From positions 1 to 64,000 of the forward strand of contig CANRNL010000005.1 of the NCBI GenBank assembly GCA_947631965.1: a stretch of 64,000 nucleotides of DNA. Direction: 5' to 3'. Under the pieces are notes generated by a model, which had not been told where the DNA came from, ran no database searches, and worked only from the letters and a program-made list of their open reading frames with translations. Both the position numbers and the translations under genes were made by a program. This DNA comes from an uncultured Clostridia bacterium (GTDB lineage Bacteria > Bacillota > Clostridia > Monoglobales > Monoglobaceae). Numbering within the stretch: the stretch's first letter is position 1; every line of letters begins with the position of its first letter. Shown one piece after another: positions 1 through 64,000 of the stretch.

Positions 1-1305
1 GAGCCGAAAGAGCCGTACACGGATGACGACCTTGACTGGACAGACGACAACAGCCGCGTTGTGAAGGAGCATAACGACCTTGATAATACGGACGTGGAGC
101 TTGTAACAACGGATGTTCCGAATTTTGACACATACAGCGTCGTATATATCGGCGCGCCGATATGGTGGCAGGAGTTCTCGTGGGTAATCGACGAGTTTGT
201 CGAGAATACCGACTTCACAGGCAAAACCGTTGTTCCGTTCTGCACGTCGATGTCGTCGGGACTTGGTGACAGCGCGAAGCATTTGGCGGAGAAAACGACT
301 ACGGGAACGTGGCTCGACGGTATGCGTTTTGGTTCAAGCGCAACGGCCGATCAGGTTCGGGAGTGGATCGACGGTCTTGAATTACCGAAAACGGAAAGCG
401 CAGAAACAGACGCGGCTGCTCCTACGGTCTATATGACAACGGAGATAACTCCGGAAGCGCTCGTTAAGATATATGACACGCTCGGCTTCAAGCCCGAGGG
501 CAGCGTGGCGGTAAAAATGTCAACGGGCGAGCCGCCAAACAGTAACTACTTAAGACCTGAGCTTATCGGCGATTTGGTTAAAAAGGTTGACGGCACGATT
601 GTTGAGTGCAACACGGCTTACGGCGGCTCAAGAAGCGAAACCGAAATGCACAAGCAGGTTATAGAGGATCACGGCCTTAACGCCATATCCAAAGACGGCA
701 AGGCTGATATTATGGACGAGGACGGCTCTTTGGAAATTCCTGTCCCCACCCCGGCGGGCGGAGCCTCAACGATTACCAAAGATTATGTTGGCGCTCACCT
801 TGCAAACTATGATTCGCTGATCTCCCTTGCACACTTCAAGGGTCATGCTATGGCGGGCTTCGGCGGCGCTATCAAGAATATGTCAATCGGGATTGGTTCT
901 TCCGAGGGGAAAAGCTATATTCACAGCGCAGGACAGTCCCGTACAAGTCCGTGGGGCGGCGATCAGGACAAGTTTTTGGAATCTATGGGCGACGCGACGA
1001 GTGCAGTAGTAAAGCAAATGGACAATAAAGTAGTTTACATTAACGTAATGAACCGCCTTTCCGTTGACTGCGACTGCGACGGAAATCCTGCCGAGCCCGA
1101 TATGCACGATATAGGCATTTTGGCATCGACAGACCCTGTTGCGCTCGACCAGGCGTGTCTGGATTTAATCTACGCGCAAAAGGACGGCGACGGAAAATCG
1201 CTTGTAGAGCGAATTGAAAGCCGAAACGGTCTGCACACGCTCGAACACGCGGCTGAGATAGGCTTAGGAAGCCGCGAATATAACTTAGTCAGCATAGATT
1301 CATAA
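1..1305 (+). CDS. Flavodoxin-DUF362 fusion protein (5' end outside window)
   Basis: The reading frame is open from base 1, so the gene starts upstream; 434 residues are visible. A GTG at 61 is an internal codon, not a convincing start. The first ~135 visible residues match the second half of a flavodoxin: a VVYIGAPIWW strand-loop, then PFCTS and the short helix that follows, as in Flavodoxin_4-type FMN domains. From about base 430 the protein becomes a DUF362 domain, recognised by GEPPNSNYLRPELI, the ECNTAYGGSR segment, LAHFKGHAMAGFGGAIKN, a CDCDG cysteine pair and ILASTDPVALDQACLDLIY. DUF362 proteins are of unsettled function and often lie near iron-sulfur and redox proteins. No ferredoxin CxxCxxC cluster is seen. 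Inference: a cytoplasmic redox protein in which FMN chemistry is tied to the DUF362 module. It lies 77 bp before a membrane-protein/larB block on the same strand. Confidence 0.82.
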   Translation, partial: EPKEPYTDDDLDWTDDNSRVVKEHNDLDNTDVELVTTDVPNFDTYSVVYIGAPIWWQEFSWVIDEFVENTDFTGKTVVPFCTSMSSGLGDSAKHLAEKTTTGTWLDGMRFGSSATADQVREWIDGLELPKTESAETDAAAPTVYMTTEITPEALVKIYDTLGFKPEGSVAVKMSTGEPPNSNYLRPELIGDLVKKVDGTIVECNTAYGGSRSETEMHKQVIEDHGLNAISKDGKADIMDEDGSLEIPVPTPAGGASTITKDYVGAHLANYDSLISLAHFKGHAMAGFGGAIKNMSIGIGSSEGKSYIHSAGQSRTSPWGGDQDKFLESMGDATSAVVKQMDNKVVYINVMNRLSVDCDCDGNPAEPDMHDIGILASTDPVALDQACLDLIYAQKDGDGKSLVERIESRNGLHTLEHAAEIGLGSREYNLVSIDS

Positions 1306-1382
1306 TGTTGACAGAGCAAATCAAAAGCAGTATAATTTAATTGGTATCAAAAACCATAATTCAATACAAGGAGGAAAATAAA

Positions 1383-1727
1383 ATGGCTTGTTTTATAGCA
1401 CCGGCAACAGAGGCAATCGTTACAACGATTGTAAAGAAAACTACGGATAAAAAGGAAACTCACAATCCTTTTATAAAAAGACTTAACTGGCTCAACAATA
1501 TGCTTTGGGGCGGCTCTGCTCTTTTGGCGTTTGAGCATATTTGGCACGGCGAGGTAGTGCCGTGGGCGCCGTTTTTGACAAACGGAGTGTCGGCTGTTCA
1601 GGAAATGGCGACAACGGGCGTTGCTATGGCTGTGGCGGTTACCGCGGTATGGGCGGGAGTTGTCGCGGTTACCAACTCAATCGTAAAACGCCCGATAAGC
1701 GGAGAATTGCAGGGACAGGCGAAATGA
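1383..1727 (+). CDS. Small membrane protein of unknown function (upstream of larB)
   Basis: 114 aa. The ATG at 1383 is chosen because AAGGAGG lies 8 bp upstream (1369-1375); a TTG further up at 1341 has no such site. I do not recognise the family by name. It begins with a hydrophobic stretch (ACFIAPATEAIVTTIV), a basic segment KKTTDKKE, then MLWGGSALLAFEHIWHGE around residues 38-55. A clear membrane helix follows near residues 83-101 (GVAMAVAVTAVWAGVVAV). The WHGE motif and a conserved-looking Cys3 could be ligands, but this is a guess. Its stop overlaps the start of the next gene (ATGA), so the two products are probably made in equal amounts and may form a complex. Confidence 0.75.
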   Translation: MACFIAPATEAIVTTIVKKTTDKKETHNPFIKRLNWLNNMLWGGSALLAFEHIWHGEVVPWAPFLTNGVSAVQEMATTGVAMAVAVTAVWAGVVAVTNSIVKRPISGELQGQAK

Positions 1728-2038
1728 CGCTTTTAATAACGGTTTTCGCGGCTGTTGCGGCAACGCTTGTGTGGTACAACACAACGAGTGATATGAAGCT
1801 CGGCTTTCTCTCTTTGATGTATTGGGGAGCGTCGCTTATGTGGCTCGTTGACGCGGTCGCGGAGTACATAGAGATTGGCGCGGAGTATTTCACTCCCGCA
1901 CCGCTCGATATGTTAAACGACGCTTACCTCGGACTTTCGGTCGTGGCGCTGGGGCTTGTTATATGGCTTGTCGCGGTGCTGATAAAAGACCCGAAGGGTA
2001 AGCTAAGAAAAACGCTTAAAGATAACTCTAAATCCTAA
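1724..2038 (+). CDS. Small three-helix membrane protein of unknown function
   Basis: 104 aa, start ATG at 1724 overlapping the previous stop as ATGA (translational coupling). Three hydrophobic segments are visible: LLITVFAAVAATLVWY near residues 3-18, LGFLSLMYWGASLMWLVDAV near 27-46, and LGLSVVALGLVIWLVAVLI near 75-94. It ends in a basic, lysine-rich tail. The acidic stretch DAVAEYIEIGAEYF sits between helices 2 and 3. I do not recognise the family. Together with the 114-aa gene upstream and larB and a permease downstream it looks like part of one metal or cofactor-related membrane block; that is inference from position only. Confidence 0.72.
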   Translation: MTLLITVFAAVAATLVWYNTTSDMKLGFLSLMYWGASLMWLVDAVAEYIEIGAEYFTPAPLDMLNDAYLGLSVVALGLVIWLVAVLIKDPKGKLRKTLKDNSKS

Positions 2039-2044
2039 GATTTT

Positions 2045-2077
2045 GAAACGGCTTCGATGAAAACGCGGAGCCGTTTC
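2045..2077 (+). other. Stem-loop upstream of larB
   Basis: Nine-base perfect arms GAAACGGCT and AGCCGTTTC separated by 15 bases. There is no T run after it, so it is not an ordinary terminator; it may tune expression or mRNA stability between the membrane pair and larB. Confidence 0.4.
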
Positions 2078-2111
2078 GAGTAAATGCGAAATATGAATGA
2101 GGTTTTGTAAA

Positions 2112-2864
2112 ATGGAACAGAAGGAATTAAAAAAACTGCTGGAGGAAGTCGCGTCAGGGCAGACGGATATAGACAGCGCGATGCTGAAACTGAAACTCCA
2201 ACCGTTCGAGGATTTGGGCTTCGCGAAGATAGACCATCACCGCGGAATCCGTCAGGGCGCGGCGGAGGTCATATATGGCGCGGGCAAAACGCCGGAGCAG
2301 ATTGTGGAAATTGCGGAGCGTCTGCGCTCGGCAGGACAGAAAACCGTTCTTATCACCCGAATGAGCGCGGAAGCCGCAAAGGTTGTAGGCGATAAACTTC
2401 CGTTTACATATCACGAAATTGCAGGGATAGGAATTGTCGGCGAAATGCCAAAGCCCGACACCGCTTCAACCATTGTAATCGCGAGCGGCGGCACGAGCGA
2501 TATGTCGGTCGCGGAGGAAGCTGCGCTGACCGCGCAGGCGCTCGGAAGCCGAGTTACGCGCCTGTATGACGTGGGAGTGGCGGGCTTGCACAGACTTCTC
2601 GCGCATACGGAGGATATTATGAGCGCGAAGGTTATAGTTGCGGTCGCGGGAATGGAGGGCGCGCTTGCAAGCGTAATAGGCGGACTTGCGGACTGCCCCG
2701 TTATAGCCGTTCCGACGAGCGTAGGCTACGGCGCGTCGTTTGGCGGATTGTCCGCACTTCTTTCTATGCTCAATTCCTGTGCGAGCGGCGTAAGCGTGGT
2801 GAATATTGACAACGGCTTCGGAGCGGGATATTTGGCAAATATGATAAATCGGATTGGGGACTAA
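2112..2864 (+). CDS. larB: LarB, nickel-pincer cofactor biosynthesis carboxylase
   Basis: 250 aa. The ATG at 2112 is preferred over an in-frame ATG at 2097 because GAGG (2099-2102) is spaced 9 bp before it. The N-terminal ~90 residues have the LarB-specific pattern with DHHRGIRQGAAEVIYGAGKT. The C-terminal half is a PurE (AIR carboxylase)-like fold with VIASGGTSDMSVAEEAA, MEGALASVIGGL and VIAVPTSVGYGASFGG. Known role: LarB carboxylates the pyridinium ring of nicotinic acid adenine dinucleotide at C5 and releases AMP, giving the precursor that LarE and LarC convert to the nickel-pincer nucleotide used by lactate racemase LarA and relatives. LarA, LarC and LarE are not in this window, so they must lie elsewhere if the pathway is complete. 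The next gene starts 3 bp after its stop. Confidence 0.92.
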   Translation: MEQKELKKLLEEVASGQTDIDSAMLKLKLQPFEDLGFAKIDHHRGIRQGAAEVIYGAGKTPEQIVEIAERLRSAGQKTVLITRMSAEAAKVVGDKLPFTYHEIAGIGIVGEMPKPDTASTIVIASGGTSDMSVAEEAALTAQALGSRVTRLYDVGVAGLHRLLAHTEDIMSAKVIVAVAGMEGALASVIGGLADCPVIAVPTSVGYGASFGGLSALLSMLNSCASGVSVVNIDNGFGAGYLANMINRIGD

Positions 2865-2867
2865 GAA

Positions 2868-3770
2868 ATGCTTGATATACTTCATCGTGAATTTGTATAT
2901 GTGTGGTACTATTTCGAGGTTCAGCTGCGGCAAATAGTATTTTACTGGGCGCTCGGTATCGTTATCGGCTCGGTAATATCCGTGTTCGGCAAGCAGAAGA
3001 TACACTCGCTTATGACCGTAATTCAGGACAAGCACCTCGGCGCGTTCGGCATAATTCCGGCGAGCCTTATTGGTATCGCGTCGCCGCTTTGTATGTACGG
3101 CACAATTCCGATTGCCGCGTCGTTTTCGCAAAAGGGTATGCGCGACGACTACCTCGCGGCGTTTATGATGAGCAGTATTTTACTTAATCCGCAGCTTTTA
3201 ATTTACAGCGCCGCGCTCGGCAATTTCGCGCTGTGCGTGAGATTTATTTCGTGCTTCCTGTGCGGAATTGCGGCGGGACTTGTGGTGCGGTTCTGCTTCA
3301 AGGAAAAGCGTTTTTTCAACTTCGACGGCTTTTCGGAGCGCGCGAGCCACGATACCGACCCAAATCCGTTTATGCGGCTTTTGAAAAATATCGGACGCAA
3401 CATAAAAGCGACAGGTCCGTATTTCCTGCTCGGTATATTATTGAGCGCGCTGTTCCAAAGATATGTACCGCAGGATGCGTTTGCAAGCCTGTTTGTGAAT
3501 AACAGAGGCTTCGGCTTACTTATGGCGGCGACTATCGGCGTACCGCTCTACGCCTGCGGCGGCGGAACCATTCCGCTTCTGCAACAGTGGCTCTCAAGCG
3601 GTATGAGTATGGGCAGCGCGACCGCGTTTATGATAACAGGCCCCGCAACGAAGATAACCAACCTCGGCGCGCTCAAGATAGTGCTTGGCATAAAGCATTT
3701 CGCGATGTACTTCGCGTTCGTTATGCTCTACGCCCTCGTGAGCGGATTTATCGTGAATTTGATTGCGTAA
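2868..3770 (+). CDS. Permease of the PF03773 (ArsP/DUF318-like) family
   Basis: 300 aa, very hydrophobic, about eight membrane segments. The two halves carry the paired signature of this family: SPLCMYGTIPIAASF in the first half and YACGGGTIPLLQQWLSSG in the second, each with a Cys next to a Gly/Pro-rich re-entrant loop. Members include the organoarsenical exporter ArsP and many uncharacterised two-Cys permeases. The start ATG lies 3 bp after the larB stop with only weak GGGGA ahead, which fits translational coupling. Substrate is unknown. Linkage to larB makes a role with nickel or a cofactor precursor possible, but the sequence alone does not show it. Confidence 0.82.
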   Translation: MLDILHREFVYVWYYFEVQLRQIVFYWALGIVIGSVISVFGKQKIHSLMTVIQDKHLGAFGIIPASLIGIASPLCMYGTIPIAASFSQKGMRDDYLAAFMMSSILLNPQLLIYSAALGNFALCVRFISCFLCGIAAGLVVRFCFKEKRFFNFDGFSERASHDTDPNPFMRLLKNIGRNIKATGPYFLLGILLSALFQRYVPQDAFASLFVNNRGFGLLMAATIGVPLYACGGGTIPLLQQWLSSGMSMGSATAFMITGPATKITNLGALKIVLGIKHFAMYFAFVMLYALVSGFIVNLIA

Positions 3771-3797
3771 AAATTCAAGAAATTTTCAAAATACCTG

Positions 3798-3828
3798 TTG
3801 ACTCTCCCGTAAGGGGATACTGTATAAT
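3798..3828 (+). promoter_or_regulatory. MerR-type promoter/operator (19-bp spacer)
   Basis: TTGACT (3798-3803) and TATAAT (3823-3828) are separated by 19 bp, the over-long spacer typical of MerR-family regulated promoters. The spacer holds an imperfect dyad, TCTCCC-GTAA-GGGGA, close to known MerR-family operators. No recognisable gene follows: the only downstream reading frame is about 25 codons. Confidence 0.6.
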
Positions 3829-3905
3829 GTACTTGTTTCGGAACAAATACAACCGATATGCGCGTTTTACTTTTTTATATTTTGTTATAATTTTATAGGG
3901 CTCCC

Positions 3906-3926
3906 AAAAAGCGACTTGCGCTTTTT
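3906..3926 (+). terminator. Likely terminator after the larB-permease block
   Basis: Perfect stem AAAAAGCG-ACTTG-CGCTTTTT, with the T run forming part of the stem. It lies 136 bp after the permease stop and 78 bp after the MerR-type promoter, so it could end transcription from either. Confidence 0.5.
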
Positions 3927-3970
3927 AGGAAAGAGGAGCAACCGCGCGAAAAAGCGCGAGTTGCGACGTT

Positions 3971-3997
3971 GTACGGGACGGTGCCCTCGACGTCCCG
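3971..3997 (+). repeat. Dispersed GC-rich repeat, copy 1
   Basis: This 27-bp segment is found again as an exact reverse complement at 32892-32918. It lies in a ~100-bp GC-rich patch (about 3940-4050) with several short dyads, unlike the AT-rich DNA right after it. Such patches are common dispersed intergenic repeats in gut Clostridia genomes. Confidence 0.65.
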
Positions 3998-4300
3998 TCA
4001 CGCGGAGCGCGAGCAAAACGGGTGAACACGCCTCACCCTACATTGCCGCGACTTTTTATGCTTTGCAAAAAGTGTCTTAACTTTTTGGGTTATTCGATTA
4101 AATAATTTATGTTCTGAAATTATCTATTTTACCTCAAATACAAATGCAGACGCTCGGACTTTTGCAATGTAAAAAAACAACATAATGGAAATTATGTTGT
4201 TTAATAAATATAAAATTTTATAATTTTTTACATTTTCAAGCAAAGATGAAACGCAAAAATTTATATTTTAGCTGACCATTTTTGAATATTTTTCAATATC

Positions 4301-4580
4301 AATCATACATAATAAATGATTATTATTGCACATATTCTAGCATACGAAAAGATTTTAGCATACGAAAATAAGAAAGTCAACGTTTAATAAGTGGCATAAT
4401 TTCATAAATTTGCAAAGCTCTTTTCCTGTTTTTTCGGCATTTTCGACAATCATAATAAATGATTATTTGGCACACGAATGGAGAAGTTAACATTTAATCG
4501 GAAAAACAATTCCATAAACTTGCAAAAACTTTTTCTGTTTTTGGTGTTTTTTATAATAATCATAATAAATGATTATTATA
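4301..4580 (+). repeat. Three related palindromes within ~110-150-bp imperfect direct repeats
   Basis: Palindromes centred on AATCAT-AATAA-ATGATT occur at about 4301-4325, 4448-4467 and 4553-4579. The last has perfect 11-base arms (ATAATAATCAT and its complement). The DNA between copies is also related: both intervals contain a TTAATnnn segment, then CATAAA(T/C)TTGCAAA and a run leading to CTGTTTT. Spacings are about 147 and 109 bp. The symmetry and position upstream of a surface gene suit protein-binding sites or RNA hairpins. Confidence 0.6.
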
Positions 4581-4653
4581 TCACAAAAAATGGGTAATAT
4601 AACATTTAAAATGATTTTATAACTGTATTTTGTATATAAATTTATATATTGTA

Positions 4654-4743
4654 AACAACATAATTTCCATTATGTTGTTAAACCAAAAGGAAAGAGTGAA
4701 ATTTTTAATATTTATTAAACAACATAATTTCCATTATGTTGTT
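4654..4743 (+). repeat. 64-bp direct repeat carrying the AACAACATAAT palindrome
   Basis: The palindrome at 4654-4679 is repeated at 4718-4743, 64 bp later, and both are followed by nearly the same bases (AAGCCAAAAGGAAGGAGTGAA in the second, two or three differences in the first). The AAGGAAGGAGTG stretch resembles a ribosome site but is followed by a stop almost at once. Confidence 0.6.
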
Positions 4744-4826
4744 AAGCCAAAAGGAAGGAGTGAAATAGGGAAATAGAACAAACATTCACTTCAAACCAAG
4801 TAAGTAATAGAGAGGAGCATTTAATT

Positions 4827-7800
4827 ATGACAAAAAAACTTACAAAAAGAATTATCAGCTTTGTGGTAACGCTGGCAATGGTTATGGTACTGCTGCCGAC
4901 AATTCCGGCAATGGCGGACGAAGCGGCAGAGAGTGTGACAGCCGCCACAGAAGTCGAAAGCAAGCCGATTGCACAGGCTGACGGAATAATGCTTATGGAA
5001 GCGGGTGCTGGCAGCAGCAGCTCAAATCCGTGTAAGAGTGCGGATGATGTGGCTACGGCTCTGGGAGGAACCGGAAAGGCTAAGGTTACCGAAAATAATA
5101 CGGTAAAGCTGATTGCTGATATTGAAGATATAGGTGACCTTTATATCAACGCTCCGGAGGATTTAACGCTTGACCTCGCCGATCATAGTATTACACTTAA
5201 AAGCGATTGCACCTTGATACTCATGTCTAATGTTACCATTACCGGCACAGACGGATTTATAACGCAGGCGGATGGTACGACATATCCGACTGTTCAGGTT
5301 GGCGCTAGTCAGAAAGAAGTTACTGTAAAACTCACCGGCGGCACGATTAAAAAAGCGGAAAATACTCCTGAATGTGTTCTTGTCAACGGAAACGATAGTT
5401 TTGAGATGAGCGGCGGCAAACTTGAATCAAATAAATTCTGCTTATATTTGCAGGGTGAATCAAGTGCGAAAATATCAGGAAGTGCGGACATCAACAGCAC
5501 CAGTACAGCTATAGAGATACAAGCGGTTACTGTGATGCAAGGTTCCTCACTTGAGATGTCCGGCGGTAAAATTACATCCACTGGTGTCTGCATGCAGGTG
5601 GATGGAAAAGAAGGTAGTTCCCAAGCAACGGTTACGAGCGGAACGATTGAGAGCACGGCTGCTGACAAGACGACCCCCGCTGTCTATGTAATTACTAACG
5701 GTTCTTTCGGAATGACCGGAGGTAATATTAAAACAACCGGAGGACTGGCGGTTAGTGTAGGAAAAGATGGGGATGACACCAACGCCACGGCGACGATCGG
5801 AGGAGAAGCTGATATAAGCAGAACCGGTGGTGCGAACAAGGGTCTGTTGGAGGTAAAGGGAAAGCAATGCAAACTGAATATTGAAGATAACGCACAAATT
5901 CATGACGAAATAATGGTCTTTAAAAACGGTGAACTGAACATTAGCGGAGGTACAATTACGTCAGAAGGCTACGCTGTAGGCACCAACGGCAGCAAAGAAG
6001 ACAGCGAAAATACAAGTGTAGGCGCGAAGATTAACATTACCGGCGGCACAATCACCGGCGGAAATGGGTCGTGCGCTATTTACGCGCCTGCGGGCACATG
6101 GACGATAACCAACGGCGAAATCACAGGCGGCGCGGGTATCGTAGTACGCGGCGCTGATGTTGACGTGCAGGGCGGTACAATTACAGCCACAGCAGCCTCT
6201 GCCACTAGTATTGATGTGGGTGACGCAGGACACCCGGTTCCCGCAGCAGGTATTACCGTTGACATTGCGGGTTATCCCGAGCAGGAACCGGGTCAGCCGC
6301 ACGTTACGATTAGTGACGGCGCTACCGTAAAGGCAACTGCAGAGGACGGCAAGACTTTGGCTGCGTGCAATAACGGAGAAGCGGTAGTGCCCGGCGACGG
6401 CGGAAAAGTTGAAGCCGCAAAGAACCCGTTTAGTGTATCCGGCGGTACATTTACGACAGGGGCAGGAACAGACAAAGAATCAGACGCTGTCAATCAGTTC
6501 CTTGCTGAAAATTATACATATACTGACGAGGGCATAACGTATAACGGAGACGACGCTGAGGTTACATTAAACAATGTTAAGTGTGCAACTCTGGAGGAAG
6601 CGCTTGAAAAAGCCGTTAACGGCGACACAATCACGCTGCTTAAGGATGTGGACATCAGTGATACCATCACAATTGCATCAGGCGCTTTAACAATTGATTT
6701 GGCAGACCATAATATTACTAGTACCAAAGCACGTGTATTTGTGGTTAAGACCGGCGGCAGCCTTACTATAGAAGGAACAACAGGTGTTGTTTCCAATGAG
6801 TCGGCGAGTGACCCAGACTTCATGGTTATCGCGGACGGCGATAATACGAAATTGACAATCAACGGCGGCACTATTGAACAGAAGAAAGACCAAGTCGCTG
6901 TATCTGTTCAAAACGGAGCCACAATGACGCTTACCGACGGCACTATTAAAGGCTCAGACACAGCAGACACGAACAAAGCAGCCGTAAATGTTTGTTGCGA
7001 TTCTGGCAAATCAGGAGGAGTCTTGACCATGAACAGCGGCACCATTAGCGGTGGATGCTATGCCGTTAACAGTTTTGGGGAAGGCTCCAAGGTTAGTATT
7101 TCCGGCGGCAAGCTTGAAAACACAGAATCAGGATCAGGATTATCTGTTTCAGACAAGGCTTCGGCAGAAATCACGGGTACCGCGGAAGTTAGCGGTAATT
7201 TTGGAGCCACTGTATCCGGCGGCGCTAAGCTGACTGTTTCGGGCGATGCCGAAATTACAGGAACAGGCACAAACGCAGAATCGGGAATTGAAGTTAAAGG
7301 CGAAGGCACTACCGCGGAAATTAAGGAGAACGCGAAAGTCAGCGGTGACTATGGAATCTATGCGAAAGATCAAGCGAAACTGACCGTTTCGGGCGGCACG
7401 GTAGAAGGTACCGCAGCCGGAATCGGCACCAACGGTGACGACAAGGCAACACCTGCAGACATTACAGTCAGCGGCGGCAAAGTCAGCGGTGATACAGCGG
7501 GCGTATATCTGCCATCGGGTAAGATGACCGTAGAAAACGGTGCCAACATCACCGGCCCGGCGGGTATCGTGCAGTTCGGCGGCGAGCTGACCGTTAACGG
7601 CGGCACGATTACGGCTAACGGTACAGCGGACGTAGAAATCGGCGCGTCCGGTAAAAAGGTTCCACCTGCGGCGGTTGTAACGAATAAGCAGGCGGGTTAT
7701 GATGACAATGTTAAAGCAGATCTGAAGGGCGGCAGCTTTACCGCCGCGGAAGGCAAGCCCGCTGTTACATATACCGAGAACGGCGAAGAGGCAGCCCCCG

Positions 7801-10800
7801 CTGCCGAAGCTTTCAAGGTAGAAGGCGGTACGTACACGACAGGCACCGAGGCTGATGTTTCCGTTTATCAGTATGTCGGAAGCGAGCACGCTGTTGATCC
7901 GACAAACGGTACAGTCGGCGCAGAGGCAGAGGTGGCTTTGACGATTATCGACTTCGGTTATGTTGAGGATATTGACGCGGAAGGTGTTGTTGACGCGGAT
8001 GGTATATTCACATCCGTGAAAGACATCAAGTACAACGCAAAAACCGCTCAATGGACTGACGCAACATTCTATTGGTGCTTCAACAGAGCGCTGAAGGATG
8101 GCGAAAATGTAGAAATCACGCTCACCGCTAACGGAAAAACATACACAGACACATGCGAGGGTAACGGCGTTTCACCGCGTTACGCGGCGTCGCTCCTGAG
8201 CGACAGTCAGTTCGGCGATGAGGTTTCAACTAACGGCGTACAGATCGGTGATTATACAATCAGCGGTAAGATTGGCGGAGAATCCGAAACTGTTATAGCG
8301 GCTGCCACCGGCGTTAATCCCGTTAATGTTGACAAGGTGCCCGAGCAGTTAAGCGGTAACTACGCTCCGGTTGTAGTGGCGGCGACGATTGCCGACCGCA
8401 CAGCGGAGGGTACCATAGGAAACGCAGCAACCGATGCCACAGCGACATATGTAGGTACTACGCCCGGTGAAGGCGGTAAGACGATTTACAATATCATAGG
8501 AACCGCGAAGAACCTTAAAAAGCACTTAAACGGCGCAGCAAGCCCAACAGAGGGTTATTGGTTCGGTATTGAAATTCAGGCTCCGACGGGCGTTGATACC
8601 GAAGGCGCCGACAAGACGTACAAGATTACTATTGACGGTGAAGAGGCAGGTTCGTCAACATTTGACGCGCTTCCGCATATTGAAGAGGGTGCAGCCAAGG
8701 GTGCTATAATCTACTTTAATGTGAAGGGCGACGACACCGATAAGTACATCGTTGACATCGAGTGGGCTCAAGACACAACATACACATATAGTATCGACCT
8801 GACAGGCGTTGAGCTTTACGGAGCGGCTTCGTTTGTCGATGGAGAGACAGACAGCTATGGCTTTATTGCCAAGGGCGACAATGACCTCCTCAACAGCCTT
8901 GCACCGTTGGTAAAGGGCGAAAACGAAGAATGGGGTACTCCGATTACAGACTGCAAGGACAACACATTCTATGCGGCGTTCAAGGTAGATCCCGCCAATG
9001 CCGATGGTAAGTCCTACACGGTGAAGTTCGCAAACGAAGCCGGCAACTCTTACTCTACCACAATAGACGCTGCCACCAAGGGCGGTATAGCGTATTTCAC
9101 ACCCGCATGGCAGGACGGTAAAACCGATAATAATATTCCGACCGAAAATTATCAGGGTAAGTACACAGTGACCGTAACCAAGACGGGAGATACAAACCCC
9201 GACGATACGGCTGAAATAAAGGTTTACAAGATTATTTACAAGGCTGTAAACGGCAAGTTTGGCGAAGCTGCGGAACAAGACAGCGGTCTTTACGCAGCGT
9301 CGGTTACGGATGCCGATGCGATTATAGGCACAATGCCCGAAGTTACTCCCGACGACGGATTTAAGGCGGCTGAGTGGGGCGCAGGCGTAGCGAGTGATGA
9401 TGACTACACCATTACCTATACGGCAACCTGCTCGGAGATTGAGAAGTACACGGTAACTTGTGAGACCGCGACAGGCGGTAAGGTAGAGGCTGACAAGACA
9501 GATGTTGCCGCAGGCGATACGGTAACGCTGACTGTTACAGCTGACAGCGGTTACAGCTTCGAAAGCCTTACCGTAAAGGATGCCGACGGCACCGAAGTAG
9601 AGACAGCACAGCAGGCAGACGGCACATATACATTCACAATGCCCTCGTCGAACGTAACCGTAACGGCGACATTCACGGCTGATGTAGTGCCGATGACATA
9701 CACGGTAACGATTGAAACAGCGACCGGCGGTAAAGTAGAGGCTGACAAGACCGCAGACCTTGCTGAGGGCGAGACGGTAACGCTGACTGTTACAGCTGAC
9801 AGCGGTTACAACTTTGGCAGCCTTACCGTAAAGGATGCTGACAGTACCGAAGTAGAGACAACATTGCAGGCAGACGGCACATATACATTTACAATGCCCG
9901 CGTCGAACGTAACCGTAACGGCGACATTCACGGCTGATGTAGTGCCGACGACATACACGGTAACGATTGAAACAGCGACAGGCGGTAAAGTAGAGGCTGA
10001 CAAGACCGCAGACCTTGCTGAGGGCGATACGGTAACGCTGACTGTTACAGCTGACAGCGGTTACAACTTTGGCAGCCTTACCGTAAAGGATGCCGAAGGC
10101 ACCGAAGTAGAGACAGCACAGCAGGCAGACGGCACATATACATTCACAATGCCCGCGTCGAACGTAACCGTAACGGCGACATTCACGGCTGATGTAGTGC
10201 CGACGACATACACGGTAACGATTGAAACAGCGACCGGCGGTAAGGTAGAGGCTGACAAGACAGACGTTGCCGAGGGCGAGACGGTAACGCTGACGGTAAC
10301 TCCCAACAGCAACTACAACTTCGGAAGTCTTACCGTAAAGGATGCCGACGGCGCAAAAGTAGAGACGACGCGTCAGGCTGACGGCACATATACATTCACA
10401 ATGCCTGCATCTGATGTAACCGTAACGGCGACATTTTCTCGTAAAAGCACAGGCGGCGGCCGCGGTGGAAGCGGAGGCGGAAGTGCAAGCGGCGGAGAGA
10501 CGAGCTACAGCGTAAGTGTTCCGTCAAAATCAAATAACGGTAGTGTAAGTGCAAACCTCAAAAATGCAACAAAAGGCTCTAAGGTAACGTTTACCGTTAC
10601 TCCCAACATGGGATATATGGCAAGCGGAGTAACCGTTAAAGACGCAAACGGCAACGAGATTGCAGTTACGGATAACGGAGACGGAACATATACGTTTGTA
10701 ATGCCCGACTCTAAGGTATCAATCGCGGCAGAGTTCGTGAAGAAAGAAACCGGAACGCCCGATACAACGCCTACTCCCGACGCGGAGGAAAATTGTCCGT

Positions 10801-11351
10801 CAGCGAAGTTTACCGACGTTGACCAAAGTCAGTGGTATCACGAGGGCATTGATTACGCGTTGACCAACGGACTTATGAACGGTATGAGCGATACGACGTT
10901 TGAGCCGAATTCGACTACGACGCGCGCAATGGTAGTAGCTGTTTTGTACAGACTTGACGGTTCGCCGGCGACCGCTCAGGCGGGCTTCGCGGATGTTCCC
11001 GCGGACGCTTGGTATGCCGACGCGGTAGCGTGGGGCGAAGCCAACGGTGTTGTAAGCGGTTACAGCGCGGAAACATTCGGACCGAGCGATTCTATCACCC
11101 GTGAGCAGATGGCGGCGATTTTGTACAGATACGCTCAGTATAAGGGTGTTGACGTATCGGCACAGGCTGATCTCTCCAAATATTCCGACGCGGACGCGGT
11201 AAGCGATTGGGCGAACACGGCTCTCAGCTGGGCGAACGCGGAAGGATTGATTTCGGGTATGAGCGATGCCGAGCTCGCGCCGACAGACACGGCGACACGC
11301 GCTCAGGTAGCGTCAATCCTTATGAGATTTTGCGAAAATATCGTGAAATAA
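4827..11351 (+). CDS. Giant SLH-anchored beta-helix surface protein
   Basis: 2174 aa, ATG preceded by GAGAGGAG. A signal peptide (KKLTKR, hydrophobic core, AMA then DE) covers residues 1-31. Residues ~60-560 and ~561-1030 are two related right-handed beta-helix blocks with many SGG-x-I-type rungs; each block opens with a matching LTLDLADHSIT / LTIDLADHNIT segment, so the helix has been duplicated. Residues ~1030-1540 are of unknown fold. From ~1541 four near-identical 84-85-residue bacterial repeats (TVTIETATGGKVEADKT...) and one diverged copy follow, with a Gly/Ser-rich linker between. Three SLH domains end the protein (~1993-2174; ITREQMAAILYRYAQYKG in the second). SLH domains are known to bind pyruvylated secondary wall polymer, so the protein is placed on the cell surface. 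No enzyme motif is seen; an adhesin or S-layer-associated role is inference. Confidence 0.9.
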   Translation: MTKKLTKRIISFVVTLAMVMVLLPTIPAMADEAAESVTAATEVESKPIAQADGIMLMEAGAGSSSSNPCKSADDVATALGGTGKAKVTENNTVKLIADIEDIGDLYINAPEDLTLDLADHSITLKSDCTLILMSNVTITGTDGFITQADGTTYPTVQVGASQKEVTVKLTGGTIKKAENTPECVLVNGNDSFEMSGGKLESNKFCLYLQGESSAKISGSADINSTSTAIEIQAVTVMQGSSLEMSGGKITSTGVCMQVDGKEGSSQATVTSGTIESTAADKTTPAVYVITNGSFGMTGGNIKTTGGLAVSVGKDGDDTNATATIGGEADISRTGGANKGLLEVKGKQCKLNIEDNAQIHDEIMVFKNGELNISGGTITSEGYAVGTNGSKEDSENTSVGAKINITGGTITGGNGSCAIYAPAGTWTITNGEITGGAGIVVRGADVDVQGGTITATAASATSIDVGDAGHPVPAAGITVDIAGYPEQEPGQPHVTISDGATVKATAEDGKTLAACNNGEAVVPGDGGKVEAAKNPFSVSGGTFTTGAGTDKESDAVNQFLAENYTYTDEGITYNGDDAEVTLNNVKCATLEEALEKAVNGDTITLLKDVDISDTITIASGALTIDLADHNITSTKARVFVVKTGGSLTIEGTTGVVSNESASDPDFMVIADGDNTKLTINGGTIEQKKDQVAVSVQNGATMTLTDGTIKGSDTADTNKAAVNVCCDSGKSGGVLTMNSGTISGGCYAVNSFGEGSKVSISGGKLENTESGSGLSVSDKASAEITGTAEVSGNFGATVSGGAKLTVSGDAEITGTGTNAESGIEVKGEGTTAEIKENAKVSGDYGIYAKDQAKLTVSGGTVEGTAAGIGTNGDDKATPADITVSGGKVSGDTAGVYLPSGKMTVENGANITGPAGIVQFGGELTVNGGTITANGTADVEIGASGKKVPPAAVVTNKQAGYDDNVKADLKGGSFTAAEGKPAVTYTENGEEAAPAAEAFKVEGGTYTTGTEADVSVYQYVGSEHAVDPTNGTVGAEAEVALTIIDFGYVEDIDAEGVVDADGIFTSVKDIKYNAKTAQWTDATFYWCFNRALKDGENVEITLTANGKTYTDTCEGNGVSPRYAASLLSDSQFGDEVSTNGVQIGDYTISGKIGGESETVIAAATGVNPVNVDKVPEQLSGNYAPVVVAATIADRTAEGTIGNAATDATATYVGTTPGEGGKTIYNIIGTAKNLKKHLNGAASPTEGYWFGIEIQAPTGVDTEGADKTYKITIDGEEAGSSTFDALPHIEEGAAKGAIIYFNVKGDDTDKYIVDIEWAQDTTYTYSIDLTGVELYGAASFVDGETDSYGFIAKGDNDLLNSLAPLVKGENEEWGTPITDCKDNTFYAAFKVDPANADGKSYTVKFANEAGNSYSTTIDAATKGGIAYFTPAWQDGKTDNNIPTENYQGKYTVTVTKTGDTNPDDTAEIKVYKIIYKAVNGKFGEAAEQDSGLYAASVTDADAIIGTMPEVTPDDGFKAAEWGAGVASDDDYTITYTATCSEIEKYTVTCETATGGKVEADKTDVAAGDTVTLTVTADSGYSFESLTVKDADGTEVETAQQADGTYTFTMPSSNVTVTATFTADVVPMTYTVTIETATGGKVEADKTADLAEGETVTLTVTADSGYNFGSLTVKDADSTEVETTLQADGTYTFTMPASNVTVTATFTADVVPTTYTVTIETATGGKVEADKTADLAEGDTVTLTVTADSGYNFGSLTVKDAEGTEVETAQQADGTYTFTMPASNVTVTATFTADVVPTTYTVTIETATGGKVEADKTDVAEGETVTLTVTPNSNYNFGSLTVKDADGAKVETTRQADGTYTFTMPASDVTVTATFSRKSTGGGRGGSGGGSASGGETSYSVSVPSKSNNGSVSANLKNATKGSKVTFTVTPNMGYMASGVTVKDANGNEIAVTDNGDGTYTFVMPDSKVSIAAEFVKKETGTPDTTPTPDAEENCPSAKFTDVDQSQWYHEGIDYALTNGLMNGMSDTTFEPNSTTTRAMVVAVLYRLDGSPATAQAGFADVPADAWYADAVAWGEANGVVSGYSAETFGPSDSITREQMAAILYRYAQYKGVDVSAQADLSKYSDADAVSDWANTALSWANAEGLISGMSDAELAPTDTATRAQVASILMRFCENIVK
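9447..10440 (+). repeat. 255-bp tandem repeats inside the 4827 gene
   Basis: Four units start at 9447, 9699, 9954 and 10209, giving periods of 252, 255 and 255 bp. Units 2 and 3 are nearly identical at the DNA level, which points to recent duplication or homogenisation. A fifth, diverged unit lies at about 10507-10745. Each encodes one InlB/Flg_new-like beta repeat. Confidence 0.85.
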
Positions 11352-11364
11352 ATTTACAAATGTT

Positions 11365-11395
11365 AAAGGCGGAGCTTCGGCTCCGCCTTTTTCTG
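11365..11395 (+). terminator. Intrinsic terminator of the 4827 gene
   Basis: Perfect 11-base stem (AAAGGCGGAGC / GCTCCGCCTTT) closed by a stable TTCG tetraloop and followed by Ts, 13 bp after the stop codon. It separates the first giant gene from the next. The remaining sequence up to 11595 holds a short GC-rich repeat-like patch at about 11424-11450 and nothing else recognised. Confidence 0.85.
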
Positions 11396-11595
11396 TCCGC
11401 TGTTCGGTTATTTTTTTATTTCTGCGGTGCGCCGCACCCTACGGCGAGTAAAGTTTTTTTGCTTTTCTTCGACCGCTTTATCAAATTAAAGAAATCTCAG
11501 CCCCAAAATTTACCAAAAATCCGATTATTCGTGAAATGTAGTCTCCAAATAACGTAAAAAGCAAGTTTGACTGCGTAAACGTCAAGACGGACGCA

Positions 11596-11625
11596 TTGAC
11601 ACAGAAATTTGAATAATGATAAAAT
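11596..11625 (+). promoter_or_regulatory. Promoter of the 11697 gene
   Basis: TTGACA (11596-11601) and TAAAAT (11620-11625) with an 18-bp spacer, about 70 bp before the start codon. Confidence 0.6.
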
Positions 11626-11696
11626 TATTATATCTGAATGTTTTCATCCGCTATATCGGATAGGGCATACACAAACTTATATAAGGGGCTGATCAA

Positions 11697-14600
11697 ATGA
11701 TACAGACGACATCAAAGCGAATAATATCCATACTGCTGGTCATATGTATGACGGTAGCGCTTATTCCTTCGGTAGTGGCGGAGGAAGAGGAGAGCAGCGT
11801 ATGGCAGCCGTCGAGAATGGCGGAGCTTACGGATGAGGAAATGGAAAACGGCGTTATTTATATGGGACTTAACGCGGGTCGCGCGCAGGAGCGCGGCACT
11901 TATAGCCTGACCGTTTACCGCGACGGAAACAGCGAGAACGAAGCGGAAATCGAGATAAGCACCATTGACTTGTCCGCTGCTATCGGCGAGGATTACGACG
12001 TTCTCGTGGACGATATAGAGTATTACGATACGGGCGGCACGGTTATGGAGCGCAACGCCAATATCGACACGGAGGAAATGCTCGAGGAATATTCCAATGA
12101 ATTGCAAAGCGTCGCGGAGAATGTGTCGGATGAGTCGCCCAAGAGCGCGGCGGAGCAGGGAAGCGTCCTGGCAAAGCTGAAAGAGGAGCAAACCGGACAG
12201 AAAACGCGCTCGCTGTCGCACGTGACTCCGGTCTCGAGAGCGGATTTTATCGATATGATGAATGAGACCTACGGCGATGACGCGCTTACGCCCGAGGAAT
12301 ATAAGGCAGATGCCGATATGCTTTTGGATGCAACAAGGAACAATGCTACGGACTTTATGGCTGTGTCGTCGACGGCGCGGCTGGTTTTCGAGCCCGGAGA
12401 AACCGAAAAGCAGGTCGAAATAGAGATATATGAGGATGAAAAGCCCGAGGACGACGAGTTCATTGTATTTATGCTTTCTTCCCCGGAGGGTGCTTTGCTC
12501 GGAAATCTGTATACAAGCACCGTTACAATAGAGGACGACGAGCCGCGCGAGGAGGCGTTCGTGGGCTTTAAGTCGGAAAAGCAGACGGTAGCCGACGGCG
12601 AACCGATTATTTTGGAGAGAACCGGCGCGGATTACTATATGGTATCCGTCGACGCCGTTCTTGAAAACGGCGGCCGCCAAACAGTGTATTTTAAGCCGTA
12701 TCAGACGGAAGCAAAGCTTGAAATGAGTATTGAGGGGCGCGGTAAGGAAACCGTGACGCTGGAGAATTTCACGGCTTGCTCCGAGGGCGATATAACCGAG
12801 TGCGAGATAAGCTTTGACGATGGTAAGACCGAGAAAACCGAGACTGTCGGGCTGCCGGGCATACAAATTGCGTCGGATGGCGACGACAGCAGCAGTACCG
12901 AAGGAAATTCGTCGTTTGAGCTTGAAAGCTCGGAAGGCGGCGTATCGGCACATCTGGATGGGTACAATCTGCGCGTGGACTATGTTCCGGGGCAGAAGGA
13001 CTCGAATGGTCTTGTCTACGGTAAAATAATGGACCCGAGCTATGTTCCCGAGGTCTGGGTCGGCAATTACTATTTCCCCGAAAGCTTCACTCTGGGAACC
13101 ACCGGCGATGACGGCTCGGAGAATAGTTATAATGACAATGACGCAAGCAAAGGCGACGGTCATCCCAACGGTTATATTTATCTTGGGTATTATGACTGGA
13201 GGATCTGGCGCGAGGGAACGAGCTACGCCGAACTTAAAAAGCTTGACCATGAGATATACAGAGGCTACGCGGCGGACTGGAGCGGAGGCCGTATTCATTC
13301 CGTTGACGCTGAGGACAGTATGTATAAGCGTTACTTTTCGGTGTACAATTCCGCCGGTACCACGCTGCAGAGCTTTTGTGAAACAAACAGCTTCGACAGA
13401 AGGACCGATTTGCTTACGGCGCTCGGCACAGACGGTCTGCCTGAGGGTGCGGGAGGCTCGCTGAAGCTTAATATAGCGGATGAGGAGAGTGCGTTTACGC
13501 CGTCGCCGACCATTAACCTTTACGGCGTCGCGGCGATGTTCAGAACCTTTAACATATCGCTGCAGCAGCCGGGAGAAATGGAGTTCAAGGACGGCGACCA
13601 AACCGTTAAGAAAAAGCCCTGCAACGTGCAGCTTGGAACGGGACACGAATTGCGATATACAAATCAGACGTTGACGATAACGGCGAAGTCTGCCGAGGAA
13701 TCGACCGGACTTATGCCCGGCGAGCTCATAGGCTATAAGATTGAGACAAACTGGAGAGCTCCCGAGGAGGAAAAGGATAAGAGGGATTTCTTCTATTATA
13801 TGGCGTCCGGTCATAAGCCGTCGGAAGCAAAAAGCGCGTCTATAAGCGACGATAACGACAGCAACACCGTATATACAACGGACAAAACGAAAGATTTGAC
13901 GAATATTTTGTTTGACGAGGACTTCATAAAAATCATCGACCAGCATTTAAAGGGCGTCAGCGGCTCAAACTCGGCGAAATGGTCGACAGACCTTCAATTT
14001 ACGCCGCTCTATATCTACAAGGACGTTGACGTGCGCGTTAAAGAGACGGATTTGGGAACGTTCAACGGACTTCCGGCAGGAGACTACACATTCCACGAGG
14101 GCGATACGCTTCGCCTTTCGGGAGTCGGCGCGGACGGATACGACGTAAAGTACGCCGGTTCGAGAGTTGCGGGAAGACTGACAAAGAATCAGAACGAGGA
14201 GACGGTTTTCGACGTTACGATAAATCTGACGGGAAACTCGACGGAGACCGTTTATACTCTCGGCGCGACGCTCGGCGGTATAAGGGGGTGCGGTTATTAC
14301 GAAATCACGCCCGAATTTGTCGTAAACGAGCCGAACTACATATCGTTTGAAATACAGGCGGATGAGGACGGAAACGCGCACGGCGTGGCGGATTACCTGA
14401 TGTTCCTAAGCGAAGAGCAGATAAAAACGCTTATGGACGAGCATCCCGAATATAAACTTAAAGGAAATGAAAATATTTATATATGCAATCCAAACGCGAG
14501 CGGTACCACAGAGGCGGAGAAAATAATAAATATGATAACCCCTGTGCGCGGAAAGGTTTACTCGTTTAACGCCGAGTGTACAGATCAGCGTATGAGGCTC

Positions 14601-17600
14601 AGATCGAACAACAAGGACGGAACAAACATTTCAGTCAGCGCTAAGCCCACATACTGGGCGCCGGTATTTGAAAACAGCTTTACCTACGGCACAAAAAAGG
14701 TGTACGGCACGACGGCGCATATCGTGGCGTCGGGCGAGGCGAAGGACAACGTAGTAAAGCTGAGCTCGGTGGAAGCGTCAAGAGAAAACGACATATTCCT
14801 GAGAGCAACAGGTAGTATTACAGCAAAGGAACACTCCATACGCGAAAGCGCGGAGTATATGGAGGTCGTCGGCGTACCCGGTCTTGTGGTAACCGGTCCG
14901 GGCGAGGTATATACCGAGGCGGTAAAAGAGAATGCGGGAACGGAACAGGAAATAATCCGCGAGCGTTCGGAATTTAACACGCCGAGCGATACTACGGCTA
15001 ACGACGGAAGCTTCAAGCTGGAGGGAATAAATCTGCCCGAGGACGCGGAGGCATATACGATTTATTATACCAACGGCAATATTGAGGGCGTGTATGTTGT
15101 GGATATTACGCAGCTTAAATCCGATATAGAAGCCGATAAGGCAGTTCTGATTAATGCTAAGAATAAGGATGGTACCGATAATGCGGATGCCATAACATTT
15201 AACCGCAACGCCGAGCGGAGCGACGGAGGCAATCTGGACGTCGAGACAAAGGTGGACGGTTACGCCAATGCGATTGCGGAGGATATACAAACGCCCGTTA
15301 TAACGACGGACGCGCCGTATCCGACAAGCGTGGAATACAAATTTGAAAAAAGCGCAAGCACCACGCAGTACGGAACCGTTTCAAACAGCGTGCCCATTAT
15401 CGACGACTGTTTAACCGTGACGCTTACCATCAATCCCAACGGACGCGAGGTAAAGAAGGTGAAATTCATCATAGATAGGACAAGGACGCTAAAGGATGAT
15501 GCCCAAAAGGATGATGATAAAAAGGATGATTCTCAAAAGGATGATTCTCAAAAGGATGATTCTCAAAAAGATGATTCTCAAAAGGATGATTCTCAAAAGG
15601 ATGATTCTCAAAAAGATGATTCTCAAAAAGATGATGATAAAAAAGATGATGTTGAACAAGAGAATGATATTGTATATGAGGTGGATTTAAAGCCGGGGCA
15701 GACAAGCGTTGACTTTAACTTCGGCTCAAAGAGTTTGAAGGACGTGCTGGAGCCGGGCGATAAGCTGTATGTCATTATGGTTGACGCGGCAAAGAGGGAG
15801 GTTACGACAACAGGCCAGGACGCCGACGGCAATCCGATACCCGTAACGAACCAATATGATATAGAATACACAAGGCTCTACACAGGTCTTAGCTTCTACG
15901 TACCCATGGTCAACAACGTGATGCAGTCGTTTGACTTCGTTCCCCAACAGATTGGTGCGAAGGAAGTACCTGTTCTCGGCGAATGGATGGGAAGTATGTC
16001 GACCGGAGTTATGACCTTTAACCATAACAGCTGGACAACAGGCGGAATAGACGGATATTCGCTTACCTTTGATTTAAACGCATCCCCGATTGGTTATCCG
16101 TCCGATCCGGCGACTGAAAAATTCAAGAAGTTAAAGCAGACGCAAAAAGACGCGGAGGAAGCCGCCAGACCCGGGCCGGGAGAAGGCGAACAAGGTCCAA
16201 GTGGAGAAATAGACTGGAGCGCGTACAGAGGATATAACGGAACGTATAGAAACTCTATGACCGATGTCTTCGGGAAAAACAAGTTTAGTGTTCATTTTGT
16301 CGTACTTGCCAATCTCGACTGGGTTTTGGACAGGGATACGGGCGAATATGTGTTTGCCGGAGCGCAGATCGCGCTGGGCCTTTCGGGAAGCTTTAAAAAG
16401 ACGATTTTCGGCGTGATGCTGGGTGCTCCGCTATTCTTTGACATTAATGTTGACATTGCGTTTGAATGGGAAGATAATATAGTAGAGGATAAAAAATTGA
16501 CATTTGACCGCTTCGGCACCTATCAGAATATTAAGGACGCTTTTCCCAACAGCAATAACGGCGAGCTTTTAATTCTAGGCGGTAAGTTTCAGGTGGGTAT
16601 AGGATTATGCGGAGTTCTCGGCGCCCGCGGATTTATCGGCGTAGATGCAAAGCTATATTTCCCCAATCACGGCTATGAAGAAAATCGCGGACATTCGGTG
16701 ACGTTGAAGGGCGGAATCGGAATAGATTTAGTTTTCTTCAGCATTGAATATGTGCTTGGCGATCGAACATGGGCGGGCGGAATATACGCAGATGAAGCCT
16801 CCGATAGTGTAAGTTCGGCGTCGGCGGATGAGCCAATATTAAGGACGCGCGCATATAATACCGGAGGCGGCGGACGCGTAGGCGACCCCGATAACGTATC
16901 GCTAGCGGACATAACGTCGCATAAGGTCTTGATTGAAGACGCGCCCGAACATACCAGACCGCAGATTGTGACGCTGAACGACGGACGAAAGCTGATGGTG
17001 TACATAGGCAGCGACACAGAACGCGAGTACGATATAAACAAGGCGTGCCTGTATTACAGCGTGTATGACGGCGGAAAATGGTCTGAGGCACAGCCGGTCG
17101 AAAACGACGGCACGCCCGATTCTACCCCGTCACTCGCAAAATACGGCGACAAGGTAGTAATCGCGTGGTCCGACGCGTCAAAGGCGTTTGACGCGGATTT
17201 GGACGCGGCTATTGCCGACGGAACCGCGACGACGCGTCAGAAGGCGGATTTGCTGTCGTGCAATGATATATCCATGGCGATGTTTGACGGCAACACAATC
17301 CATGAGCCGACCAAGGTAAACGACGACGAAAGGGTTTATAACGGCAACGGGTTCTGGGATCTCAATCCCGTAATCTGCGCCGACCCCGACGGCGAGGACG
17401 GTATGGTGCTGTACTATACGAAGCGCGACTTGGGCACCGTAACGGATCTTGATGAGGAGCTGCTGGACGTTAACGCGACATACGAGACGATTGCCGCGGT
17501 GGCGTGGGACGAACGCGGTGTGTCGGAGGAACAGTTTGTTCCAATCGATGGCGACCCGCTGATAAACGAAATAGACTCCGAACTGTTTGAAATGACCGTT

Positions 17601-19358
17601 GGCGGCGAAACGCATAACATTTCCCTGTGCGCGTATATGGCGGACAAGGACGGCAATCTTGAGACGTACGAAGATAACGACGTATATCTTCTGATTTTTG
17701 ACGTCACCGCCGATAAAGTCTACGGCTCGATAAATCTGACAAATGACTATGATGCGAATATAAAGCCTCAGCTTACAAGGATTAGGGACAGATTGGGCGA
17801 TGAGGACGGCAAGGACGACATATATTATTCGTGGCTGACCAAATACGAGAACGGCTGCAACACGAAAACCAAGCTCAATGTGCTGTCGTTCGACAGACTT
17901 GTGAGCGAGGTGGAGGCTCATTTTGCAAGTAATGCCGGTTTGGAAGACCCGATAGAGGCTGAGCTTGACGACGTGGTTGAATACCTCAAATCACCCGACG
18001 CGCGTCTGCCCTTGGATACAATCAATTTGTCCGACGACGAAACCGTTGAGCACTCGTTTAACGAGTATAAAATGTTTGTGGGCGGCGACGACAATCTGTA
18101 TATACTCTGGACAGACTCAAACAGCGAGGACCAAGATGACTGCTCTATGGAATTGTACGGCGCGGTACGCTATGACGGCGACGGCTATACGGGCATAGAA
18201 GGCGATACAGCCGAAAATGCTATGGAAGACAGCGGCTGGAGCGGCGTCTCAAAGCTGACGAACTTTTCGGACGAAATGCAGGCGAATACCGTTATAGACG
18301 AATTTACGGCGGCGGTCGGCGCGGACGGCGATTTCACGCTTCTCAGCAACCTGTTCACGCAGGATTTGGATGAAGAAGGAAATATGGTTTATTCTCCGAA
18401 CGAGCTTATCGAATTTACGATTGACGACAGCGCAAAGAGCGAGATTGACGGCGAAAGCGTGCAATTTGACAGCGAATATCCGCGTGCCGGCGAGGAGACC
18501 GCGATTGAATTTGACTTGAAAAATACGGGTCTTATGAAGCTCAAAGGCTATGAGGCAACCGTTAAAGTAGGCGGCGAAACGTTCGGCAGTGTGACGAGCG
18601 ACCATAAGATTTTGGGCGGCAAGAGCGAGACTGTCAAAGTCACAGGAGTATTGCCCGAAAATCTGACGGCGGATACGCAGGTTGAAATCACCGTTACGAG
18701 CCCCGACAACGAGCCCTGCACATACAGCGGCAAGGTTCCGTTCGGCGCGAAGCTGGAATTTGAGACGGTTGATTTGGAGCCGGACGAGAACGAGAACCTT
18801 GTTTACACGGTCGACATAAAAAATACCGGTAATGCCGAAAGCGGTAACTTTAACTTGGAAATTCAGCACGTTATAAACGGCGAAGGACTTGTCGGAGCGC
18901 CGACAAATGTCGATACGGAGTCAATCGGCGTGGGCGAAACCGTGAGAAAGACGGTTACGCTCAATAAGGAAACGCTCGAGCCGCTCGACTTCGGAACGCT
19001 TGGAATTGCTGAGCTGAGCCTTAAAGCGATGAACGGCGAGACCGAGATTGACAGCGATATTGAAAACGTTTCGGATTACGGTTTTGTGCAAAAATTCGGT
19101 TTGGAATACGTCGACGGAAAAGCGGTTGTGACCGCGCCCAAAAAGGGAACGTATTCGGTAATTTTTGCGGCGTATGACGAAAGCGGTATGCTGGTAAGCG
19201 TTGATGTTTCGGACGTGAAATTTGATGATGTAGGCATAAAATCGGTTGCGCCCGAAAACTTCAATACCGAAGGCGCGGCAAGGGCTGAGGTAATGCTCTG
19301 GAACAGCGTAGACGGAATGATGCCGATATGCGATGCGGTAGCTATTCCGCTCAGATAA
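11697..19358 (+). CDS. Giant secreted Calx-beta/CARDB protein with WDSLD-like C-terminus (paralogue 1)
   Basis: 2553 aa. Signal peptide residues 1-28 (SVVA before an acidic run). A Calx-beta-like domain starts at ~45, reaches the GEDYDV turn at ~100, is interrupted by an acidic insert with LKEEQTG, then resumes at ~224 with ARLVFEPGETEKQ and ends TVTIEDDEP. Further along: a carboxypeptidase-regulatory-like beta domain near 1050-1150, a Lys-Asp-Asp repeat tract at ~1264-1320, and a glycine-rich hydrophobic core with GIGLCGVLGARG near 1632-1644. A propeller-like region begins with RPQIVTLNDGRKLMVYIG near 1758. Two CARDB-like domains sit near 2259 and 2351, and the C-terminal module contains VMLWNSVDGMMPIC. 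No SLH, LPXTG or catalytic motif is seen. Two paralogues lie downstream (25215, 34557). Calx-beta domains usually bind Ca2+. Role unknown. Confidence 0.85.
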   Translation: MIQTTSKRIISILLVICMTVALIPSVVAEEEESSVWQPSRMAELTDEEMENGVIYMGLNAGRAQERGTYSLTVYRDGNSENEAEIEISTIDLSAAIGEDYDVLVDDIEYYDTGGTVMERNANIDTEEMLEEYSNELQSVAENVSDESPKSAAEQGSVLAKLKEEQTGQKTRSLSHVTPVSRADFIDMMNETYGDDALTPEEYKADADMLLDATRNNATDFMAVSSTARLVFEPGETEKQVEIEIYEDEKPEDDEFIVFMLSSPEGALLGNLYTSTVTIEDDEPREEAFVGFKSEKQTVADGEPIILERTGADYYMVSVDAVLENGGRQTVYFKPYQTEAKLEMSIEGRGKETVTLENFTACSEGDITECEISFDDGKTEKTETVGLPGIQIASDGDDSSSTEGNSSFELESSEGGVSAHLDGYNLRVDYVPGQKDSNGLVYGKIMDPSYVPEVWVGNYYFPESFTLGTTGDDGSENSYNDNDASKGDGHPNGYIYLGYYDWRIWREGTSYAELKKLDHEIYRGYAADWSGGRIHSVDAEDSMYKRYFSVYNSAGTTLQSFCETNSFDRRTDLLTALGTDGLPEGAGGSLKLNIADEESAFTPSPTINLYGVAAMFRTFNISLQQPGEMEFKDGDQTVKKKPCNVQLGTGHELRYTNQTLTITAKSAEESTGLMPGELIGYKIETNWRAPEEEKDKRDFFYYMASGHKPSEAKSASISDDNDSNTVYTTDKTKDLTNILFDEDFIKIIDQHLKGVSGSNSAKWSTDLQFTPLYIYKDVDVRVKETDLGTFNGLPAGDYTFHEGDTLRLSGVGADGYDVKYAGSRVAGRLTKNQNEETVFDVTINLTGNSTETVYTLGATLGGIRGCGYYEITPEFVVNEPNYISFEIQADEDGNAHGVADYLMFLSEEQIKTLMDEHPEYKLKGNENIYICNPNASGTTEAEKIINMITPVRGKVYSFNAECTDQRMRLRSNNKDGTNISVSAKPTYWAPVFENSFTYGTKKVYGTTAHIVASGEAKDNVVKLSSVEASRENDIFLRATGSITAKEHSIRESAEYMEVVGVPGLVVTGPGEVYTEAVKENAGTEQEIIRERSEFNTPSDTTANDGSFKLEGINLPEDAEAYTIYYTNGNIEGVYVVDITQLKSDIEADKAVLINAKNKDGTDNADAITFNRNAERSDGGNLDVETKVDGYANAIAEDIQTPVITTDAPYPTSVEYKFEKSASTTQYGTVSNSVPIIDDCLTVTLTINPNGREVKKVKFIIDRTRTLKDDAQKDDDKKDDSQKDDSQKDDSQKDDSQKDDSQKDDSQKDDSQKDDDKKDDVEQENDIVYEVDLKPGQTSVDFNFGSKSLKDVLEPGDKLYVIMVDAAKREVTTTGQDADGNPIPVTNQYDIEYTRLYTGLSFYVPMVNNVMQSFDFVPQQIGAKEVPVLGEWMGSMSTGVMTFNHNSWTTGGIDGYSLTFDLNASPIGYPSDPATEKFKKLKQTQKDAEEAARPGPGEGEQGPSGEIDWSAYRGYNGTYRNSMTDVFGKNKFSVHFVVLANLDWVLDRDTGEYVFAGAQIALGLSGSFKKTIFGVMLGAPLFFDINVDIAFEWEDNIVEDKKLTFDRFGTYQNIKDAFPNSNNGELLILGGKFQVGIGLCGVLGARGFIGVDAKLYFPNHGYEENRGHSVTLKGGIGIDLVFFSIEYVLGDRTWAGGIYADEASDSVSSASADEPILRTRAYNTGGGGRVGDPDNVSLADITSHKVLIEDAPEHTRPQIVTLNDGRKLMVYIGSDTEREYDINKACLYYSVYDGGKWSEAQPVENDGTPDSTPSLAKYGDKVVIAWSDASKAFDADLDAAIADGTATTRQKADLLSCNDISMAMFDGNTIHEPTKVNDDERVYNGNGFWDLNPVICADPDGEDGMVLYYTKRDLGTVTDLDEELLDVNATYETIAAVAWDERGVSEEQFVPIDGDPLINEIDSELFEMTVGGETHNISLCAYMADKDGNLETYEDNDVYLLIFDVTADKVYGSINLTNDYDANIKPQLTRIRDRLGDEDGKDDIYYSWLTKYENGCNTKTKLNVLSFDRLVSEVEAHFASNAGLEDPIEAELDDVVEYLKSPDARLPLDTINLSDDETVEHSFNEYKMFVGGDDNLYILWTDSNSEDQDDCSMELYGAVRYDGDGYTGIEGDTAENAMEDSGWSGVSKLTNFSDEMQANTVIDEFTAAVGADGDFTLLSNLFTQDLDEEGNMVYSPNELIEFTIDDSAKSEIDGESVQFDSEYPRAGEETAIEFDLKNTGLMKLKGYEATVKVGGETFGSVTSDHKILGGKSETVKVTGVLPENLTADTQVEITVTSPDNEPCTYSGKVPFGAKLEFETVDLEPDENENLVYTVDIKNTGNAESGNFNLEIQHVINGEGLVGAPTNVDTESIGVGETVRKTVTLNKETLEPLDFGTLGIAELSLKAMNGETEIDSDIENVSDYGFVQKFGLEYVDGKAVVTAPKKGTYSVIFAAYDESGMLVSVDVSDVKFDDVGIKSVAPENFNTEGAARAEVMLWNSVDGMMPICDAVAIPLR
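15490..15655 (+). repeat. 15-bp coding microsatellite (KDDSQ-type units)
   Basis: About eleven 15-bp units encode five-residue steps: KDDSQ seven times, with KDDAQ, KDDDK and KDDV variants at the edges. Because the unit is a multiple of three, gain or loss of copies keeps the frame. The tract interrupts a region conserved with the 34557 paralogue, which lacks it. All other reading frames here are also open, which only reflects the lack of stop codons in the unit. Confidence 0.9.
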
Positions 19359-19379
19359 TTCAAATAAGAATGTGTAAAA

Positions 19380-19414
19380 CGTCTCCGTCCGCATTTATAG
19401 TGCGGGCGGAGACG
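19380..19414 (+). other. Strong stem-loop between the 11697 and 19447 genes
   Basis: A 14-bp stem with one G-U pair (CGTCTCCGTCCGCA / TGCGGGCGGAGACG) and a 7-base loop lies in the 88-bp gap. No T run follows on the + strand, so read-through into the next gene is expected; it may be a processing or stabilising site. Confidence 0.5.
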
Positions 19415-19446
19415 GCATGAAAAGTTTTGGCAAGAGGTGAAGGGGT

Positions 19447-22400
19447 TTGAAGAATAAATTTACGGCGGCGATAACGGCATTGATGATGGTTGTTGCTCTG
19501 CTCCCAAATACGGTGTTTGCGGCGGAGCACAAGCACAAGGAGTGCGGCAAAACCGCGTGTGACACGCACACGGAGGATGTTACATATACGGAAATCGACT
19601 CATTGACGAAGTCTACTGTCAAAGAAGACGGCGCTTACTACCTTTCGAATAGCTGCACGGGTAATGAGTTTGAGACGGGAGAAGACGTTAAAAATTTAAA
19701 GCTGTGCCTTAACGGCAAGAGCTGGAGTTCCTTTGATAACGGATTTTCCGTGCTGAGCAAATCCTCGCTCACCATATCCGACTGCCAGGGCGTCGGAAAA
19801 ATCGTAGGTCCCGCTAAGGGCTCCTACACGGGAATAACAGCGAACGGCACGGTAAATCTTTATGATACAGAAATCACCGACTTTACAAACGGCGGCGTTC
19901 GCGTGGATACGGGATTTTTCACCGGCGAAGGTTCGGGCGAATTGAATATTGCGGGAAACGTAAAAATTATAGGCAACACATCGGAAGGAGATGCGTGCAA
20001 CGTCTCTCTGAGCGAGGACTCTTATATAAACGTGGTGGGCGCGCTCGGAGAAGATGCTAAAATAGGCATAACAAGCGACGCCGTCGCAAGCGGGAATCTG
20101 CCCGTGAAGGTGGTTGCGGGAAACGGAAATCTTACCGAAAACGACGTTGATAAGTTTTCGAGCGATAACGCGATATGCACCTTTAATTACGACGGAAAAG
20201 ACATATACCTTGACATTCTTTTTGAGGGAAGCGGCACGACGAGAAATCCGTATATTATAGACGACGCGAATTCATTGGCGGCGTTTTGCAATTATATCAA
20301 CACAGGCAAGGGCGACAAAATCCATTTTAAGCTGACGCACGATATAGATTTGGAGGGCAAGCAGCAAACGACGATAGGAAACACCGAAAATCCGTTTAAA
20401 GGCACGTTCGACGGCGACGGTCATACGATAAGCGGTTTTAACATAAACGCGTCGTCGGAAAGCGGCAAGGGCTTGTTCGGAAGTATCGGAGAAGGCGGCA
20501 CGGTGAAAAATTTGAACCTGGTCGGCTCGATTACGGGCAAGGATAACGTCGGAGGAATAGCCGGAGAAAATCACGGCAGCATAACAAATTGCCACGTGAA
20601 TGCAAACGTCGTCGGAAACAGTCATATCGGCGGCATTACTGGCTATAATTACGGAAATATAACGAACTGCGACGTTGCGGGCTCAATTAACGGCGACAGT
20701 AATTTGGGCGGCATTGCGGGATACAGCGACCACAGTATAACCCAAAGCTACAGCGCCGCGTCGGTTTCGGGCAACAGCCATATCGGCGGCGTTGCGGGAC
20801 AAAATTACGGCGATATAACCGACTGCTACAACACCGGCTCTGTTACGGGAAGCATTTACGTCGGCGGAATAGCGGGCTACCAGTTTTTGGGAAGCATGGC
20901 AAACTGTTACAGCTTCGGCACCGTCAAAGGCGAAATTCATTCGGGCGGCATAACGGGACAAAATTATGCCGACGTATCAAATTGTTATTTTCTCGCGGGT
21001 ACGGCGGACAGCAGTGTCGGCGGGGACGAAGCGGAGGAAAAGTCGGAGGAGGAATTTAAAACGCTCGCGGACGCGCTTAACGGCTCGGACGGAAGCGCGT
21101 GGCGCGACTGCAGCTTATTCGGCAGACCGCAGCTTTACGACAACCCCGAAATCGTCGGTATGGGTACCGAGGATGAGCCGTATCTCATTCCAAATCTTGC
21201 AACTCTTGAACTGATGCGCGAATATATCAACGTCGGAAGAGCGGACGGCAATTATTTTGAATTGACCGGAAATATTGATATGTCCGATAAATACGGCTCG
21301 GATATCGGCGGAGCGGCTGTGTCGTGGACTCCTTTGGGAAACGCGGAATATCCGTTTAACGCGGTGTTCAACGGCGGCACGCATACGATAAGCGGGTTGT
21401 ATATAAACGATAAGACGGGCGAGGGCGTCGGTCTGTTCGGATACATAGGCGATGACGGCGTGGTAAAAAATCTCAACGTGAGCGGAAGCGTAACCGGTCA
21501 TAAATACGTAGGCGGTATAGCGGGAGAAAATCACGGCAATATATCGGACTGCGTCGGAACGGTCAGCGTTTCGGGCGACAATCTTTATACGGGAGGTATC
21601 GCGGGAGGAAACGACGGCAATATCACCGCAACCTCCAACGGCGGCGCCGTGACAGGAAAAATCGCTTATACCGGCGGCATCGCGGGAAACAATACCGGTG
21701 CCGTGTCCGAATGCTCAAACACGGGAACCGTAAACGGAAGCGTTGTTACGGGCGGTATCGTGGGCGAGAACACGGGAAGTATAGCCGGAAGCTATAATAC
21801 CGAGACGGTTGCGGGAGGCGATAGCACAGGCGGTATAGCGGGCGAAAACATAAACGAAATAGCAAATTGCTTTAATGCGGGCGGGATAAACGGCAGCGGC
21901 AATCTCGCAGGAGGTATCACGGGTGAAAACGACGGCAGCATATCCGACAGCTATAACAGAGGCAAGATTACGGGCGGAGGCGGTTTTGCCGGAGCTATCG
22001 CTGGGTATCAGAAATCCGGAAATATAAGCAACTGCTATTTTCTCGCCGATACGGCGGACGCAGGCACGGTCGGCAGCGAAGATACGTCGGTCGAAAAAAC
22101 GGATAAAGAATTTAAGTCGGGCGAGGTCGCTTGGCTTTTACAGGGAAGCGGCGACTCCCTCAAGTGGGGTCAGGAGATAGACACGGACGATTTCCCCAAG
22201 CCCAACCCCGATGCGGGCGAACAGGTGCATAGGGTTTTGTTTGTCACGGAGGATAATCCGCAATATAAAGTGTGCTATGTTAATACAAACAATACCGTTT
22301 CTATGCCGAACGATCCTACGAGAGACGAGTATGACTTTAACCGTTGGTCGCAGACAAATTCTGTGGACGGAGAGGTGTTCACCGCGGAGACGCGCGTTAC

Positions 22401-25014
22401 CAAAGATATGACGATATACGCGATAGGTCGCGTATATTTCGGTGGAGAAGCCGATACCGTTATCGTAAGCGACGTTTACGGATATGAAACAGAGCCGACC
22501 TTAGACCTTAACACTTGTGTATCGTATTACGGCGGGGTTATCGACACGGCGGGCAGGTTTGACTACGAAATTTCGGACAACGGAGGCATCGACGTTTCGA
22601 TTGAAGGCGATACGCTTGTCGTGCCTATGAATCTTGACGCGGGCGATTATCCGATTGTAATCACCGCAACCGAGAGAGACCCCGGATATGCGCTTATGAG
22701 CGTCGAGGAATACGGCAAGGAACAGATAACGCTGAACGTGACGGTAAAAATATTAAAGGCAGACCCCGTCTTTATCAAAGCCCCGGAAGATAGACCCGTA
22801 TTTACATACACAGGCAAGCCGCAAGAGCTCGTAACCGATTTTGAATTGATTGGCGGCGAGATGCAGTATCTTTTAATGTACGGAGAAGAAAATCTTTCAA
22901 CCGAAATTCCGACCGCCACAAATGCGGGCAGTTATCCGTTCAGTTACACGATAGTCGGAGATAAAAATCACAATGACGACGGTCCGCATTTGATATTAGC
23001 CACAATCGAAGCGGTCGATCTTGCAGGGACTGTTTCGCCCAACGAACTTACCTATACGGGTGATGCGCAGGAGCTTGTATCGCCCGGCGAGATTACGGAC
23101 GGTTTGCTGTACAGCATGGAAGATGACATGGGGTATTCGCCCGAAATTCCGACAGGTATCGATGCGGGCGATTACACGGTATGGTATATGGTAAATGAAG
23201 ACGATAATCATATCAGAGTGTATCCCACCGCGGTTCCGGTTACAATCAAAAAGGCTGATATGCACGCGGTAGTATCGGTTACTCCCGCCGAAGGACTTAA
23301 ATACACGGGCGGCGCACAGCCCCTCATAACGTCGGGCACTTCGACAGAAGGCGAACTGCAATACTGCACGGAGCGGGACGGCGAATATTCAGCAGAGCTT
23401 CCGACCGGCACAAATGCGGGCGAATATGAGATATGGTATAAAGCCGTGGGCGACAAAAATCACAACGACAGCGAGCCGCAGAGCGTAACCGTGACCATAG
23501 ATAAAGTGGAGCCCGAGGCTGATGTGACGGCAAATAATTTGACGTACACGGGCGAAGCGCAGGAACTTGTGACAGGCAGTACAAGTGACGGCGAGCTCAG
23601 ATATTGCGACACTGAGGACGGGGAATATTCCGCCGACATTCCTATGGAAGTGAACGGGGGCGAATACGAGGTGTGGTATAAGGTATTCGGTGACGAAAAC
23701 CACAACGACGGCGAGCCGCAGAGCATCACGGTGAGCATTGCCAAGGCGGAGCCTAAAGCCGATGTGACGGCAAATGTCCTGTCGTACACGGGCGAGGCTC
23801 AGGAGCTTGTAACAGGAAGTACGGACGACGGCGAACTCAGATACAGCGATACGCAGGGCGGAGCATATTCCGCCGATGTTCCAACTAAAGTGAACGCGGG
23901 CGAATACGAGGTATGGTATAAGGTACTCGGCGACGAAAATCACAATGACAGTGCGCCGCAGAGCATTACGGTGACCATAGCCAAGATAGAGCCTAAAGCT
24001 GTTGTGACGGCGAACGTCCTGTCGTACACGGGCGAAGCGCAGGAGCTTGTGACAGGAAGTACGGACGACGGCGAACTCAGATACAGCGATACCGAGGACG
24101 GAGAATATTCCGCCGACATTCCGACTAAAGTGAACGGGGGCGAATACGAGGTATGGTATAAGGTGTTCGGCGACGAAAACCACAGCGACAGCGCGCCGCA
24201 GAGCATAAAGGTGACTATCGCAAAAATTGACCCGACAGTAGTCGTGGAGTCCGCAAGAGCGCTTTATGATGACGCCGAAATACCGCAGGCGCTTGTTAAA
24301 TATGAAGCGCCCGACGGCGTTACGGTGATGTTCAGTGATAAAGAGGACGGTCAATATACCGCCGCGGTTCCCACCGGAACGAAAGCGGGCGAATACACGC
24401 TCTGGTATAAGGTTGAGGGCAACGAAAATTACAACGATCTCCCGCCGAAGTCTTTGACGGTTAAAATCGCGCACGGCTTTGCGGAAGTTTTAACGGCTCC
24501 CGAGGCGATAAAAAATCTTGTATATGACGGCACGGCGCAGAGTCTTGTAACGCCCGGCGTGGGCATAAACGGCGAAATGGAGTACAGCCTCGACGGAAAG
24601 ACATACTCGCCCTCTGTGCCGACAGGCACGGAGGCGGGAGAATATACGGTATGGTATAAGGTTGTCGGCGGATATATCAACGACAAACATTATCACGACT
24701 CGGAAGCGCAATCCTTGACGGTTGTTATCTCAAGGGACGGCGATTATGATTATATTATCAAGAGCGCGGGCTTTGACGCGGACGGCAATTTAGAGGTCGA
24801 AATTTTGTGTCAAGTCGCAAATCCGAGTGCCGCAAAGCTGGTTGCGGCTTCATACAGCGGCGGCGTTTTGACGGATATAATGCTTTTCGACATAGACGGA
24901 GCAACGGTTGACTTGGACGGCTACGCTCCGCAAGCCGAGAATGTCAAGTTGTTTATATGGAGTGACTTGGATTATATGGTTCCGCTTGCCCTGCCGTATG
25001 AGATAAACGGTTAA
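19447..25014 (+). CDS. Giant secreted GLUG/MBG-repeat protein with WDSLD-like C-terminus
   Basis: 1855 aa. The TTG at 19447 is taken as start: AGAGGTGAAGG lies just upstream and it opens a good signal peptide (KNKFTAA, hydrophobic core, VFAAEH). After a His/Cys-containing segment (HKHKECGKTACDTH) comes a short beta-helix. Two blocks of GLUG-type beta-helix repeats follow at ~300-520 and ~590-880 (GGIAGENHGSITNCHV pattern). Next are an InlB-like domain near 920-1000 and, from ~1108 to ~1764, eight MBG-like units of about 80 residues (LTYTGEAQELV ... GEYEVWYKV). The last ~90 residues form the WDSLD-like module, here NVKLFIWSDLDYMVPLALP. No SLH domain is present. The gene lies 88 bp after the 11697 gene with no terminator between, so they are probably co-transcribed. 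Confidence 0.86.
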   Translation: MKNKFTAAITALMMVVALLPNTVFAAEHKHKECGKTACDTHTEDVTYTEIDSLTKSTVKEDGAYYLSNSCTGNEFETGEDVKNLKLCLNGKSWSSFDNGFSVLSKSSLTISDCQGVGKIVGPAKGSYTGITANGTVNLYDTEITDFTNGGVRVDTGFFTGEGSGELNIAGNVKIIGNTSEGDACNVSLSEDSYINVVGALGEDAKIGITSDAVASGNLPVKVVAGNGNLTENDVDKFSSDNAICTFNYDGKDIYLDILFEGSGTTRNPYIIDDANSLAAFCNYINTGKGDKIHFKLTHDIDLEGKQQTTIGNTENPFKGTFDGDGHTISGFNINASSESGKGLFGSIGEGGTVKNLNLVGSITGKDNVGGIAGENHGSITNCHVNANVVGNSHIGGITGYNYGNITNCDVAGSINGDSNLGGIAGYSDHSITQSYSAASVSGNSHIGGVAGQNYGDITDCYNTGSVTGSIYVGGIAGYQFLGSMANCYSFGTVKGEIHSGGITGQNYADVSNCYFLAGTADSSVGGDEAEEKSEEEFKTLADALNGSDGSAWRDCSLFGRPQLYDNPEIVGMGTEDEPYLIPNLATLELMREYINVGRADGNYFELTGNIDMSDKYGSDIGGAAVSWTPLGNAEYPFNAVFNGGTHTISGLYINDKTGEGVGLFGYIGDDGVVKNLNVSGSVTGHKYVGGIAGENHGNISDCVGTVSVSGDNLYTGGIAGGNDGNITATSNGGAVTGKIAYTGGIAGNNTGAVSECSNTGTVNGSVVTGGIVGENTGSIAGSYNTETVAGGDSTGGIAGENINEIANCFNAGGINGSGNLAGGITGENDGSISDSYNRGKITGGGGFAGAIAGYQKSGNISNCYFLADTADAGTVGSEDTSVEKTDKEFKSGEVAWLLQGSGDSLKWGQEIDTDDFPKPNPDAGEQVHRVLFVTEDNPQYKVCYVNTNNTVSMPNDPTRDEYDFNRWSQTNSVDGEVFTAETRVTKDMTIYAIGRVYFGGEADTVIVSDVYGYETEPTLDLNTCVSYYGGVIDTAGRFDYEISDNGGIDVSIEGDTLVVPMNLDAGDYPIVITATERDPGYALMSVEEYGKEQITLNVTVKILKADPVFIKAPEDRPVFTYTGKPQELVTDFELIGGEMQYLLMYGEENLSTEIPTATNAGSYPFSYTIVGDKNHNDDGPHLILATIEAVDLAGTVSPNELTYTGDAQELVSPGEITDGLLYSMEDDMGYSPEIPTGIDAGDYTVWYMVNEDDNHIRVYPTAVPVTIKKADMHAVVSVTPAEGLKYTGGAQPLITSGTSTEGELQYCTERDGEYSAELPTGTNAGEYEIWYKAVGDKNHNDSEPQSVTVTIDKVEPEADVTANNLTYTGEAQELVTGSTSDGELRYCDTEDGEYSADIPMEVNGGEYEVWYKVFGDENHNDGEPQSITVSIAKAEPKADVTANVLSYTGEAQELVTGSTDDGELRYSDTQGGAYSADVPTKVNAGEYEVWYKVLGDENHNDSAPQSITVTIAKIEPKAVVTANVLSYTGEAQELVTGSTDDGELRYSDTEDGEYSADIPTKVNGGEYEVWYKVFGDENHSDSAPQSIKVTIAKIDPTVVVESARALYDDAEIPQALVKYEAPDGVTVMFSDKEDGQYTAAVPTGTKAGEYTLWYKVEGNENYNDLPPKSLTVKIAHGFAEVLTAPEAIKNLVYDGTAQSLVTPGVGINGEMEYSLDGKTYSPSVPTGTEAGEYTVWYKVVGGYINDKHYHDSEAQSLTVVISRDGDYDYIIKSAGFDADGNLEVEILCQVANPSAAKLVAASYSGGVLTDIMLFDIDGATVDLDGYAPQAENVKLFIWSDLDYMVPLALPYEING
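22770..24740 (+). repeat. Eight ~240-bp MBG-like tandem repeats in the 19447 gene
   Basis: Units begin with a YTG-x-x-QELV strand and end in WYKV plus an alternating Ser/Thr/Val strand. Units 4, 5 and 6 start near 23518, 23758 and 23998, exactly 240 bp apart, and are close to identical in DNA; the outer units are diverged. This suggests recent expansion from the middle of the array. Confidence 0.85.
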
Positions 25015-25070
25015 TCAAATCAGCACAAAAATCCGCGTGAAATTTATAGCGGAAACGAATATTTAAAAAG

Positions 25071-25107
25071 CAAATTCCGATTAAATTTAATCGGAATTTG
25101 TTTTTTT
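25071..25107 (+). terminator. Intrinsic terminator after the 19447 gene
   Basis: A perfect 30-bp palindrome with 15-base arms (CAAATTCCGATTAAA and its complement) is followed directly by seven Ts. It closes the 11697-19447 transcription unit. Confidence 0.88.
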
Positions 25108-25171
25108 GACACGAAACGTGCTGAATTTGACACGAAATGTTGTTTAAATTTGCCAAAACATATGATATAAT
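25105..25171 (+). promoter_or_regulatory. Promoter region of the 25215 gene with a 15-bp direct repeat
   Basis: TATAAT lies at 25166-25171, 43 bp before the start codon. No good -35 box is at the normal distance. Upstream are two copies of TTTGACACGAAAYGT (25105-25119 and 25126-25140), 21 bp apart, or two DNA turns, on the same helix face. This is the layout expected for an activator site standing in for a weak -35. Confidence 0.5.
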
Positions 25172-25214
25172 TAAAAAATAAGTATCGTAGATAAACAAAA
25201 AAAGGAGTCAAATT

Positions 25215-28200
25215 ATGACATCTGTGACGAAAATAAAATTAAAAAGACTGCTGAGCGTAATACTTGTTCTTGCGCTCGTTGCCACCTTGGTGCAGGTACC
25301 GGTTTTTGCCGAAGGCGAGCCGATTTATCTGCCCGAGGCGGATTTGAGCGAGGAAGTGCTAAACAGCGGTACGTTCAATTTGTCCGCTTCGGGAGCGGAA
25401 ATTGAAGAAAATGCGGGAGCGCCGTATATCTTCAAGGTCAAAAGAGGAGGAGAATATTTGCCCGAAGCTACGCTTCGCCTTGATATGATTGATATTACGG
25501 CGAAATACGGCGACGATTATACCGTAAGGCTGTATAACGGCGACGGTGAGGGCGTCCAAAACTCCGGCAGCAAGTCGATTATTGAGGAAATAATCGACAA
25601 TGCCGACGAAATTGAAGAAATCAACGACAGCGACTACATTGTCTCGGGTGAGCTGGTTGATACCGAGGAGGAAATGGAAGCCTTTCGCGAGGACGCAAGC
25701 ATCGGTGCGGAGTATGTCGCTGCTATGTTCGGCATAGGAGAAGGCGAAGCGTCCGCGGATGACGCGGCAGTACCCGAAGCTACCGATACTGCTGAGCCCG
25801 AAGTTACCGATGAGGTAGAACCTGAGGTTACGGACGCGGCGGAGCCCGAAGTGACTGACGCGGCGGAGCCTGAAATAACTGACGAAGTCGAACCCGAAGT
25901 AACTGACGAAGCAGAGCCCGAAGTTACCGACGAGGCGGAGGTTGAAGCGTTTGACGACGAGACTGTTCAGGAGGCTGACACGTCCACCCTGCGCGGGATA
26001 AAGGCTCTCGCCACGGGTATGGAGAACGATATAGCTCCCATGGACGGCGGAAGCGCAGGCGCGGCAAGCACGGAGCGTATGCTTACCGACGAAATGCTAA
26101 ACGGTCTTTCGACTTCGCTCGGAAGCGCGTACCTTACGCTTAATTTTGCCGAGGGCGAAACCGAAAAATACATAGCCCTTACGCCGAAAAATAATTTAAG
26201 AGGCGACGGCGACAAAATGTTTACGATAAACCTCGTAGCCGAGTCATCCTATGCGGTCGTGGGCTTGTCGGGTATGAGCGTCTCGATTATTGACGACGAG
26301 GTTCAGGAGGAAGCGGCGGTTGAATTTTCGGACGCGGAGTATCATCCCTCCGACGGTTACATAAAGGTTAAGGTAGTGCGTGACGGCGCTTTAAATCAGG
26401 TGGTATCGGTAATGCTCTCCACCGAGGACGAAACGGCACTCAAAAACCGCGATTATTCTCAGGTGGACACAACTCTCGTCTTTCCGTACGGTATCAGCGA
26501 GAGAACCATAAACATTCCGATAAGAAGCGATTACGCGGAGGGAAACGCGTCGTTTAAGCTGAAACTGCACGAGGCGACTAACTGCGTTGTGGGCGAGCTT
26601 GGAGCCGCGCACGGCGTTATTGACGCGCACAGCGAGAGCTTTGACTTTAAAGGAACCGACTACGAAACCGGCGACAGCGGCAGTGCCGACAATGCGGACA
26701 ATAGAGTAGAGATTGCGGCGGACGCTTCCGCGTCGGATATTATTCTCGGCGACAAAGTGGATTTGAAGACGTTTTTCAACAGTTACCTGTCTCGTAACGA
26801 CGGCGGCGGTGAGTCGCATATGGATGGAGAGGAATATGTGCTTACCTTGCCGGCTCTGTACTGGTTTAACGCCAACGAGGACGCGTCTGTGGAATTAGTC
26901 GGCACATCGGAAAAGCATTACGATTACAGCGGCTATCAAGTCGAATGGACAAAGGAATCAAATGACGGCAATTATTCGCACACCACGTTAGAAGCCGGCG
27001 CCAACGATGTTAACAGTAGTGAGGAACGATGGAACAACCGCAAGGATAATGTTTTCGGCGACATAGATATGGATTCATTTTCAATCCGGCTGTACCATGA
27101 TTTTGCCTTCATAACCACGGCGACAAAGCTCACCATTCATTCGATAACTCCTATTTTAAGACCGTTCGAGGTGTCTCTCGCCCCGTCCGATCCGCTTAAG
27201 TTTTTAAACGAAAACGGAGAGTATGTGGACAATACGAATATAGCGCGCCTGAAAAATGCGAACGACACCGTTTTGCAAAACGCAAGCACCAACGGCAAGG
27301 GAACGGCGGTAAAATTCAGCGGCGACTATATTACGGTGACGACAAGCAGCCCATATGCTTATATTTCAGGGCTGAATATTATCAATCCCTCGAATGGATG
27401 GACAAAACCCATTCTCAGTAACCTCAAGCCCGGAACCACGTCCGCGTCGGTACAGCTTACGAACGATTTTATAGCGGACAACCTTTATTATGTCGATTTT
27501 GCGAATAACGGCAAAAACGGAAGTAAAGGGCAGTTCCAAGTTCAGGCGGTGCTGGATTATTATGATGTGAAAGTCAATATTCACGAGGACCCCAATGCGT
27601 CGGTTACCATGACCCATATAAATGACCCCACAGAAAAGGACGATTCTCATATTATAAGAGGGGAATATTACATTAAAAGCGCGTCAAACGGCAAATACAT
27701 ATATATGGTTCCCGACCCGGACTTTGTATATCCCAAGGATGTCACTTTGCAAAACGGTTGGGGAACAAAGTTTACCATTGTTCCTGCGTTTATGTATGCC
27801 CAAGGTCAAAATCGTGAGGATTGGGCTGTTATAAAAGCGTCGGATTGGCCGAATAACGCCCTGACCCGCCGCACTCGTTATTTAGAAAATGATCATTCTC
27901 CGTCAAGATGGCATCAGCGGGATGTCGGAGAGAACCCGAGTATGGACGAGATGTTTTCCATTGTCAAACACGAGGACGGTACTTGCACGGCAGTCGCCTG
28001 TATGTACTACTCGCTCAAGGAATGTGGAGATTATGTAGGGTATGATTTTACGCTCAAACCCGAGACGCTGAGTACCTCCTCACGATGGATATTTGAGCCT
28101 GCGAGCGAGCCGGAGACGGAAAAAGAATGGACGCTGCACCGCGGCGATACGGTCACGTTTACTCAGGAAATAAACAACGCGATGTACAAAGGCTCGCGTA

Positions 28201-31200
28201 TAAGATTTGTTACAAGAGATACCTCAAGCGCCGAGGAGGTTGACGTTAAGAGAAAGTACGACAAGGATAATTCATGCACGTTATTCTGCAATTATTCAAG
28301 TCTTGACGTCTACCCGAGCTATGAAAACAGTATGCAGGTAATAGTCAGGGTAAAGAAAAGCGACCTTTATATGTTCCAAACCGACAAGGGTATATTCACC
28401 TGCCCGAGCGTTGATAACGGCGATTATAACGATTATATCGTAACAAACGAAAACGACTTTGCGGAATCGGTATATTATGAATATTCCGCATACCCGAGGA
28501 GCGACACTCTGGTCCCGATATGGAACAGCTTATATTCGCAGAGTACCCTTTATTTTGAGTCGTCAAACGTTCCGGAGAAGAATGTCATCACGCTGACCTG
28601 TAAGCCGGCGAGCAAGCAAAAGTACGTTCTGACCGGAACCGCGCGTTACTCCGACACATCCATAAACGGAACTACCGAGGGAAGTGCCTGGATGCCGGCA
28701 AAGGGCGCGTATGTGCTTATGGGAAGCTCGGTTTACGGAATATCCGACGACGACGGAAATCTTACAACCATCGGTGCGCCCGGTCTTCCCTGTTATCGCT
28801 TTATTTATAAGGTCGTCGCATCCGGCACGACTCGATACGCGACCGTGCGTCTTAGAGATGACAATACCGTGGAATACAGCGAGAACACATATGACCCCGT
28901 TACGGGAGATGTGACAGGCACAGTCACGCAGACGGCGTATGGTATGAATATAGGAACGATAATCGTGTCGCCGACTGACAGAACCGCCCCGTACCCCGAG
29001 GCGTTCGTGTCTACAATGTCGAGCGGAGTTCAGACCGAAACCGTGCAGATAAACGACGACATTACGAGTTTCACCATCACAGTCAACAACAACCACTCAA
29101 AATACACCGACACCGACGGAGTTGAGCGTGAGGAAAAGGTTATCGGCGTTGACGTTTTAATTTACGACGGACAGACCAATCAAGAGAAAACCGTGCTAAG
29201 CGGAGCAAAGCAGGTATCGGATGAAAACGGTATGAGCGTATGGACTCTCTCTAAGAGCTTTGAGCGAGGAAAGACCGAGGAGTACAAGGCAAGCGACAAG
29301 GTCTACGTCAGATTAACCACCGACAGAGTTATAGGAAACGGAAAGAGCGTCAGTGCCGACGGAACCGAAACGAGCGCCGAGGCGCTTTTGCAGACGGTTT
29401 ACGCTCCGGTTTACACGGGCTATACCCTCGCACAAAGCAACGTGCAGCAGCCCGTAACGCAGGAGTTCGACCCGAGGGAGAATATTTGCCCCGTAAATCT
29501 TCCGTTTTTGGGAGCGATGAACTCAACTTTTAATGTTGCGTCCATTTCGCTGTCAATATCTGAACTCCCCAACGGAGGTCAGCGACTGTCGTTCGGAGTT
29601 TCGCCCCAAAGCATCAGCGCGGGCAACGAAATTAAAAATGTGGAGACCGGAGTGGACTACGGTCTTAGCGACATAAAGCAGGCTTTCAGCGAAACCAAGG
29701 AATTCGGAGAAGCGATAAACATTTTCGGAAAGCCGTTCGGCGGCAGTCATTATGCGGGTATGAAGGCGTTTGCAATTAAGCCGATTTTTGGAATATACCT
29801 TGATTTCGGTGTTAAATCCATAAATCTGCAAGGCAGCACAAAGACGGCGTTTTCGTTTATGGGCGGCGGACTTTATCTCGGCGGTATGGGACATATCCGC
29901 GGAACAATATACTTCACGATAGGATGGCTTCCGATTTACTTCGGCTTTGACGGAGAACTGACGATATATACCCAGGTAGGTGTGCAAACAATAGACAAAT
30001 CCATTGATGTCACACCGAGTATGATAAACAGCGAGTCTAACTCGTTTGACAGGTACCTGGAGCCGTCGTGGTGCTTACAGGCAAACGTAATTGTCGCGAT
30101 ATATGCGGGCGTGGGACTTTGCGGCACTCTGGGCGTGCGAGGCGGAGTTCAGCTTGATATGAACGGTATATACAACCACACGATACAACTGCTGTATCCA
30201 AGTATCCGCAAGACGGGAGCATATTTAAATCTCAGCGTAAGAATATGGGTGGACGCGCTCCTGTTCTCAATCCCCATTCCGGTGGCAAATCTCGTTGAGA
30301 AGAGATACGGATACTACGAGGATATAGCAAACTCCGACATCATCGGAGGTTCAAAGACTTCGTCGTCCGAAGCGCAAACTCAGACATCAGCGGTAGACGA
30401 GGATACGGGAGTTGTTATGCGCCCGAGAAGCGCAAATCAGTCGGCGTGGCTGCCTAACGGAAGCGTAGACGTTGCAAGTACGTTTGAAGAGGCTTCTTCA
30501 ACGGTGCTTTTGGAGAACGGATACGACAGAGCAGACCCGCAGCTTATGGATTTGGGCGGCGGCAGAATACTCCTCGTGTTTATCGCGGACGACCCAAGCC
30601 GAAGCGACAGCGACAGGACCGCGCTTATGTACAGCATATACGAAAACGGAACGTGGTCAAATCCCGCTAAAATTCAGGACGACGGAACAGCCGATTTCGA
30701 GCCGGATTTGTGCGACGCGGGCGATAAGGTACTCATCTCGTGGACTTCGAGGTCCGAAGGCGTTTCCCCCGAAAACGAGCTTGATTACATAAAGAGTATG
30801 GACGTTTACGCGGTAACTCTCGATAAGGCGACGCTTGAACTCGGCACAACGGAACAGCTCACGAATGATACCGACAAGGGAATGTATGACAGCGCACCCG
30901 TCGGACTTTATGACGAAACATCGGGCGATATGATGGTTTACTATCTCAAGTCCGAGGTAAAAGGCACCGACTTTGAAAAGTCTGTAATGCCGACGACGAA
31001 CGAAAGCGTAATCGTTTATATGCTCTACGACGCTTCAATGGGTAAGTGGTTAAGGGATTACTATTACCCGAACGAAGTCGCAAGCGATGAGGCGAAGCAG
31101 GAGCTTATCGAAAACTGGGGCGCTCAGAGGTTCCTCGCGTCTCCGATAAAGGACTTCTCCAAAAATTCGCCTGTAATCATAGACTTTGACGCGATAAGCT

Positions 31201-32603
31201 ATAACGGCATAGGTCTGTATACCTTCACCGTAGATCAGGACAATAATATGGATACCGACTTTGACAGAGAGCTGTTTGTTCAGGCGTATGACTTTGATAC
31301 GCATACGACATATGTGCCTGTGAGAATAACAAACGACAATTTCGCGGACGCACGTCCTCAGCTTGTCAGAAACGGCGAATATACATACCTGTTCTGGTTT
31401 GAAAACAACAAGGATATACGATACATAAATGTTACCGATTTAATCAAATACGGCGTTAACGCTGACGGAACTATCAAAGAGGACTACGACTTCAACATTA
31501 ACGTGGTATTCTTTATGGACAGCAGCGACAGCACCAGTATTGTAAATCCGTCCTTTGACAGCTACAACGCGTTTGTGGATAAGGACAACAATTTGTTTGT
31601 AACGTGGCTCCAGCCCGTTAAAGAGGAGGACGGCTCAAGCTGTCAGGAAATCTACGCGTCGGCGTTTATACGCGACGCGGAAGGCTCGTGCTGGTCTGAC
31701 GGCGTAAGGCTCACTCACAGCGGAGTGCAAAACGACGAGGTCGCGTTCCTTACAGACGCAAGCGGAAATCTGCTCACCGTAAGCAACCAATATAAAGTGG
31801 ATTTCGTGGATGAAAATCTGGGAGCGAAGGACATAAAGCTCGTCGCGACGAATTATAAGACCGTTGGCTCTATCGATGTTACCGATGTTCAGCTTGCCGA
31901 CGCGTCTCCGACGGCGGGCAGCGAGAACAATGTGACAATAACCGTTAAAAACACCGGACTTAAAAACGCTAAGGGCTACACGATGGACGTTTACGAAAAG
32001 GTAAACGGTGAGGTCGGCAAAAAGCTTACGACCATTACTTCGGACGAAATACTTACGCCTTCGTCAAGCGACACGGCGGAGCTTATATGGACAATGCCCG
32101 AAAGCTATGAGGGCGTTAACGATCTGTCGCTTTATATCACGGTTAACGAGAACGAAACGAGCGAGATAAGCAAGTTCACGAGCGACAGTATAGACATAAG
32201 AGCGGAGTACGAAATTGTAAGCTATGACATTTCCGAGAATTCCGACGGTTTTTACATCACATATACTGTTAAAAACGGAATTGTTCTCGGCTACGAGGAT
32301 GGTAAGTTCGGTCCCGACGATTTGATAACGCGTGAACAGGCGGCGGCTATGATGTGGCGCTATGCACAGTATACCGGCGAGGATGTATCCGTGGGCGAAA
32401 ATACCAATATACTGAGCTATACCGACGCGCCGCAGATAAGCGAATACGCGACTCCCGCGCTTCAGTGGGCTTGCGGAGCGGGCGTTATCAACGGATATAC
32501 CGACAACACGTTACTGCCGCAGAATAATGCGACGCGCGCGGAAGCGGCGGCAATGATAGAAAGAATTGACAAAATGTTAAATAACGATAACGATATACAG
32601 TAA
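25215..32603 (+). CDS. Giant Calx-beta/CARDB surface protein with SLH anchor (paralogue 2)
   Basis: 2462 aa, RBS AAAGGAG ahead. Signal peptide 1-32 (VPVFA then EG). The N-terminal Calx-beta half ends at GDDYTV (~100). A long acidic insert with eight-residue EPEVTD-type repeats follows, and the domain resumes at ~300 (AYLTLNFAEGETEKY), with a second Calx-beta near 370-475. The middle carries beta-sandwich regions and a carboxypeptidase-regulatory-like domain near 1135-1215. The glycine-rich core has GVGLCGTLGVRGG near 1634. The propeller-like part starts with ADPQLMDLGGGRILLVFIA near 1775, and a CARDB-like domain is near 2225-2330. A second CARDB-like domain stops after YTVKN (~2354) and runs straight into the back half of an SLH domain (GYEDGKFGPDDLITREQ), followed by one full SLH. 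Anchoring to the wall is likely; function unknown. Confidence 0.87.
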   Translation: MTSVTKIKLKRLLSVILVLALVATLVQVPVFAEGEPIYLPEADLSEEVLNSGTFNLSASGAEIEENAGAPYIFKVKRGGEYLPEATLRLDMIDITAKYGDDYTVRLYNGDGEGVQNSGSKSIIEEIIDNADEIEEINDSDYIVSGELVDTEEEMEAFREDASIGAEYVAAMFGIGEGEASADDAAVPEATDTAEPEVTDEVEPEVTDAAEPEVTDAAEPEITDEVEPEVTDEAEPEVTDEAEVEAFDDETVQEADTSTLRGIKALATGMENDIAPMDGGSAGAASTERMLTDEMLNGLSTSLGSAYLTLNFAEGETEKYIALTPKNNLRGDGDKMFTINLVAESSYAVVGLSGMSVSIIDDEVQEEAAVEFSDAEYHPSDGYIKVKVVRDGALNQVVSVMLSTEDETALKNRDYSQVDTTLVFPYGISERTINIPIRSDYAEGNASFKLKLHEATNCVVGELGAAHGVIDAHSESFDFKGTDYETGDSGSADNADNRVEIAADASASDIILGDKVDLKTFFNSYLSRNDGGGESHMDGEEYVLTLPALYWFNANEDASVELVGTSEKHYDYSGYQVEWTKESNDGNYSHTTLEAGANDVNSSEERWNNRKDNVFGDIDMDSFSIRLYHDFAFITTATKLTIHSITPILRPFEVSLAPSDPLKFLNENGEYVDNTNIARLKNANDTVLQNASTNGKGTAVKFSGDYITVTTSSPYAYISGLNIINPSNGWTKPILSNLKPGTTSASVQLTNDFIADNLYYVDFANNGKNGSKGQFQVQAVLDYYDVKVNIHEDPNASVTMTHINDPTEKDDSHIIRGEYYIKSASNGKYIYMVPDPDFVYPKDVTLQNGWGTKFTIVPAFMYAQGQNREDWAVIKASDWPNNALTRRTRYLENDHSPSRWHQRDVGENPSMDEMFSIVKHEDGTCTAVACMYYSLKECGDYVGYDFTLKPETLSTSSRWIFEPASEPETEKEWTLHRGDTVTFTQEINNAMYKGSRIRFVTRDTSSAEEVDVKRKYDKDNSCTLFCNYSSLDVYPSYENSMQVIVRVKKSDLYMFQTDKGIFTCPSVDNGDYNDYIVTNENDFAESVYYEYSAYPRSDTLVPIWNSLYSQSTLYFESSNVPEKNVITLTCKPASKQKYVLTGTARYSDTSINGTTEGSAWMPAKGAYVLMGSSVYGISDDDGNLTTIGAPGLPCYRFIYKVVASGTTRYATVRLRDDNTVEYSENTYDPVTGDVTGTVTQTAYGMNIGTIIVSPTDRTAPYPEAFVSTMSSGVQTETVQINDDITSFTITVNNNHSKYTDTDGVEREEKVIGVDVLIYDGQTNQEKTVLSGAKQVSDENGMSVWTLSKSFERGKTEEYKASDKVYVRLTTDRVIGNGKSVSADGTETSAEALLQTVYAPVYTGYTLAQSNVQQPVTQEFDPRENICPVNLPFLGAMNSTFNVASISLSISELPNGGQRLSFGVSPQSISAGNEIKNVETGVDYGLSDIKQAFSETKEFGEAINIFGKPFGGSHYAGMKAFAIKPIFGIYLDFGVKSINLQGSTKTAFSFMGGGLYLGGMGHIRGTIYFTIGWLPIYFGFDGELTIYTQVGVQTIDKSIDVTPSMINSESNSFDRYLEPSWCLQANVIVAIYAGVGLCGTLGVRGGVQLDMNGIYNHTIQLLYPSIRKTGAYLNLSVRIWVDALLFSIPIPVANLVEKRYGYYEDIANSDIIGGSKTSSSEAQTQTSAVDEDTGVVMRPRSANQSAWLPNGSVDVASTFEEASSTVLLENGYDRADPQLMDLGGGRILLVFIADDPSRSDSDRTALMYSIYENGTWSNPAKIQDDGTADFEPDLCDAGDKVLISWTSRSEGVSPENELDYIKSMDVYAVTLDKATLELGTTEQLTNDTDKGMYDSAPVGLYDETSGDMMVYYLKSEVKGTDFEKSVMPTTNESVIVYMLYDASMGKWLRDYYYPNEVASDEAKQELIENWGAQRFLASPIKDFSKNSPVIIDFDAISYNGIGLYTFTVDQDNNMDTDFDRELFVQAYDFDTHTTYVPVRITNDNFADARPQLVRNGEYTYLFWFENNKDIRYINVTDLIKYGVNADGTIKEDYDFNINVVFFMDSSDSTSIVNPSFDSYNAFVDKDNNLFVTWLQPVKEEDGSSCQEIYASAFIRDAEGSCWSDGVRLTHSGVQNDEVAFLTDASGNLLTVSNQYKVDFVDENLGAKDIKLVATNYKTVGSIDVTDVQLADASPTAGSENNVTITVKNTGLKNAKGYTMDVYEKVNGEVGKKLTTITSDEILTPSSSDTAELIWTMPESYEGVNDLSLYITVNENETSEISKFTSDSIDIRAEYEIVSYDISENSDGFYITYTVKNGIVLGYEDGKFGPDDLITREQAAAMMWRYAQYTGEDVSVGENTNILSYTDAPQISEYATPALQWACGAGVINGYTDNTLLPQNNATRAEAAAMIERIDKMLNNDNDIQ
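25774..25947 (+). repeat. 24-bp coding repeat (EPEVTD-type) in the 25215 gene
   Basis: Seven eight-residue steps of the form PEVTDEAE / PEVTDAAE make a strongly acidic tract. It sits inside the insert that splits the first Calx-beta domain. Confidence 0.8.
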
Positions 32604-32616
32604 AGGAGGTATAAGA

Positions 32617-32763
32617 ATGAACAATAACAAAAAAGATGATAATAAAAGTAATCCCAAAGAGATTAATTTAGAGACTTTGAAGCAGGTTACGGGCGGCTCA
32701 CTCGAAAACGTGCCCCGCGTACCCGAAAAACCGATAGACGACCCGTTGAAATCCAAAATTTAA
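32617..32763 (+). CDS. 48-aa peptide with double-glycine leader (bacteriocin/ComC type)
   Basis: ATG at 32617 with a strong RBS, AAAGGAGGT (32602-32610), which overlaps the stop codon of the 25215 gene; the gap is 13 bp. The peptide has a hydrophilic N-terminus (Asn/Lys/Asp-rich), then INLETLKQVTGGS. This matches the double-glycine leader pattern L-x-x-L-x-x-V-x-G-G of class II bacteriocin and ComC-like peptides, which are cut after GG by C39-peptidase ABC exporters. The remaining 21 residues begin SLENVPRVPEKP and end DPLKSKI, with no Cys and four Pro. No exporter, modification enzyme or immunity gene is in the window. A strong hairpin follows. The leader match is seen; export as a signal or bacteriocin is inference. 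It could instead be a small regulator that resembles the pattern by chance. Confidence 0.62.
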   Translation: MNNNKKDDNKSNPKEINLETLKQVTGGSLENVPRVPEKPIDDPLKSKI

Positions 32764-32774
32764 TTGCGGACGCA

Positions 32775-32815
32775 TACAATGAGCGGGACGGATATTATCC
32801 GTCCCGCTTATTGTA
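32775..32815 (+). terminator. Terminator-like hairpin after the double-glycine peptide gene
   Basis: Nineteen-base arms with one G-U pair (TACAATGAGCGGGACGGAT and partner) and a 3-base loop. It lacks a clear T run, so ending may be partial or factor-assisted. Confidence 0.6.
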
Positions 32816-32891
32816 TAGAGTTCCCGAAAAGCGACTTGCGACGGTGTAGGGGCGAACCGTGTTCGCCCGCAATGATTGCACTCCGTGCGGG

Positions 32892-32918
32892 CGGGACGTC
32901 GAGGGCACCGTCCCGTAC
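32892..32918 (-). repeat. Dispersed GC-rich repeat, copy 2 (inverted)
   Basis: Exact reverse complement of 3971-3997. It lies in a GC-rich patch (about 32820-32985) that shares a second short match with copy 1 (AAAAGCGACTTGCG) and has several inverted motifs. The patch fills the gap between the peptide gene and the end of the ClC gene. Confidence 0.65.
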
Positions 32919-33019
32919 AACTGAATGGGCGTGCTTTACCTGTTGTAGGGTGCGGCGCCCTCGACGCACCGTATATAAAAAATAACCGACAAACAATGGC
33001 AGAAAGTCTAAACCGTATA

Positions 33020-34231
33020 CTATTTCAGGCTTTTCGGAACAGGTATTATTGATGCCAGGAATGCGGCGGCGAGTATATAAATAAGATTGCTCACGGGGAA
33101 ACACAGCAGCAGTAGCAGCGCAACCGCCAGTGGTTTTCGCATAATGGTGGTCATAACCGCCGCGGCCGATATTGAGACTGCGAAAACAGGGTCTATACCG
33201 AACGCGGCCGAGCAGGCGTAGCCTAAGCAGACTCCGGCAAATATTGACGGGAAAAAGCTTCCGCCGCGCCAACCGAAACGTATACACATATTTATTAAAA
33301 AGACCTTTATAACAGGTATTATAAACAGCAGATACAACGGATATTGAGTGTATGTCTCGGTGAGCTTTTGAATTTCCTCCTCGCCGGAGAACATTGCAAT
33401 CGGGAACACGGTACCGATTATTCCCAGAACAAGCGCCGCAATAATCGCCATTATAAAATATCTCTTTCCGAGTTTTTCCGCCGCCGCTTGTGTCAATTTG
33501 TCAAAAATCATATACACATAGCCAAGGGCAACGCTGATTGCCAGCACAGGCACGGCAAACAACAGTTCGCCCCTCTCTATCGACACTTTTTCAAAATGCG
33601 GCATTCCGGCACCTAAACCTAAAAATTTGCCCAACAGCATAAATATACCGAAACCCGCCAGTACGGCGCAGAATATCGCGGTTGTTTTTGATGCTTTTGG
33701 GAGGACGAATTCATCATCATTCTCGATTGGTTCTATAAATCCAAAAAGCGGGGAACGGAACACAATACCAAGAGTTGCTGAAATTCCTATTTCCGGTAGC
33801 TCGGACATATACTTGCCTGCATATTTAAAATTATCTCCCGCCCAGCAGCATAGTCCCACAATAACTCCCGTAAGGCCTGCCTCGGGACCTATCGCTCCGC
33901 CGAATATCAGCGGCATCAGTGCGGCGATCAGCATAATCAAGACGTTATTATACGGATACCTGCCGTCTCGCTTGTACTTTGCCATGACCTGATGAAGGTC
34001 ATCGGGACACGGACCGTACTTCTTCTGTATAATTCCGACTACAATGCCGCCCAGCAAGCACATCAGTACCGTGTAGCCCGGAATATGCACAACACTTGGG
34101 ATATAGTTCCAAAGCAATTCAATGAGCAGGTGCATAACGCGCATAAACGCCCAGATTATTCCGCCGATAACCGCGCCTGCCGCAGCGCCGAGCAGTATAA
34201 AAACAATCCCATTATTGTTCGTTGTCTTCAT
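33020..34231 (-). CDS. ClC-family chloride channel/transporter
   Basis: 403 aa, about ten to twelve hydrophobic segments, start ATG with AGAAGGAGAC ahead. The family motif GPEAG is at residues 115-119, so the gating glutamate (Glu117) is kept, as in H+/Cl- exchangers and gated channels. A later RGGSFFPSIFAG segment corresponds to the second G-x-F-x-P anion-binding motif. The first motif (GSGIP in most members) is replaced by YGPCPDD, so anion selectivity may differ. This is the only gene on the minus strand between 4.8 and 53.9 kb. It separates paralogues 2 and 3 of the surface locus and faces away from the 34557 gene. A link to surface-protein function is not shown. Confidence 0.9.
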   Translation of the reverse strand: MKTTNNNGIVFILLGAAAGAVIGGIIWAFMRVMHLLIELLWNYIPSVVHIPGYTVLMCLLGGIVVGIIQKKYGPCPDDLHQVMAKYKRDGRYPYNNVLIMLIAALMPLIFGGAIGPEAGLTGVIVGLCCWAGDNFKYAGKYMSELPEIGISATLGIVFRSPLFGFIEPIENDDEFVLPKASKTTAIFCAVLAGFGIFMLLGKFLGLGAGMPHFEKVSIERGELLFAVPVLAISVALGYVYMIFDKLTQAAAEKLGKRYFIMAIIAALVLGIIGTVFPIAMFSGEEEIQKLTETYTQYPLYLLFIIPVIKVFLINMCIRFGWRGGSFFPSIFAGVCLGYACSAAFGIDPVFAVSISAAAVMTTIMRKPLAVALLLLLCFPVSNLIYILAAAFLASIIPVPKSLK

Positions 34232-34439
34232 TTTTTGTCTCCTTCTCTGATACCCATATTTTTATTTTATATGTTCTGCCGGTTCATCTCTTATAGCATT
34301 ATTCTATCAATATTTTCCGCTTTGGTCAATATTGATGTGAAATAATACAAAAAAATCACAGAAACTTCAAGTATAAAATCCATTTTTGTACCATTTTGTC
34401 CTATATTAAAAAATTTTCCCAAAAAATCGCCTCCGATTA

Positions 34440-34470
34440 TTGACTTGTTCAGGGGTGGACATGGTATAAT
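34440..34470 (+). promoter_or_regulatory. Promoter of the 34557-42295 operon
   Basis: TTGACT (34440-34445) and TATAAT (34465-34470) with a 19-bp spacer; a TG pair just upstream of the -10 box (TGGTATAAT) gives an extended -10. It lies in the divergent region (34232-34556) between the ClC gene and the next giant gene. The rest of that region is AT-rich without other features I can support. Confidence 0.6.
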
Positions 34471-34556
34471 TATAATATTGATGTGCTATATGAAAAAATC
34501 GAAAAGCTTATTGTTAAATATCAGTAAAAAACAAGCCACGATGAGGAGGTAATTAT

Positions 34557-37500
34557 ATGAAGAAATTGTTATCGGCTATATTATCGGCATCAATGCTGCT
34601 CTCGTCGGCAGTGATTCCGGTAAAGGCGGAACCGACGCCCATACCGCTCGATGCGGAGCGTATTGATGCGTCCATGCTGCCGGAAGGCAACGTGTTTTAT
34701 GTGGGAACCGCCGCCGCGAATCTTGCCGAAGAGGACGCAGTTTATGAATTTCCGGTATATCGTGAGGGCGATTTATCCGAGGAAGCGTCAGTCACCGTGC
34801 ATACGATTGATATGACGGCGGTTTACGGCGAGGATTATGAAATAGTCGACGCCGACGCAGAAATAGGCGGCGACGGCAAGTCCATATTGGAAACGCTCGT
34901 AACCGACGCGCAGAACGAGCCGGATGAGTCGCCGGATTCCCCCGTTGCGGCTACGGCGGACACGGAGCCGGAGAAAATATTGGCGGAGAACGATTATGCC
35001 TCCGATGCGGAGGAGGATTCCGACGGCGGCGCGGAGGAAAAATCGCTTCGAGAGCTTAAAGAGGAGCAGACCGGCGAGGATACGCGCGACCCGTACGATA
35101 GCGAAATAGATGAGAGTATAACGCAGGAAATGGCACAGGTGCTGGTGCCGGAGGCTATGCAGTCGGTAAAATATTCGAGCGAGTTTACGCTTACATTCTT
35201 GCCGAACGAGGGCGAGAAAATCATTCGGTTCAGAATTATCGACGATAATAAGAGCGAGGGCGCGGAAGGATTTTCAATTGTACTGCTAAACCCCGAAAAC
35301 GCGGAGCTGTGCTCGCCGTTTTTAATGGCGGTAACCATTGCGGACGACGAACCGGTCGTACACAGCACGGTAACGTTTTCAAAGAACTTGTATCGCTCAA
35401 AGGACGGAAAGGTAAGCGTTAAAATTACGCGTAAGGGCGCGGAGTATTCTATGTGTAAATTCCAACTGCGCTCGTCGGGCAATACGGCGGTATCGGACGA
35501 AAATTACAGCGAGATAAACGACGAGATAGTGTTCCTGCCGTATGAGACGGAGAAAAATATAGACATACCCGTTCGCGGTAGCGGTGAGTTTAAGCTGCTG
35601 ATATGCGAGCTGAGCGCATGCGAGGAGGGCAAATATACCGAGGCGTCGATTAAGATTGACGAGTCGGAGGACGGCGAAATAAGCCCGATTGCAGCTGCCA
35701 ATGGTATTCAGATTGCCTCATCGGACGGAGACGTGCAGACTTTCGCGGAAGGGAAAAAGCCTACGCCGTCCGAGGCGGACGTTATGCAGGAGGTAACGAT
35801 TAACGGACGCGACTGTATGCTTTGCTACAATCTGCCGAGCGGCTGGCCGAATACGCATCCTACAATGGGATATATATACGAAATGGGATACGATGTTCCG
35901 CCGGAGGTCGGCGTGTACTATTTCCCGCCCGACAAGGCGCACGGCGGTAATTTTCAGTACGACTTAAGATACGGGGACTCGGCAGATACAGGCGGCAGCG
36001 TGGAGGCAAGTGTATATTCGCATGACGAAAGCACGGGAGATATGACGAAAAGTTATGCTCATGTCAAATATTATAACCAAATCATGTGGGAAGAAGGCGG
36101 AAGATTTGCACGCTCGATTGATAAGTTTTTCGAGCCTATTTACTTCCAGTTTGCCGTTCCGAACTGGGTTGAGTACGACGCAGGCGGCAACGACAACCGC
36201 ATACGTTTTTCACTCGGCAGAGATTTGGATGGGGACAGCTCCGTAGTCAGTGAATTGTACGGCGATGTAGAAGATGAATATGTCGGAACCGGCGATAAGA
36301 ACGGCGAATATAACAGCGAAATGAAGCCGGGACGCATTGAGCTTAGGGAAAGCGACCCGTCCGTTAAATATTATGTGCAGGTTACAGCCATGGATCACAA
36401 CGCATGGTGTCCGGCGTCGTATATGCGCTATTACGGAATGGCGGCGATGTATAAAAGGTATGATATACAGGTTAAAGACGCATCGAGCTTAACATATAAG
36501 CGCGGCTGGAATGAGGATAAGAATGCTTACGACGAATATGCTTTTATGCCGTTTCAGGTTTCGACCGATAACGGCGTGGATGTGGGAGACGGCAAGTACC
36601 GCGGCGTTTACACCAACGTTGACGAAGCGTCGCAAAATATGGTAATCGACGTAAAGACAGCCGGTATCGACAATCACAACGGAATATTCGGAACGATTAA
36701 GGGATATGACATAATGATAACCCCCGGAGACTCGCAGAACCAGGTAAAGCTTTCGTATCCTGAGGATTTCCTTAAATTTGTGAATGACACCTACGGAAGC
36801 GAGGTTCACAATGCGGAATATGAGAAGGTACACAAAGACCTTAACCAAATCGTGACGGATAAATATTTCATAAGCTGGATAGGTAAAAACGAGAAGAGAA
36901 CGTATTCCGACGGCAGCGATTACGACGGTTATCATCAGAAGCTCGATATAACGCCGAAGGCGGACTATCTGCCGATTAACGTAACTGTTCTCTCACCGAT
37001 AGTGAACGATGGCGATAAAAATGACGGCGCTTTCGTTGATCCGAATTTGAAGATAGGAACACACCAATTCAATGTGGGCGACCAGCTCAATATGGAATCT
37101 GTTGCATACGACACAAGCAGATACGAGGCGGTCGGATATGCGGTCAGCTATGACAATGGAACAACTTGGGATTTTATAGCGAGCGAGGAGAACAGGGATA
37201 CACTGTTCCTTGAGCAGGATTACGTTACAACCGGATATACGGTGCGTCCGCTTATCGTTGAGAAAAAGAACAGGATTGAAGTAATTTACGATAACGGCGC
37301 GGAAAATTATCTCGAGGTTCAGAATTTGATCTCTAAAGACGAGCTGGAAATGATAATAGACAACGAGGACGAGGCTAATAAGGCGGCGGACGAGGATCTT
37401 CTGGGCAGAAATTTCATAGATATGTCTCTTGTAACATCCGAGTCGGGAGTTTCGGATACTTTACCGTCCGAATCGCTGACAGGCGCGGCGGAGCTGTCGG

Positions 37501-40500
37501 CAAGACTTAATCCAACGGTGGGTAGTATATACACGATAAATATAATGTCCAAGGAGGACGAAAACTACACATACCGTCCCGTAATAACGCATAAAGGCAA
37601 CGCTGCCTCCGCAGGACCGTACACGACAAACTCATACCATCTCACTGCGGGACAGCTGGCGGGAGACAACGTCATACATATAAGCTATAAAAAGGTTGCC
37701 AAAAAGGAGCTGACATCGTTCAAGCTGAAGGGCTCGATCCTTATCAAATCAAATACCATACGCAACACTACATATGCGACAACAAGCACTGCCGCGAGCG
37801 GTTATACCGTAAGCGCGGGAGCGGGAACGCAGAGCAAGAGTACGGAGGTTAGCAAGGACAATTCAAAATATCAGCCGTACGAATACACAATTGACGGAGT
37901 ATCCACAACGGCCGGAGAGGACGGAACCTTCCTCCTCGAAGGAGTGCACGGTCAGGCGGGCGACGTTATAACGGTTCTGGCGTCAAACGATATTTTCGGC
38001 GGTCAGGTCATTAACGTGACGCTCAGCGACCGAGGCAGCGTGGACAGGGAGTCGGGTAATTTTATCGTAAATATGCAAAAGGTGGAGATGGCGTATCCCG
38101 AGTTCGCTCCGAGCTTTAGAGGCGTAAGCTACTACTACACCGGCGGAGAGGTCAACGACACGGACAATACAATATCAATATCGGACAAGCTGCTCACCCT
38201 TCAATTCTCGGTTGACCCAAATGGGCATAAAGTAAAGAAGGTCATGGTCAATATTGTCTCCACTACCGGAGCGACGACCGAGTACACCGCGGATCAGTCG
38301 ACGAGCGACAGCAACAGCTATACCGTGAGCATTGAAGGTCTTACGGAAACGGCACATTCGGGAGACAGAATATACGCATATATTGTTGCGGACGACGGTC
38401 AGACTTCGACGAGCGACGAGCTTGACGACAACGGAAAACCGACGGGTAAGCAGGTCGTAAACCAAATTGACACCTATTATCCCGTGGTTGATACGGGATT
38501 GATGTTCCAGAACGAAAGCAATAAAACAAAGCCGCAGACCTACGACTATCTTCAGGCGCAGACCGTGGACATACCGATTATAGGCTCGGCAACGGGAATG
38601 GGACAGACAGGCAAGATAAACCTTAAAAAGCTGGACTGGGATGATGGCACGGGATATACATACCAGCTTAATTTTGACACAACGTTTGATTCGGCGGCGT
38701 CGCCTACAAATAAAGAAAAGCTTGATAAAGTCAAGAAATTCCATGACCATGGAAAGAAGATGCCGGGAAACCAGGCGCTTGCGGAGGATTTGATGCTTGA
38801 GCTTACGGTAGACGAAGCGATGGGCGCTCCATGGGGCGACTTTGAAGACCCCAGTCAATTCTTTGAAAAGGACGGAAATTATAACGACGAAATCGATATG
38901 ATGACAAAGCTGGCGCAGGCGCAGAAGGATTCGGCATGGACAGGCTTTAACTCAAAAAAGCTGTCGGTAAATGCGGCGCTGCTGTTCGCGTTCGATTTTG
39001 TGTTTTCGCCGGAAACAAACTCGTATATTTTCTCATACGGCACGGTAGCGATAGGCGGAACGTTCACCTATAATAAAACGCTGTATGTAAAGGCGTTTAA
39101 GGTGCCGATATTCGTAAATCTGGTGCTTACGCTTCAAGGAAATCTTGTCTCGAATTACAGCACCGCGGAGGGCAGAAACGCCTTTGACGCCGGGTATTTC
39201 ACAAGTTATGAGGGCAACATCGCCGATTTGATGTCCGAGGACTATAGCGGTGACTTCAATGTTATGCTTACCGGAAAAATACAAGGCGGCGTGGGAGTAT
39301 GCGGCGTACTTTCCGCGCGAGGTTACGCATCGCTGACAATACAGTATGATTTGCAATGTTCCACTCTGGAGTCCGGAGCGTTGTTTACAATCACGGGAGG
39401 AATTGGAATAGACCTGCTGTTATTCTCGTTTGATATCGACATAGTATCGGGTACCTTCGGCTTCGGAACGCTTTCCAATAAATCAAGTTATTCGCTGTTC
39501 GGAGGACTTGTAAGCAAGGGAACAATCAATATATCGGCGTTTGAACCGCTTTCAATCAACGCGGACGCGGACGGCGACGGCGATAAGGTAATAGCGTCCG
39601 ATGAAACGCAGACCGTAAGCGAGCATACTTATTCAAACGGCAGTGCGGATATGTCCGGCTTTGGCACGGGCAGTGAAGTAATGCCCATGTCGGTGCCGAA
39701 GGCGGTAAGCATACATACGCTGCTCAATAACGCGGCGGAGCGCACAAGACCGCATATAATTTCGCTCGGCGACGGACGCAAGCTGGTAACGTTTATCGGA
39801 AACAACGCAGACCGCGACGAGGCAAACGGCGCGACGCTCTATTACAGCGTTTACGACGGCGCATGGAGTATGCCGCAGCCGGTAGCCGAGGACGGTACAG
39901 CCGATTCCGACCCGATTATGGAACTGTCGGACGGCAAGGTATATATCGCATGGGCGGACGCGAACGGTACGTCGGACGCGAACGACGGTACGGCGGAGGT
40001 ACTCAACCGCTTCGGTATTTCCATGGCGGTATACGATGTTAAATCGGGAACCATGGGCGATGAAATAACGGTTACGGACGACAGGTTTATGAATTCGTCG
40101 CCGCAGCTTGCAATCGACGGCGACAACGTCTATGTCAGCTATATAAAGCGCGACTTGACGGATATGCAAAATGATATTGAGTTAATGGATGCGGGTTACC
40201 TCTATTCCACAATGGCTTCCGTAACGTATAATGCGGCGACGGGCTCGGCGGGCGACGAGAGGCTTATACCGATACGGCATGAGCTTACAGACCCGCTTGT
40301 GGAAGATTATCAGACGCAAATATATAAGAGCGGAGGCAAAACGTTTATGCTTTCGGCATATACGGTTGACGGGAACGAGGACATCTATACCCCCGAGGAC
40401 CGCGAACTGTATTTGGAAATTGCCAATCTTGACACGGGCGAGGAATATTACCCGATACGCATAACAAACAACGCCGTTGCAGATACCACTCCGCAGCTTA

Positions 40501-42281
40501 CCGAGCTGAACGGCGAGGTATATCTGACGTGGCTTGAGGACGGATATATGTTCGACATAATAAATCTGTCGGGAATAATCGGCAATATGTTTGACACCGA
40601 GCAAAACGGCGGCATATCGGCTTACGAAAAAGCCGATAAGTCGGTTGACGGCTGGTGGATACAATCGGCAGGTAAAGTCGGTATGAGCGAGGAGGAGTAT
40701 GACGGCACAATATTCTCTGAAATCGCGAAGGGCGATTTCAATACGGCAAGGACAAACCTCAGAGGAAATCCTGAGCTTATGACGGGTATAGGCTCGTACA
40801 AGCTTGTCACCGACGGCGATAACGTATATGTGTTCTATACCGAGCCGAACCACGATCACGAAAGCTCCGGCATGGAGATTTTCGGCGCGCGTATGGAGAG
40901 CGGCGGTACGTTTACCAAGGGCGTACAGATTACGGACGAGGACAATGTTATAGACGAGCTTGACCTGTATATGAACGAGGACGGAAAAATGGGCGCCGTA
41001 TCGAATTATTACAGTCAGTGGATTGACGGCGCGGGTCACATACAATACGGTGACAACAGCCTTGTTGAAATTGATTTCGAGCCGGAAAGCTCGGTGAAAA
41101 TAGAGGACGGAATAACATTTCCGAGTTCTATTGTGCCGGGCACGAACGATATGATAAACTTCAGCGTGGAAAACGACGGTCTGCTTGACGCTCACGGCTA
41201 TAACATAAAGGTGAGCGAAATTAAGGGCGGTTCGGAGAACGTCATATTTGAAAGGGATTACGATACGGTATTGAAATCCGGCGAAACGGCAGATATTTCG
41301 GTTCCGTGGACTATTCCCGCCGACGCCGCAAATACGGAAATCAAAGTAGAAATAGCCGAGCATGGAGCAAATGGCTCGATAATTGAAACGGGAAAGGTTC
41401 CGTATGAGGCAAGGCTGCAGATGTCGGAGGTTGACGTTACGCGCAACAAAAACGAATATACGGCATCCGCAAAAATCGTAAATAACGGAAACCTCGCCTC
41501 GGAAGCCACAACGGCGGAGCTGACGGCATTAGACAGCAATTACAATAAAATCAGAAGCCTCGGAACGCTTGAAATACCTTCGGTCGAGGCGGGCGGCGAA
41601 ACCGAAGTATCAATCACATTCAAGCCGAGCATAAAGGATTTTGATGCACATCAGTATATCAATCTGAAGCTTGCGACGGAAAACGGCGAAGAGGCATACG
41701 GCAAAATTTCGGTGCCGGTGCCGGTTATCGCGGAGATTAACGACGGTGCGGAAAGCGTGGACATCGTCGCGGGAGAGACCGCGCCGATAGAGACGAATGC
41801 CGCGCCGTGGGGCTCAATCGCAGGCAATGTGCAGTATTATTCGTCCGACAACGGCGTGGCGGTTGTGAACGACGACGGCGAAATAGTCGGCGTATCGGAA
41901 GGTACGGCTACGATTTACGCTTACTACACGTTATGCGGTGCGGAGGACGAAATCACCGTCAACGTTCTGCCCTCCGACCAAAGCGGAGGCGGCGAAACAG
42001 AAACATCAAAGTTCTCAATAAGCGTCGAAGATAACGTCATAACCGTAACAATAGACCACGACGCGGTTGTTATCGCGGCGGATTACGACCCTGACACGAA
42101 TAAGCTTAAAGGGGTATATATAAAAGCGGTTAAGATTGCGGACGGCGAACTGCAGACGATTAACGCGGCGGATGAATGGGGTATGACCGAGATTGGCAGC
42201 GAGGACAAGATAATGCTTTGGGACTCGCTGGATAAAATGACGCCGCTGAGTGACACGTGGTCGGCAGGGTCGGCAGAGTAA
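34557..42281 (+). CDS. Giant secreted Calx-beta/CARDB protein with WDSLD C-terminus (paralogue 3)
   Basis: 2574 aa, RBS GAGGAGG. Signal peptide 1-24 (VKA then EP). Calx-beta opens at ~35 and reaches GEDYEI at ~92. An acidic insert with LKEEQTG (~165) divides it, and it resumes at ~203 (FTLTFLPNEGEKI), with a second Calx-beta at ~268-360. Other parts: a carboxypeptidase-regulatory-like domain near 1060-1165, a glycine-rich core with GVGVCGVLSARG near 1579-1590, and a propeller-like region from RPHIISLGDGRKLVTFIG near 1730. CARDB-like domains lie at ~2178 and ~2290, and a Big_2-like Ig domain with VSEGTATIYAYY at ~2391-2470. The C-terminal module has KIMLWDSLDKMTPL. No SLH. The next gene starts 13 bp after its stop, so this protein and the SLH-anchored 42295 product are made together and may act as partners. 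Confidence 0.87.
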   Translation: MKKLLSAILSASMLLSSAVIPVKAEPTPIPLDAERIDASMLPEGNVFYVGTAAANLAEEDAVYEFPVYREGDLSEEASVTVHTIDMTAVYGEDYEIVDADAEIGGDGKSILETLVTDAQNEPDESPDSPVAATADTEPEKILAENDYASDAEEDSDGGAEEKSLRELKEEQTGEDTRDPYDSEIDESITQEMAQVLVPEAMQSVKYSSEFTLTFLPNEGEKIIRFRIIDDNKSEGAEGFSIVLLNPENAELCSPFLMAVTIADDEPVVHSTVTFSKNLYRSKDGKVSVKITRKGAEYSMCKFQLRSSGNTAVSDENYSEINDEIVFLPYETEKNIDIPVRGSGEFKLLICELSACEEGKYTEASIKIDESEDGEISPIAAANGIQIASSDGDVQTFAEGKKPTPSEADVMQEVTINGRDCMLCYNLPSGWPNTHPTMGYIYEMGYDVPPEVGVYYFPPDKAHGGNFQYDLRYGDSADTGGSVEASVYSHDESTGDMTKSYAHVKYYNQIMWEEGGRFARSIDKFFEPIYFQFAVPNWVEYDAGGNDNRIRFSLGRDLDGDSSVVSELYGDVEDEYVGTGDKNGEYNSEMKPGRIELRESDPSVKYYVQVTAMDHNAWCPASYMRYYGMAAMYKRYDIQVKDASSLTYKRGWNEDKNAYDEYAFMPFQVSTDNGVDVGDGKYRGVYTNVDEASQNMVIDVKTAGIDNHNGIFGTIKGYDIMITPGDSQNQVKLSYPEDFLKFVNDTYGSEVHNAEYEKVHKDLNQIVTDKYFISWIGKNEKRTYSDGSDYDGYHQKLDITPKADYLPINVTVLSPIVNDGDKNDGAFVDPNLKIGTHQFNVGDQLNMESVAYDTSRYEAVGYAVSYDNGTTWDFIASEENRDTLFLEQDYVTTGYTVRPLIVEKKNRIEVIYDNGAENYLEVQNLISKDELEMIIDNEDEANKAADEDLLGRNFIDMSLVTSESGVSDTLPSESLTGAAELSARLNPTVGSIYTINIMSKEDENYTYRPVITHKGNAASAGPYTTNSYHLTAGQLAGDNVIHISYKKVAKKELTSFKLKGSILIKSNTIRNTTYATTSTAASGYTVSAGAGTQSKSTEVSKDNSKYQPYEYTIDGVSTTAGEDGTFLLEGVHGQAGDVITVLASNDIFGGQVINVTLSDRGSVDRESGNFIVNMQKVEMAYPEFAPSFRGVSYYYTGGEVNDTDNTISISDKLLTLQFSVDPNGHKVKKVMVNIVSTTGATTEYTADQSTSDSNSYTVSIEGLTETAHSGDRIYAYIVADDGQTSTSDELDDNGKPTGKQVVNQIDTYYPVVDTGLMFQNESNKTKPQTYDYLQAQTVDIPIIGSATGMGQTGKINLKKLDWDDGTGYTYQLNFDTTFDSAASPTNKEKLDKVKKFHDHGKKMPGNQALAEDLMLELTVDEAMGAPWGDFEDPSQFFEKDGNYNDEIDMMTKLAQAQKDSAWTGFNSKKLSVNAALLFAFDFVFSPETNSYIFSYGTVAIGGTFTYNKTLYVKAFKVPIFVNLVLTLQGNLVSNYSTAEGRNAFDAGYFTSYEGNIADLMSEDYSGDFNVMLTGKIQGGVGVCGVLSARGYASLTIQYDLQCSTLESGALFTITGGIGIDLLLFSFDIDIVSGTFGFGTLSNKSSYSLFGGLVSKGTINISAFEPLSINADADGDGDKVIASDETQTVSEHTYSNGSADMSGFGTGSEVMPMSVPKAVSIHTLLNNAAERTRPHIISLGDGRKLVTFIGNNADRDEANGATLYYSVYDGAWSMPQPVAEDGTADSDPIMELSDGKVYIAWADANGTSDANDGTAEVLNRFGISMAVYDVKSGTMGDEITVTDDRFMNSSPQLAIDGDNVYVSYIKRDLTDMQNDIELMDAGYLYSTMASVTYNAATGSAGDERLIPIRHELTDPLVEDYQTQIYKSGGKTFMLSAYTVDGNEDIYTPEDRELYLEIANLDTGEEYYPIRITNNAVADTTPQLTELNGEVYLTWLEDGYMFDIINLSGIIGNMFDTEQNGGISAYEKADKSVDGWWIQSAGKVGMSEEEYDGTIFSEIAKGDFNTARTNLRGNPELMTGIGSYKLVTDGDNVYVFYTEPNHDHESSGMEIFGARMESGGTFTKGVQITDEDNVIDELDLYMNEDGKMGAVSNYYSQWIDGAGHIQYGDNSLVEIDFEPESSVKIEDGITFPSSIVPGTNDMINFSVENDGLLDAHGYNIKVSEIKGGSENVIFERDYDTVLKSGETADISVPWTIPADAANTEIKVEIAEHGANGSIIETGKVPYEARLQMSEVDVTRNKNEYTASAKIVNNGNLASEATTAELTALDSNYNKIRSLGTLEIPSVEAGGETEVSITFKPSIKDFDAHQYINLKLATENGEEAYGKISVPVPVIAEINDGAESVDIVAGETAPIETNAAPWGSIAGNVQYYSSDNGVAVVNDDGEIVGVSEGTATIYAYYTLCGAEDEITVNVLPSDQSGGGETETSKFSISVEDNVITVTIDHDAVVIAADYDPDTNKLKGVYIKAVKIADGELQTINAADEWGMTEIGSEDKIMLWDSLDKMTPLSDTWSAGSAE

Positions 42282-42294
42282 GGAGGGCGCAGAA

Positions 42295-45200
42295 ATGAAA
42301 AAGAGACTTATAGGATTATTTATAGTATTAAGTATGCTCGTCGGACTTGTTCCGGGAATAACTGTCAACGCCGACGCTTTGGACGGTGTTGCCGGCTTGG
42401 GTGAGAGATGGTCTCCGTATGAGTTAAATGGCTCGAGCGATGTTAAGACTGTGGCGGATTACATAAACAGCAACGATACGACGGACATATATGTCACCGT
42501 AAAAAAGGATATTGATGCTTCCGATTTGAGCGATTTCAAGGGCTTTGGTTCGGAAAGTCATCCGTTTAACGGACACTTTTCCGGCAACGGATATACCATT
42601 ACCGTCAATATTTCCGGCAACGGGAAATATTCGGGGCTGTTTCCGTACATAGGCGAAGAAGGTACGGTGCAAGGTGTTACTCTTGTCGGAAGCGTAACGG
42701 AAACCGCTGACCTTGGAAATGACTTTTTCGTCGGCGGTATTGCGGGTGAAAACAAGGGAGAAATAACAGGCTGCACCAATACGGCAACGGTTTCGGCGCG
42801 GTACGCCGACAGCGATTATACAATACTCGCCGGAATAGCGGGCTATAACTACGGAACGATACAGGGCTGCCGCAATATGGGAGTTGTCGGTGCGACCGAT
42901 AATTCAAACGACGGAGTGTTGCCGACTCTTGCCGCCGCCGGTATCACCGGAGCGAACTACGGCGAATCATCACAGAAGCCGGCGCAGGTTTTGAACTGCG
43001 AAAATGTCCGAACTGTCAGCGCACCGAGCGGCTGTGCGGGCATTGCCATTGCCGCGAACAAGTTTACGACAATCAAGGACTGTAAAAACAGCGGCGAGAT
43101 AATGTCGAGGAACAATGTCGCGGCGGGTATTATCTGCGAAGCGCGCACCGACGGCAACGGCGTTATAGAGAGCTGCACCAATACGGCGAATGTTACGGCG
43201 GGAGGAAAGACAGCGGGCGGTATCGCCGCGTCGATATACAATACGGATATAAGCAAATGCTCAAATTCGGGCGCTGTAACGGGCAACTGGGAAAACGACG
43301 GAAACAGGATAGGCGGTATTGTCGGCGATGCGGCAAGCGGCAACATATATATGTCGGACAACACAGGAACGGTAACGGCAAACAGCAAGATTGGCAGCAG
43401 CGTCGGCGGTATTGCCGGCGAGTTCGGATATACCGACCAAAGTTTCGTTATTGACAGCTGTTACAATGCGGGCAATGTTACCTGTGAGGGTATAGGCTAT
43501 GTCGGCGGTATAGTCGGCATAAACTACGGCTCGAATATTTACAATATCTATAACGTAGGCACAATTTCCGCCAAGGGCGAGCAGCGTCATGCAACGATAA
43601 CCGACGACGACGGAAACGTAAGCGAAACGGAGGATGTGCTGGACGGCATAACGCGCGTCGGCGGTATCGCGGGCGGAATTATGCCGAGAAATTCAAACGC
43701 TCCTTTTATAAAATTCGCGTACAATGCGGGCGAACTTACCATTACAAACGAAAAGGGCACAAATTCCGCCGTGGGCGGTATAGTCGGCGTAAACGAAACG
43801 GATTCGGCGGGAAAAATAAAAGGCAGATATGAAAGCTGCTATTACGAAAACGACAGAGCCGAAAGCGCCGACGGAGAAGGCGATAAGACCGGCGAACTTA
43901 CTCCGGAGGAGATGCTGCTGGAGGAAAGCTATGATGGCTGGGATTTCCATTTCACATGGGAGATAATCGAAGATCTGCCTAAATTTAACGTCAGCGGCAG
44001 ATACAGCGGCAGTCCCATTATACTGAACAAGGGTGAATTGGAAATAATCGCGCAAGGTGTTCAAAACGGAAATACATACATAGGCAAATATTTTGCCACA
44101 AACGACAGCATTGAGCTTAGTGATGACTGGACGCCGATAGGCAGTGCGGGTGCGCCGTTTATGGGTACCTTTGACGGAAAGGGACATACGGTCAAATTTT
44201 CGATAAGCACCGGCGGCAAATATAACGGCCTGTTCGGATATATAGGCTCGCGGGGCAGGGCAAGAAACATTACCACGGGCGGAAGCATAGAGATAACCTT
44301 GAATGAAGCGTCATATACCGGCGTAATCGTGGGCTTCAATGAGGGTACGGTCGAGGGCTGCGAAGCCAAAACGAAAATAACGGTCACCGGCAATACAAGC
44401 GACACCATATATGTGGGCGGCCTGGTCGGATATAACAACGGCGGAACACTCAGCAGAAACAGTGTCGGAGGGTCCGGCGCCGACATATTAACTGTCACCT
44501 CGGATAACGGCACGCTTTACGCGGGCGGAATAGTGGGCTGCAATATTCTCGAAGGCGTGGTTAAGGATAATTACAGTCTCATGGATGTGCGCGCGAATGG
44601 CAGCGGCGCCGTTACGGGACTGTTGGCGGGAACGAATAGCGATAACTCGCCGATTGAAAATTGCTTTCAGTATTACTCCGACTACAGTACCCCAAAAAAT
44701 ATGGTAAGCGAAGGCGGTCCGTATATAAGCTGCTACTATTTTTCCGAGACGCGCGGCTCGGACGGCGCCATCGAGTATGATGATTTCAAAAACAAAAGCA
44801 CATTTGCCGGATGGGATTTCACGAACGTTTGGAAAATGGGCAGTAAATACCCGATTTTGAAAGAGTTGGAAGAGGAGCAGACCACCGTCGAGATAGAGCT
44901 TAACGGTCAAGGCACTCAGAACAACCCGTATCAGATTACAAGCGCGGAGGATTTGAAAACGCTGCAGGCATATGTCAACGAAGCGAAACAGCCCGCCACG
45001 GGTCTTTATTTCAAGCTGATGTCCTCGATAGACCTCGACGGCAGATTGCTAAATGAATGGACTCCGATAGGCAACAGCAGCGGCTGCAACTTTGAGGGTT
45101 ATTTCGACGGCGGAGGACATACGATAAGCGGACTCTATATAAATTATATAAATAAGATAGAAGATGGAGATATAGATATAGGAAGGGATTTTGAGTACGT

Positions 45201-48200
45201 CGGCTTATTCGGCGGAATAAAAGACGCAAGAATAAGCAATCTGACCGTAGAGGGAGAAATCCATATTGAATTTCTCGAAGAAGAAACGAGCGATGAAACC
45301 TATAAAATAGGGGCAATTGCGGCAAATGCGGAGAACAGCGAGATCACCCACTGCACAAGCCGCGTCAATATAACCGTCATCAATATGTACTCAGGAGAAT
45401 TTATCCTCGGTGCACGCAGCCATATCGGAGGAATAGTCGGCGCCGCGGGCGACAATGAGCCTACGCTTGTGAACGACTGCGTAAATACCGGAACCATAAG
45501 GGTAGGGGGCGAAGTAAATTACGTGGCAAGCAACGGCTATCGGGTAGGCGGTATAGCGGGGTCTGCAAGAGAGGTAAGGCGCTGCGTCAACAGCGGACTA
45601 TTGGACCTCGTCGGGGTAGAAGCCGCCGGAGGCATTGTCGGAAGCACCGACTTTAGCGCTCTGGGGGATTCACGAGGCGGCGTCACGCACGTATTCGGTG
45701 AAATCTGGGACTGCGAGAACAGAGGCGAGATCAAAGTGGAATCCGCAATTTTTTCATCGACCTTTTTGGTTTATTACGGCGGTATCATGGGATATGGCGA
45801 CGCCGTACACCGATGCACAAACAACGGAAACATAACAATCACGCCCACACCCAACGAGGAGGATTATATGGGGTGGTTTGTGTTCAATGCGGGCGGAATA
45901 GCGGGCGCGCTGCTGTACAGCGACAGATGCTTAAATAACGGTGATATAGACGTCACATTGGCGGGAATTGCGCGTACAAGCCATTTATATGTCGGAGGAA
46001 TAACCGGCGTCCGCAGCACGCCGATTTCGACTGACACGATGCGGAAAAGAGATGTCGGATACAACGCCGTTATATCAAACAGCTGCAACCTCGGAAATAT
46101 AACGCTTTCGGGAAGCTATGATGACACCAGACGGAATGAGGCTTATGTGGGCGGCTTGTTCGGATATTATATGTCGTCGCAGAGCAGCCACCATCCGCTG
46201 GGCGCTAAGAACAGCTACAGCTATAGCACAATAAAGACAAATGCTTTCGACTCCGATGTGACAGTTGATGGAGTCGGAACGTTTGAGGACAAGGATGACA
46301 GTGTAGAAAAAAGTTATTGTGTCAACAGTAAGACCAAGTGCCGCGGGGCGGAAAACAGGGGGTCTATGGGTTCCTTGAGCTCATATGTTAGTGAAGATTG
46401 GGATTTAGAATATGTGTGGGAGACCGGTTCAGGCTCAATGAAGCCGAAAACGGGAGGAACACTTGAAGCCCCGTTTGAAATCACCGATTACGACGACTTG
46501 GCGGCATTCGCCAAGAGCGTTAATAACGACGCGGGATTTTCCGGCACTTATTTCAAACTGATGAACGATTTGGATGTGGATGGAGATGAAACGATGATCG
46601 GCGTTGACTCTCACATATTTCACGGTGCATTTGACGGAAACGGTCACACGATTAATCTCACCGGCGACATCGGACAAATAAAAGGCTCGGACGATCAGTA
46701 TTTCGGATTGTTCGGCGCCTGCGGCTATTATTCCGAAATAAACAATCTTAACATTAACGCCGACATAAATATTGAAAACCACAGCAAAGGAGATTCCTAT
46801 GTCGGCATGGTCGCAGGATATACCTACGGTATAATTTATAACTGTAATGTGGAATTTAAATGTCACTATTCAAATAATAACACCGGATATATCGGCGGAA
46901 TTGCGGGACATGCCGTCAGTGTAACAAACTGCGTGGCAAGCGGAAGCTTTGAGGTCGACGCTGATTCGAAGGACTATTATTTGGGCGGTATTGCAGGAAC
47001 GATAGACGAAAGAGCCGCACACTGCGTATCGAATATTGATATTGATGCGTCCGGTAACTCTGTCGTGGGCGGTATCGTCGGCGTGGGAACCGATATCACC
47101 GTGTCCGAATGTTATCATACGGGCAATTTGTACAGCGAGTTCTCCGTAGGAGGTATTGTCGGAAGAGCCCTTGGAGACTCGCAGGTTTACGATTGCTTTA
47201 ACGAGGGAGAAATTAATATCGGCGCAAGCTCCGACAAAAGCGTGTTCAGACAGGGCGGCGGAATTGTCGGCGAAGCATTCGGAACGGCAATAGATAACTG
47301 TTATAGCTACGGCAGTATGTCAACACTCAGCCCGGACGGTAAAAGCTACGGCGTTTTCGGACTTTATTCGACAAGCGATAACCCGGTAGAAGGCAGTCCG
47401 AAGCCGTCGGAATGGCCGCGTACGGAGGCGAAAAACTCGTTCTATTCGTCCAAGGGCGTGGACGCTACGTACAGAGAGGATGTGTATTCCGTGGCATCCA
47501 ACTGCAGAGATCTTACGGATGCCGATTTTGCCAATCAAGATACGTTCATCGCCTGGGATTTCGACAGTGTATGGACGATGGATGAAACGAAGAGGAGACC
47601 TGTTCTGAGGAACGTCGGAAATGCGGAGAACACCCTTGTGCTGCTTGACGGCAGCGGAACGGAGGATAATCCGTACCAAATTCCGAGCAGAGCGGCATTT
47701 ATGGTAATGAAAGGGTATATTGACGAGGGCAACTCCACGTCGGGATTATACTTTAAAATTACCAACGATATTGATCTTGGCGGCGTAACGTCGGAAGGAG
47801 AGCCGCTCAGCGCGGGACGCATTACGTCGATAGGAACGCCGATCGGTTCTTCGGAACAGACGTATTACGCATTTGACGGAGTCCTGGACGGCGGCGGACA
47901 TACGCTTTCGGGAATGTATATTGACGGCTCCTCTTCACAGCGCGCGGGACTGTTTGCGCAAATATCCGCTTCGGGCGCAGTGAAAAATCTTACGATTGAC
48001 AATTCGGTTGTCAAGGCGTCAACATTGGGCAGCTCGGGTATGTTCTCGGGAATATGCGGCGGAACGATATCGACCTGTGTCAATAAGGGCACGGTAAGCA
48101 CGAATGCCGGCAGTACTTTGAACCTCGTCGGCGGAATAGCGGGAAGAGTCAGCGAAGGCGGCGTTATAGAAGAATGCGGCAACGAAGGAACGGTTTCGGG

Positions 48201-51200
48201 ATATACGGCAGGAGGAATTGCCGGAAGCTTTAACGGCAGCAAAATCGCCAACCTGTACAACACCGGCGAGGTTTCGGGAACCAATGCGGCGGGTATTGTT
48301 TCAATTCTCGGCGGAGTACAGCCGGATTTGCCGCTTGTCGTATATAATATCGGAAAGGTTTCCGGCACAAGCACGAGTATGCAGGTTGTAAATACCGATA
48401 CCGCCTCCGTGCCGATTATCGCGTATCTTCCGAGCTCGTCAAGCGACGGCGCCGCGCCGAACGGCACGGATATTACCGTGAACGAGTTCAGCGAGGGGGA
48501 TTTTTCAAGCGGACTTATGGCTCATATGCTTAACGATTTGACCGAGACGGATTATGTTTGGAGACAGCGTCTTTCCGCCGAAAACAGCCATCCGACGTTT
48601 ACGGTTGACGACGGAGCAAAGGTCTACAAAATAACCTTTATGAAGGATGAGCAGCAGGAGGACGGAAGCTACGCCAAGGCGGTGTATCACGAGGAATATG
48701 TAAACGCCGACGATGAGATTGAATATCCCGAAACGCCGACCGATATGCAGTATAAATTCAAGTGGTGGACGGCGGATACTCAAGCTATGACCGAATTTGA
48801 ACCGCCGGTGACAGGCGATTTGACGCTTTACGCGGTCGGTGAGGAAATGTACGGCTCAAGCGGTAAATTGGGTGATTTTGATACAACGTATTCCACTGAA
48901 GGCAGATTTGATTTATCGCCGCTCGTTGCATTCGCTCCACCGCGCGACGGCGAAATCGACAGTACGGCGGAAAAGTTCAAGTATGCCATACTGGACAACG
49001 GCGGATGCGGCGGCGCGTATATTATTGGCGATGAGCTTGTCGTTCCGGCGGGAACGAACGCGGGACGGTATCAGTTTAAAATAGACGCGAGCGAGGTGGT
49101 GTCGGAGAATGATTTAGTGTTGTTCTCTCTGCCGAACGCGTTTGACGTCGAACCGATTACGCTGGACGTTACGGTAACCGTAAAAAAGTGTGAGCAGATG
49201 CTCGAAGCGCCGAGAATGCAGGGCAACAGCGCAATGACGCTCCGCCTTGTACCTGTTACGGCACACGGCGACGTGACCTACGCGATTATGAGCGAGCAGG
49301 ATTATATGGCGCACTCTTCAAATATTGTATGGCAGGACAGCAATGTCTTTACGAAACTGACCCCCGGCACCACTTATTACGCATGGGTTCAGGCTGCGGG
49401 CGACGAAAATTATGACAGCGGCATAAGCCCGGTCGGTATGGTATATACGTCCGAGCATACGCATAGTTGGGAATACAGCTTTGACGGAAACACCGTATCG
49501 GCGCGATGCACCGCGCCGGAGTGCCCGAACAGGGACGGCGGCATCTATACGATGAGCGCGCCGCAAGAGGACATCATATATGACGGTCAGCCGCATCCGC
49601 CCGTTATAACCGATACGCTCGCGACCGACGACGTTCCGACGGTTACATACCATTACAGACCGTTCGGCGCGGATGATTATACTGTCGCAGCGGCACCGAT
49701 TGATGCGGGTGATTACAGAGTTACATCGACGGTTGCGAGCTATTCAATGGAAGTCGAATACAGCATATCAAAGGCGCATTCGACATCATTTGAGCCGACG
49801 TTGTTTGAGCAGACATATTACGGCAGCACCCTTGCCGATATGGAGCTTCCGGCGGGATATACATGGAACGGCGACAGTTCCGGTTCTGTCGGCAGCATAG
49901 GCGTGCATACTTTCACAGCGACATATACTCCGCCGAGTACGACGAATTATTATGTTGAGCAGGCAAACGTGATAGTAGAGGTATTGCAGAAGCCGGAGAA
50001 TATTATAAGCGCCGACGACGTGGAGATAGACTACATTAACGAGCAGCTTGTCGGCTTTGAAAGCGGCAATTATCTGATAATATGCGGCGATGACGCGTAT
50101 ACCGCAACGGTCGGAACGGACGGCGCAATCGGCATAAAGGAACGCTGCATCGGTCAGGACATTGAAATTATAAAGCTGGGACGCAATAATAATTATACCG
50201 TCAGCGAGCGCATTACCGTATCGATACCCGATAAGAGCGCCGCACCGGAAGGACTTGAGACGGTTAAGGCGGACGACATCGATTCGCCGACGGGTGAGAT
50301 TTACGGCGTGAACGATACCATGGAATATTTCTCGCTTGAAACGAAAGAATGGGTTTCGGTTGAGGACGGCGCAGACAGTATAACAGGGCTGGCTCCGGGC
50401 GCGTACTATATTCGCGTTAAAGGAAGCGAAACCTCGTTCCCGGGCAGAATTGCAAGGGTTGTTGTCGGTGTGAAATCTCAGATTATCGCAACATTTGTTG
50501 ACGGCGACGATAATATTTTAAAAACGGAAATTCTTCCGGACGCGAGTACTCCGACGTATGATATGGGGACAGACCCCGTCCCGACAAAGGAAAGCACGGC
50601 GCAGTATGACTATACCTTCACCGGCTGGGACAAGGATATAAATATGCCAATCGGTATGGACACGATTTATACCGCGCAGTTTGACAGTATTCCACGCTCA
50701 TATACGGTAAAATGGATTGTAACAGGTTCGGTTAAGAAAGCCGAAACGTATAATTACGGCGAAATGCCGGATTACGGCTCCGAGCCCGAGCGCGGGGATA
50801 ACGCCCGATATTCGTATAAATTCAGCGGCTGGGCTCCGGAGGTCGGAGAGGTTAAAAGTAATGCGGTATATGCGGCGGTATTTGACAGGATACCGAAAAC
50901 ATACAAGGTCACTCTTAATACGAACGGCGGCGAAATACCGGGCTCGTATAAAACCGAATACACTTTCGGCGAGGGGTTAAAGCTTCCCGTGCCGGTGCGC
51001 GAGAACTATGATTTCCTCGGCTGGTATGACGGAAACGGAAGCAGATTTACGGAAATCGGCGTTATAGCAACCGGAGATAAGGAATTTAACGCGCGCTGGA
51101 AGAGAGTGAGAGAGCGTGAAACGATTATTGACCCGAACGAGATCGTAATCGGTTATGAAAATGAAACGCTCGGCGGTTTTGAAAGCGGAAAATATCTTGT

Positions 51201-53850
51201 TGTCTGCGGCGTGCAGTCGGAGCTTGTCGATGTAAGTGACGGAACAATCCCGATTTATGAGGATTATTTCGGTCAAACAATCTACATAACGAGAATTGCG
51301 CGCGACGAAAACTATCTGAACAGCACCCGTATCGCATTCGCCGTACCCGCGCGTCCGGAAATGACGGGAAGTATTGCGGCGAAAAAGGCGACGTCGATTG
51401 ACGCGGCGGACGGACAGATTACCGGATTGAGCGACGATATGGAATACCGTTCCATAAACAATACGGAATGGATTTCAGGCAAGGCAGGGGAAACGACGGC
51501 GGACAATCTGTCGGCGGGAATATATTATGTGCGCCTAAAGGCGTCCGACTCCGCATTCGCGAGTAAAGCGGCGACTGTTACGGTAGGCGTGGAAGGCTAT
51601 GCTCTGGCGGTCTTTGTGGACGGTGACGGCAAGGCGGTGGCAATAAAACATATTTTAAACGACACGGCACCCGGATATGCGGATACCGATCCCGTTCCGA
51701 CAAAGGAAAGCACCGCGCAGTATGACTATACGTTTGCGGGCTGGGATAAAAATCCGGACGAACCAATAAGCGAAACAACGATATATACGGCACAGTTTGA
51801 CAGTGTTCTTCGTTCGTATAAAATAACATGGATAGTCAACGGCGAAACGAGAGAGGAAACGTATCTGTACGGCACGATGCCGTCATACGGTTCAATTCCC
51901 GAAAGGGAAAGCACCGAAAATCATTCGTACGAGTTTGCGAATTGGTACCCGTCGATTATGACGGTATCGAGAGATCAAATATATATTGCCGTATTCGATG
52001 AGAACGCGAGGAAGTATAATGTGACGCTTGACCCGAATGGCGGAACGCTCGCGCCGGGCAGCGATGTTACAAGCTATACCTGCGGCGAGTCGAGAAACCT
52101 GCCGACAGCGAACGAGATTACAAAGGACGGCTGTGACTTCCTCGGCTGGTATGACGAGGCGGGCAATCAGGTCACGCGTATCGCGTCGGACGAAATCGGC
52201 GATAAGACATATACCGCGCATTGGGATATAACGGTGACAAAGGAAGAGATTATTTCCGAAAGCGATGTTGTAACCGATTATGAGGCGGAGACGCTCGGCA
52301 ATTTTGAGGACGGGGATTATCTTATAGTTCTCGAAAATCTGTCGCTGTCGGTGACGGTCACGAACGGCACGATCCCGATAAAGGAAATATACTTCGGACG
52401 CGATATACAAATCATTAAAAAGGCGAGAGACAGCTATCACACCGACAGCGATCCCATAACGGTCAGCGTGAAGGAACGCCCTGCCGCGCCGGAAGGAATT
52501 ACCGTTAATCGCGCCTCGGATGATAACTCCGCAGACGGTGCGATGATCGGCGTTACGTCGAATATGGAATACCGCAGAGCAAAAACCGATGAATGGATTC
52601 CGGTTGAAAGCGGACAGACGCGTATAGACGGGTTGGAACCGGGCATATACTATGTGCGCATAAAGCAAAGCGGCGAGGAGTTCCACGGACGTTCAAAGAT
52701 AGTCATTGTGGGAATTGCGGATAAAGTTGCCGCGGCGTTTATTGACGGCGACGACAATTTGTTATATGCAGAGTATATAGCTCCGGGCTCAGTGCCGGAA
52801 TATCATGGCGAAACTCCGACAAAGTCGGAAACGGACGCTTACAGATACGAGTTCAGCGGCTGGAACAAGGATATAACACAGCCCTTGACCGCCGATACGA
52901 TTTTTATGGCACAGTTTGCAGAAATTCCGAGAACATACGGCGTAATACTTAACCCGAACGGCGGAACGATTGCCGACGGATATGATATAACCGAATATAC
53001 CTACGGCGATGCGGTCAAGCTACCGGATGCGGCTCATGTAACGCGCGACGGCTTCGACTTCGCCGGATGGCATGACGGAAACGGACGGCTTATGACGGAA
53101 ATCCCGCAATACAGTGTCGGCGACGTGGAATATACAGCATACTGGACAGCATCAACGGATAAGCCCGATGTACCGCCCACGCCTACGCACAGACCGTCAT
53201 CCGGCGGCGGAGGCGGCGGATCGTTCGGAGCGGACAACGCCACACCCACGCCCACGCCGGATGCCACACCCACGCCGGGAGCGACAAACGCGCCCGACAC
53301 AACGGTGACCCCAAATCCCGTAACGACGCCGGTATTTGAGGATGTACCCGCAGATCACTGGGCATACAGCTACATTATGGACCTATACAACACGGGTATC
53401 ATAAACGGCAAGACAAATACATTGTTCGTTCCCAACGACAACGTGACCAGAGCGGAATTTGCCAAAATGGCGGCAATGCTGTTCGGTTTGACGGCACAGA
53501 GCGAGGATTCGCAGTTCGCTGACGTAACGGCGGACGACTGGTACGCGCCGTATGTAATAGCGGCAACAGAGGCAGGAATCGTGAACGGCACGAGCGAGAC
53601 GACGTTCAGCCCGAACGACAACATCACGCGTGAGCAGATTGCGGCGATAATCGGCAGACAGATGGGCTGGACATCCGAGAACGCGGCGGCATACAGCGAC
53701 GCCGCCTCAATAGCGGCATACGCGCTGCCGTATGTAAACGGCCTGACCGAGCAGGGAATCCTGATCGGAAACGACGGAATGTTCAGACCGAAGGACAATT
53801 CCACGAGAGCCGAAGCCGCGGCAATAATCGACAGAGTGAAAAATCACTAA
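42295..53850 (+). CDS. Giant GLUG/InlB-repeat surface protein with three SLH domains
   Basis: 3851 aa, the largest gene here. The ATG at 42295 has AAGGAGGG 7 bp upstream overlapping the previous stop; an in-frame ATG at 42250 lies inside the upstream gene and lacks the signal peptide context. Signal peptide 1-27. Five blocks of GLUG-type beta-helix repeats (GGIVG...I..C.N pattern) run from ~60 to ~2090, each opened by a segment like NPYQITSAEDL and a WTPIG turn. An InlB-like segment and a region shared with the 19447 protein follow (~2110-2300), then an MBG-like domain (~2425-2500). Next are three ~375-residue super-repeats with FVDGDDN and LGWYDGNG motifs (~2570-3620), a Pro/Thr linker (TPTPTPDATPTPGAT), and three SLH domains (~3681-3851). 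It is a wall-bound, multi-domain surface protein, with no catalytic site recognised. Confidence 0.9.
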   Translation: MKKRLIGLFIVLSMLVGLVPGITVNADALDGVAGLGERWSPYELNGSSDVKTVADYINSNDTTDIYVTVKKDIDASDLSDFKGFGSESHPFNGHFSGNGYTITVNISGNGKYSGLFPYIGEEGTVQGVTLVGSVTETADLGNDFFVGGIAGENKGEITGCTNTATVSARYADSDYTILAGIAGYNYGTIQGCRNMGVVGATDNSNDGVLPTLAAAGITGANYGESSQKPAQVLNCENVRTVSAPSGCAGIAIAANKFTTIKDCKNSGEIMSRNNVAAGIICEARTDGNGVIESCTNTANVTAGGKTAGGIAASIYNTDISKCSNSGAVTGNWENDGNRIGGIVGDAASGNIYMSDNTGTVTANSKIGSSVGGIAGEFGYTDQSFVIDSCYNAGNVTCEGIGYVGGIVGINYGSNIYNIYNVGTISAKGEQRHATITDDDGNVSETEDVLDGITRVGGIAGGIMPRNSNAPFIKFAYNAGELTITNEKGTNSAVGGIVGVNETDSAGKIKGRYESCYYENDRAESADGEGDKTGELTPEEMLLEESYDGWDFHFTWEIIEDLPKFNVSGRYSGSPIILNKGELEIIAQGVQNGNTYIGKYFATNDSIELSDDWTPIGSAGAPFMGTFDGKGHTVKFSISTGGKYNGLFGYIGSRGRARNITTGGSIEITLNEASYTGVIVGFNEGTVEGCEAKTKITVTGNTSDTIYVGGLVGYNNGGTLSRNSVGGSGADILTVTSDNGTLYAGGIVGCNILEGVVKDNYSLMDVRANGSGAVTGLLAGTNSDNSPIENCFQYYSDYSTPKNMVSEGGPYISCYYFSETRGSDGAIEYDDFKNKSTFAGWDFTNVWKMGSKYPILKELEEEQTTVEIELNGQGTQNNPYQITSAEDLKTLQAYVNEAKQPATGLYFKLMSSIDLDGRLLNEWTPIGNSSGCNFEGYFDGGGHTISGLYINYINKIEDGDIDIGRDFEYVGLFGGIKDARISNLTVEGEIHIEFLEEETSDETYKIGAIAANAENSEITHCTSRVNITVINMYSGEFILGARSHIGGIVGAAGDNEPTLVNDCVNTGTIRVGGEVNYVASNGYRVGGIAGSAREVRRCVNSGLLDLVGVEAAGGIVGSTDFSALGDSRGGVTHVFGEIWDCENRGEIKVESAIFSSTFLVYYGGIMGYGDAVHRCTNNGNITITPTPNEEDYMGWFVFNAGGIAGALLYSDRCLNNGDIDVTLAGIARTSHLYVGGITGVRSTPISTDTMRKRDVGYNAVISNSCNLGNITLSGSYDDTRRNEAYVGGLFGYYMSSQSSHHPLGAKNSYSYSTIKTNAFDSDVTVDGVGTFEDKDDSVEKSYCVNSKTKCRGAENRGSMGSLSSYVSEDWDLEYVWETGSGSMKPKTGGTLEAPFEITDYDDLAAFAKSVNNDAGFSGTYFKLMNDLDVDGDETMIGVDSHIFHGAFDGNGHTINLTGDIGQIKGSDDQYFGLFGACGYYSEINNLNINADINIENHSKGDSYVGMVAGYTYGIIYNCNVEFKCHYSNNNTGYIGGIAGHAVSVTNCVASGSFEVDADSKDYYLGGIAGTIDERAAHCVSNIDIDASGNSVVGGIVGVGTDITVSECYHTGNLYSEFSVGGIVGRALGDSQVYDCFNEGEINIGASSDKSVFRQGGGIVGEAFGTAIDNCYSYGSMSTLSPDGKSYGVFGLYSTSDNPVEGSPKPSEWPRTEAKNSFYSSKGVDATYREDVYSVASNCRDLTDADFANQDTFIAWDFDSVWTMDETKRRPVLRNVGNAENTLVLLDGSGTEDNPYQIPSRAAFMVMKGYIDEGNSTSGLYFKITNDIDLGGVTSEGEPLSAGRITSIGTPIGSSEQTYYAFDGVLDGGGHTLSGMYIDGSSSQRAGLFAQISASGAVKNLTIDNSVVKASTLGSSGMFSGICGGTISTCVNKGTVSTNAGSTLNLVGGIAGRVSEGGVIEECGNEGTVSGYTAGGIAGSFNGSKIANLYNTGEVSGTNAAGIVSILGGVQPDLPLVVYNIGKVSGTSTSMQVVNTDTASVPIIAYLPSSSSDGAAPNGTDITVNEFSEGDFSSGLMAHMLNDLTETDYVWRQRLSAENSHPTFTVDDGAKVYKITFMKDEQQEDGSYAKAVYHEEYVNADDEIEYPETPTDMQYKFKWWTADTQAMTEFEPPVTGDLTLYAVGEEMYGSSGKLGDFDTTYSTEGRFDLSPLVAFAPPRDGEIDSTAEKFKYAILDNGGCGGAYIIGDELVVPAGTNAGRYQFKIDASEVVSENDLVLFSLPNAFDVEPITLDVTVTVKKCEQMLEAPRMQGNSAMTLRLVPVTAHGDVTYAIMSEQDYMAHSSNIVWQDSNVFTKLTPGTTYYAWVQAAGDENYDSGISPVGMVYTSEHTHSWEYSFDGNTVSARCTAPECPNRDGGIYTMSAPQEDIIYDGQPHPPVITDTLATDDVPTVTYHYRPFGADDYTVAAAPIDAGDYRVTSTVASYSMEVEYSISKAHSTSFEPTLFEQTYYGSTLADMELPAGYTWNGDSSGSVGSIGVHTFTATYTPPSTTNYYVEQANVIVEVLQKPENIISADDVEIDYINEQLVGFESGNYLIICGDDAYTATVGTDGAIGIKERCIGQDIEIIKLGRNNNYTVSERITVSIPDKSAAPEGLETVKADDIDSPTGEIYGVNDTMEYFSLETKEWVSVEDGADSITGLAPGAYYIRVKGSETSFPGRIARVVVGVKSQIIATFVDGDDNILKTEILPDASTPTYDMGTDPVPTKESTAQYDYTFTGWDKDINMPIGMDTIYTAQFDSIPRSYTVKWIVTGSVKKAETYNYGEMPDYGSEPERGDNARYSYKFSGWAPEVGEVKSNAVYAAVFDRIPKTYKVTLNTNGGEIPGSYKTEYTFGEGLKLPVPVRENYDFLGWYDGNGSRFTEIGVIATGDKEFNARWKRVRERETIIDPNEIVIGYENETLGGFESGKYLVVCGVQSELVDVSDGTIPIYEDYFGQTIYITRIARDENYLNSTRIAFAVPARPEMTGSIAAKKATSIDAADGQITGLSDDMEYRSINNTEWISGKAGETTADNLSAGIYYVRLKASDSAFASKAATVTVGVEGYALAVFVDGDGKAVAIKHILNDTAPGYADTDPVPTKESTAQYDYTFAGWDKNPDEPISETTIYTAQFDSVLRSYKITWIVNGETREETYLYGTMPSYGSIPERESTENHSYEFANWYPSIMTVSRDQIYIAVFDENARKYNVTLDPNGGTLAPGSDVTSYTCGESRNLPTANEITKDGCDFLGWYDEAGNQVTRIASDEIGDKTYTAHWDITVTKEEIISESDVVTDYEAETLGNFEDGDYLIVLENLSLSVTVTNGTIPIKEIYFGRDIQIIKKARDSYHTDSDPITVSVKERPAAPEGITVNRASDDNSADGAMIGVTSNMEYRRAKTDEWIPVESGQTRIDGLEPGIYYVRIKQSGEEFHGRSKIVIVGIADKVAAAFIDGDDNLLYAEYIAPGSVPEYHGETPTKSETDAYRYEFSGWNKDITQPLTADTIFMAQFAEIPRTYGVILNPNGGTIADGYDITEYTYGDAVKLPDAAHVTRDGFDFAGWHDGNGRLMTEIPQYSVGDVEYTAYWTASTDKPDVPPTPTHRPSSGGGGGGSFGADNATPTPTPDATPTPGATNAPDTTVTPNPVTTPVFEDVPADHWAYSYIMDLYNTGIINGKTNTLFVPNDNVTRAEFAKMAAMLFGLTAQSEDSQFADVTADDWYAPYVIAATEAGIVNGTSETTFSPNDNITREQIAAIIGRQMGWTSENAAAYSDAASIAAYALPYVNGLTEQGILIGNDGMFRPKDNSTRAEAAAIIDRVKNH
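50002..53155 (+). repeat. Three ~1.12-kb super-repeats in the 42295 gene
   Basis: Units start at 50002, 51124 and 52249 (periods 1122 and 1125 bp). Each begins with I-I-x-x-x-[DE]-[IV]-V/E and holds an ExLxxFExGxYL segment, a YYxR-V/I-K strand, a VDGD segment and InlB-like repeats ending LGWYD. The third is shortened: it keeps one rather than two InlB-like repeats between the VDGD segment and the last WYD/WHD repeat. Copies are diverged, so this is an old duplication. Confidence 0.8.
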
Positions 53851-53943
53851 AATATAAATATCCGCCCGACGGCGTTACCAAAATCAAAGATTTTGACGCC
53901 TGAGCGAACATTTTATCCGAACATTTTATCATACTTTACCAGC

Positions 53944-53972
53944 CACAACGCGAACGTTAAGTTCGCGTTGTG
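53944..53972 (+). other. Perfect hairpin downstream of the 42295 gene
   Basis: Twelve-base arms CACAACGCGAAC and GTTCGCGTTGTG with a 5-base loop. There is no T run, but as the first strong hairpin after the operon it may help end transcription. A shorter AAAATC-AAA-GATTTT dyad precedes it at about 53879-53893. The rest of 53851-54238 holds only the next promoter. Confidence 0.5.
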
Positions 53973-54029
53973 ACTGCGGATAAACAGCACAATGGGGATT
54001 GAAATAATTGTAAAAATTTGCTTTTTCTA

Positions 54030-54059
54030 TTGACGTACAAGGCTTTGGGCTTGTATAAT
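54030..54059 (+). promoter_or_regulatory. Promoter of the DUF308-K+ channel pair
   Basis: TTGACG (54030-54035) and TATAAT (54054-54059) with an 18-bp spacer. The leader of about 170 bases contains a hairpin, CTGCCGCA...TGCGGGCAG, near 54199-54222, right before the ribosome site. Confidence 0.6.
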
Positions 54060-54238
54060 ATATAATAACGGTATGTGTTATAAAAATACATAAACTGCGT
54101 CCGAGCAGTCGGGCGTGCGAACGGAGATTGACAGTTTTTTTTGGAGGAGGGGGTGACATAGGCATTTGCGTCAGAACCCGTTCAAAATTATTTTAACGGC
54201 TGCCGCACGGAATGCGGGCAGCGGAAAGGAATAAAAAA

Positions 54239-54751
54239 ATGAATGTATTAATTATGATCTTGGGAATACTTATGGTACTTTGCGGAGGCTCGTGCCTGTT
54301 TACGCCGCTGCGTACGTTTTTAGCGTCGGGATATGCGCTTATGGTGCTTCTTCTCGTTTACGGAGTTGTGGGCATAGTAAAGTCAATTGCGTCGAAGGAA
54401 TACGGCGTTAATTTCGCATTCAGCATAATCAGCGTTATCGCAGGATTGGTTATGGTATTTTTGCCGGGACTCCCGCTTATGGCAGACGGCATGCTCATCT
54501 ATATAATGGCTGTTTGGTTTATTCTTCAGGGTATCATGTCCATTGTGGTTTCGGTGAAGCTCAAGGGCGCGAACGGCGGAAAGAAATGGATTTGGGGACT
54601 TGTTCTGGGAATACTCGGAATAATACTCGGTCTTTACTCACTGTTCCACCCGGTACTTCTCGCGTTAACAACAGGAATACTTATCGGTGTGTATTTCATC
54701 GTAAGCGGAATAAATATGATTTTTCTGTCGTCGCAGAACGCGAATAAGTAA
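54239..54751 (+). CDS. DUF308 (HdeD-like) membrane protein
   Basis: 170 aa. ATG at 54239 with GGAAAGGA upstream. Six hydrophobic segments are arranged as three similar pairs (LIMILGILMVLCGG, LVYGVVGIVKSI, FSIISVIAGLVMVFLPG and onward to GVYFIVSGINMIF), the usual pattern of DUF308/HdeD proteins. The role of this family in Bacillota is not settled; E. coli HdeD is tied to acid stress. It is 35 bp upstream of a K+ channel gene and probably co-transcribed with it. Confidence 0.82.
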   Translation: MNVLIMILGILMVLCGGSCLFTPLRTFLASGYALMVLLLVYGVVGIVKSIASKEYGVNFAFSIISVIAGLVMVFLPGLPLMADGMLIYIMAVWFILQGIMSIVVSVKLKGANGGKKWIWGLVLGILGIILGLYSLFHPVLLALTTGILIGVYFIVSGINMIFLSSQNANK

Positions 54752-54786
54752 TACGCTTTACGAGTACGGATGCGGCAGATGAAATT

Positions 54787-55233
54787 ATGAAAAGGTTCAG
54801 AAGAATAATAAGGGTTTTAAAATATACCGGTACGCTTAAAATGCTTACGAGCTTCATTGTATTTTACTGCGCGGCTTCCATTGTCCTGTGGCTGATTGAG
54901 CCGTCGATAAAAACTATGGGCGACGGTTTTTGGTACTGCTTCGTATCGTGTACCACGATAGGCTTCGGCGATATTGTCGCCGTAAGTCGTATCGGGCGCG
55001 TTATCACGGTTCTTACGGCGGTTTATGCGATAGTCGTCACGGCAATGATACCCGGCGTTGTCGTAAGCTACTATATGGAGTTTATGAAAACAAAGGAAAA
55101 TGAGACTATATCGCAGTTCCTTGAAAAGCTGGAGCGGCTTCCGGAGCTTTCGCAAGAGGAGCTTTCAGAGCTTTCGGAGCGTGTAAAGAATTTCGAAAAG
55201 ACTAACGGCGCGCATAAATCAAATAAAAAATAA
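54787..55233 (+). CDS. Two-TM potassium channel
   Basis: 148 aa. Two membrane helices (about residues 20-38 and 70-94) flank a pore loop with the K+ selectivity filter TTIGFGD at residues 56-62, as in Ion_trans_2 channels. The C-terminal ~50 residues (QFLEKLERLPELSQEELSEL) are Glu/Leu-rich and probably form a coiled coil that helps tetramer assembly. There is no RCK/TrkA nucleotide-binding domain, so gating by ligand is not evident. The first helix is preceded by a basic stretch (KRFRRIIRVLK) that favours a cytoplasmic N-terminus. Confidence 0.88.
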   Translation: MKRFRRIIRVLKYTGTLKMLTSFIVFYCAASIVLWLIEPSIKTMGDGFWYCFVSCTTIGFGDIVAVSRIGRVITVLTAVYAIVVTAMIPGVVVSYYMEFMKTKENETISQFLEKLERLPELSQEELSELSERVKNFEKTNGAHKSNKK

Positions 55234-55290
55234 GAAGCTCGTAATTCTTTTTTCTCATACCAACCGGAAAACGGCTTCAAGCAACCCCAA

Positions 55291-55319
55291 AAATCAGCGG
55301 CACCGCCGCTGATTTTTTT
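55291..55319 (+). terminator. Terminator after the K+ channel gene
   Basis: Perfect 11-base stem AAATCAGCGGC / GCCGCTGATTT with an ACC loop and a following T run. The rest of the gap to the tRNA (55320-55582) is AT-rich and shows nothing I can support beyond a short dyad near 55524-55545. Confidence 0.88.
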
Positions 55320-55582
55320 CTGCTATTATGAGGAATTTTAAAAAATGCAACCCCTTTTTAAAGAAAAATGTACCGGACGAATTTTACCGATGAAAATTAA
55401 ATTATTGGGTGCATACAAAATACGGTTGATACAATAATCTTTAAATTATGGGATAAATAGCGATTTTCAGCACTCCAAATATCTCATAAATGTGGAGACA
55501 CATATATAGAGAAACGGCATATCGCAATTTAAGCGATATGCCGTTGTCATGCCATAGAAAATCCGTAGATTTTTGTCGGCGC

Positions 55583-55659
55583 TGGCACGCCCAGAGGGAC
55601 TTGAACCCCCGACAAACAGATTCGAAGTCTGCCACTCTATCCACCTGAGCTATGGGCGC
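55583..55659 (-). tRNA. tRNA-Arg (anticodon TCG), CCA encoded
   Basis: 77 bases including the 3' CCA. Read on the minus strand: acceptor GCGCCCA pairs with TGGGCGT (G1-U72 wobble), a D arm with GCTCAGGTGGATAGAG, and an anticodon stem GCAGA/TCTGT around loop CTTCGAA, so the anticodon is TCG for CGA codons. The T arm has GGTTCAAGTCC. It lies 36 bp downstream of the 98-aa minus-strand gene. Confidence 0.95.
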
Positions 55660-55695
55660 GTATATTCGGGTAAAAAATTACCCGTTAATATTTTG

Positions 55696-55992
55696 TTATT
55701 TTTGGTTTATGCTCTCAAGCGCATCTTCAAGCCAGAAAGTGCCTATGTCGAGCGCTTTATAAAGACCGTCTCTCTCGGCTTGCTTCAAAAGGCGTGACTT
55801 CTCGCCCTCGTTGGTTTTAAGCTCAATAATTACCCTTCTTGAAACAGTCAAATCGTCCAAAGGCTCGTTGTCCTCCATTCGGAAGCACACAAAAAGCTTA
55901 TCTTCTGGGTTGCCGTAGTATATAAGGTCGCCGCAGCGCAAAAGCGGCTTGCCCTTGTACATTAATACTTCGGGTTTCTTTTTTGCCGGCAT
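55696..55992 (-). CDS. Conserved-looking 98-aa protein of unknown function
   Basis: ATG with AAGGAG 12 bp upstream. A soluble, charged protein, beginning with a basic tail (PAKKKPE), then beta-rich segments such as VLMYKGKPLLRCGDLIYYG and KLFVCFRM, and a helical C-terminus ending in WLEDALESINQK. The short alternating strands suggest a small beta-barrel fold, but I do not recognise the family. It is the last gene of the purA-SGNH row on the minus strand (40 bp after the SGNH gene) and probably belongs to the same operon. Confidence 0.72.
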   Translation of the reverse strand: MPAKKKPEVLMYKGKPLLRCGDLIYYGNPEDKLFVCFRMEDNEPLDDLTVSRRVIIELKTNEGEKSRLLKQAERDGLYKALDIGTFWLEDALESINQK

Positions 55993-56032
55993 AAAAACCG
56001 CTCCTTTCCAAATAGCATTAAAATATCATATA

Positions 56033-56662
56033 TTACAAATCAAAAATTTCTTTCAAATGCTCGAAAATAATATCGCTGTATATTTCGTAACCTTTTTCGC
56101 AAAGGTGTACTCCGTCGTCTCGGAGCATTTTGCGGCAGTCGATATTGTTATCGAGTATGTACTTTTCAACGTCAATAAGGTGCGCGTCTAGCTCTTTTGC
56201 GACCTCGCGGACAGCTTGATTGTACGGGATGAGGTTTTCCATATATGTTTTTCCGTTGCCCTGCGCGAAGTATCGGCTGCTTTCGTCGGGAGCCAATATG
56301 TGGTTTGCCACAAAAAGCACGCTTCCGCCGCGCTCGGTGATAACTCGGTATATCTCTTTAAGATTTCTCTTAAATTCCGAGAGGCTCGAACGGTTCACCG
56401 ACATCCATTCTCTGACGTTGCAGTCGTTTACGCCAAATTCGACGACGCAGGTGGCGGGCAAATCTCCGAAAAGCTCTTTCTCCATTCGGTCTATACCGTT
56501 TGCCGCCGTATTGCCGTTGTGACCGCAGTTGATAAACTCAAAGCCCTCCGCGCCAATCTCTTTCATTTTTGCGTCCACTCTGCCGAGCCAGTTGCCATAA
56601 AGGGAATCGTGTCCGTTGGTTATCGAGTCGCCGAAACCCACTATTTTTTTTGAATATGTCAA
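56033..56662 (-). CDS. SGNH/GDSL-family hydrolase
   Basis: 209 aa. TTG start at 56660-56662 with AAAGAGG 8 bp upstream. All SGNH blocks are present: GDSITNG with nucleophile Ser13, a Gly in NCGHNGNT (block II), GVND with Asn79 (block III), and DDGVHL with Asp183 and His186 (block V). No signal peptide, so it acts in the cytoplasm. Family members hydrolyse acyl or acetyl esters, including acetylated sugars and lysophospholipids; the substrate cannot be told from sequence. It lies 13 bp downstream of purA and is probably translated from the same mRNA. Confidence 0.88.
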   Translation of the reverse strand: MTYSKKIVGFGDSITNGHDSLYGNWLGRVDAKMKEIGAEGFEFINCGHNGNTAANGIDRMEKELFGDLPATCVVEFGVNDCNVREWMSVNRSSLSEFKRNLKEIYRVITERGGSVLFVANHILAPDESSRYFAQGNGKTYMENLIPYNQAVREVAKELDAHLIDVEKYILDNNIDCRKMLRDDGVHLCEKGYEIYSDIIFEHLKEIFDL

Positions 56663-56675
56663 GGTTATCGCCTCT

Positions 56676-58033
<1,358 letters not shown>

Positions 58034-58223
58034 GAATTTTATTTGAAGAATTATTACGAATTTGGGATAATGCGGCAGAAATATTCTGACAAAGTGTAAA
58101 ATTTGTATATATTAGATTAAAAAAAGGAAAAATATATCAAAAAATCTTGCTTTTTTTGTTAAAAATATATAAATTTTTTGGAATATTTGAGGAATATATA
58201 TGCAAAATGCAAGGCGATTTTAT

Positions 58224-58252
58224 TTGACAAAATTTACATAGTGCTGTATAAT
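58224..58252 (+). promoter_or_regulatory. Promoter of the NlpC/P60 gene
   Basis: Perfect consensus TTGACA (58224-58229) and TATAAT (58247-58252) with the ideal 17-bp spacer, the best sigma-A promoter in the window. Confidence 0.8.
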
Positions 58253-58267
58253 GACAGGGTATTTGAA

Positions 58268-58319
58268 AATTGCAGAGAGCGAGGTGAACCATAGGAAACG
58301 CGCAATTACAAGTTTTTTT
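58268..58319 (+). promoter_or_regulatory. Leader structure before the NlpC/P60 gene
   Basis: Distant arms AATTGC (58268-58273) and GCAATT (58302-58307) enclose 28 bases, and a seven-T run follows at 58313-58319, still upstream of the ribosome site. This is attenuator-like. The enclosed sequence does not match a riboswitch class I know. Confidence 0.3.
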
Positions 58320-58340
58320 AAAATTTTTGGAGGTTTTATC

Positions 58341-59036
58341 GTGAGTATCAGTAAGAAGATTATCGCTATGGCGGTAGTCGTAATTACGGTTATAACGAGT
58401 TTAACGGTTACAGCATTTGCAGAGGAGCAGAGATATGGTATTGTTACCGCTTCGCTTCTTAACATAAGGGCAGAAAACAACACACAGTCGACTATACTGG
58501 CTCAGGCACCTTGCGGTTCGTCGCTTTTGGTTTACTGGGTCGATGATTTAAACTGGGCAAGAGTTTCATATCACGGTATCGAAGGTTATGCCTCGGGAGA
58601 ATTTCTCAGTATATATACCGTAAATACGGACGAAATGCCCTCTCGCGGACAGGCGGTTTCGACAAAAGGAATGGCGGCATTGGAAGTTGCAAAGAGTTGC
58701 CTCGGAATTCCTTATGTATACGGTGGTTCTTCACCAAGCGGTTTTGACTGCAGCGGTCTTGTGTACTACTGCTACCAGCAGTTGGGCGTTACGCTCAACC
58801 GCGTTGCGGACGACCAGATGAAAAACGGCGTATATGTTGACAAGTCGGAGCTTCAGCCGGGCGATATAATCGGTTTTACAAGCGGCGATTCTTCGTACAT
58901 AAGTCATGTGGGCATTTATGCCGGCAACGGTATGATGATACACGCTCCGCAGACGGGCGACGTTGTAAAATATGAAAGCTTGCTTACCGGTTCTTACTCG
59001 CTCAGATATGCGGGAGCAAGAAGAATTGTTGATTAA
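58341..59036 (+). CDS. Secreted SH3b-NlpC/P60 cell-wall endopeptidase
   Basis: 231 aa. The GTG at 58341 is chosen because GGAGG lies 7 bp upstream and it opens a signal peptide (SISKK, hydrophobic core, TAFA then EE). Residues ~31-92 form a bacterial SH3 domain (ASLLNIRAENNTQSTIL, ... GYASGEFL). Residues ~110-231 form the NlpC/P60 domain with catalytic Cys137 in GFDCSGL and His189 in SHVGIYAG; His201 in MIHAPQ fills the third position. Such enzymes cut D-Glu-meso-DAP (or Lys) bonds in stem peptides and act in wall turnover or cell separation. It is a single-gene unit with its own strong promoter and terminator. Confidence 0.93.
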   Translation: MSISKKIIAMAVVVITVITSLTVTAFAEEQRYGIVTASLLNIRAENNTQSTILAQAPCGSSLLVYWVDDLNWARVSYHGIEGYASGEFLSIYTVNTDEMPSRGQAVSTKGMAALEVAKSCLGIPYVYGGSSPSGFDCSGLVYYCYQQLGVTLNRVADDQMKNGVYVDKSELQPGDIIGFTSGDSSYISHVGIYAGNGMMIHAPQTGDVVKYESLLTGSYSLRYAGARRIVD

Positions 59037-59048
59037 GTTTATGAAATT

Positions 59049-59090
59049 AAAAAAGCGTTTATTCCTAAAGAATAGACGCTTTTTTGTTTT
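59049..59090 (+). terminator. Terminator of the NlpC/P60 gene
   Basis: Sixteen-base stem with one mismatch (AAAAAAGCGTTTATTC / GAATAGACGCTTTTTT), loop CTAAA and more Ts. As it has a T run on one side and an A run on the other, it can also serve the convergent Cys-rich gene. Confidence 0.88.
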
Positions 59091-59156
59091 GCCTGCAAAA
59101 ATCCGATTATTCATTTAGTGTCCGCGCCCGAAACGGGGAGCGCGAAGCTTTGAAAG

Positions 59157-59579
59157 TTACATAAATTGTCTTGAAATGTCGGTATAATCTTTATAATCTT
59201 TGCAGTCCTTTTTGTCCTTATATTCTTTGCGGTATACATATTCGTCATCGGGCTCGGCACAGCTGCATATACAGCCGTCGCCGTCCGCGGAACCCTCTGT
59301 CTTACCGCATTTAACATAAGTCTCGCCGACGGATATGTCCGCTCCGAAGGTTATCGGAATGTCTATCTTCATTTTCTGAGATACCGTGAACTCACAGCAG
59401 CCGTTTAAGGTGCCGCTGCAGTCGTCATCGCCCATTTTGATTGTGGGGCAGCCGCAACATTCCATAGAAACCTTGCCCGGATTGGCAAAAGGCTTTATTT
59501 TTACGGGAACACACGCCGTTGTCTCGTGACTTGCGTTTACGGGACACGCCGCAACGTCCATAGATTGTTTTTTATCCAT
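59157..59579 (-). CDS. Cys-rich protein of unknown function
   Basis: 140 aa, ATG with AAAGGAG 8-10 bp upstream. There is no signal peptide or membrane segment. Cysteines recur in pairs and close sets: VSMECCGCPTIK, LNGCCEF, KCGKTE and GCICSCAE. The middle is beta-rich (VSQKMKIDIPITFGADI), and the C-terminus is a highly charged run of Asp/Lys/Tyr (KDKKDCKDYKDYTD). I do not recognise the family. The pattern would suit a spore-coat-like or disulfide-crosslinked structural protein, or a metal-binding one, but nothing around it supports either. It is convergent with the NlpC/P60 gene. Confidence 0.72.
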   Translation of the reverse strand: MDKKQSMDVAACPVNASHETTACVPVKIKPFANPGKVSMECCGCPTIKMGDDDCSGTLNGCCEFTVSQKMKIDIPITFGADISVGETYVKCGKTEGSADGDGCICSCAEPDDEYVYRKEYKDKKDCKDYKDYTDISRQFM

Positions 59580-59718
59580 AATTTCACTCCTTTAATTTTT
59601 TGGGGTTTAGTATATTGTATGAAAAAATGCGCCGTATGTGATTGACCGTACCGCCGCAATGTGATATATTGTTAATAGATTGCACGGTGCGCGCTATAAA
59701 TTGTTCGGAGGTATTAAT

Positions 59719-60288
59719 ATGGAATTTCGTGAGATGGTTCTTAAAAACAGAAGTTACAGGAGATTTGACGAAAGCTTTGAAGTTTTGGAGGAAACGCTTA
59801 AAGAGCTTGTGGATTTGGCACGGCTCACGCCGTCCGCCGCAAATGCTCAGGTCTTGAAGTATAAGATTTCGGCTGACAAGGGGCTGAACGAGAGAATTTT
59901 CCCGAATTTAAAGTGGGCTGCCGCCCTCCCCGATTGGAACGGTCCGCAAGAGGGGGAACGCCCGCGCGGATATATTATAATCCTGAGCGATTTGTCAATC
60001 GGAAAAGAGCATAAGCAGGACGAGGGAATAGCCGCTCAGACCATAATGCTCGGCGCGGCAGAGAGAGGGCTCGGAGGCTGTATAATGGGCGCGATTGACC
60101 GCGAAAGACTGTACGACGTTCTCGAAATCGATAAGGAAAAGTATAGCATAGAGCTGGTGCTGGCTATAGGAAAGCCTGCCGAAAACGTTGAAATAACAGA
60201 GATTGAAAAGGACGGAAGTACAAAGTATTACAGAAAAGACGGAATACATTTTGTACCCAAGCGCAAGCTGGAGGATATATTGATTTGA
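59719..60288 (+). CDS. Nitroreductase-family flavoprotein
   Basis: 189 aa. ATG at 59719 with CGGAGG 9 bp upstream. The N-terminal FMN-binding segment NRSYRRFD (residues ~10-17) and TPSAANAQ (~37-44) are the family hallmark. GIAAQTIMLGAAERGLGGCIMG (written here in part: IAAQTIMLGA, GLGGC) is the dimer-interface helix with its Gly-rich turn, and LAIGKPAE precedes the C-terminal YYRKDGIHFVPKR tail. Length fits small single-domain members. They reduce nitro or quinone groups with NAD(P)H. The physiological substrate is not evident from the context. Confidence 0.88.
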   Translation: MEFREMVLKNRSYRRFDESFEVLEETLKELVDLARLTPSAANAQVLKYKISADKGLNERIFPNLKWAAALPDWNGPQEGERPRGYIIILSDLSIGKEHKQDEGIAAQTIMLGAAERGLGGCIMGAIDRERLYDVLEIDKEKYSIELVLAIGKPAENVEITEIEKDGSTKYYRKDGIHFVPKRKLEDILI

Positions 60289-60321
60289 GGGTCTAAATTA
60301 AAAACGGCAATTTATAATATA

Positions 60322-60351
60322 GGACGTGGAACGGATATTAACCCCACGTCC
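60322..60351 (+). terminator. Hairpin after the nitroreductase gene
   Basis: Perfect arms GGACGTGG and CCACGTCC with a 14-base loop, followed by a T-rich stretch (TTATCTTTATAAT). A plausible terminator with a weak T run. Confidence 0.5.
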
Positions 60352-60465
60352 TTATCTTTATAATCGGCTAGAGGCGGATGTGTAATAAATTTTTTTCAAA
60401 GGCAATAATTGACCGAAAATTGTCTATAATACTTTAGAGAGTTGTGTTGACGGGAGGGAGTATAT

Positions 60466-61389
60466 TTGGCTGAAAATAACTGTGAAAACAAAACAGCAAA
60501 GTCCGAATCGCCCCTGCCCGTGCTTTATATAGATTCGATACACAAGCCGCGCTTTCACCTGTCTCCCGACAGGACACACATATGCTGCCAAAGTGAGGTA
60601 TGCGTATTTGACGGCGAGTATCACATATTCTTTTTTTCGCGCTGCGATCACTCGGACGCAGAGCATTTCTCCACCGTAGATTTTGTGAGTTATACCCGTC
60701 ATATCGGCTGTGAAGAGAAAAATCCGTTTGACGGAGGATATGCGGAATTGATAGCGAATGCGGGAAATACAGCCTACGATAAAAGTCTGCTCGACTTCGG
60801 CCGTGATTTTGAATTTCCGTGCGTTAACAGGGATGAGGACGGCAGATGTATTTTGACCGCGCTTGCCGCAAATCCAGACAGCGCCGAGGGCGATTGTCAT
60901 ATGACCTCGCCGCGCGAGACTATATGTCAAAACGGCAAAATAATTCAGCGCCCAATCGGGGAGCTTGAAAGGCTGCGTCGGAGCCACGAGCGGTTTTTTG
61001 TTGACAAAAACGCAAAGATATGCGGATATGAGGTCTTTGAAGCGTACATTAGGCTGTCGGAACCCGCGTTAGTATGCTCGGTCGATATTTTTGGTTGCGC
61101 GGAACTCAGATATTGCAAAGACGTATTTTCGGTTTCGTGCGGCGGAGCTGGAAATATCCGCCCAAGGTGCAAAATTCCTCTGAAAGAGCTTTACACCGTG
61201 CGTATTTTATGGGACGTATCTTCGTTTGAAGTCTTTCTGAACGACGGCGAAGTGGTGTTTACGTCAAAGATATATCCGCGAAGCGTTGACGGAGTAATAA
61301 AATTTTTTAATATGACCGCGTGGGTGGATATATGGAAAATGGGCGGTATTGAGGTGAATAACGAAGGTGTAAACGGGGGCGGTCTGTAA
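60466..61389 (+). CDS. Degenerate GH32-like protein, catalytic motifs lost
   Basis: 307 aa. TTG start with GGGAGGGAG just upstream. Three parts recall glycoside hydrolase family 32 (invertase/levanase). KPRFHLSPDRTH at residues 27-38 corresponds to the opening F-H-x-x-P segment. FGRDFEFPCVNRDEDGR at 111-127 with PRETICQNGKIIQRPIGEL at 149-167 matches the D-F-Y-A-P and P-R-x-L...Q-x-P-x-x-E-L segments. SSFEVFLNDGEVVFTS at 252-267 matches the C-terminal sandwich. The nucleophile motif N-D-P-N-G is replaced by ICCQS, and the RDP and EC motifs are absent. The protein is ~180 residues shorter than usual. It has no signal peptide, so it is cytoplasmic. A non-catalytic sugar-binding role or gene decay are both possible; the intact frame and good RBS favour a used gene. 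Confidence 0.7.
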   Translation: MAENNCENKTAKSESPLPVLYIDSIHKPRFHLSPDRTHICCQSEVCVFDGEYHIFFFSRCDHSDAEHFSTVDFVSYTRHIGCEEKNPFDGGYAELIANAGNTAYDKSLLDFGRDFEFPCVNRDEDGRCILTALAANPDSAEGDCHMTSPRETICQNGKIIQRPIGELERLRRSHERFFVDKNAKICGYEVFEAYIRLSEPALVCSVDIFGCAELRYCKDVFSVSCGGAGNIRPRCKIPLKELYTVRILWDVSSFEVFLNDGEVVFTSKIYPRSVDGVIKFFNMTAWVDIWKMGGIEVNNEGVNGGGL

Positions 61390-61475
61390 AATGATTGCCC
61401 TTTTTTTATAAAAATACTTGTATAATTTTGAAAAAAGTATTATTCTATAATATATAAGCTCGGAGGAAAAATAAT

Positions 61476-62384
61476 ATGGAAAAAAGACGCGCAAAAAGAA
61501 ACGGGTACGGATGCGCAATCGTCGCAGTCATATTTATTTTGATTATCGTGACGGTCGTCTCGGTGTGCGTACATAAGATGAACGGTAAAAAAACGGAATA
61601 TACGGACGATATGTCCATAAAAGCGGGTGCGCACGAGATGGCTGTAACCGAGCTTGCGCTCAGCGACGCGGACTGCACCGTTATTATGACCGACAGCGGT
61701 ACCGCGATGATAGACTCCGGCGAGTATGAGGACGCCGAAGGCATAATTTCGTTTTTGTCCGCAAACGGAGTAAGCTCGATAGATTATTTTATACTTACAA
61801 ATTTTGACGAAAGCCGCATAGGAGGCGCATCGGACATAATAAACCGCTTTGATGTAAAGCGCGTGATTATTCCCGAAGTTTTGCCGCTTGAAACAGATGA
61901 CAACGAGTATATGAGGCTTATGTCCGCTCTGGACGGCAACGACATTACGCCTTATGTAGCCGCGGACAACCTCGGTTTCACGCTTTCGGATGCACGTTTT
62001 ACGGTTTATTCGGGAACCAAGGACGCTTATTCGTCGGACCAATCCGAGAATATGTCGCTCGTGATAAGCGCGGTACACGGGAACAACAAATTTCTGTTTG
62101 CAAGCGACATCAAGGAGGAGCGCATAAGCGAGATTATGTCGCGGGAGAGCGAATTTGGACATAATTATTTGAAAGTTCCGTGTCACGGTGATTTTGAAAA
62201 GAACAGCGGCGAGTTTTTCTCATTTGTAAATCCGAGCTATGCGGTGATTTCAAACGACAGCTCCAAAGACGCGAAAAAAGCCGCTTCCGCGCTCAAAAAT
62301 AACGGGGCACAGGTGTTTGTTACAAAAAGGCATAACGTTTGCGCGGTTTCCAACCTTAATGAAATAAAAGTTTATCAGGAATAG
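61476..62384 (+). CDS. Membrane-anchored ComEC-like beta-lactamase-fold protein without metal ligands
   Basis: 302 aa. ATG with CGGAGG upstream. A basic N-terminus (KRRAKRNGYG) and one hydrophobic helix (residues ~12-32) anchor it with the domain outside. The rest follows the metallo-beta-lactamase fold of ComEC/Rec2 C-termini: TDSGTAMIDSG, IDYFILTNFDESRIGGASD, FLFASDIKEE, YLKVPCHGD, PSYAVISND, NGAQVFVTKRHNVCAV. The H-x-H-x-D-H metal motif (expected at 109-114) reads NFDESR, the following G-D is S-D, and only His237 of the G-H-H-G element remains. So it is unlikely to be a nuclease. The gene ends 15 bp before lepA and is probably co-transcribed. Confidence 0.78.
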   Translation: MEKRRAKRNGYGCAIVAVIFILIIVTVVSVCVHKMNGKKTEYTDDMSIKAGAHEMAVTELALSDADCTVIMTDSGTAMIDSGEYEDAEGIISFLSANGVSSIDYFILTNFDESRIGGASDIINRFDVKRVIIPEVLPLETDDNEYMRLMSALDGNDITPYVAADNLGFTLSDARFTVYSGTKDAYSSDQSENMSLVISAVHGNNKFLFASDIKEERISEIMSRESEFGHNYLKVPCHGDFEKNSGEFFSFVNPSYAVISNDSSKDAKKAASALKNNGAQVFVTKRHNVCAVSNLNEIKVYQE

Positions 62385-62399
62385 AATAGGAGCAAAAAT

Positions 62400-64000
62400 A
62401 TGAGCGAACGACAGGAAAAAATCAGAAATTTCTCTATTATAGCGCATATAGACCACGGCAAGTCAACTCTTGCAGACCGTCTTTTGGAGCTTACGGGCAC
62501 TTTGACGCAAAGGGAAATGCAGGAGCAGATACTCGATAATATGGAGCTTGAACGCGAGCGCGGAATAACCATCAAGGCGCGTGCGGTTCGGCTTATATAT
62601 AAGGCGAAGGACGGCAACGAATATATATTGAATCTTATCGACACTCCGGGACACGTCGATTTTAACTACGAGGTTTCCCGCAGCCTTGCCGCCTGTGAGG
62701 GCGCACTGCTTATTGTGGACGCGGCACAGGGTATCGAGGCGCAGACTCTCGCCAATACCTATCTTGCGCTCGAACACGATTTGGAAATCGTGCCGGTTAT
62801 CAACAAAATAGACCTGCCCTCGGCACAGCCCGACGTCGTAAAGAGTGAGATAGAGGACGTTATCGGCATTGACGCGGAGGACGCGCCTCTTATTTCGGCG
62901 AAGAACGGTATAAATATAGAGCAGGTTCTGGACAAAATAGTTGAGCTTATCCCGCCGCCGAGCGGAGATGAAAACGCTCCGCTGAAGGCTCTTATATTTG
63001 ATTCGTATTACGACGCGTATAAGGGCGTTATTGTATATGTGCGAGTTATAGACGGAAAACTCAAGGCGGGCGATACGATTAAAATGATGGCGGCGGGCGG
63101 CACGTTTGACGTGGTGGAAGTCGGTTATCTTTCACCGTCGGGAATGTCGCCGTCGTCGGGACTTGCGGCGGGCGAGGTAGGATTCATAGCCGCGAGCATA
63201 AAGAACGTGAGCGAGGTGCGCGTCGGTGATACCGTGACTACCGCGAACGGGGGAGCTAAGGAGCCGCTTGAGGGTTACAAACAGGTAAACCCGATGGTTT
63301 ACTGCGGAATTTATCCCGCGGACGGAGCGCGTTATGACGATTTGCGCGAGGCTCTTGAAAAACTGCGCCTTAACGATGCGTCGCTGAGGTTCGACGCGGA
63401 AACGTCGGTTGCGCTCGGCTTCGGATTCCGCTGCGGCTTTTTGGGACTTTTGCATATGGAGATAATACAGGAGAGGCTGGAGCGCGAATATAACCTCGAC
63501 CTTGTTACGACCGCGCCTTCGGTTGAATATAAGGTCGTAAAGACCAACGGAGAGGTGCTTGAGATAGATAACCCGACCAATATGCCCGAACCGTCAACAA
63601 TAAATTATATGGAAGAGCCTATTGTGCGCGCTTCGATTTTGACTCCCAAGGACTATGTGGGCAGTATTATGGAGCTTTGTCAGGAGAGGCGCGGAACCTA
63701 TATAGATATGACTTATCTCGACGAAAAGCGAGTTTCGCTCAACTATGATTTGCCGCTCAACGAAATCATATACGACTTTTTTGACGCGCTTAAATCGCGG
63801 ACGCGCGGTTATGCGTCGTTCGACTATGAATTTAAGGCGTATGAGCGTGCAGACCTTGTTAAGCTGGATATGCTTTTGAACGGCGAGATAGTTGACGCGC
63901 TTTCGTTTATCGTACATAAAGACAAGGCGTATGCGCGCGGCAGGCGTATTGCGGAAAAGCTGAAGGATGCGATACCGCGCCAGTTGTTTGAAATTCCGAT
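62400..64000 (+). CDS. lepA: Elongation factor 4 (LepA), 3' end outside window
   Basis: 533 codons are visible of about 600. ATG at 62400 with AGGAG 8 bp upstream. LepA is a ribosome-associated GTPase that promotes back-translocation or assists initiation under stress. The G domain is complete: [14 protein letters not shown] (G1), the RGITIKA switch I, DTPGHVDF (G3), NKIDLP (G4). It continues through the domain II segment [13 protein letters not shown], the LepA-specific [21 protein letters not shown] (quoted in part: [10 protein letters not shown]) and the [17 protein letters not shown] region, into the C-terminal domain at [14 protein letters not shown]. The frame is intact to the last base. 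Confidence 0.97.

Follow-up and report, generated by a model that had tools for sequence, protein, structure and literature searches.

In the E. coli fim switch, a tyrosine recombinase flips a promoter before a surface-structure gene (PMC2784873). In C. difficile, the recombinase RecV, which is of the XerC/XerD family, inverts several switches and is described as not being encoded near cwpV (PMC2784873, PMC8844915). In the cwpV switch, imperfect 21-bp repeats flank 195 bp, and the account in PMC2784873 places its promoter outside the switch, with inversion acting on termination. A gut community study also reports a link between Clostridia inverton group 139 and tyrosine invertase group 35 (PMC11892184).

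Here we describe a candidate switch in the genome of an uncultured gut clostridium (G000; 1.95 Mb in 48 contigs, 81% complete). By the window we mean the whole stretch of 64,000 nt that was analysed, which is on contig C5 of this genome. We consider it quite likely that the window holds an orphan invertible promoter, captured OFF, that no longer has a recombinase of its own and that an enzyme encoded on another contig, C24, probably flips in trans. The features of the window that bear on this reading are as follows.

4141-4170, + strand: 3'-terminal recombinase gene relic immediately ahead of L; it reads QMQTLGLLQC, where family members commonly end in QIQKLGLLRC-stop
4176-4201, + strand: left recombination site L, 26 nt, core GGAA
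4202-4717, no strand: segment predicted to invert by L x R2 (the alternative, L x R1, would flip 4202-4653)
4305-4324, no strand: operator-like palindrome copy 1, 2 mismatches to AATCATAATAAATGATTATT
4352-4380, - strand: best promoter-like match, directed away from the giant gene: TTGACT-17-TAAAAT, with the -10 preceded by TG
4448-4467, no strand: operator-like palindrome copy 2, AATCATAATAAATGATTATT
4558-4577, no strand: operator-like palindrome copy 3, AATCATAATAAATGATTATT
4654-4679, - strand: inner right site R1, core TTCC on the + strand, inverted relative to L
4718-4743, - strand: outer right site R2, core TTCC on the + strand, inverted relative to L; with a 10-nt inner flank it makes up the 36-bp arm 4708-4743
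4827-11351, + strand: predicted controlled gene; its product is a surface protein of 2174 aa that contains InlB-type B repeats and three SLH domains

The stretches 4176-4211 and 4708-4743 form a perfect 36-bp inverted repeat of exact reverse complements, as a preliminary description of this DNA had stated, and none of 40 dinucleotide shuffles of 4100-4826 gave an inverted repeat longer than the 13 bp reached there. They enclose 496 bp (4212-4707) with a GC content of 22.6%, compared to 49.2% for the window, and the repeat ends 83 bp before the ATG of the giant gene at 4827. There is no ORF of 80 aa or more within 4212-4707, which agrees with the earlier account of AT-rich, non-coding DNA. Inverted repeats around non-coding DNA ahead of a gene are the layout of an inverton. 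Within each arm is a 26-nt site, AACAACATAAT-GGAA-ATTATGTTGTT, and we also found the additional third copy that had been noticed at 4654-4679. The site is palindromic, as had been observed for the arms, with 11-bp arms about GGAA/TTCC. The central 4 bases set its direction: with GGAA at L and TTCC at R1 and R2, L faces the opposite way to the two right-hand sites. The 36-bp repeat consists of the 26-nt site and a 10-nt inner flank, TAATAAATAT, which is common to L and R2 and absent at R1; within 4101-4826 it occurs only at these two inner flanks. A flip in the past and then a duplication on the spot would leave such a trace, and may have done so here.

All three window sites have the 6-bp core TGGAAA and all three sites on C24 have CGGAAA, which is one base apart. 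The window switch is built like a module of the family described below in that its two inverted sites have the fixed arms ACATAA/TTATGT and share the 6-bp core. Exact 26-nt sites occur at two loci only in G000, three at the window and three on C24.

The preliminary description had reported no recombinase gene in the window, and we found no tyrosine or serine recombinase match anywhere on contig C5. It had proposed a search of the genome for one, and this search led to a tyrosine recombinase that adjoins the only other copy of the repeat.

L032 10357-11205, - strand: tyrosine recombinase of C24, 282 aa, with Phage_integrase and SAM-like domains

On C24 the same switch sits between this gene and a giant surface gene of at least 3262 aa with Spy0128-like isopeptide domains. 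The recombinase is Xer-like and is not a housekeeping Xer, because its NCBIfam scores are under the cut-offs: the nearest model is XerA with 139.1 bits (cut-off 220), and XerD and XerC give 128.6 (329.6) and 111.9 (335.15). The NCBIfam models for tyrosine-type DNA invertases match this protein (P0001) weakly, at 29.5 and 26.1 bits where the cut-offs are 221 and 222. The other recombinases of the genome were considered as partners and ruled out. For the 11 loci (L021-L031) we took about 1.5 kb per side, contig permitting, and with up to 4 mismatches allowed, L024, the C24 locus, was the only one to show the site. Since the genome is 81% complete, a further recombinase could be missing from the assembly.

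The site arms are the same at the window, at C24 and in a sister genome of the same genus (G001). The interiors of the window and C24 switches are homologous, with 72-81% identity, and lie in opposite orientations relative to their own genes (score 114 vs 28). A doubled site is found at one end of the switch in the window, on C24 (L032 9827-9895), in G001 (L034 432-497) and in G007 (L101 1222-1280). The doubled end is on the gene side in G000 and on the recombinase side in G001 and G007.

We scanned genome contigs with the two recombinases of the genus as queries and found at least 39 relatives. We kept 35 of them (L051-L085) and excluded L086-L089, which are partial or 26-30% identical, from the family counts. 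Four of the 35 end no more than 40 nt after the recombinase match, leaving 31 usable loci among the matches listed. At 30 of these 31 listed loci, a site just downstream of the recombinase has an inverted partner further on; the sole exception is L080, which has no inverted partner site. Among the matches listed, the first site comes 6-48 nt past the end of the recombinase match, and when the sites are chosen on their arms alone, the two members of each of the 30 pairs have the same 6-bp core, of which there are 19 versions. Random re-pairing of the cores gave a mean of 2.8 identical pairs and a maximum of 10 in 20,000 trials. Across the family, among the matches listed, the arms are therefore constant and the core varies freely between loci. 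Seventeen of 51 genomes of the order have the recombinase at E <= 1e-60, and an inverted pair of exact sites with the same core is present in 15 of these 17 and in 0 of the other 34 (Fisher p 4e-11). A homologous module, with a recombinase that is 53% identical, is found in a named isolate, Cuneatibacter caecimuris DSM 29486 (L081). We did not count isolated single sites as switches (G022 C13, G024 C18, G026 C13, G029 C46, G034 C56, G036 C16 and C59, G044 C94), and four isolated single sites with the common core AAAA/TTTT may be something else. The recombinase of the module in G013, a genome from another genus of the family, matches in two frames (L100 3869-4698) and looks frameshifted or misassembled.

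The gene past the far site varies, and its products include long proteins with a secreted-like start and TetR-like, helicase-like and acyltransferase-like proteins (named by eye). Homologous modules before different cargo genes in different Clostridia would suit a mobile-element remnant, MITE-like and with terminal inverted repeats, as would AT-rich, non-coding DNA with inverted termini. The preliminary description had allowed for such a remnant and had said that many scattered copies of the arm would count against a switch. However, the only exact sites are the three at the window and the three on C24, and in the family, among the matches listed, the first site keeps its fixed place 6-48 nt after the recombinase match. 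We rejected the scattered-repeat or mobile-element reading because the exact sites are confined to two loci. The suggestion is left without support and we think it very improbable.

Both orientations of one switch can be seen in the assembly of G026. Contig C4 has the order recombinase, site, segment, site, gene flank. On contig C3, the gene flank of C4 (one mismatch in 106 nt including the site) is joined to the other end of the segment, the junction is exactly at the site, and 124 nt of the segment are common to C4. C3 is the inverted product in the same assembly as C4, and since both junctions of one switch are present, we conclude that this recombinase-site family inverts.

In G001, contigs C23 and C25 have exactly 77 nt in common, and this overlap ends inside a site. 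The C25 record bears a NODE name, which we take to indicate a SPAdes assembly with k = 77. Beyond the overlap, C25 continues with T and the predicted L x R2 inversion junction with C; the branch base agrees with the prediction for L x R2, and we count the overlap in favour of an invertible switch. A contig end lies no more than 125 nt from a site at 8 of 18 switch-bearing places, compared to 0.22 expected; the 8 are spread over four genomes, and some of them are not independent of each other. The 18 are from a total of 23 switch-bearing places, with G023 C8, G029 C40, G037 C69, G043 C101 and G044 C88 left out. The window contig runs unbroken through the switch with no inverted form of the locus in the assembly, and it is from the relatives that we infer recombination here.

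Among the matches listed, 24 pairs of interiors, some with shared members, score at least 60; the two interiors have the same orientation in 11 pairs and opposite orientations in 13. For L053/L054 and L053/L066, the gene flanks are homologous and the interiors are inverted. With homologous switches in relatives occurring in both orientations, the invertible switch that the preliminary description had suggested is well supported.

The number of promoter-like matches in the window region is not above that in shuffles. The best match there faces away from the giant gene and its C24 counterpart faces its own giant gene, which would mean that the window switch was captured OFF and the C24 switch ON, going by the predicted direction of the promoters. 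The direction of the best promoter agrees with the interior orientation in 24 of 24 homologous pairs (overlapping members, among the matches listed). Over 30 family switches among the matches listed, this rule would label 10 ON and 20 OFF, with L055 and L081 being near ties. The second giant gene has its own good promoter-like match at 11596-11625, so we believe that the switch mainly concerns the first.

Copies of AATCATAATAAATGATTATT number three in the window segment, two in the C24 segment and one, with 3 mismatches, in the remaining genome. These palindromes do resemble operators, and the 26-nt sites are palindromic as well, which would fit the other alternative raised earlier, a cluster of operator sites, here taken to serve a dimeric regulator and to be inverted only incidentally. 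Such a cluster leaves unexplained the asymmetric inverted core, which among the matches listed is the same within 30 of 30 loci and differs between loci. It also leaves unexplained the position right after the recombinase gene and the rejoined flanks in G026. What stands of this proposal is that there are separate operator-like palindromes inside the switch; as an account of the inverted, locus-specific cores it fails, and we find it hardly credible. An HTH_3-type repressor may act on the predicted switch promoters. On contig C32 (L033 4854-5563) there are two divergent HTH_3 regulator genes, and the stretch between them, conserved in G001 as well, is similar over 59 nt (83%) to a part of the window switch.

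Directly upstream of the first site, C24 has a recombinase gene and the window has only the 3' relic. The DNA of the relic scores 35 against the C24 end, 38 against G001 and 42 against L052, with shuffle maxima of 20-31, and gives no signal with most of the more distant members of the recombinase family. In BLAST, the relic together with the site matches the G013 module with an E of 3e-18 and L052 with an E of 2e-14. Judging from these alignments, the window switch once had a recombinase gene or was copied along with the end of one. The window is an orphan derivative of a recombinase-site-cargo module. We found one other orphan site pair, at 5990/6219 of G022:C21 after an ileS-like gene (named by eye), with no recombinase within the 3571 bases covered.

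A relic beside L would also be seen if the switch were locked, with its recombinase lost, the C24 enzyme inactive on it and the gene either frozen OFF or served by a promoter outside the segment. The core that is one base off the C24 core and the unbroken window contig are consistent with this. However, the three window sites are mutually identical in their core-defined form when the interior is only 72-81% identical to that of C24, and the window arms equal those at C24 and G001. Family cores vary while the arms stay, and since they do so freely, the core difference alone need not block the enzyme. We regard a locked switch as unlikely.

If the window instead holds an orphan promoter that is flipped in trans, as we prefer, the C24 recombinase would pair L with R1 or R2, and strand exchange within the short asymmetric core would flip the segment. 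That this enzyme acts on the window site is suggested by the identical arms, despite the one-base difference in the core. In the assembled orientation the promoter would face away from the gene at 4827-11351 (OFF), and a flip would turn it round, so that it reads across the right-hand site into the giant SLH surface gene (ON). An ancestral recombinase gene would have been directly upstream of L, and as only its last ~10 codons are left, flipping is probably now up to the C24 enzyme. We also lean, with somewhat better than even confidence, towards a wider scheme in which one recombinase serves an addressed set of switches, with the shared arms as the key and the locus-specific core confining recombination to its own locus. 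Orphans would be modules minus the recombinase, so that unlinked giant surface genes could share one enzyme yet flip independently. That several switches in one genome always differ in core fits our data, where such pairs are too few to show it.

The neighbourhood of the switch has some further features. From 4827 to 53850 there are six very long ORFs in a row on the + strand (1855-3866 aa), and four that we scanned have domains of the SLH, Calx-beta, GLUG and B-repeat type. A perfect hairpin with a 13-bp stem is found at 25071-25100, in the gap between two giant genes. G001 has no orthologue of the locus, with both the permease and the first giant gene absent. The permease (2868-3770) is 91% identical to copies at three places in G013, two of which end at contig ends, and the DNA downstream of these copies differs from that of the window. 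Its presence in G013 and absence from G001, which is of the same genus, suggests transfer or loss. The stretch 3907-3956 matches G001 (L034 11399-11350) with 84% identity and is possibly a dispersed repeat.

With this analysis, an orphan switch of an uncultured clostridium has been assigned a probable recombinase. The family-wide rule of fixed arms, a locus-specific core and a recombinase just upstream means that such switches can be found from assemblies alone, and with the module in Cuneatibacter caecimuris DSM 29486 the rule can be put to the test. The relic would represent one route from a self-contained switch to one that is controlled in trans. In text searches, with supplements outside their scope, we found no paper carrying the site strings.

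Among the known systems, the RecV switches (cwpV, flg, cmr), as far as the published descriptions cited above go, are alike in having an XerC/D-type tyrosine recombinase that acts on several unlinked switches from afar, and cwpV is also a very large cell-wall protein gene under a switch. The cwpV promoter is outside its switch, whereas the promoter-like match of the window is inside the segment. The likeness to RecV-type switches would be in mechanism only. The fim switch, as described, shares the promoter flip by a tyrosine recombinase before a surface-structure gene and differs in having two local recombinases, FimB and FimE. Inverton group 139, as reported in PMC11892184, consists of Clostridia invertons with a tyrosine-type recombinase nearby, unlike the window switch, which is without one; together with invertase group 35 it may be the recombinase-site family found here. 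The principle of the switch is already known, and the contribution of this case is the orphan with its recombinase relic and the rule of the locus-specific core.

Follow-up and report, generated by a model that had tools for sequence, protein, structure and literature searches.

NHLM/NHLP export systems are found near peptides with Gly-Gly (GG) leaders and combine an HlyD-like protein (TIGR03794), a C39 ABC protein (TIGR03796) and a second ABC protein (TIGR03797) (Haft et al., 2010, PMC2887384). A related case is Synechococcus elongatus, where efficient secretion of the small GG-motif proteins EbfG1-4 needs the C39-type peptidase transporter PteB. The EbfG proteins have roles in the formation of biofilms, both at the cell surface and within the matrix (PMC4997328, PMC9981879).

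Here we analyze a 64,000-nucleotide stretch of contig CANRNL010000005.1 from an uncultured Clostridia bacterium (the window). Its genome, G000, is represented by an assembly that is 81% complete (GCA_947631965.1). A first-pass annotation had drawn attention to a 48-aa frame at 32617-32763. Judged by sequence, this frame is a conserved gene and not a chance frame, because its leader motif is unique in the window, homologues with the GG site lie behind giant surface protein genes in other genomes, and its substitutions follow a coding pattern.

Peptide gene and leader

The frame lies on the + strand, begins with an ATG at 32617 and encodes MNNNKKDDNKSNPKEINLETLKQVTGG followed by SLENVPRVPEKPIDDPLKSKI; its stop codon ends at 32763. 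The stop codon of the giant SLH gene ends at 32603, leaving a gap of 13 bp, and the ribosome-binding site AAGGAGG (32603..32609, + strand) sits 7 nt ahead of the ATG. RBS-like sequences likewise precede the homologous peptide genes. Downstream, an inverted repeat at 32774..32816 (+ strand; 21-nt arms, 95% complementary, 1-nt spacer) forms a stem-loop that is a probable terminator with a weak T-run at the end of the transcription unit. For the 100 nt that follow its final sense codon, the folding energy is -46 kcal/mol. A simple scan for terminators detected none with a T-run behind the gene. Stem-loops follow the peptide stop in homologous loci too (weakest at the second G223 locus, G223b), which makes the peptide the probable final cistron. 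Coordinates and sequence agree with the initial description of a 48-aa frame that has a strong RBS, starts 13 bp past an SLH gene and is followed by a hairpin.

A separate inverted repeat at 32892-32971 contains GTAGGGTGCGGCG. This motif occurs three times in the window (32892-32971, 11430 and 4029), once with a mismatch, which exceeds chance expectation.

The predicted leader spans 27 codons (32617..32697, + strand) and ends in ...INLETLKQVTGG. Among the 302 ATG-started window frames of 25-90 aa, the peptide is the sole carrier of L..[LVIM]..[VIL].GG, for which shuffled sequences give an expectation of 0.175. Residues L21, V24, G26 and G27 are invariant across 11 of 11 homologous peptides. 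The bacteriocin-leader model TIGR01847 matches residues 14-27 weakly (13.2 bits, cut-off 15.7), and the ComC model (PF03047) scores 10.7 bits against a cut-off of 20.4. Pfam and NCBIfam gave no other match to the window peptide, including to their models of nitrile-hydratase- or Nif11-related leaders. The remainder after GG, SLENVPRVPEKPIDDPLKSKI (32698..32760, + strand), is the predicted mature peptide: 21 aa with four Pro, no Cys and net charge 0, identified by its conserved core and coding substitution pattern. The sequence thus bears out the GG leader INLETLKQVTGGS and the 21-residue, Cys-free, Pro-containing remainder that had been claimed.

Homologues of the peptide

Scanning genomes brought up two orthologues, L006 (G060) and L007 (G025, a Monoglobus MAG); a giant SLH gene immediately precedes each of them. 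All three peptides, that of the window included, have the same TGG and PRVPEKPIDD. Codons of the window gene and L007 differ 15, 6 and 28 times at positions 1, 2 and 3, a coding pattern with mostly third-position changes. Searching 391 genomes of the class with a profile gave seven clear matches (E <= 2.1e-6): one each in G000, G025 and G162 and two each in G378 and G223. Each of the seven immediately follows a giant homologue, as does the G060 orthologue. A reverse search with the conserved region of the giant yielded two further pairs, in G058 and G404. One marginal profile match, L063 in G071, has an E-value similar to those of PurM-like rejects and was accepted solely for its position behind a giant. 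These weaker relatives (G071, G058 and G404) also lie directly behind giants, but they were accepted or found through that position. Small frames after giant genes in related genomes, where the first-pass annotation had suggested looking, conserve both the frame and the GG position. Together with the gene order, this conservation supports its reading of the frame as a probable secreted peptide with a double-glycine leader.

Weak profile matches in G304, G356, G175 and G302 were rejected as PurM-like (HITGGGFYENIPR), identified by eye. Phylum-level matches in G687 and G465 were rejected as other GG peptides of a different family, and the viral contigs searched gave no match. At the G687 locus (L140 8870-10129), GG peptides carrying NNSGAQQNTQNG-like repeats form an array beside a C39-like ABC exporter. 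Behind the peptide gene of G071 (L075 8487-9675) lie genes resembling, by eye, those of an encapsulated ferritin and an encapsulin shell.

Among the peptides nearest to that of the window, the core pattern [VI]PRVPE..IDD.L..KI shows strong conservation. Of the 11 cores, 9 have [KN]I at their end; those of the outlying members G071, G404, G162 and G058 diverge much, yet all have this ending.

These cores bear on whether the product is an unmodified class II-like bacteriocin, exported by a C39 transporter and merely sharing a transcription unit with the giant gene. A GG leader with a C39 exporter is typical of class II bacteriocins, and the weak TIGR01847 match points the same way. However, the homologous cores are 21-25 aa long, Cys-free and of net charge -5 to +3, and they stay conserved across genera and families instead of diversifying. 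The pairing with a giant surface gene recurs, and no small immunity gene was noticed in the clusters with a linked exporter. We consider a bacteriocin quite improbable.

Giant surface protein partner

The upstream gene (25215..32603, + strand) encodes a giant surface protein of 2462 aa with a signal peptide (by eye) and, by Pfam, SLH (2.2e-21), Calx-beta (6.7e-16) and a weak CARDB match (8.6e-4, below the CARDB cut-off); homologues occur in the linked loci. By consensus, a promoter-like site precedes it at 25143..25171 (+ strand; TTTAAA-17-TATAAT, 10/12, with TG before the -10). The recurring gene order in relatives favors the pairing of peptide and surface gene that the first-pass annotation had pointed out.

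SLH is also present in some relatives of the giant; by Pfam, the giants of G058, G404 and G071 have Calx-beta but no SLH, so the pairing is independent of SLH anchoring. Some giants lack the peptide, namely one Monoglobus clade (G006, G013, G029 and G025:C10) and G152:C97, so for these, at least, the peptide is dispensable. The host genomes of this clade lack C39, G025 excepted. On the giant tree, two to three changes of peptide label are needed.

G378 carries two giant-peptide pairs. Their SLH end and peptide form an 886-bp block of 97.4% identity (L067 12303-13188, and L068) that ends 6 nt past the peptide stop, and the remainder of the two giants is almost without DNA similarity. The two peptide cores differ at three residues. 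Such a block between otherwise dissimilar giants suggests that SLH end and peptide can travel together.

Ahead of its SLH end (~32258-32276), the window giant is about 1 kb shorter than the G025 and G378 copies, with the reading frame kept. The junction reads ...YTVKNGIVLGY... and reflects either a real deletion or an assembly error. Four giants, of which two are partial, were searched for peptide-like motifs (PRVP, VPEKP, KPIDD and [VI]P.VP), and none was found. An AlphaFold model of the giant's conserved 814-aa region, built from three sequences, was too poor (mean pLDDT 45) and was discarded.

C39 exporter

In five genomes (G025, G060, G378, G058 and G404), NHLM-type ABC1(C39)-ABC2 genes lie directly upstream of the giant, giving the order exporter-giant-peptide. 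In G025 and G060, the giant is preceded by genes for four proteins: a Peripla_BP_6 lipoprotein (by Pfam), an HlyD-like adaptor, a C39 ABC protein and a second ABC protein. Exporter gene order is the same in G378:C21 and G058, and G378 and G058 have genes similar to the lipoprotein. The exporter genes of G025 and G060 have their best matches in TIGR03794, TIGR03796 and TIGR03797, all below the equivalog cut-offs, and the G058 ABC subunits also score below them. ABC1 and ABC2 of G404 score above the curated cut-offs; on that contig no gene for HlyD was seen. All five linked exporters have the catalytic Cys, His and Asp motifs of C39. By these sequence matches, the exporter of the linked loci is probably of the NHLM type (PMC2887384).

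The linked operons also bear on whether the peptide is a secreted pheromone that is sensed by kin and controls the surface operon. Its size and leader resemble ComC/Blp-type pheromones, and the Peripla_BP_6 lipoprotein could bind a small ligand. Against this, the ComC score falls well short of its cut-off, and no histidine kinase or peptide-binding regulator was noticed in the linked clusters, where the family scan covered a minority of genes. Pheromone cores usually diversify between strains, and here the core is retained across genera. We regard a pheromone as unlikely.

C39 occurs in 6 of 8 sampled pair-bearing genomes and in 46 of the other 383 (Fisher p 1e-4, ignoring phylogeny, for few and partly related genomes). 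The two pair-bearing genomes without C39 are 81% and 84% complete. G060, which lies beyond the eight, also carries a C39 exporter. In G071 and G223 the exporter is unlinked to the pair, on different contigs and megabases apart, respectively.

In the window, the pair sits inside the contig with no exporter adjoining it, and no cluster of HlyD, C39 ABC1 and ABC2 genes lies beside the peptide gene. The first-pass annotation's description of a peptide without a local exporter holds for G000, but not for the family, given the five linked loci. The same annotation would have taken a genome without a C39 peptidase as evidence against its reading. In the G000 assembly (81% complete) no C39 exporter turned up, the only C39 match being a sub-cut-off one in a C39_2-like protein; formally this counts against the reading, and relatives do carry the exporter unlinked.

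An orphan peptide would account for this absence: in G000 the peptide would no longer be exported and would be the remnant of a transferred giant-peptide cassette after exporter loss. The same-genus genome G001 (93% complete) has no match for the peptide, the giant (E <= 1e-40) or a C39 exporter, and the window giant's in-frame gap of ~1 kb before the SLH end points the same way. On the other side, the frame, RBS and core are intact with a coding substitution pattern, the assembly is incomplete, and unlinked exporters exist in G071 and G223. We give the orphan reading a small but appreciable chance.

Related arrangements were seen elsewhere. In G223 (L129 2171-5012), a different SLH protein (884 aa) is followed by a GG peptide ending in LKPRPPKPSPDMKFE, with a C39 exporter and second ABC gene further on; this variant suggests a broader principle. 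A PPKP peptide similar to it lies behind a TPR-like protein in G465 (L141 12101-12220). In G012 (L116), an NHLM-type exporter, a Cys-containing GG peptide and a giant gene are clustered, with the giant gene cut off by the contig end. Close to giant or NHLM-type loci of G174, G031 and G404 (L118, L127 and L138), there are look-alikes, by eye, of an anti-sigma kinase, an anti-anti-sigma (STAS) protein or a PP2C phosphatase.

Proposed mechanism

The sequences themselves show the gene with its conserved GG leader and core, a recurring order of genes, a stem-loop closing the unit and, in relatives, a linked exporter with C39 motifs. The reading we favor, and hold to be reasonably probable, is a C39-cleaved, exported and probably unmodified 21-residue peptide that acts at the wall with the co-transcribed giant as ligand or assembly partner. 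The ABC exporter would be of the NHLM type; its C39 peptidase would recognise the 27-residue leader and cut it off, with release of the core SLENVPRVPEKPIDDPLKSKI outside the cell. Export is strongly indicated. Cleavage after GG, lack of modification (no modifying enzymes were noticed in the linked clusters) and co-transcription with the upstream Calx-beta/SLH gene are inferred. The giant would be exported separately by Sec, given its signal peptide. For G000, the exporter would be either in the missing part of the assembly or absent.

Outside the cell, the peptide may bind the giant's conserved part; gene order is the basis for this partnership, and the shared operon with an exporter in several relatives suggests that the two work together there. 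Of the three roles first put forward, ligand (or assembly partner) fits best. A bacteriocin or a signal fits less well, because the core is near-neutral, Cys-free and conserved and no kinase or modifying enzyme was noticed in the clusters. More tentatively, exporter, giant Calx-beta protein and 21-residue peptide might form one functional unit in Clostridia, with the separately exported peptide dedicated to the giant as its ligand or assembly cofactor outside the cell; we think this possible, at somewhat less than even chances.

Annotation assigns NHLM-type C39 exporters to bacteriocin systems. If the proposal is correct, they would have a surface-building or surface-tuning role, and a partner would be indicated for uncharacterised giant surface proteins of Clostridia. 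The peptide is short and open to direct synthesis and testing.

Comparison with known systems

In the part of the literature covered, we found no description of an exporter-giant-peptide operon and no paper linking double-glycine, S-layer homology and C39, or Monoglobus and S-layer homology. Like NHLM/NHLP systems, the relatives' loci usually have a three-part exporter near a GG-leader peptide, and the G404 ABC1 and ABC2 proteins exceed the cut-offs. The loci differ in their short classic leader, which is not nitrile-hydratase- or Nif11-like, in a short Cys-free core without noticed modifying enzymes, in the giant surface gene as recurring partner, and in the sub-cut-off ABC subunits of G025, G060 and G058. 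PCAT GG peptides (class II bacteriocins, ComC/BlpC; PMC7018657, PMC7595303) share the leader pattern and the logic of C39 cleavage. Here, in contrast, the core is neutral, conserved and Pro-containing, the partner is a giant wall protein, and no kinase or immunity gene was noticed. For EbfG/PteB, the available portions of the reports describe no giant surface partner gene, and they describe amyloid formation by EbfG1-3. By mode of action, as likened from description rather than sequence, EbfG/PteB would be the nearest published case.
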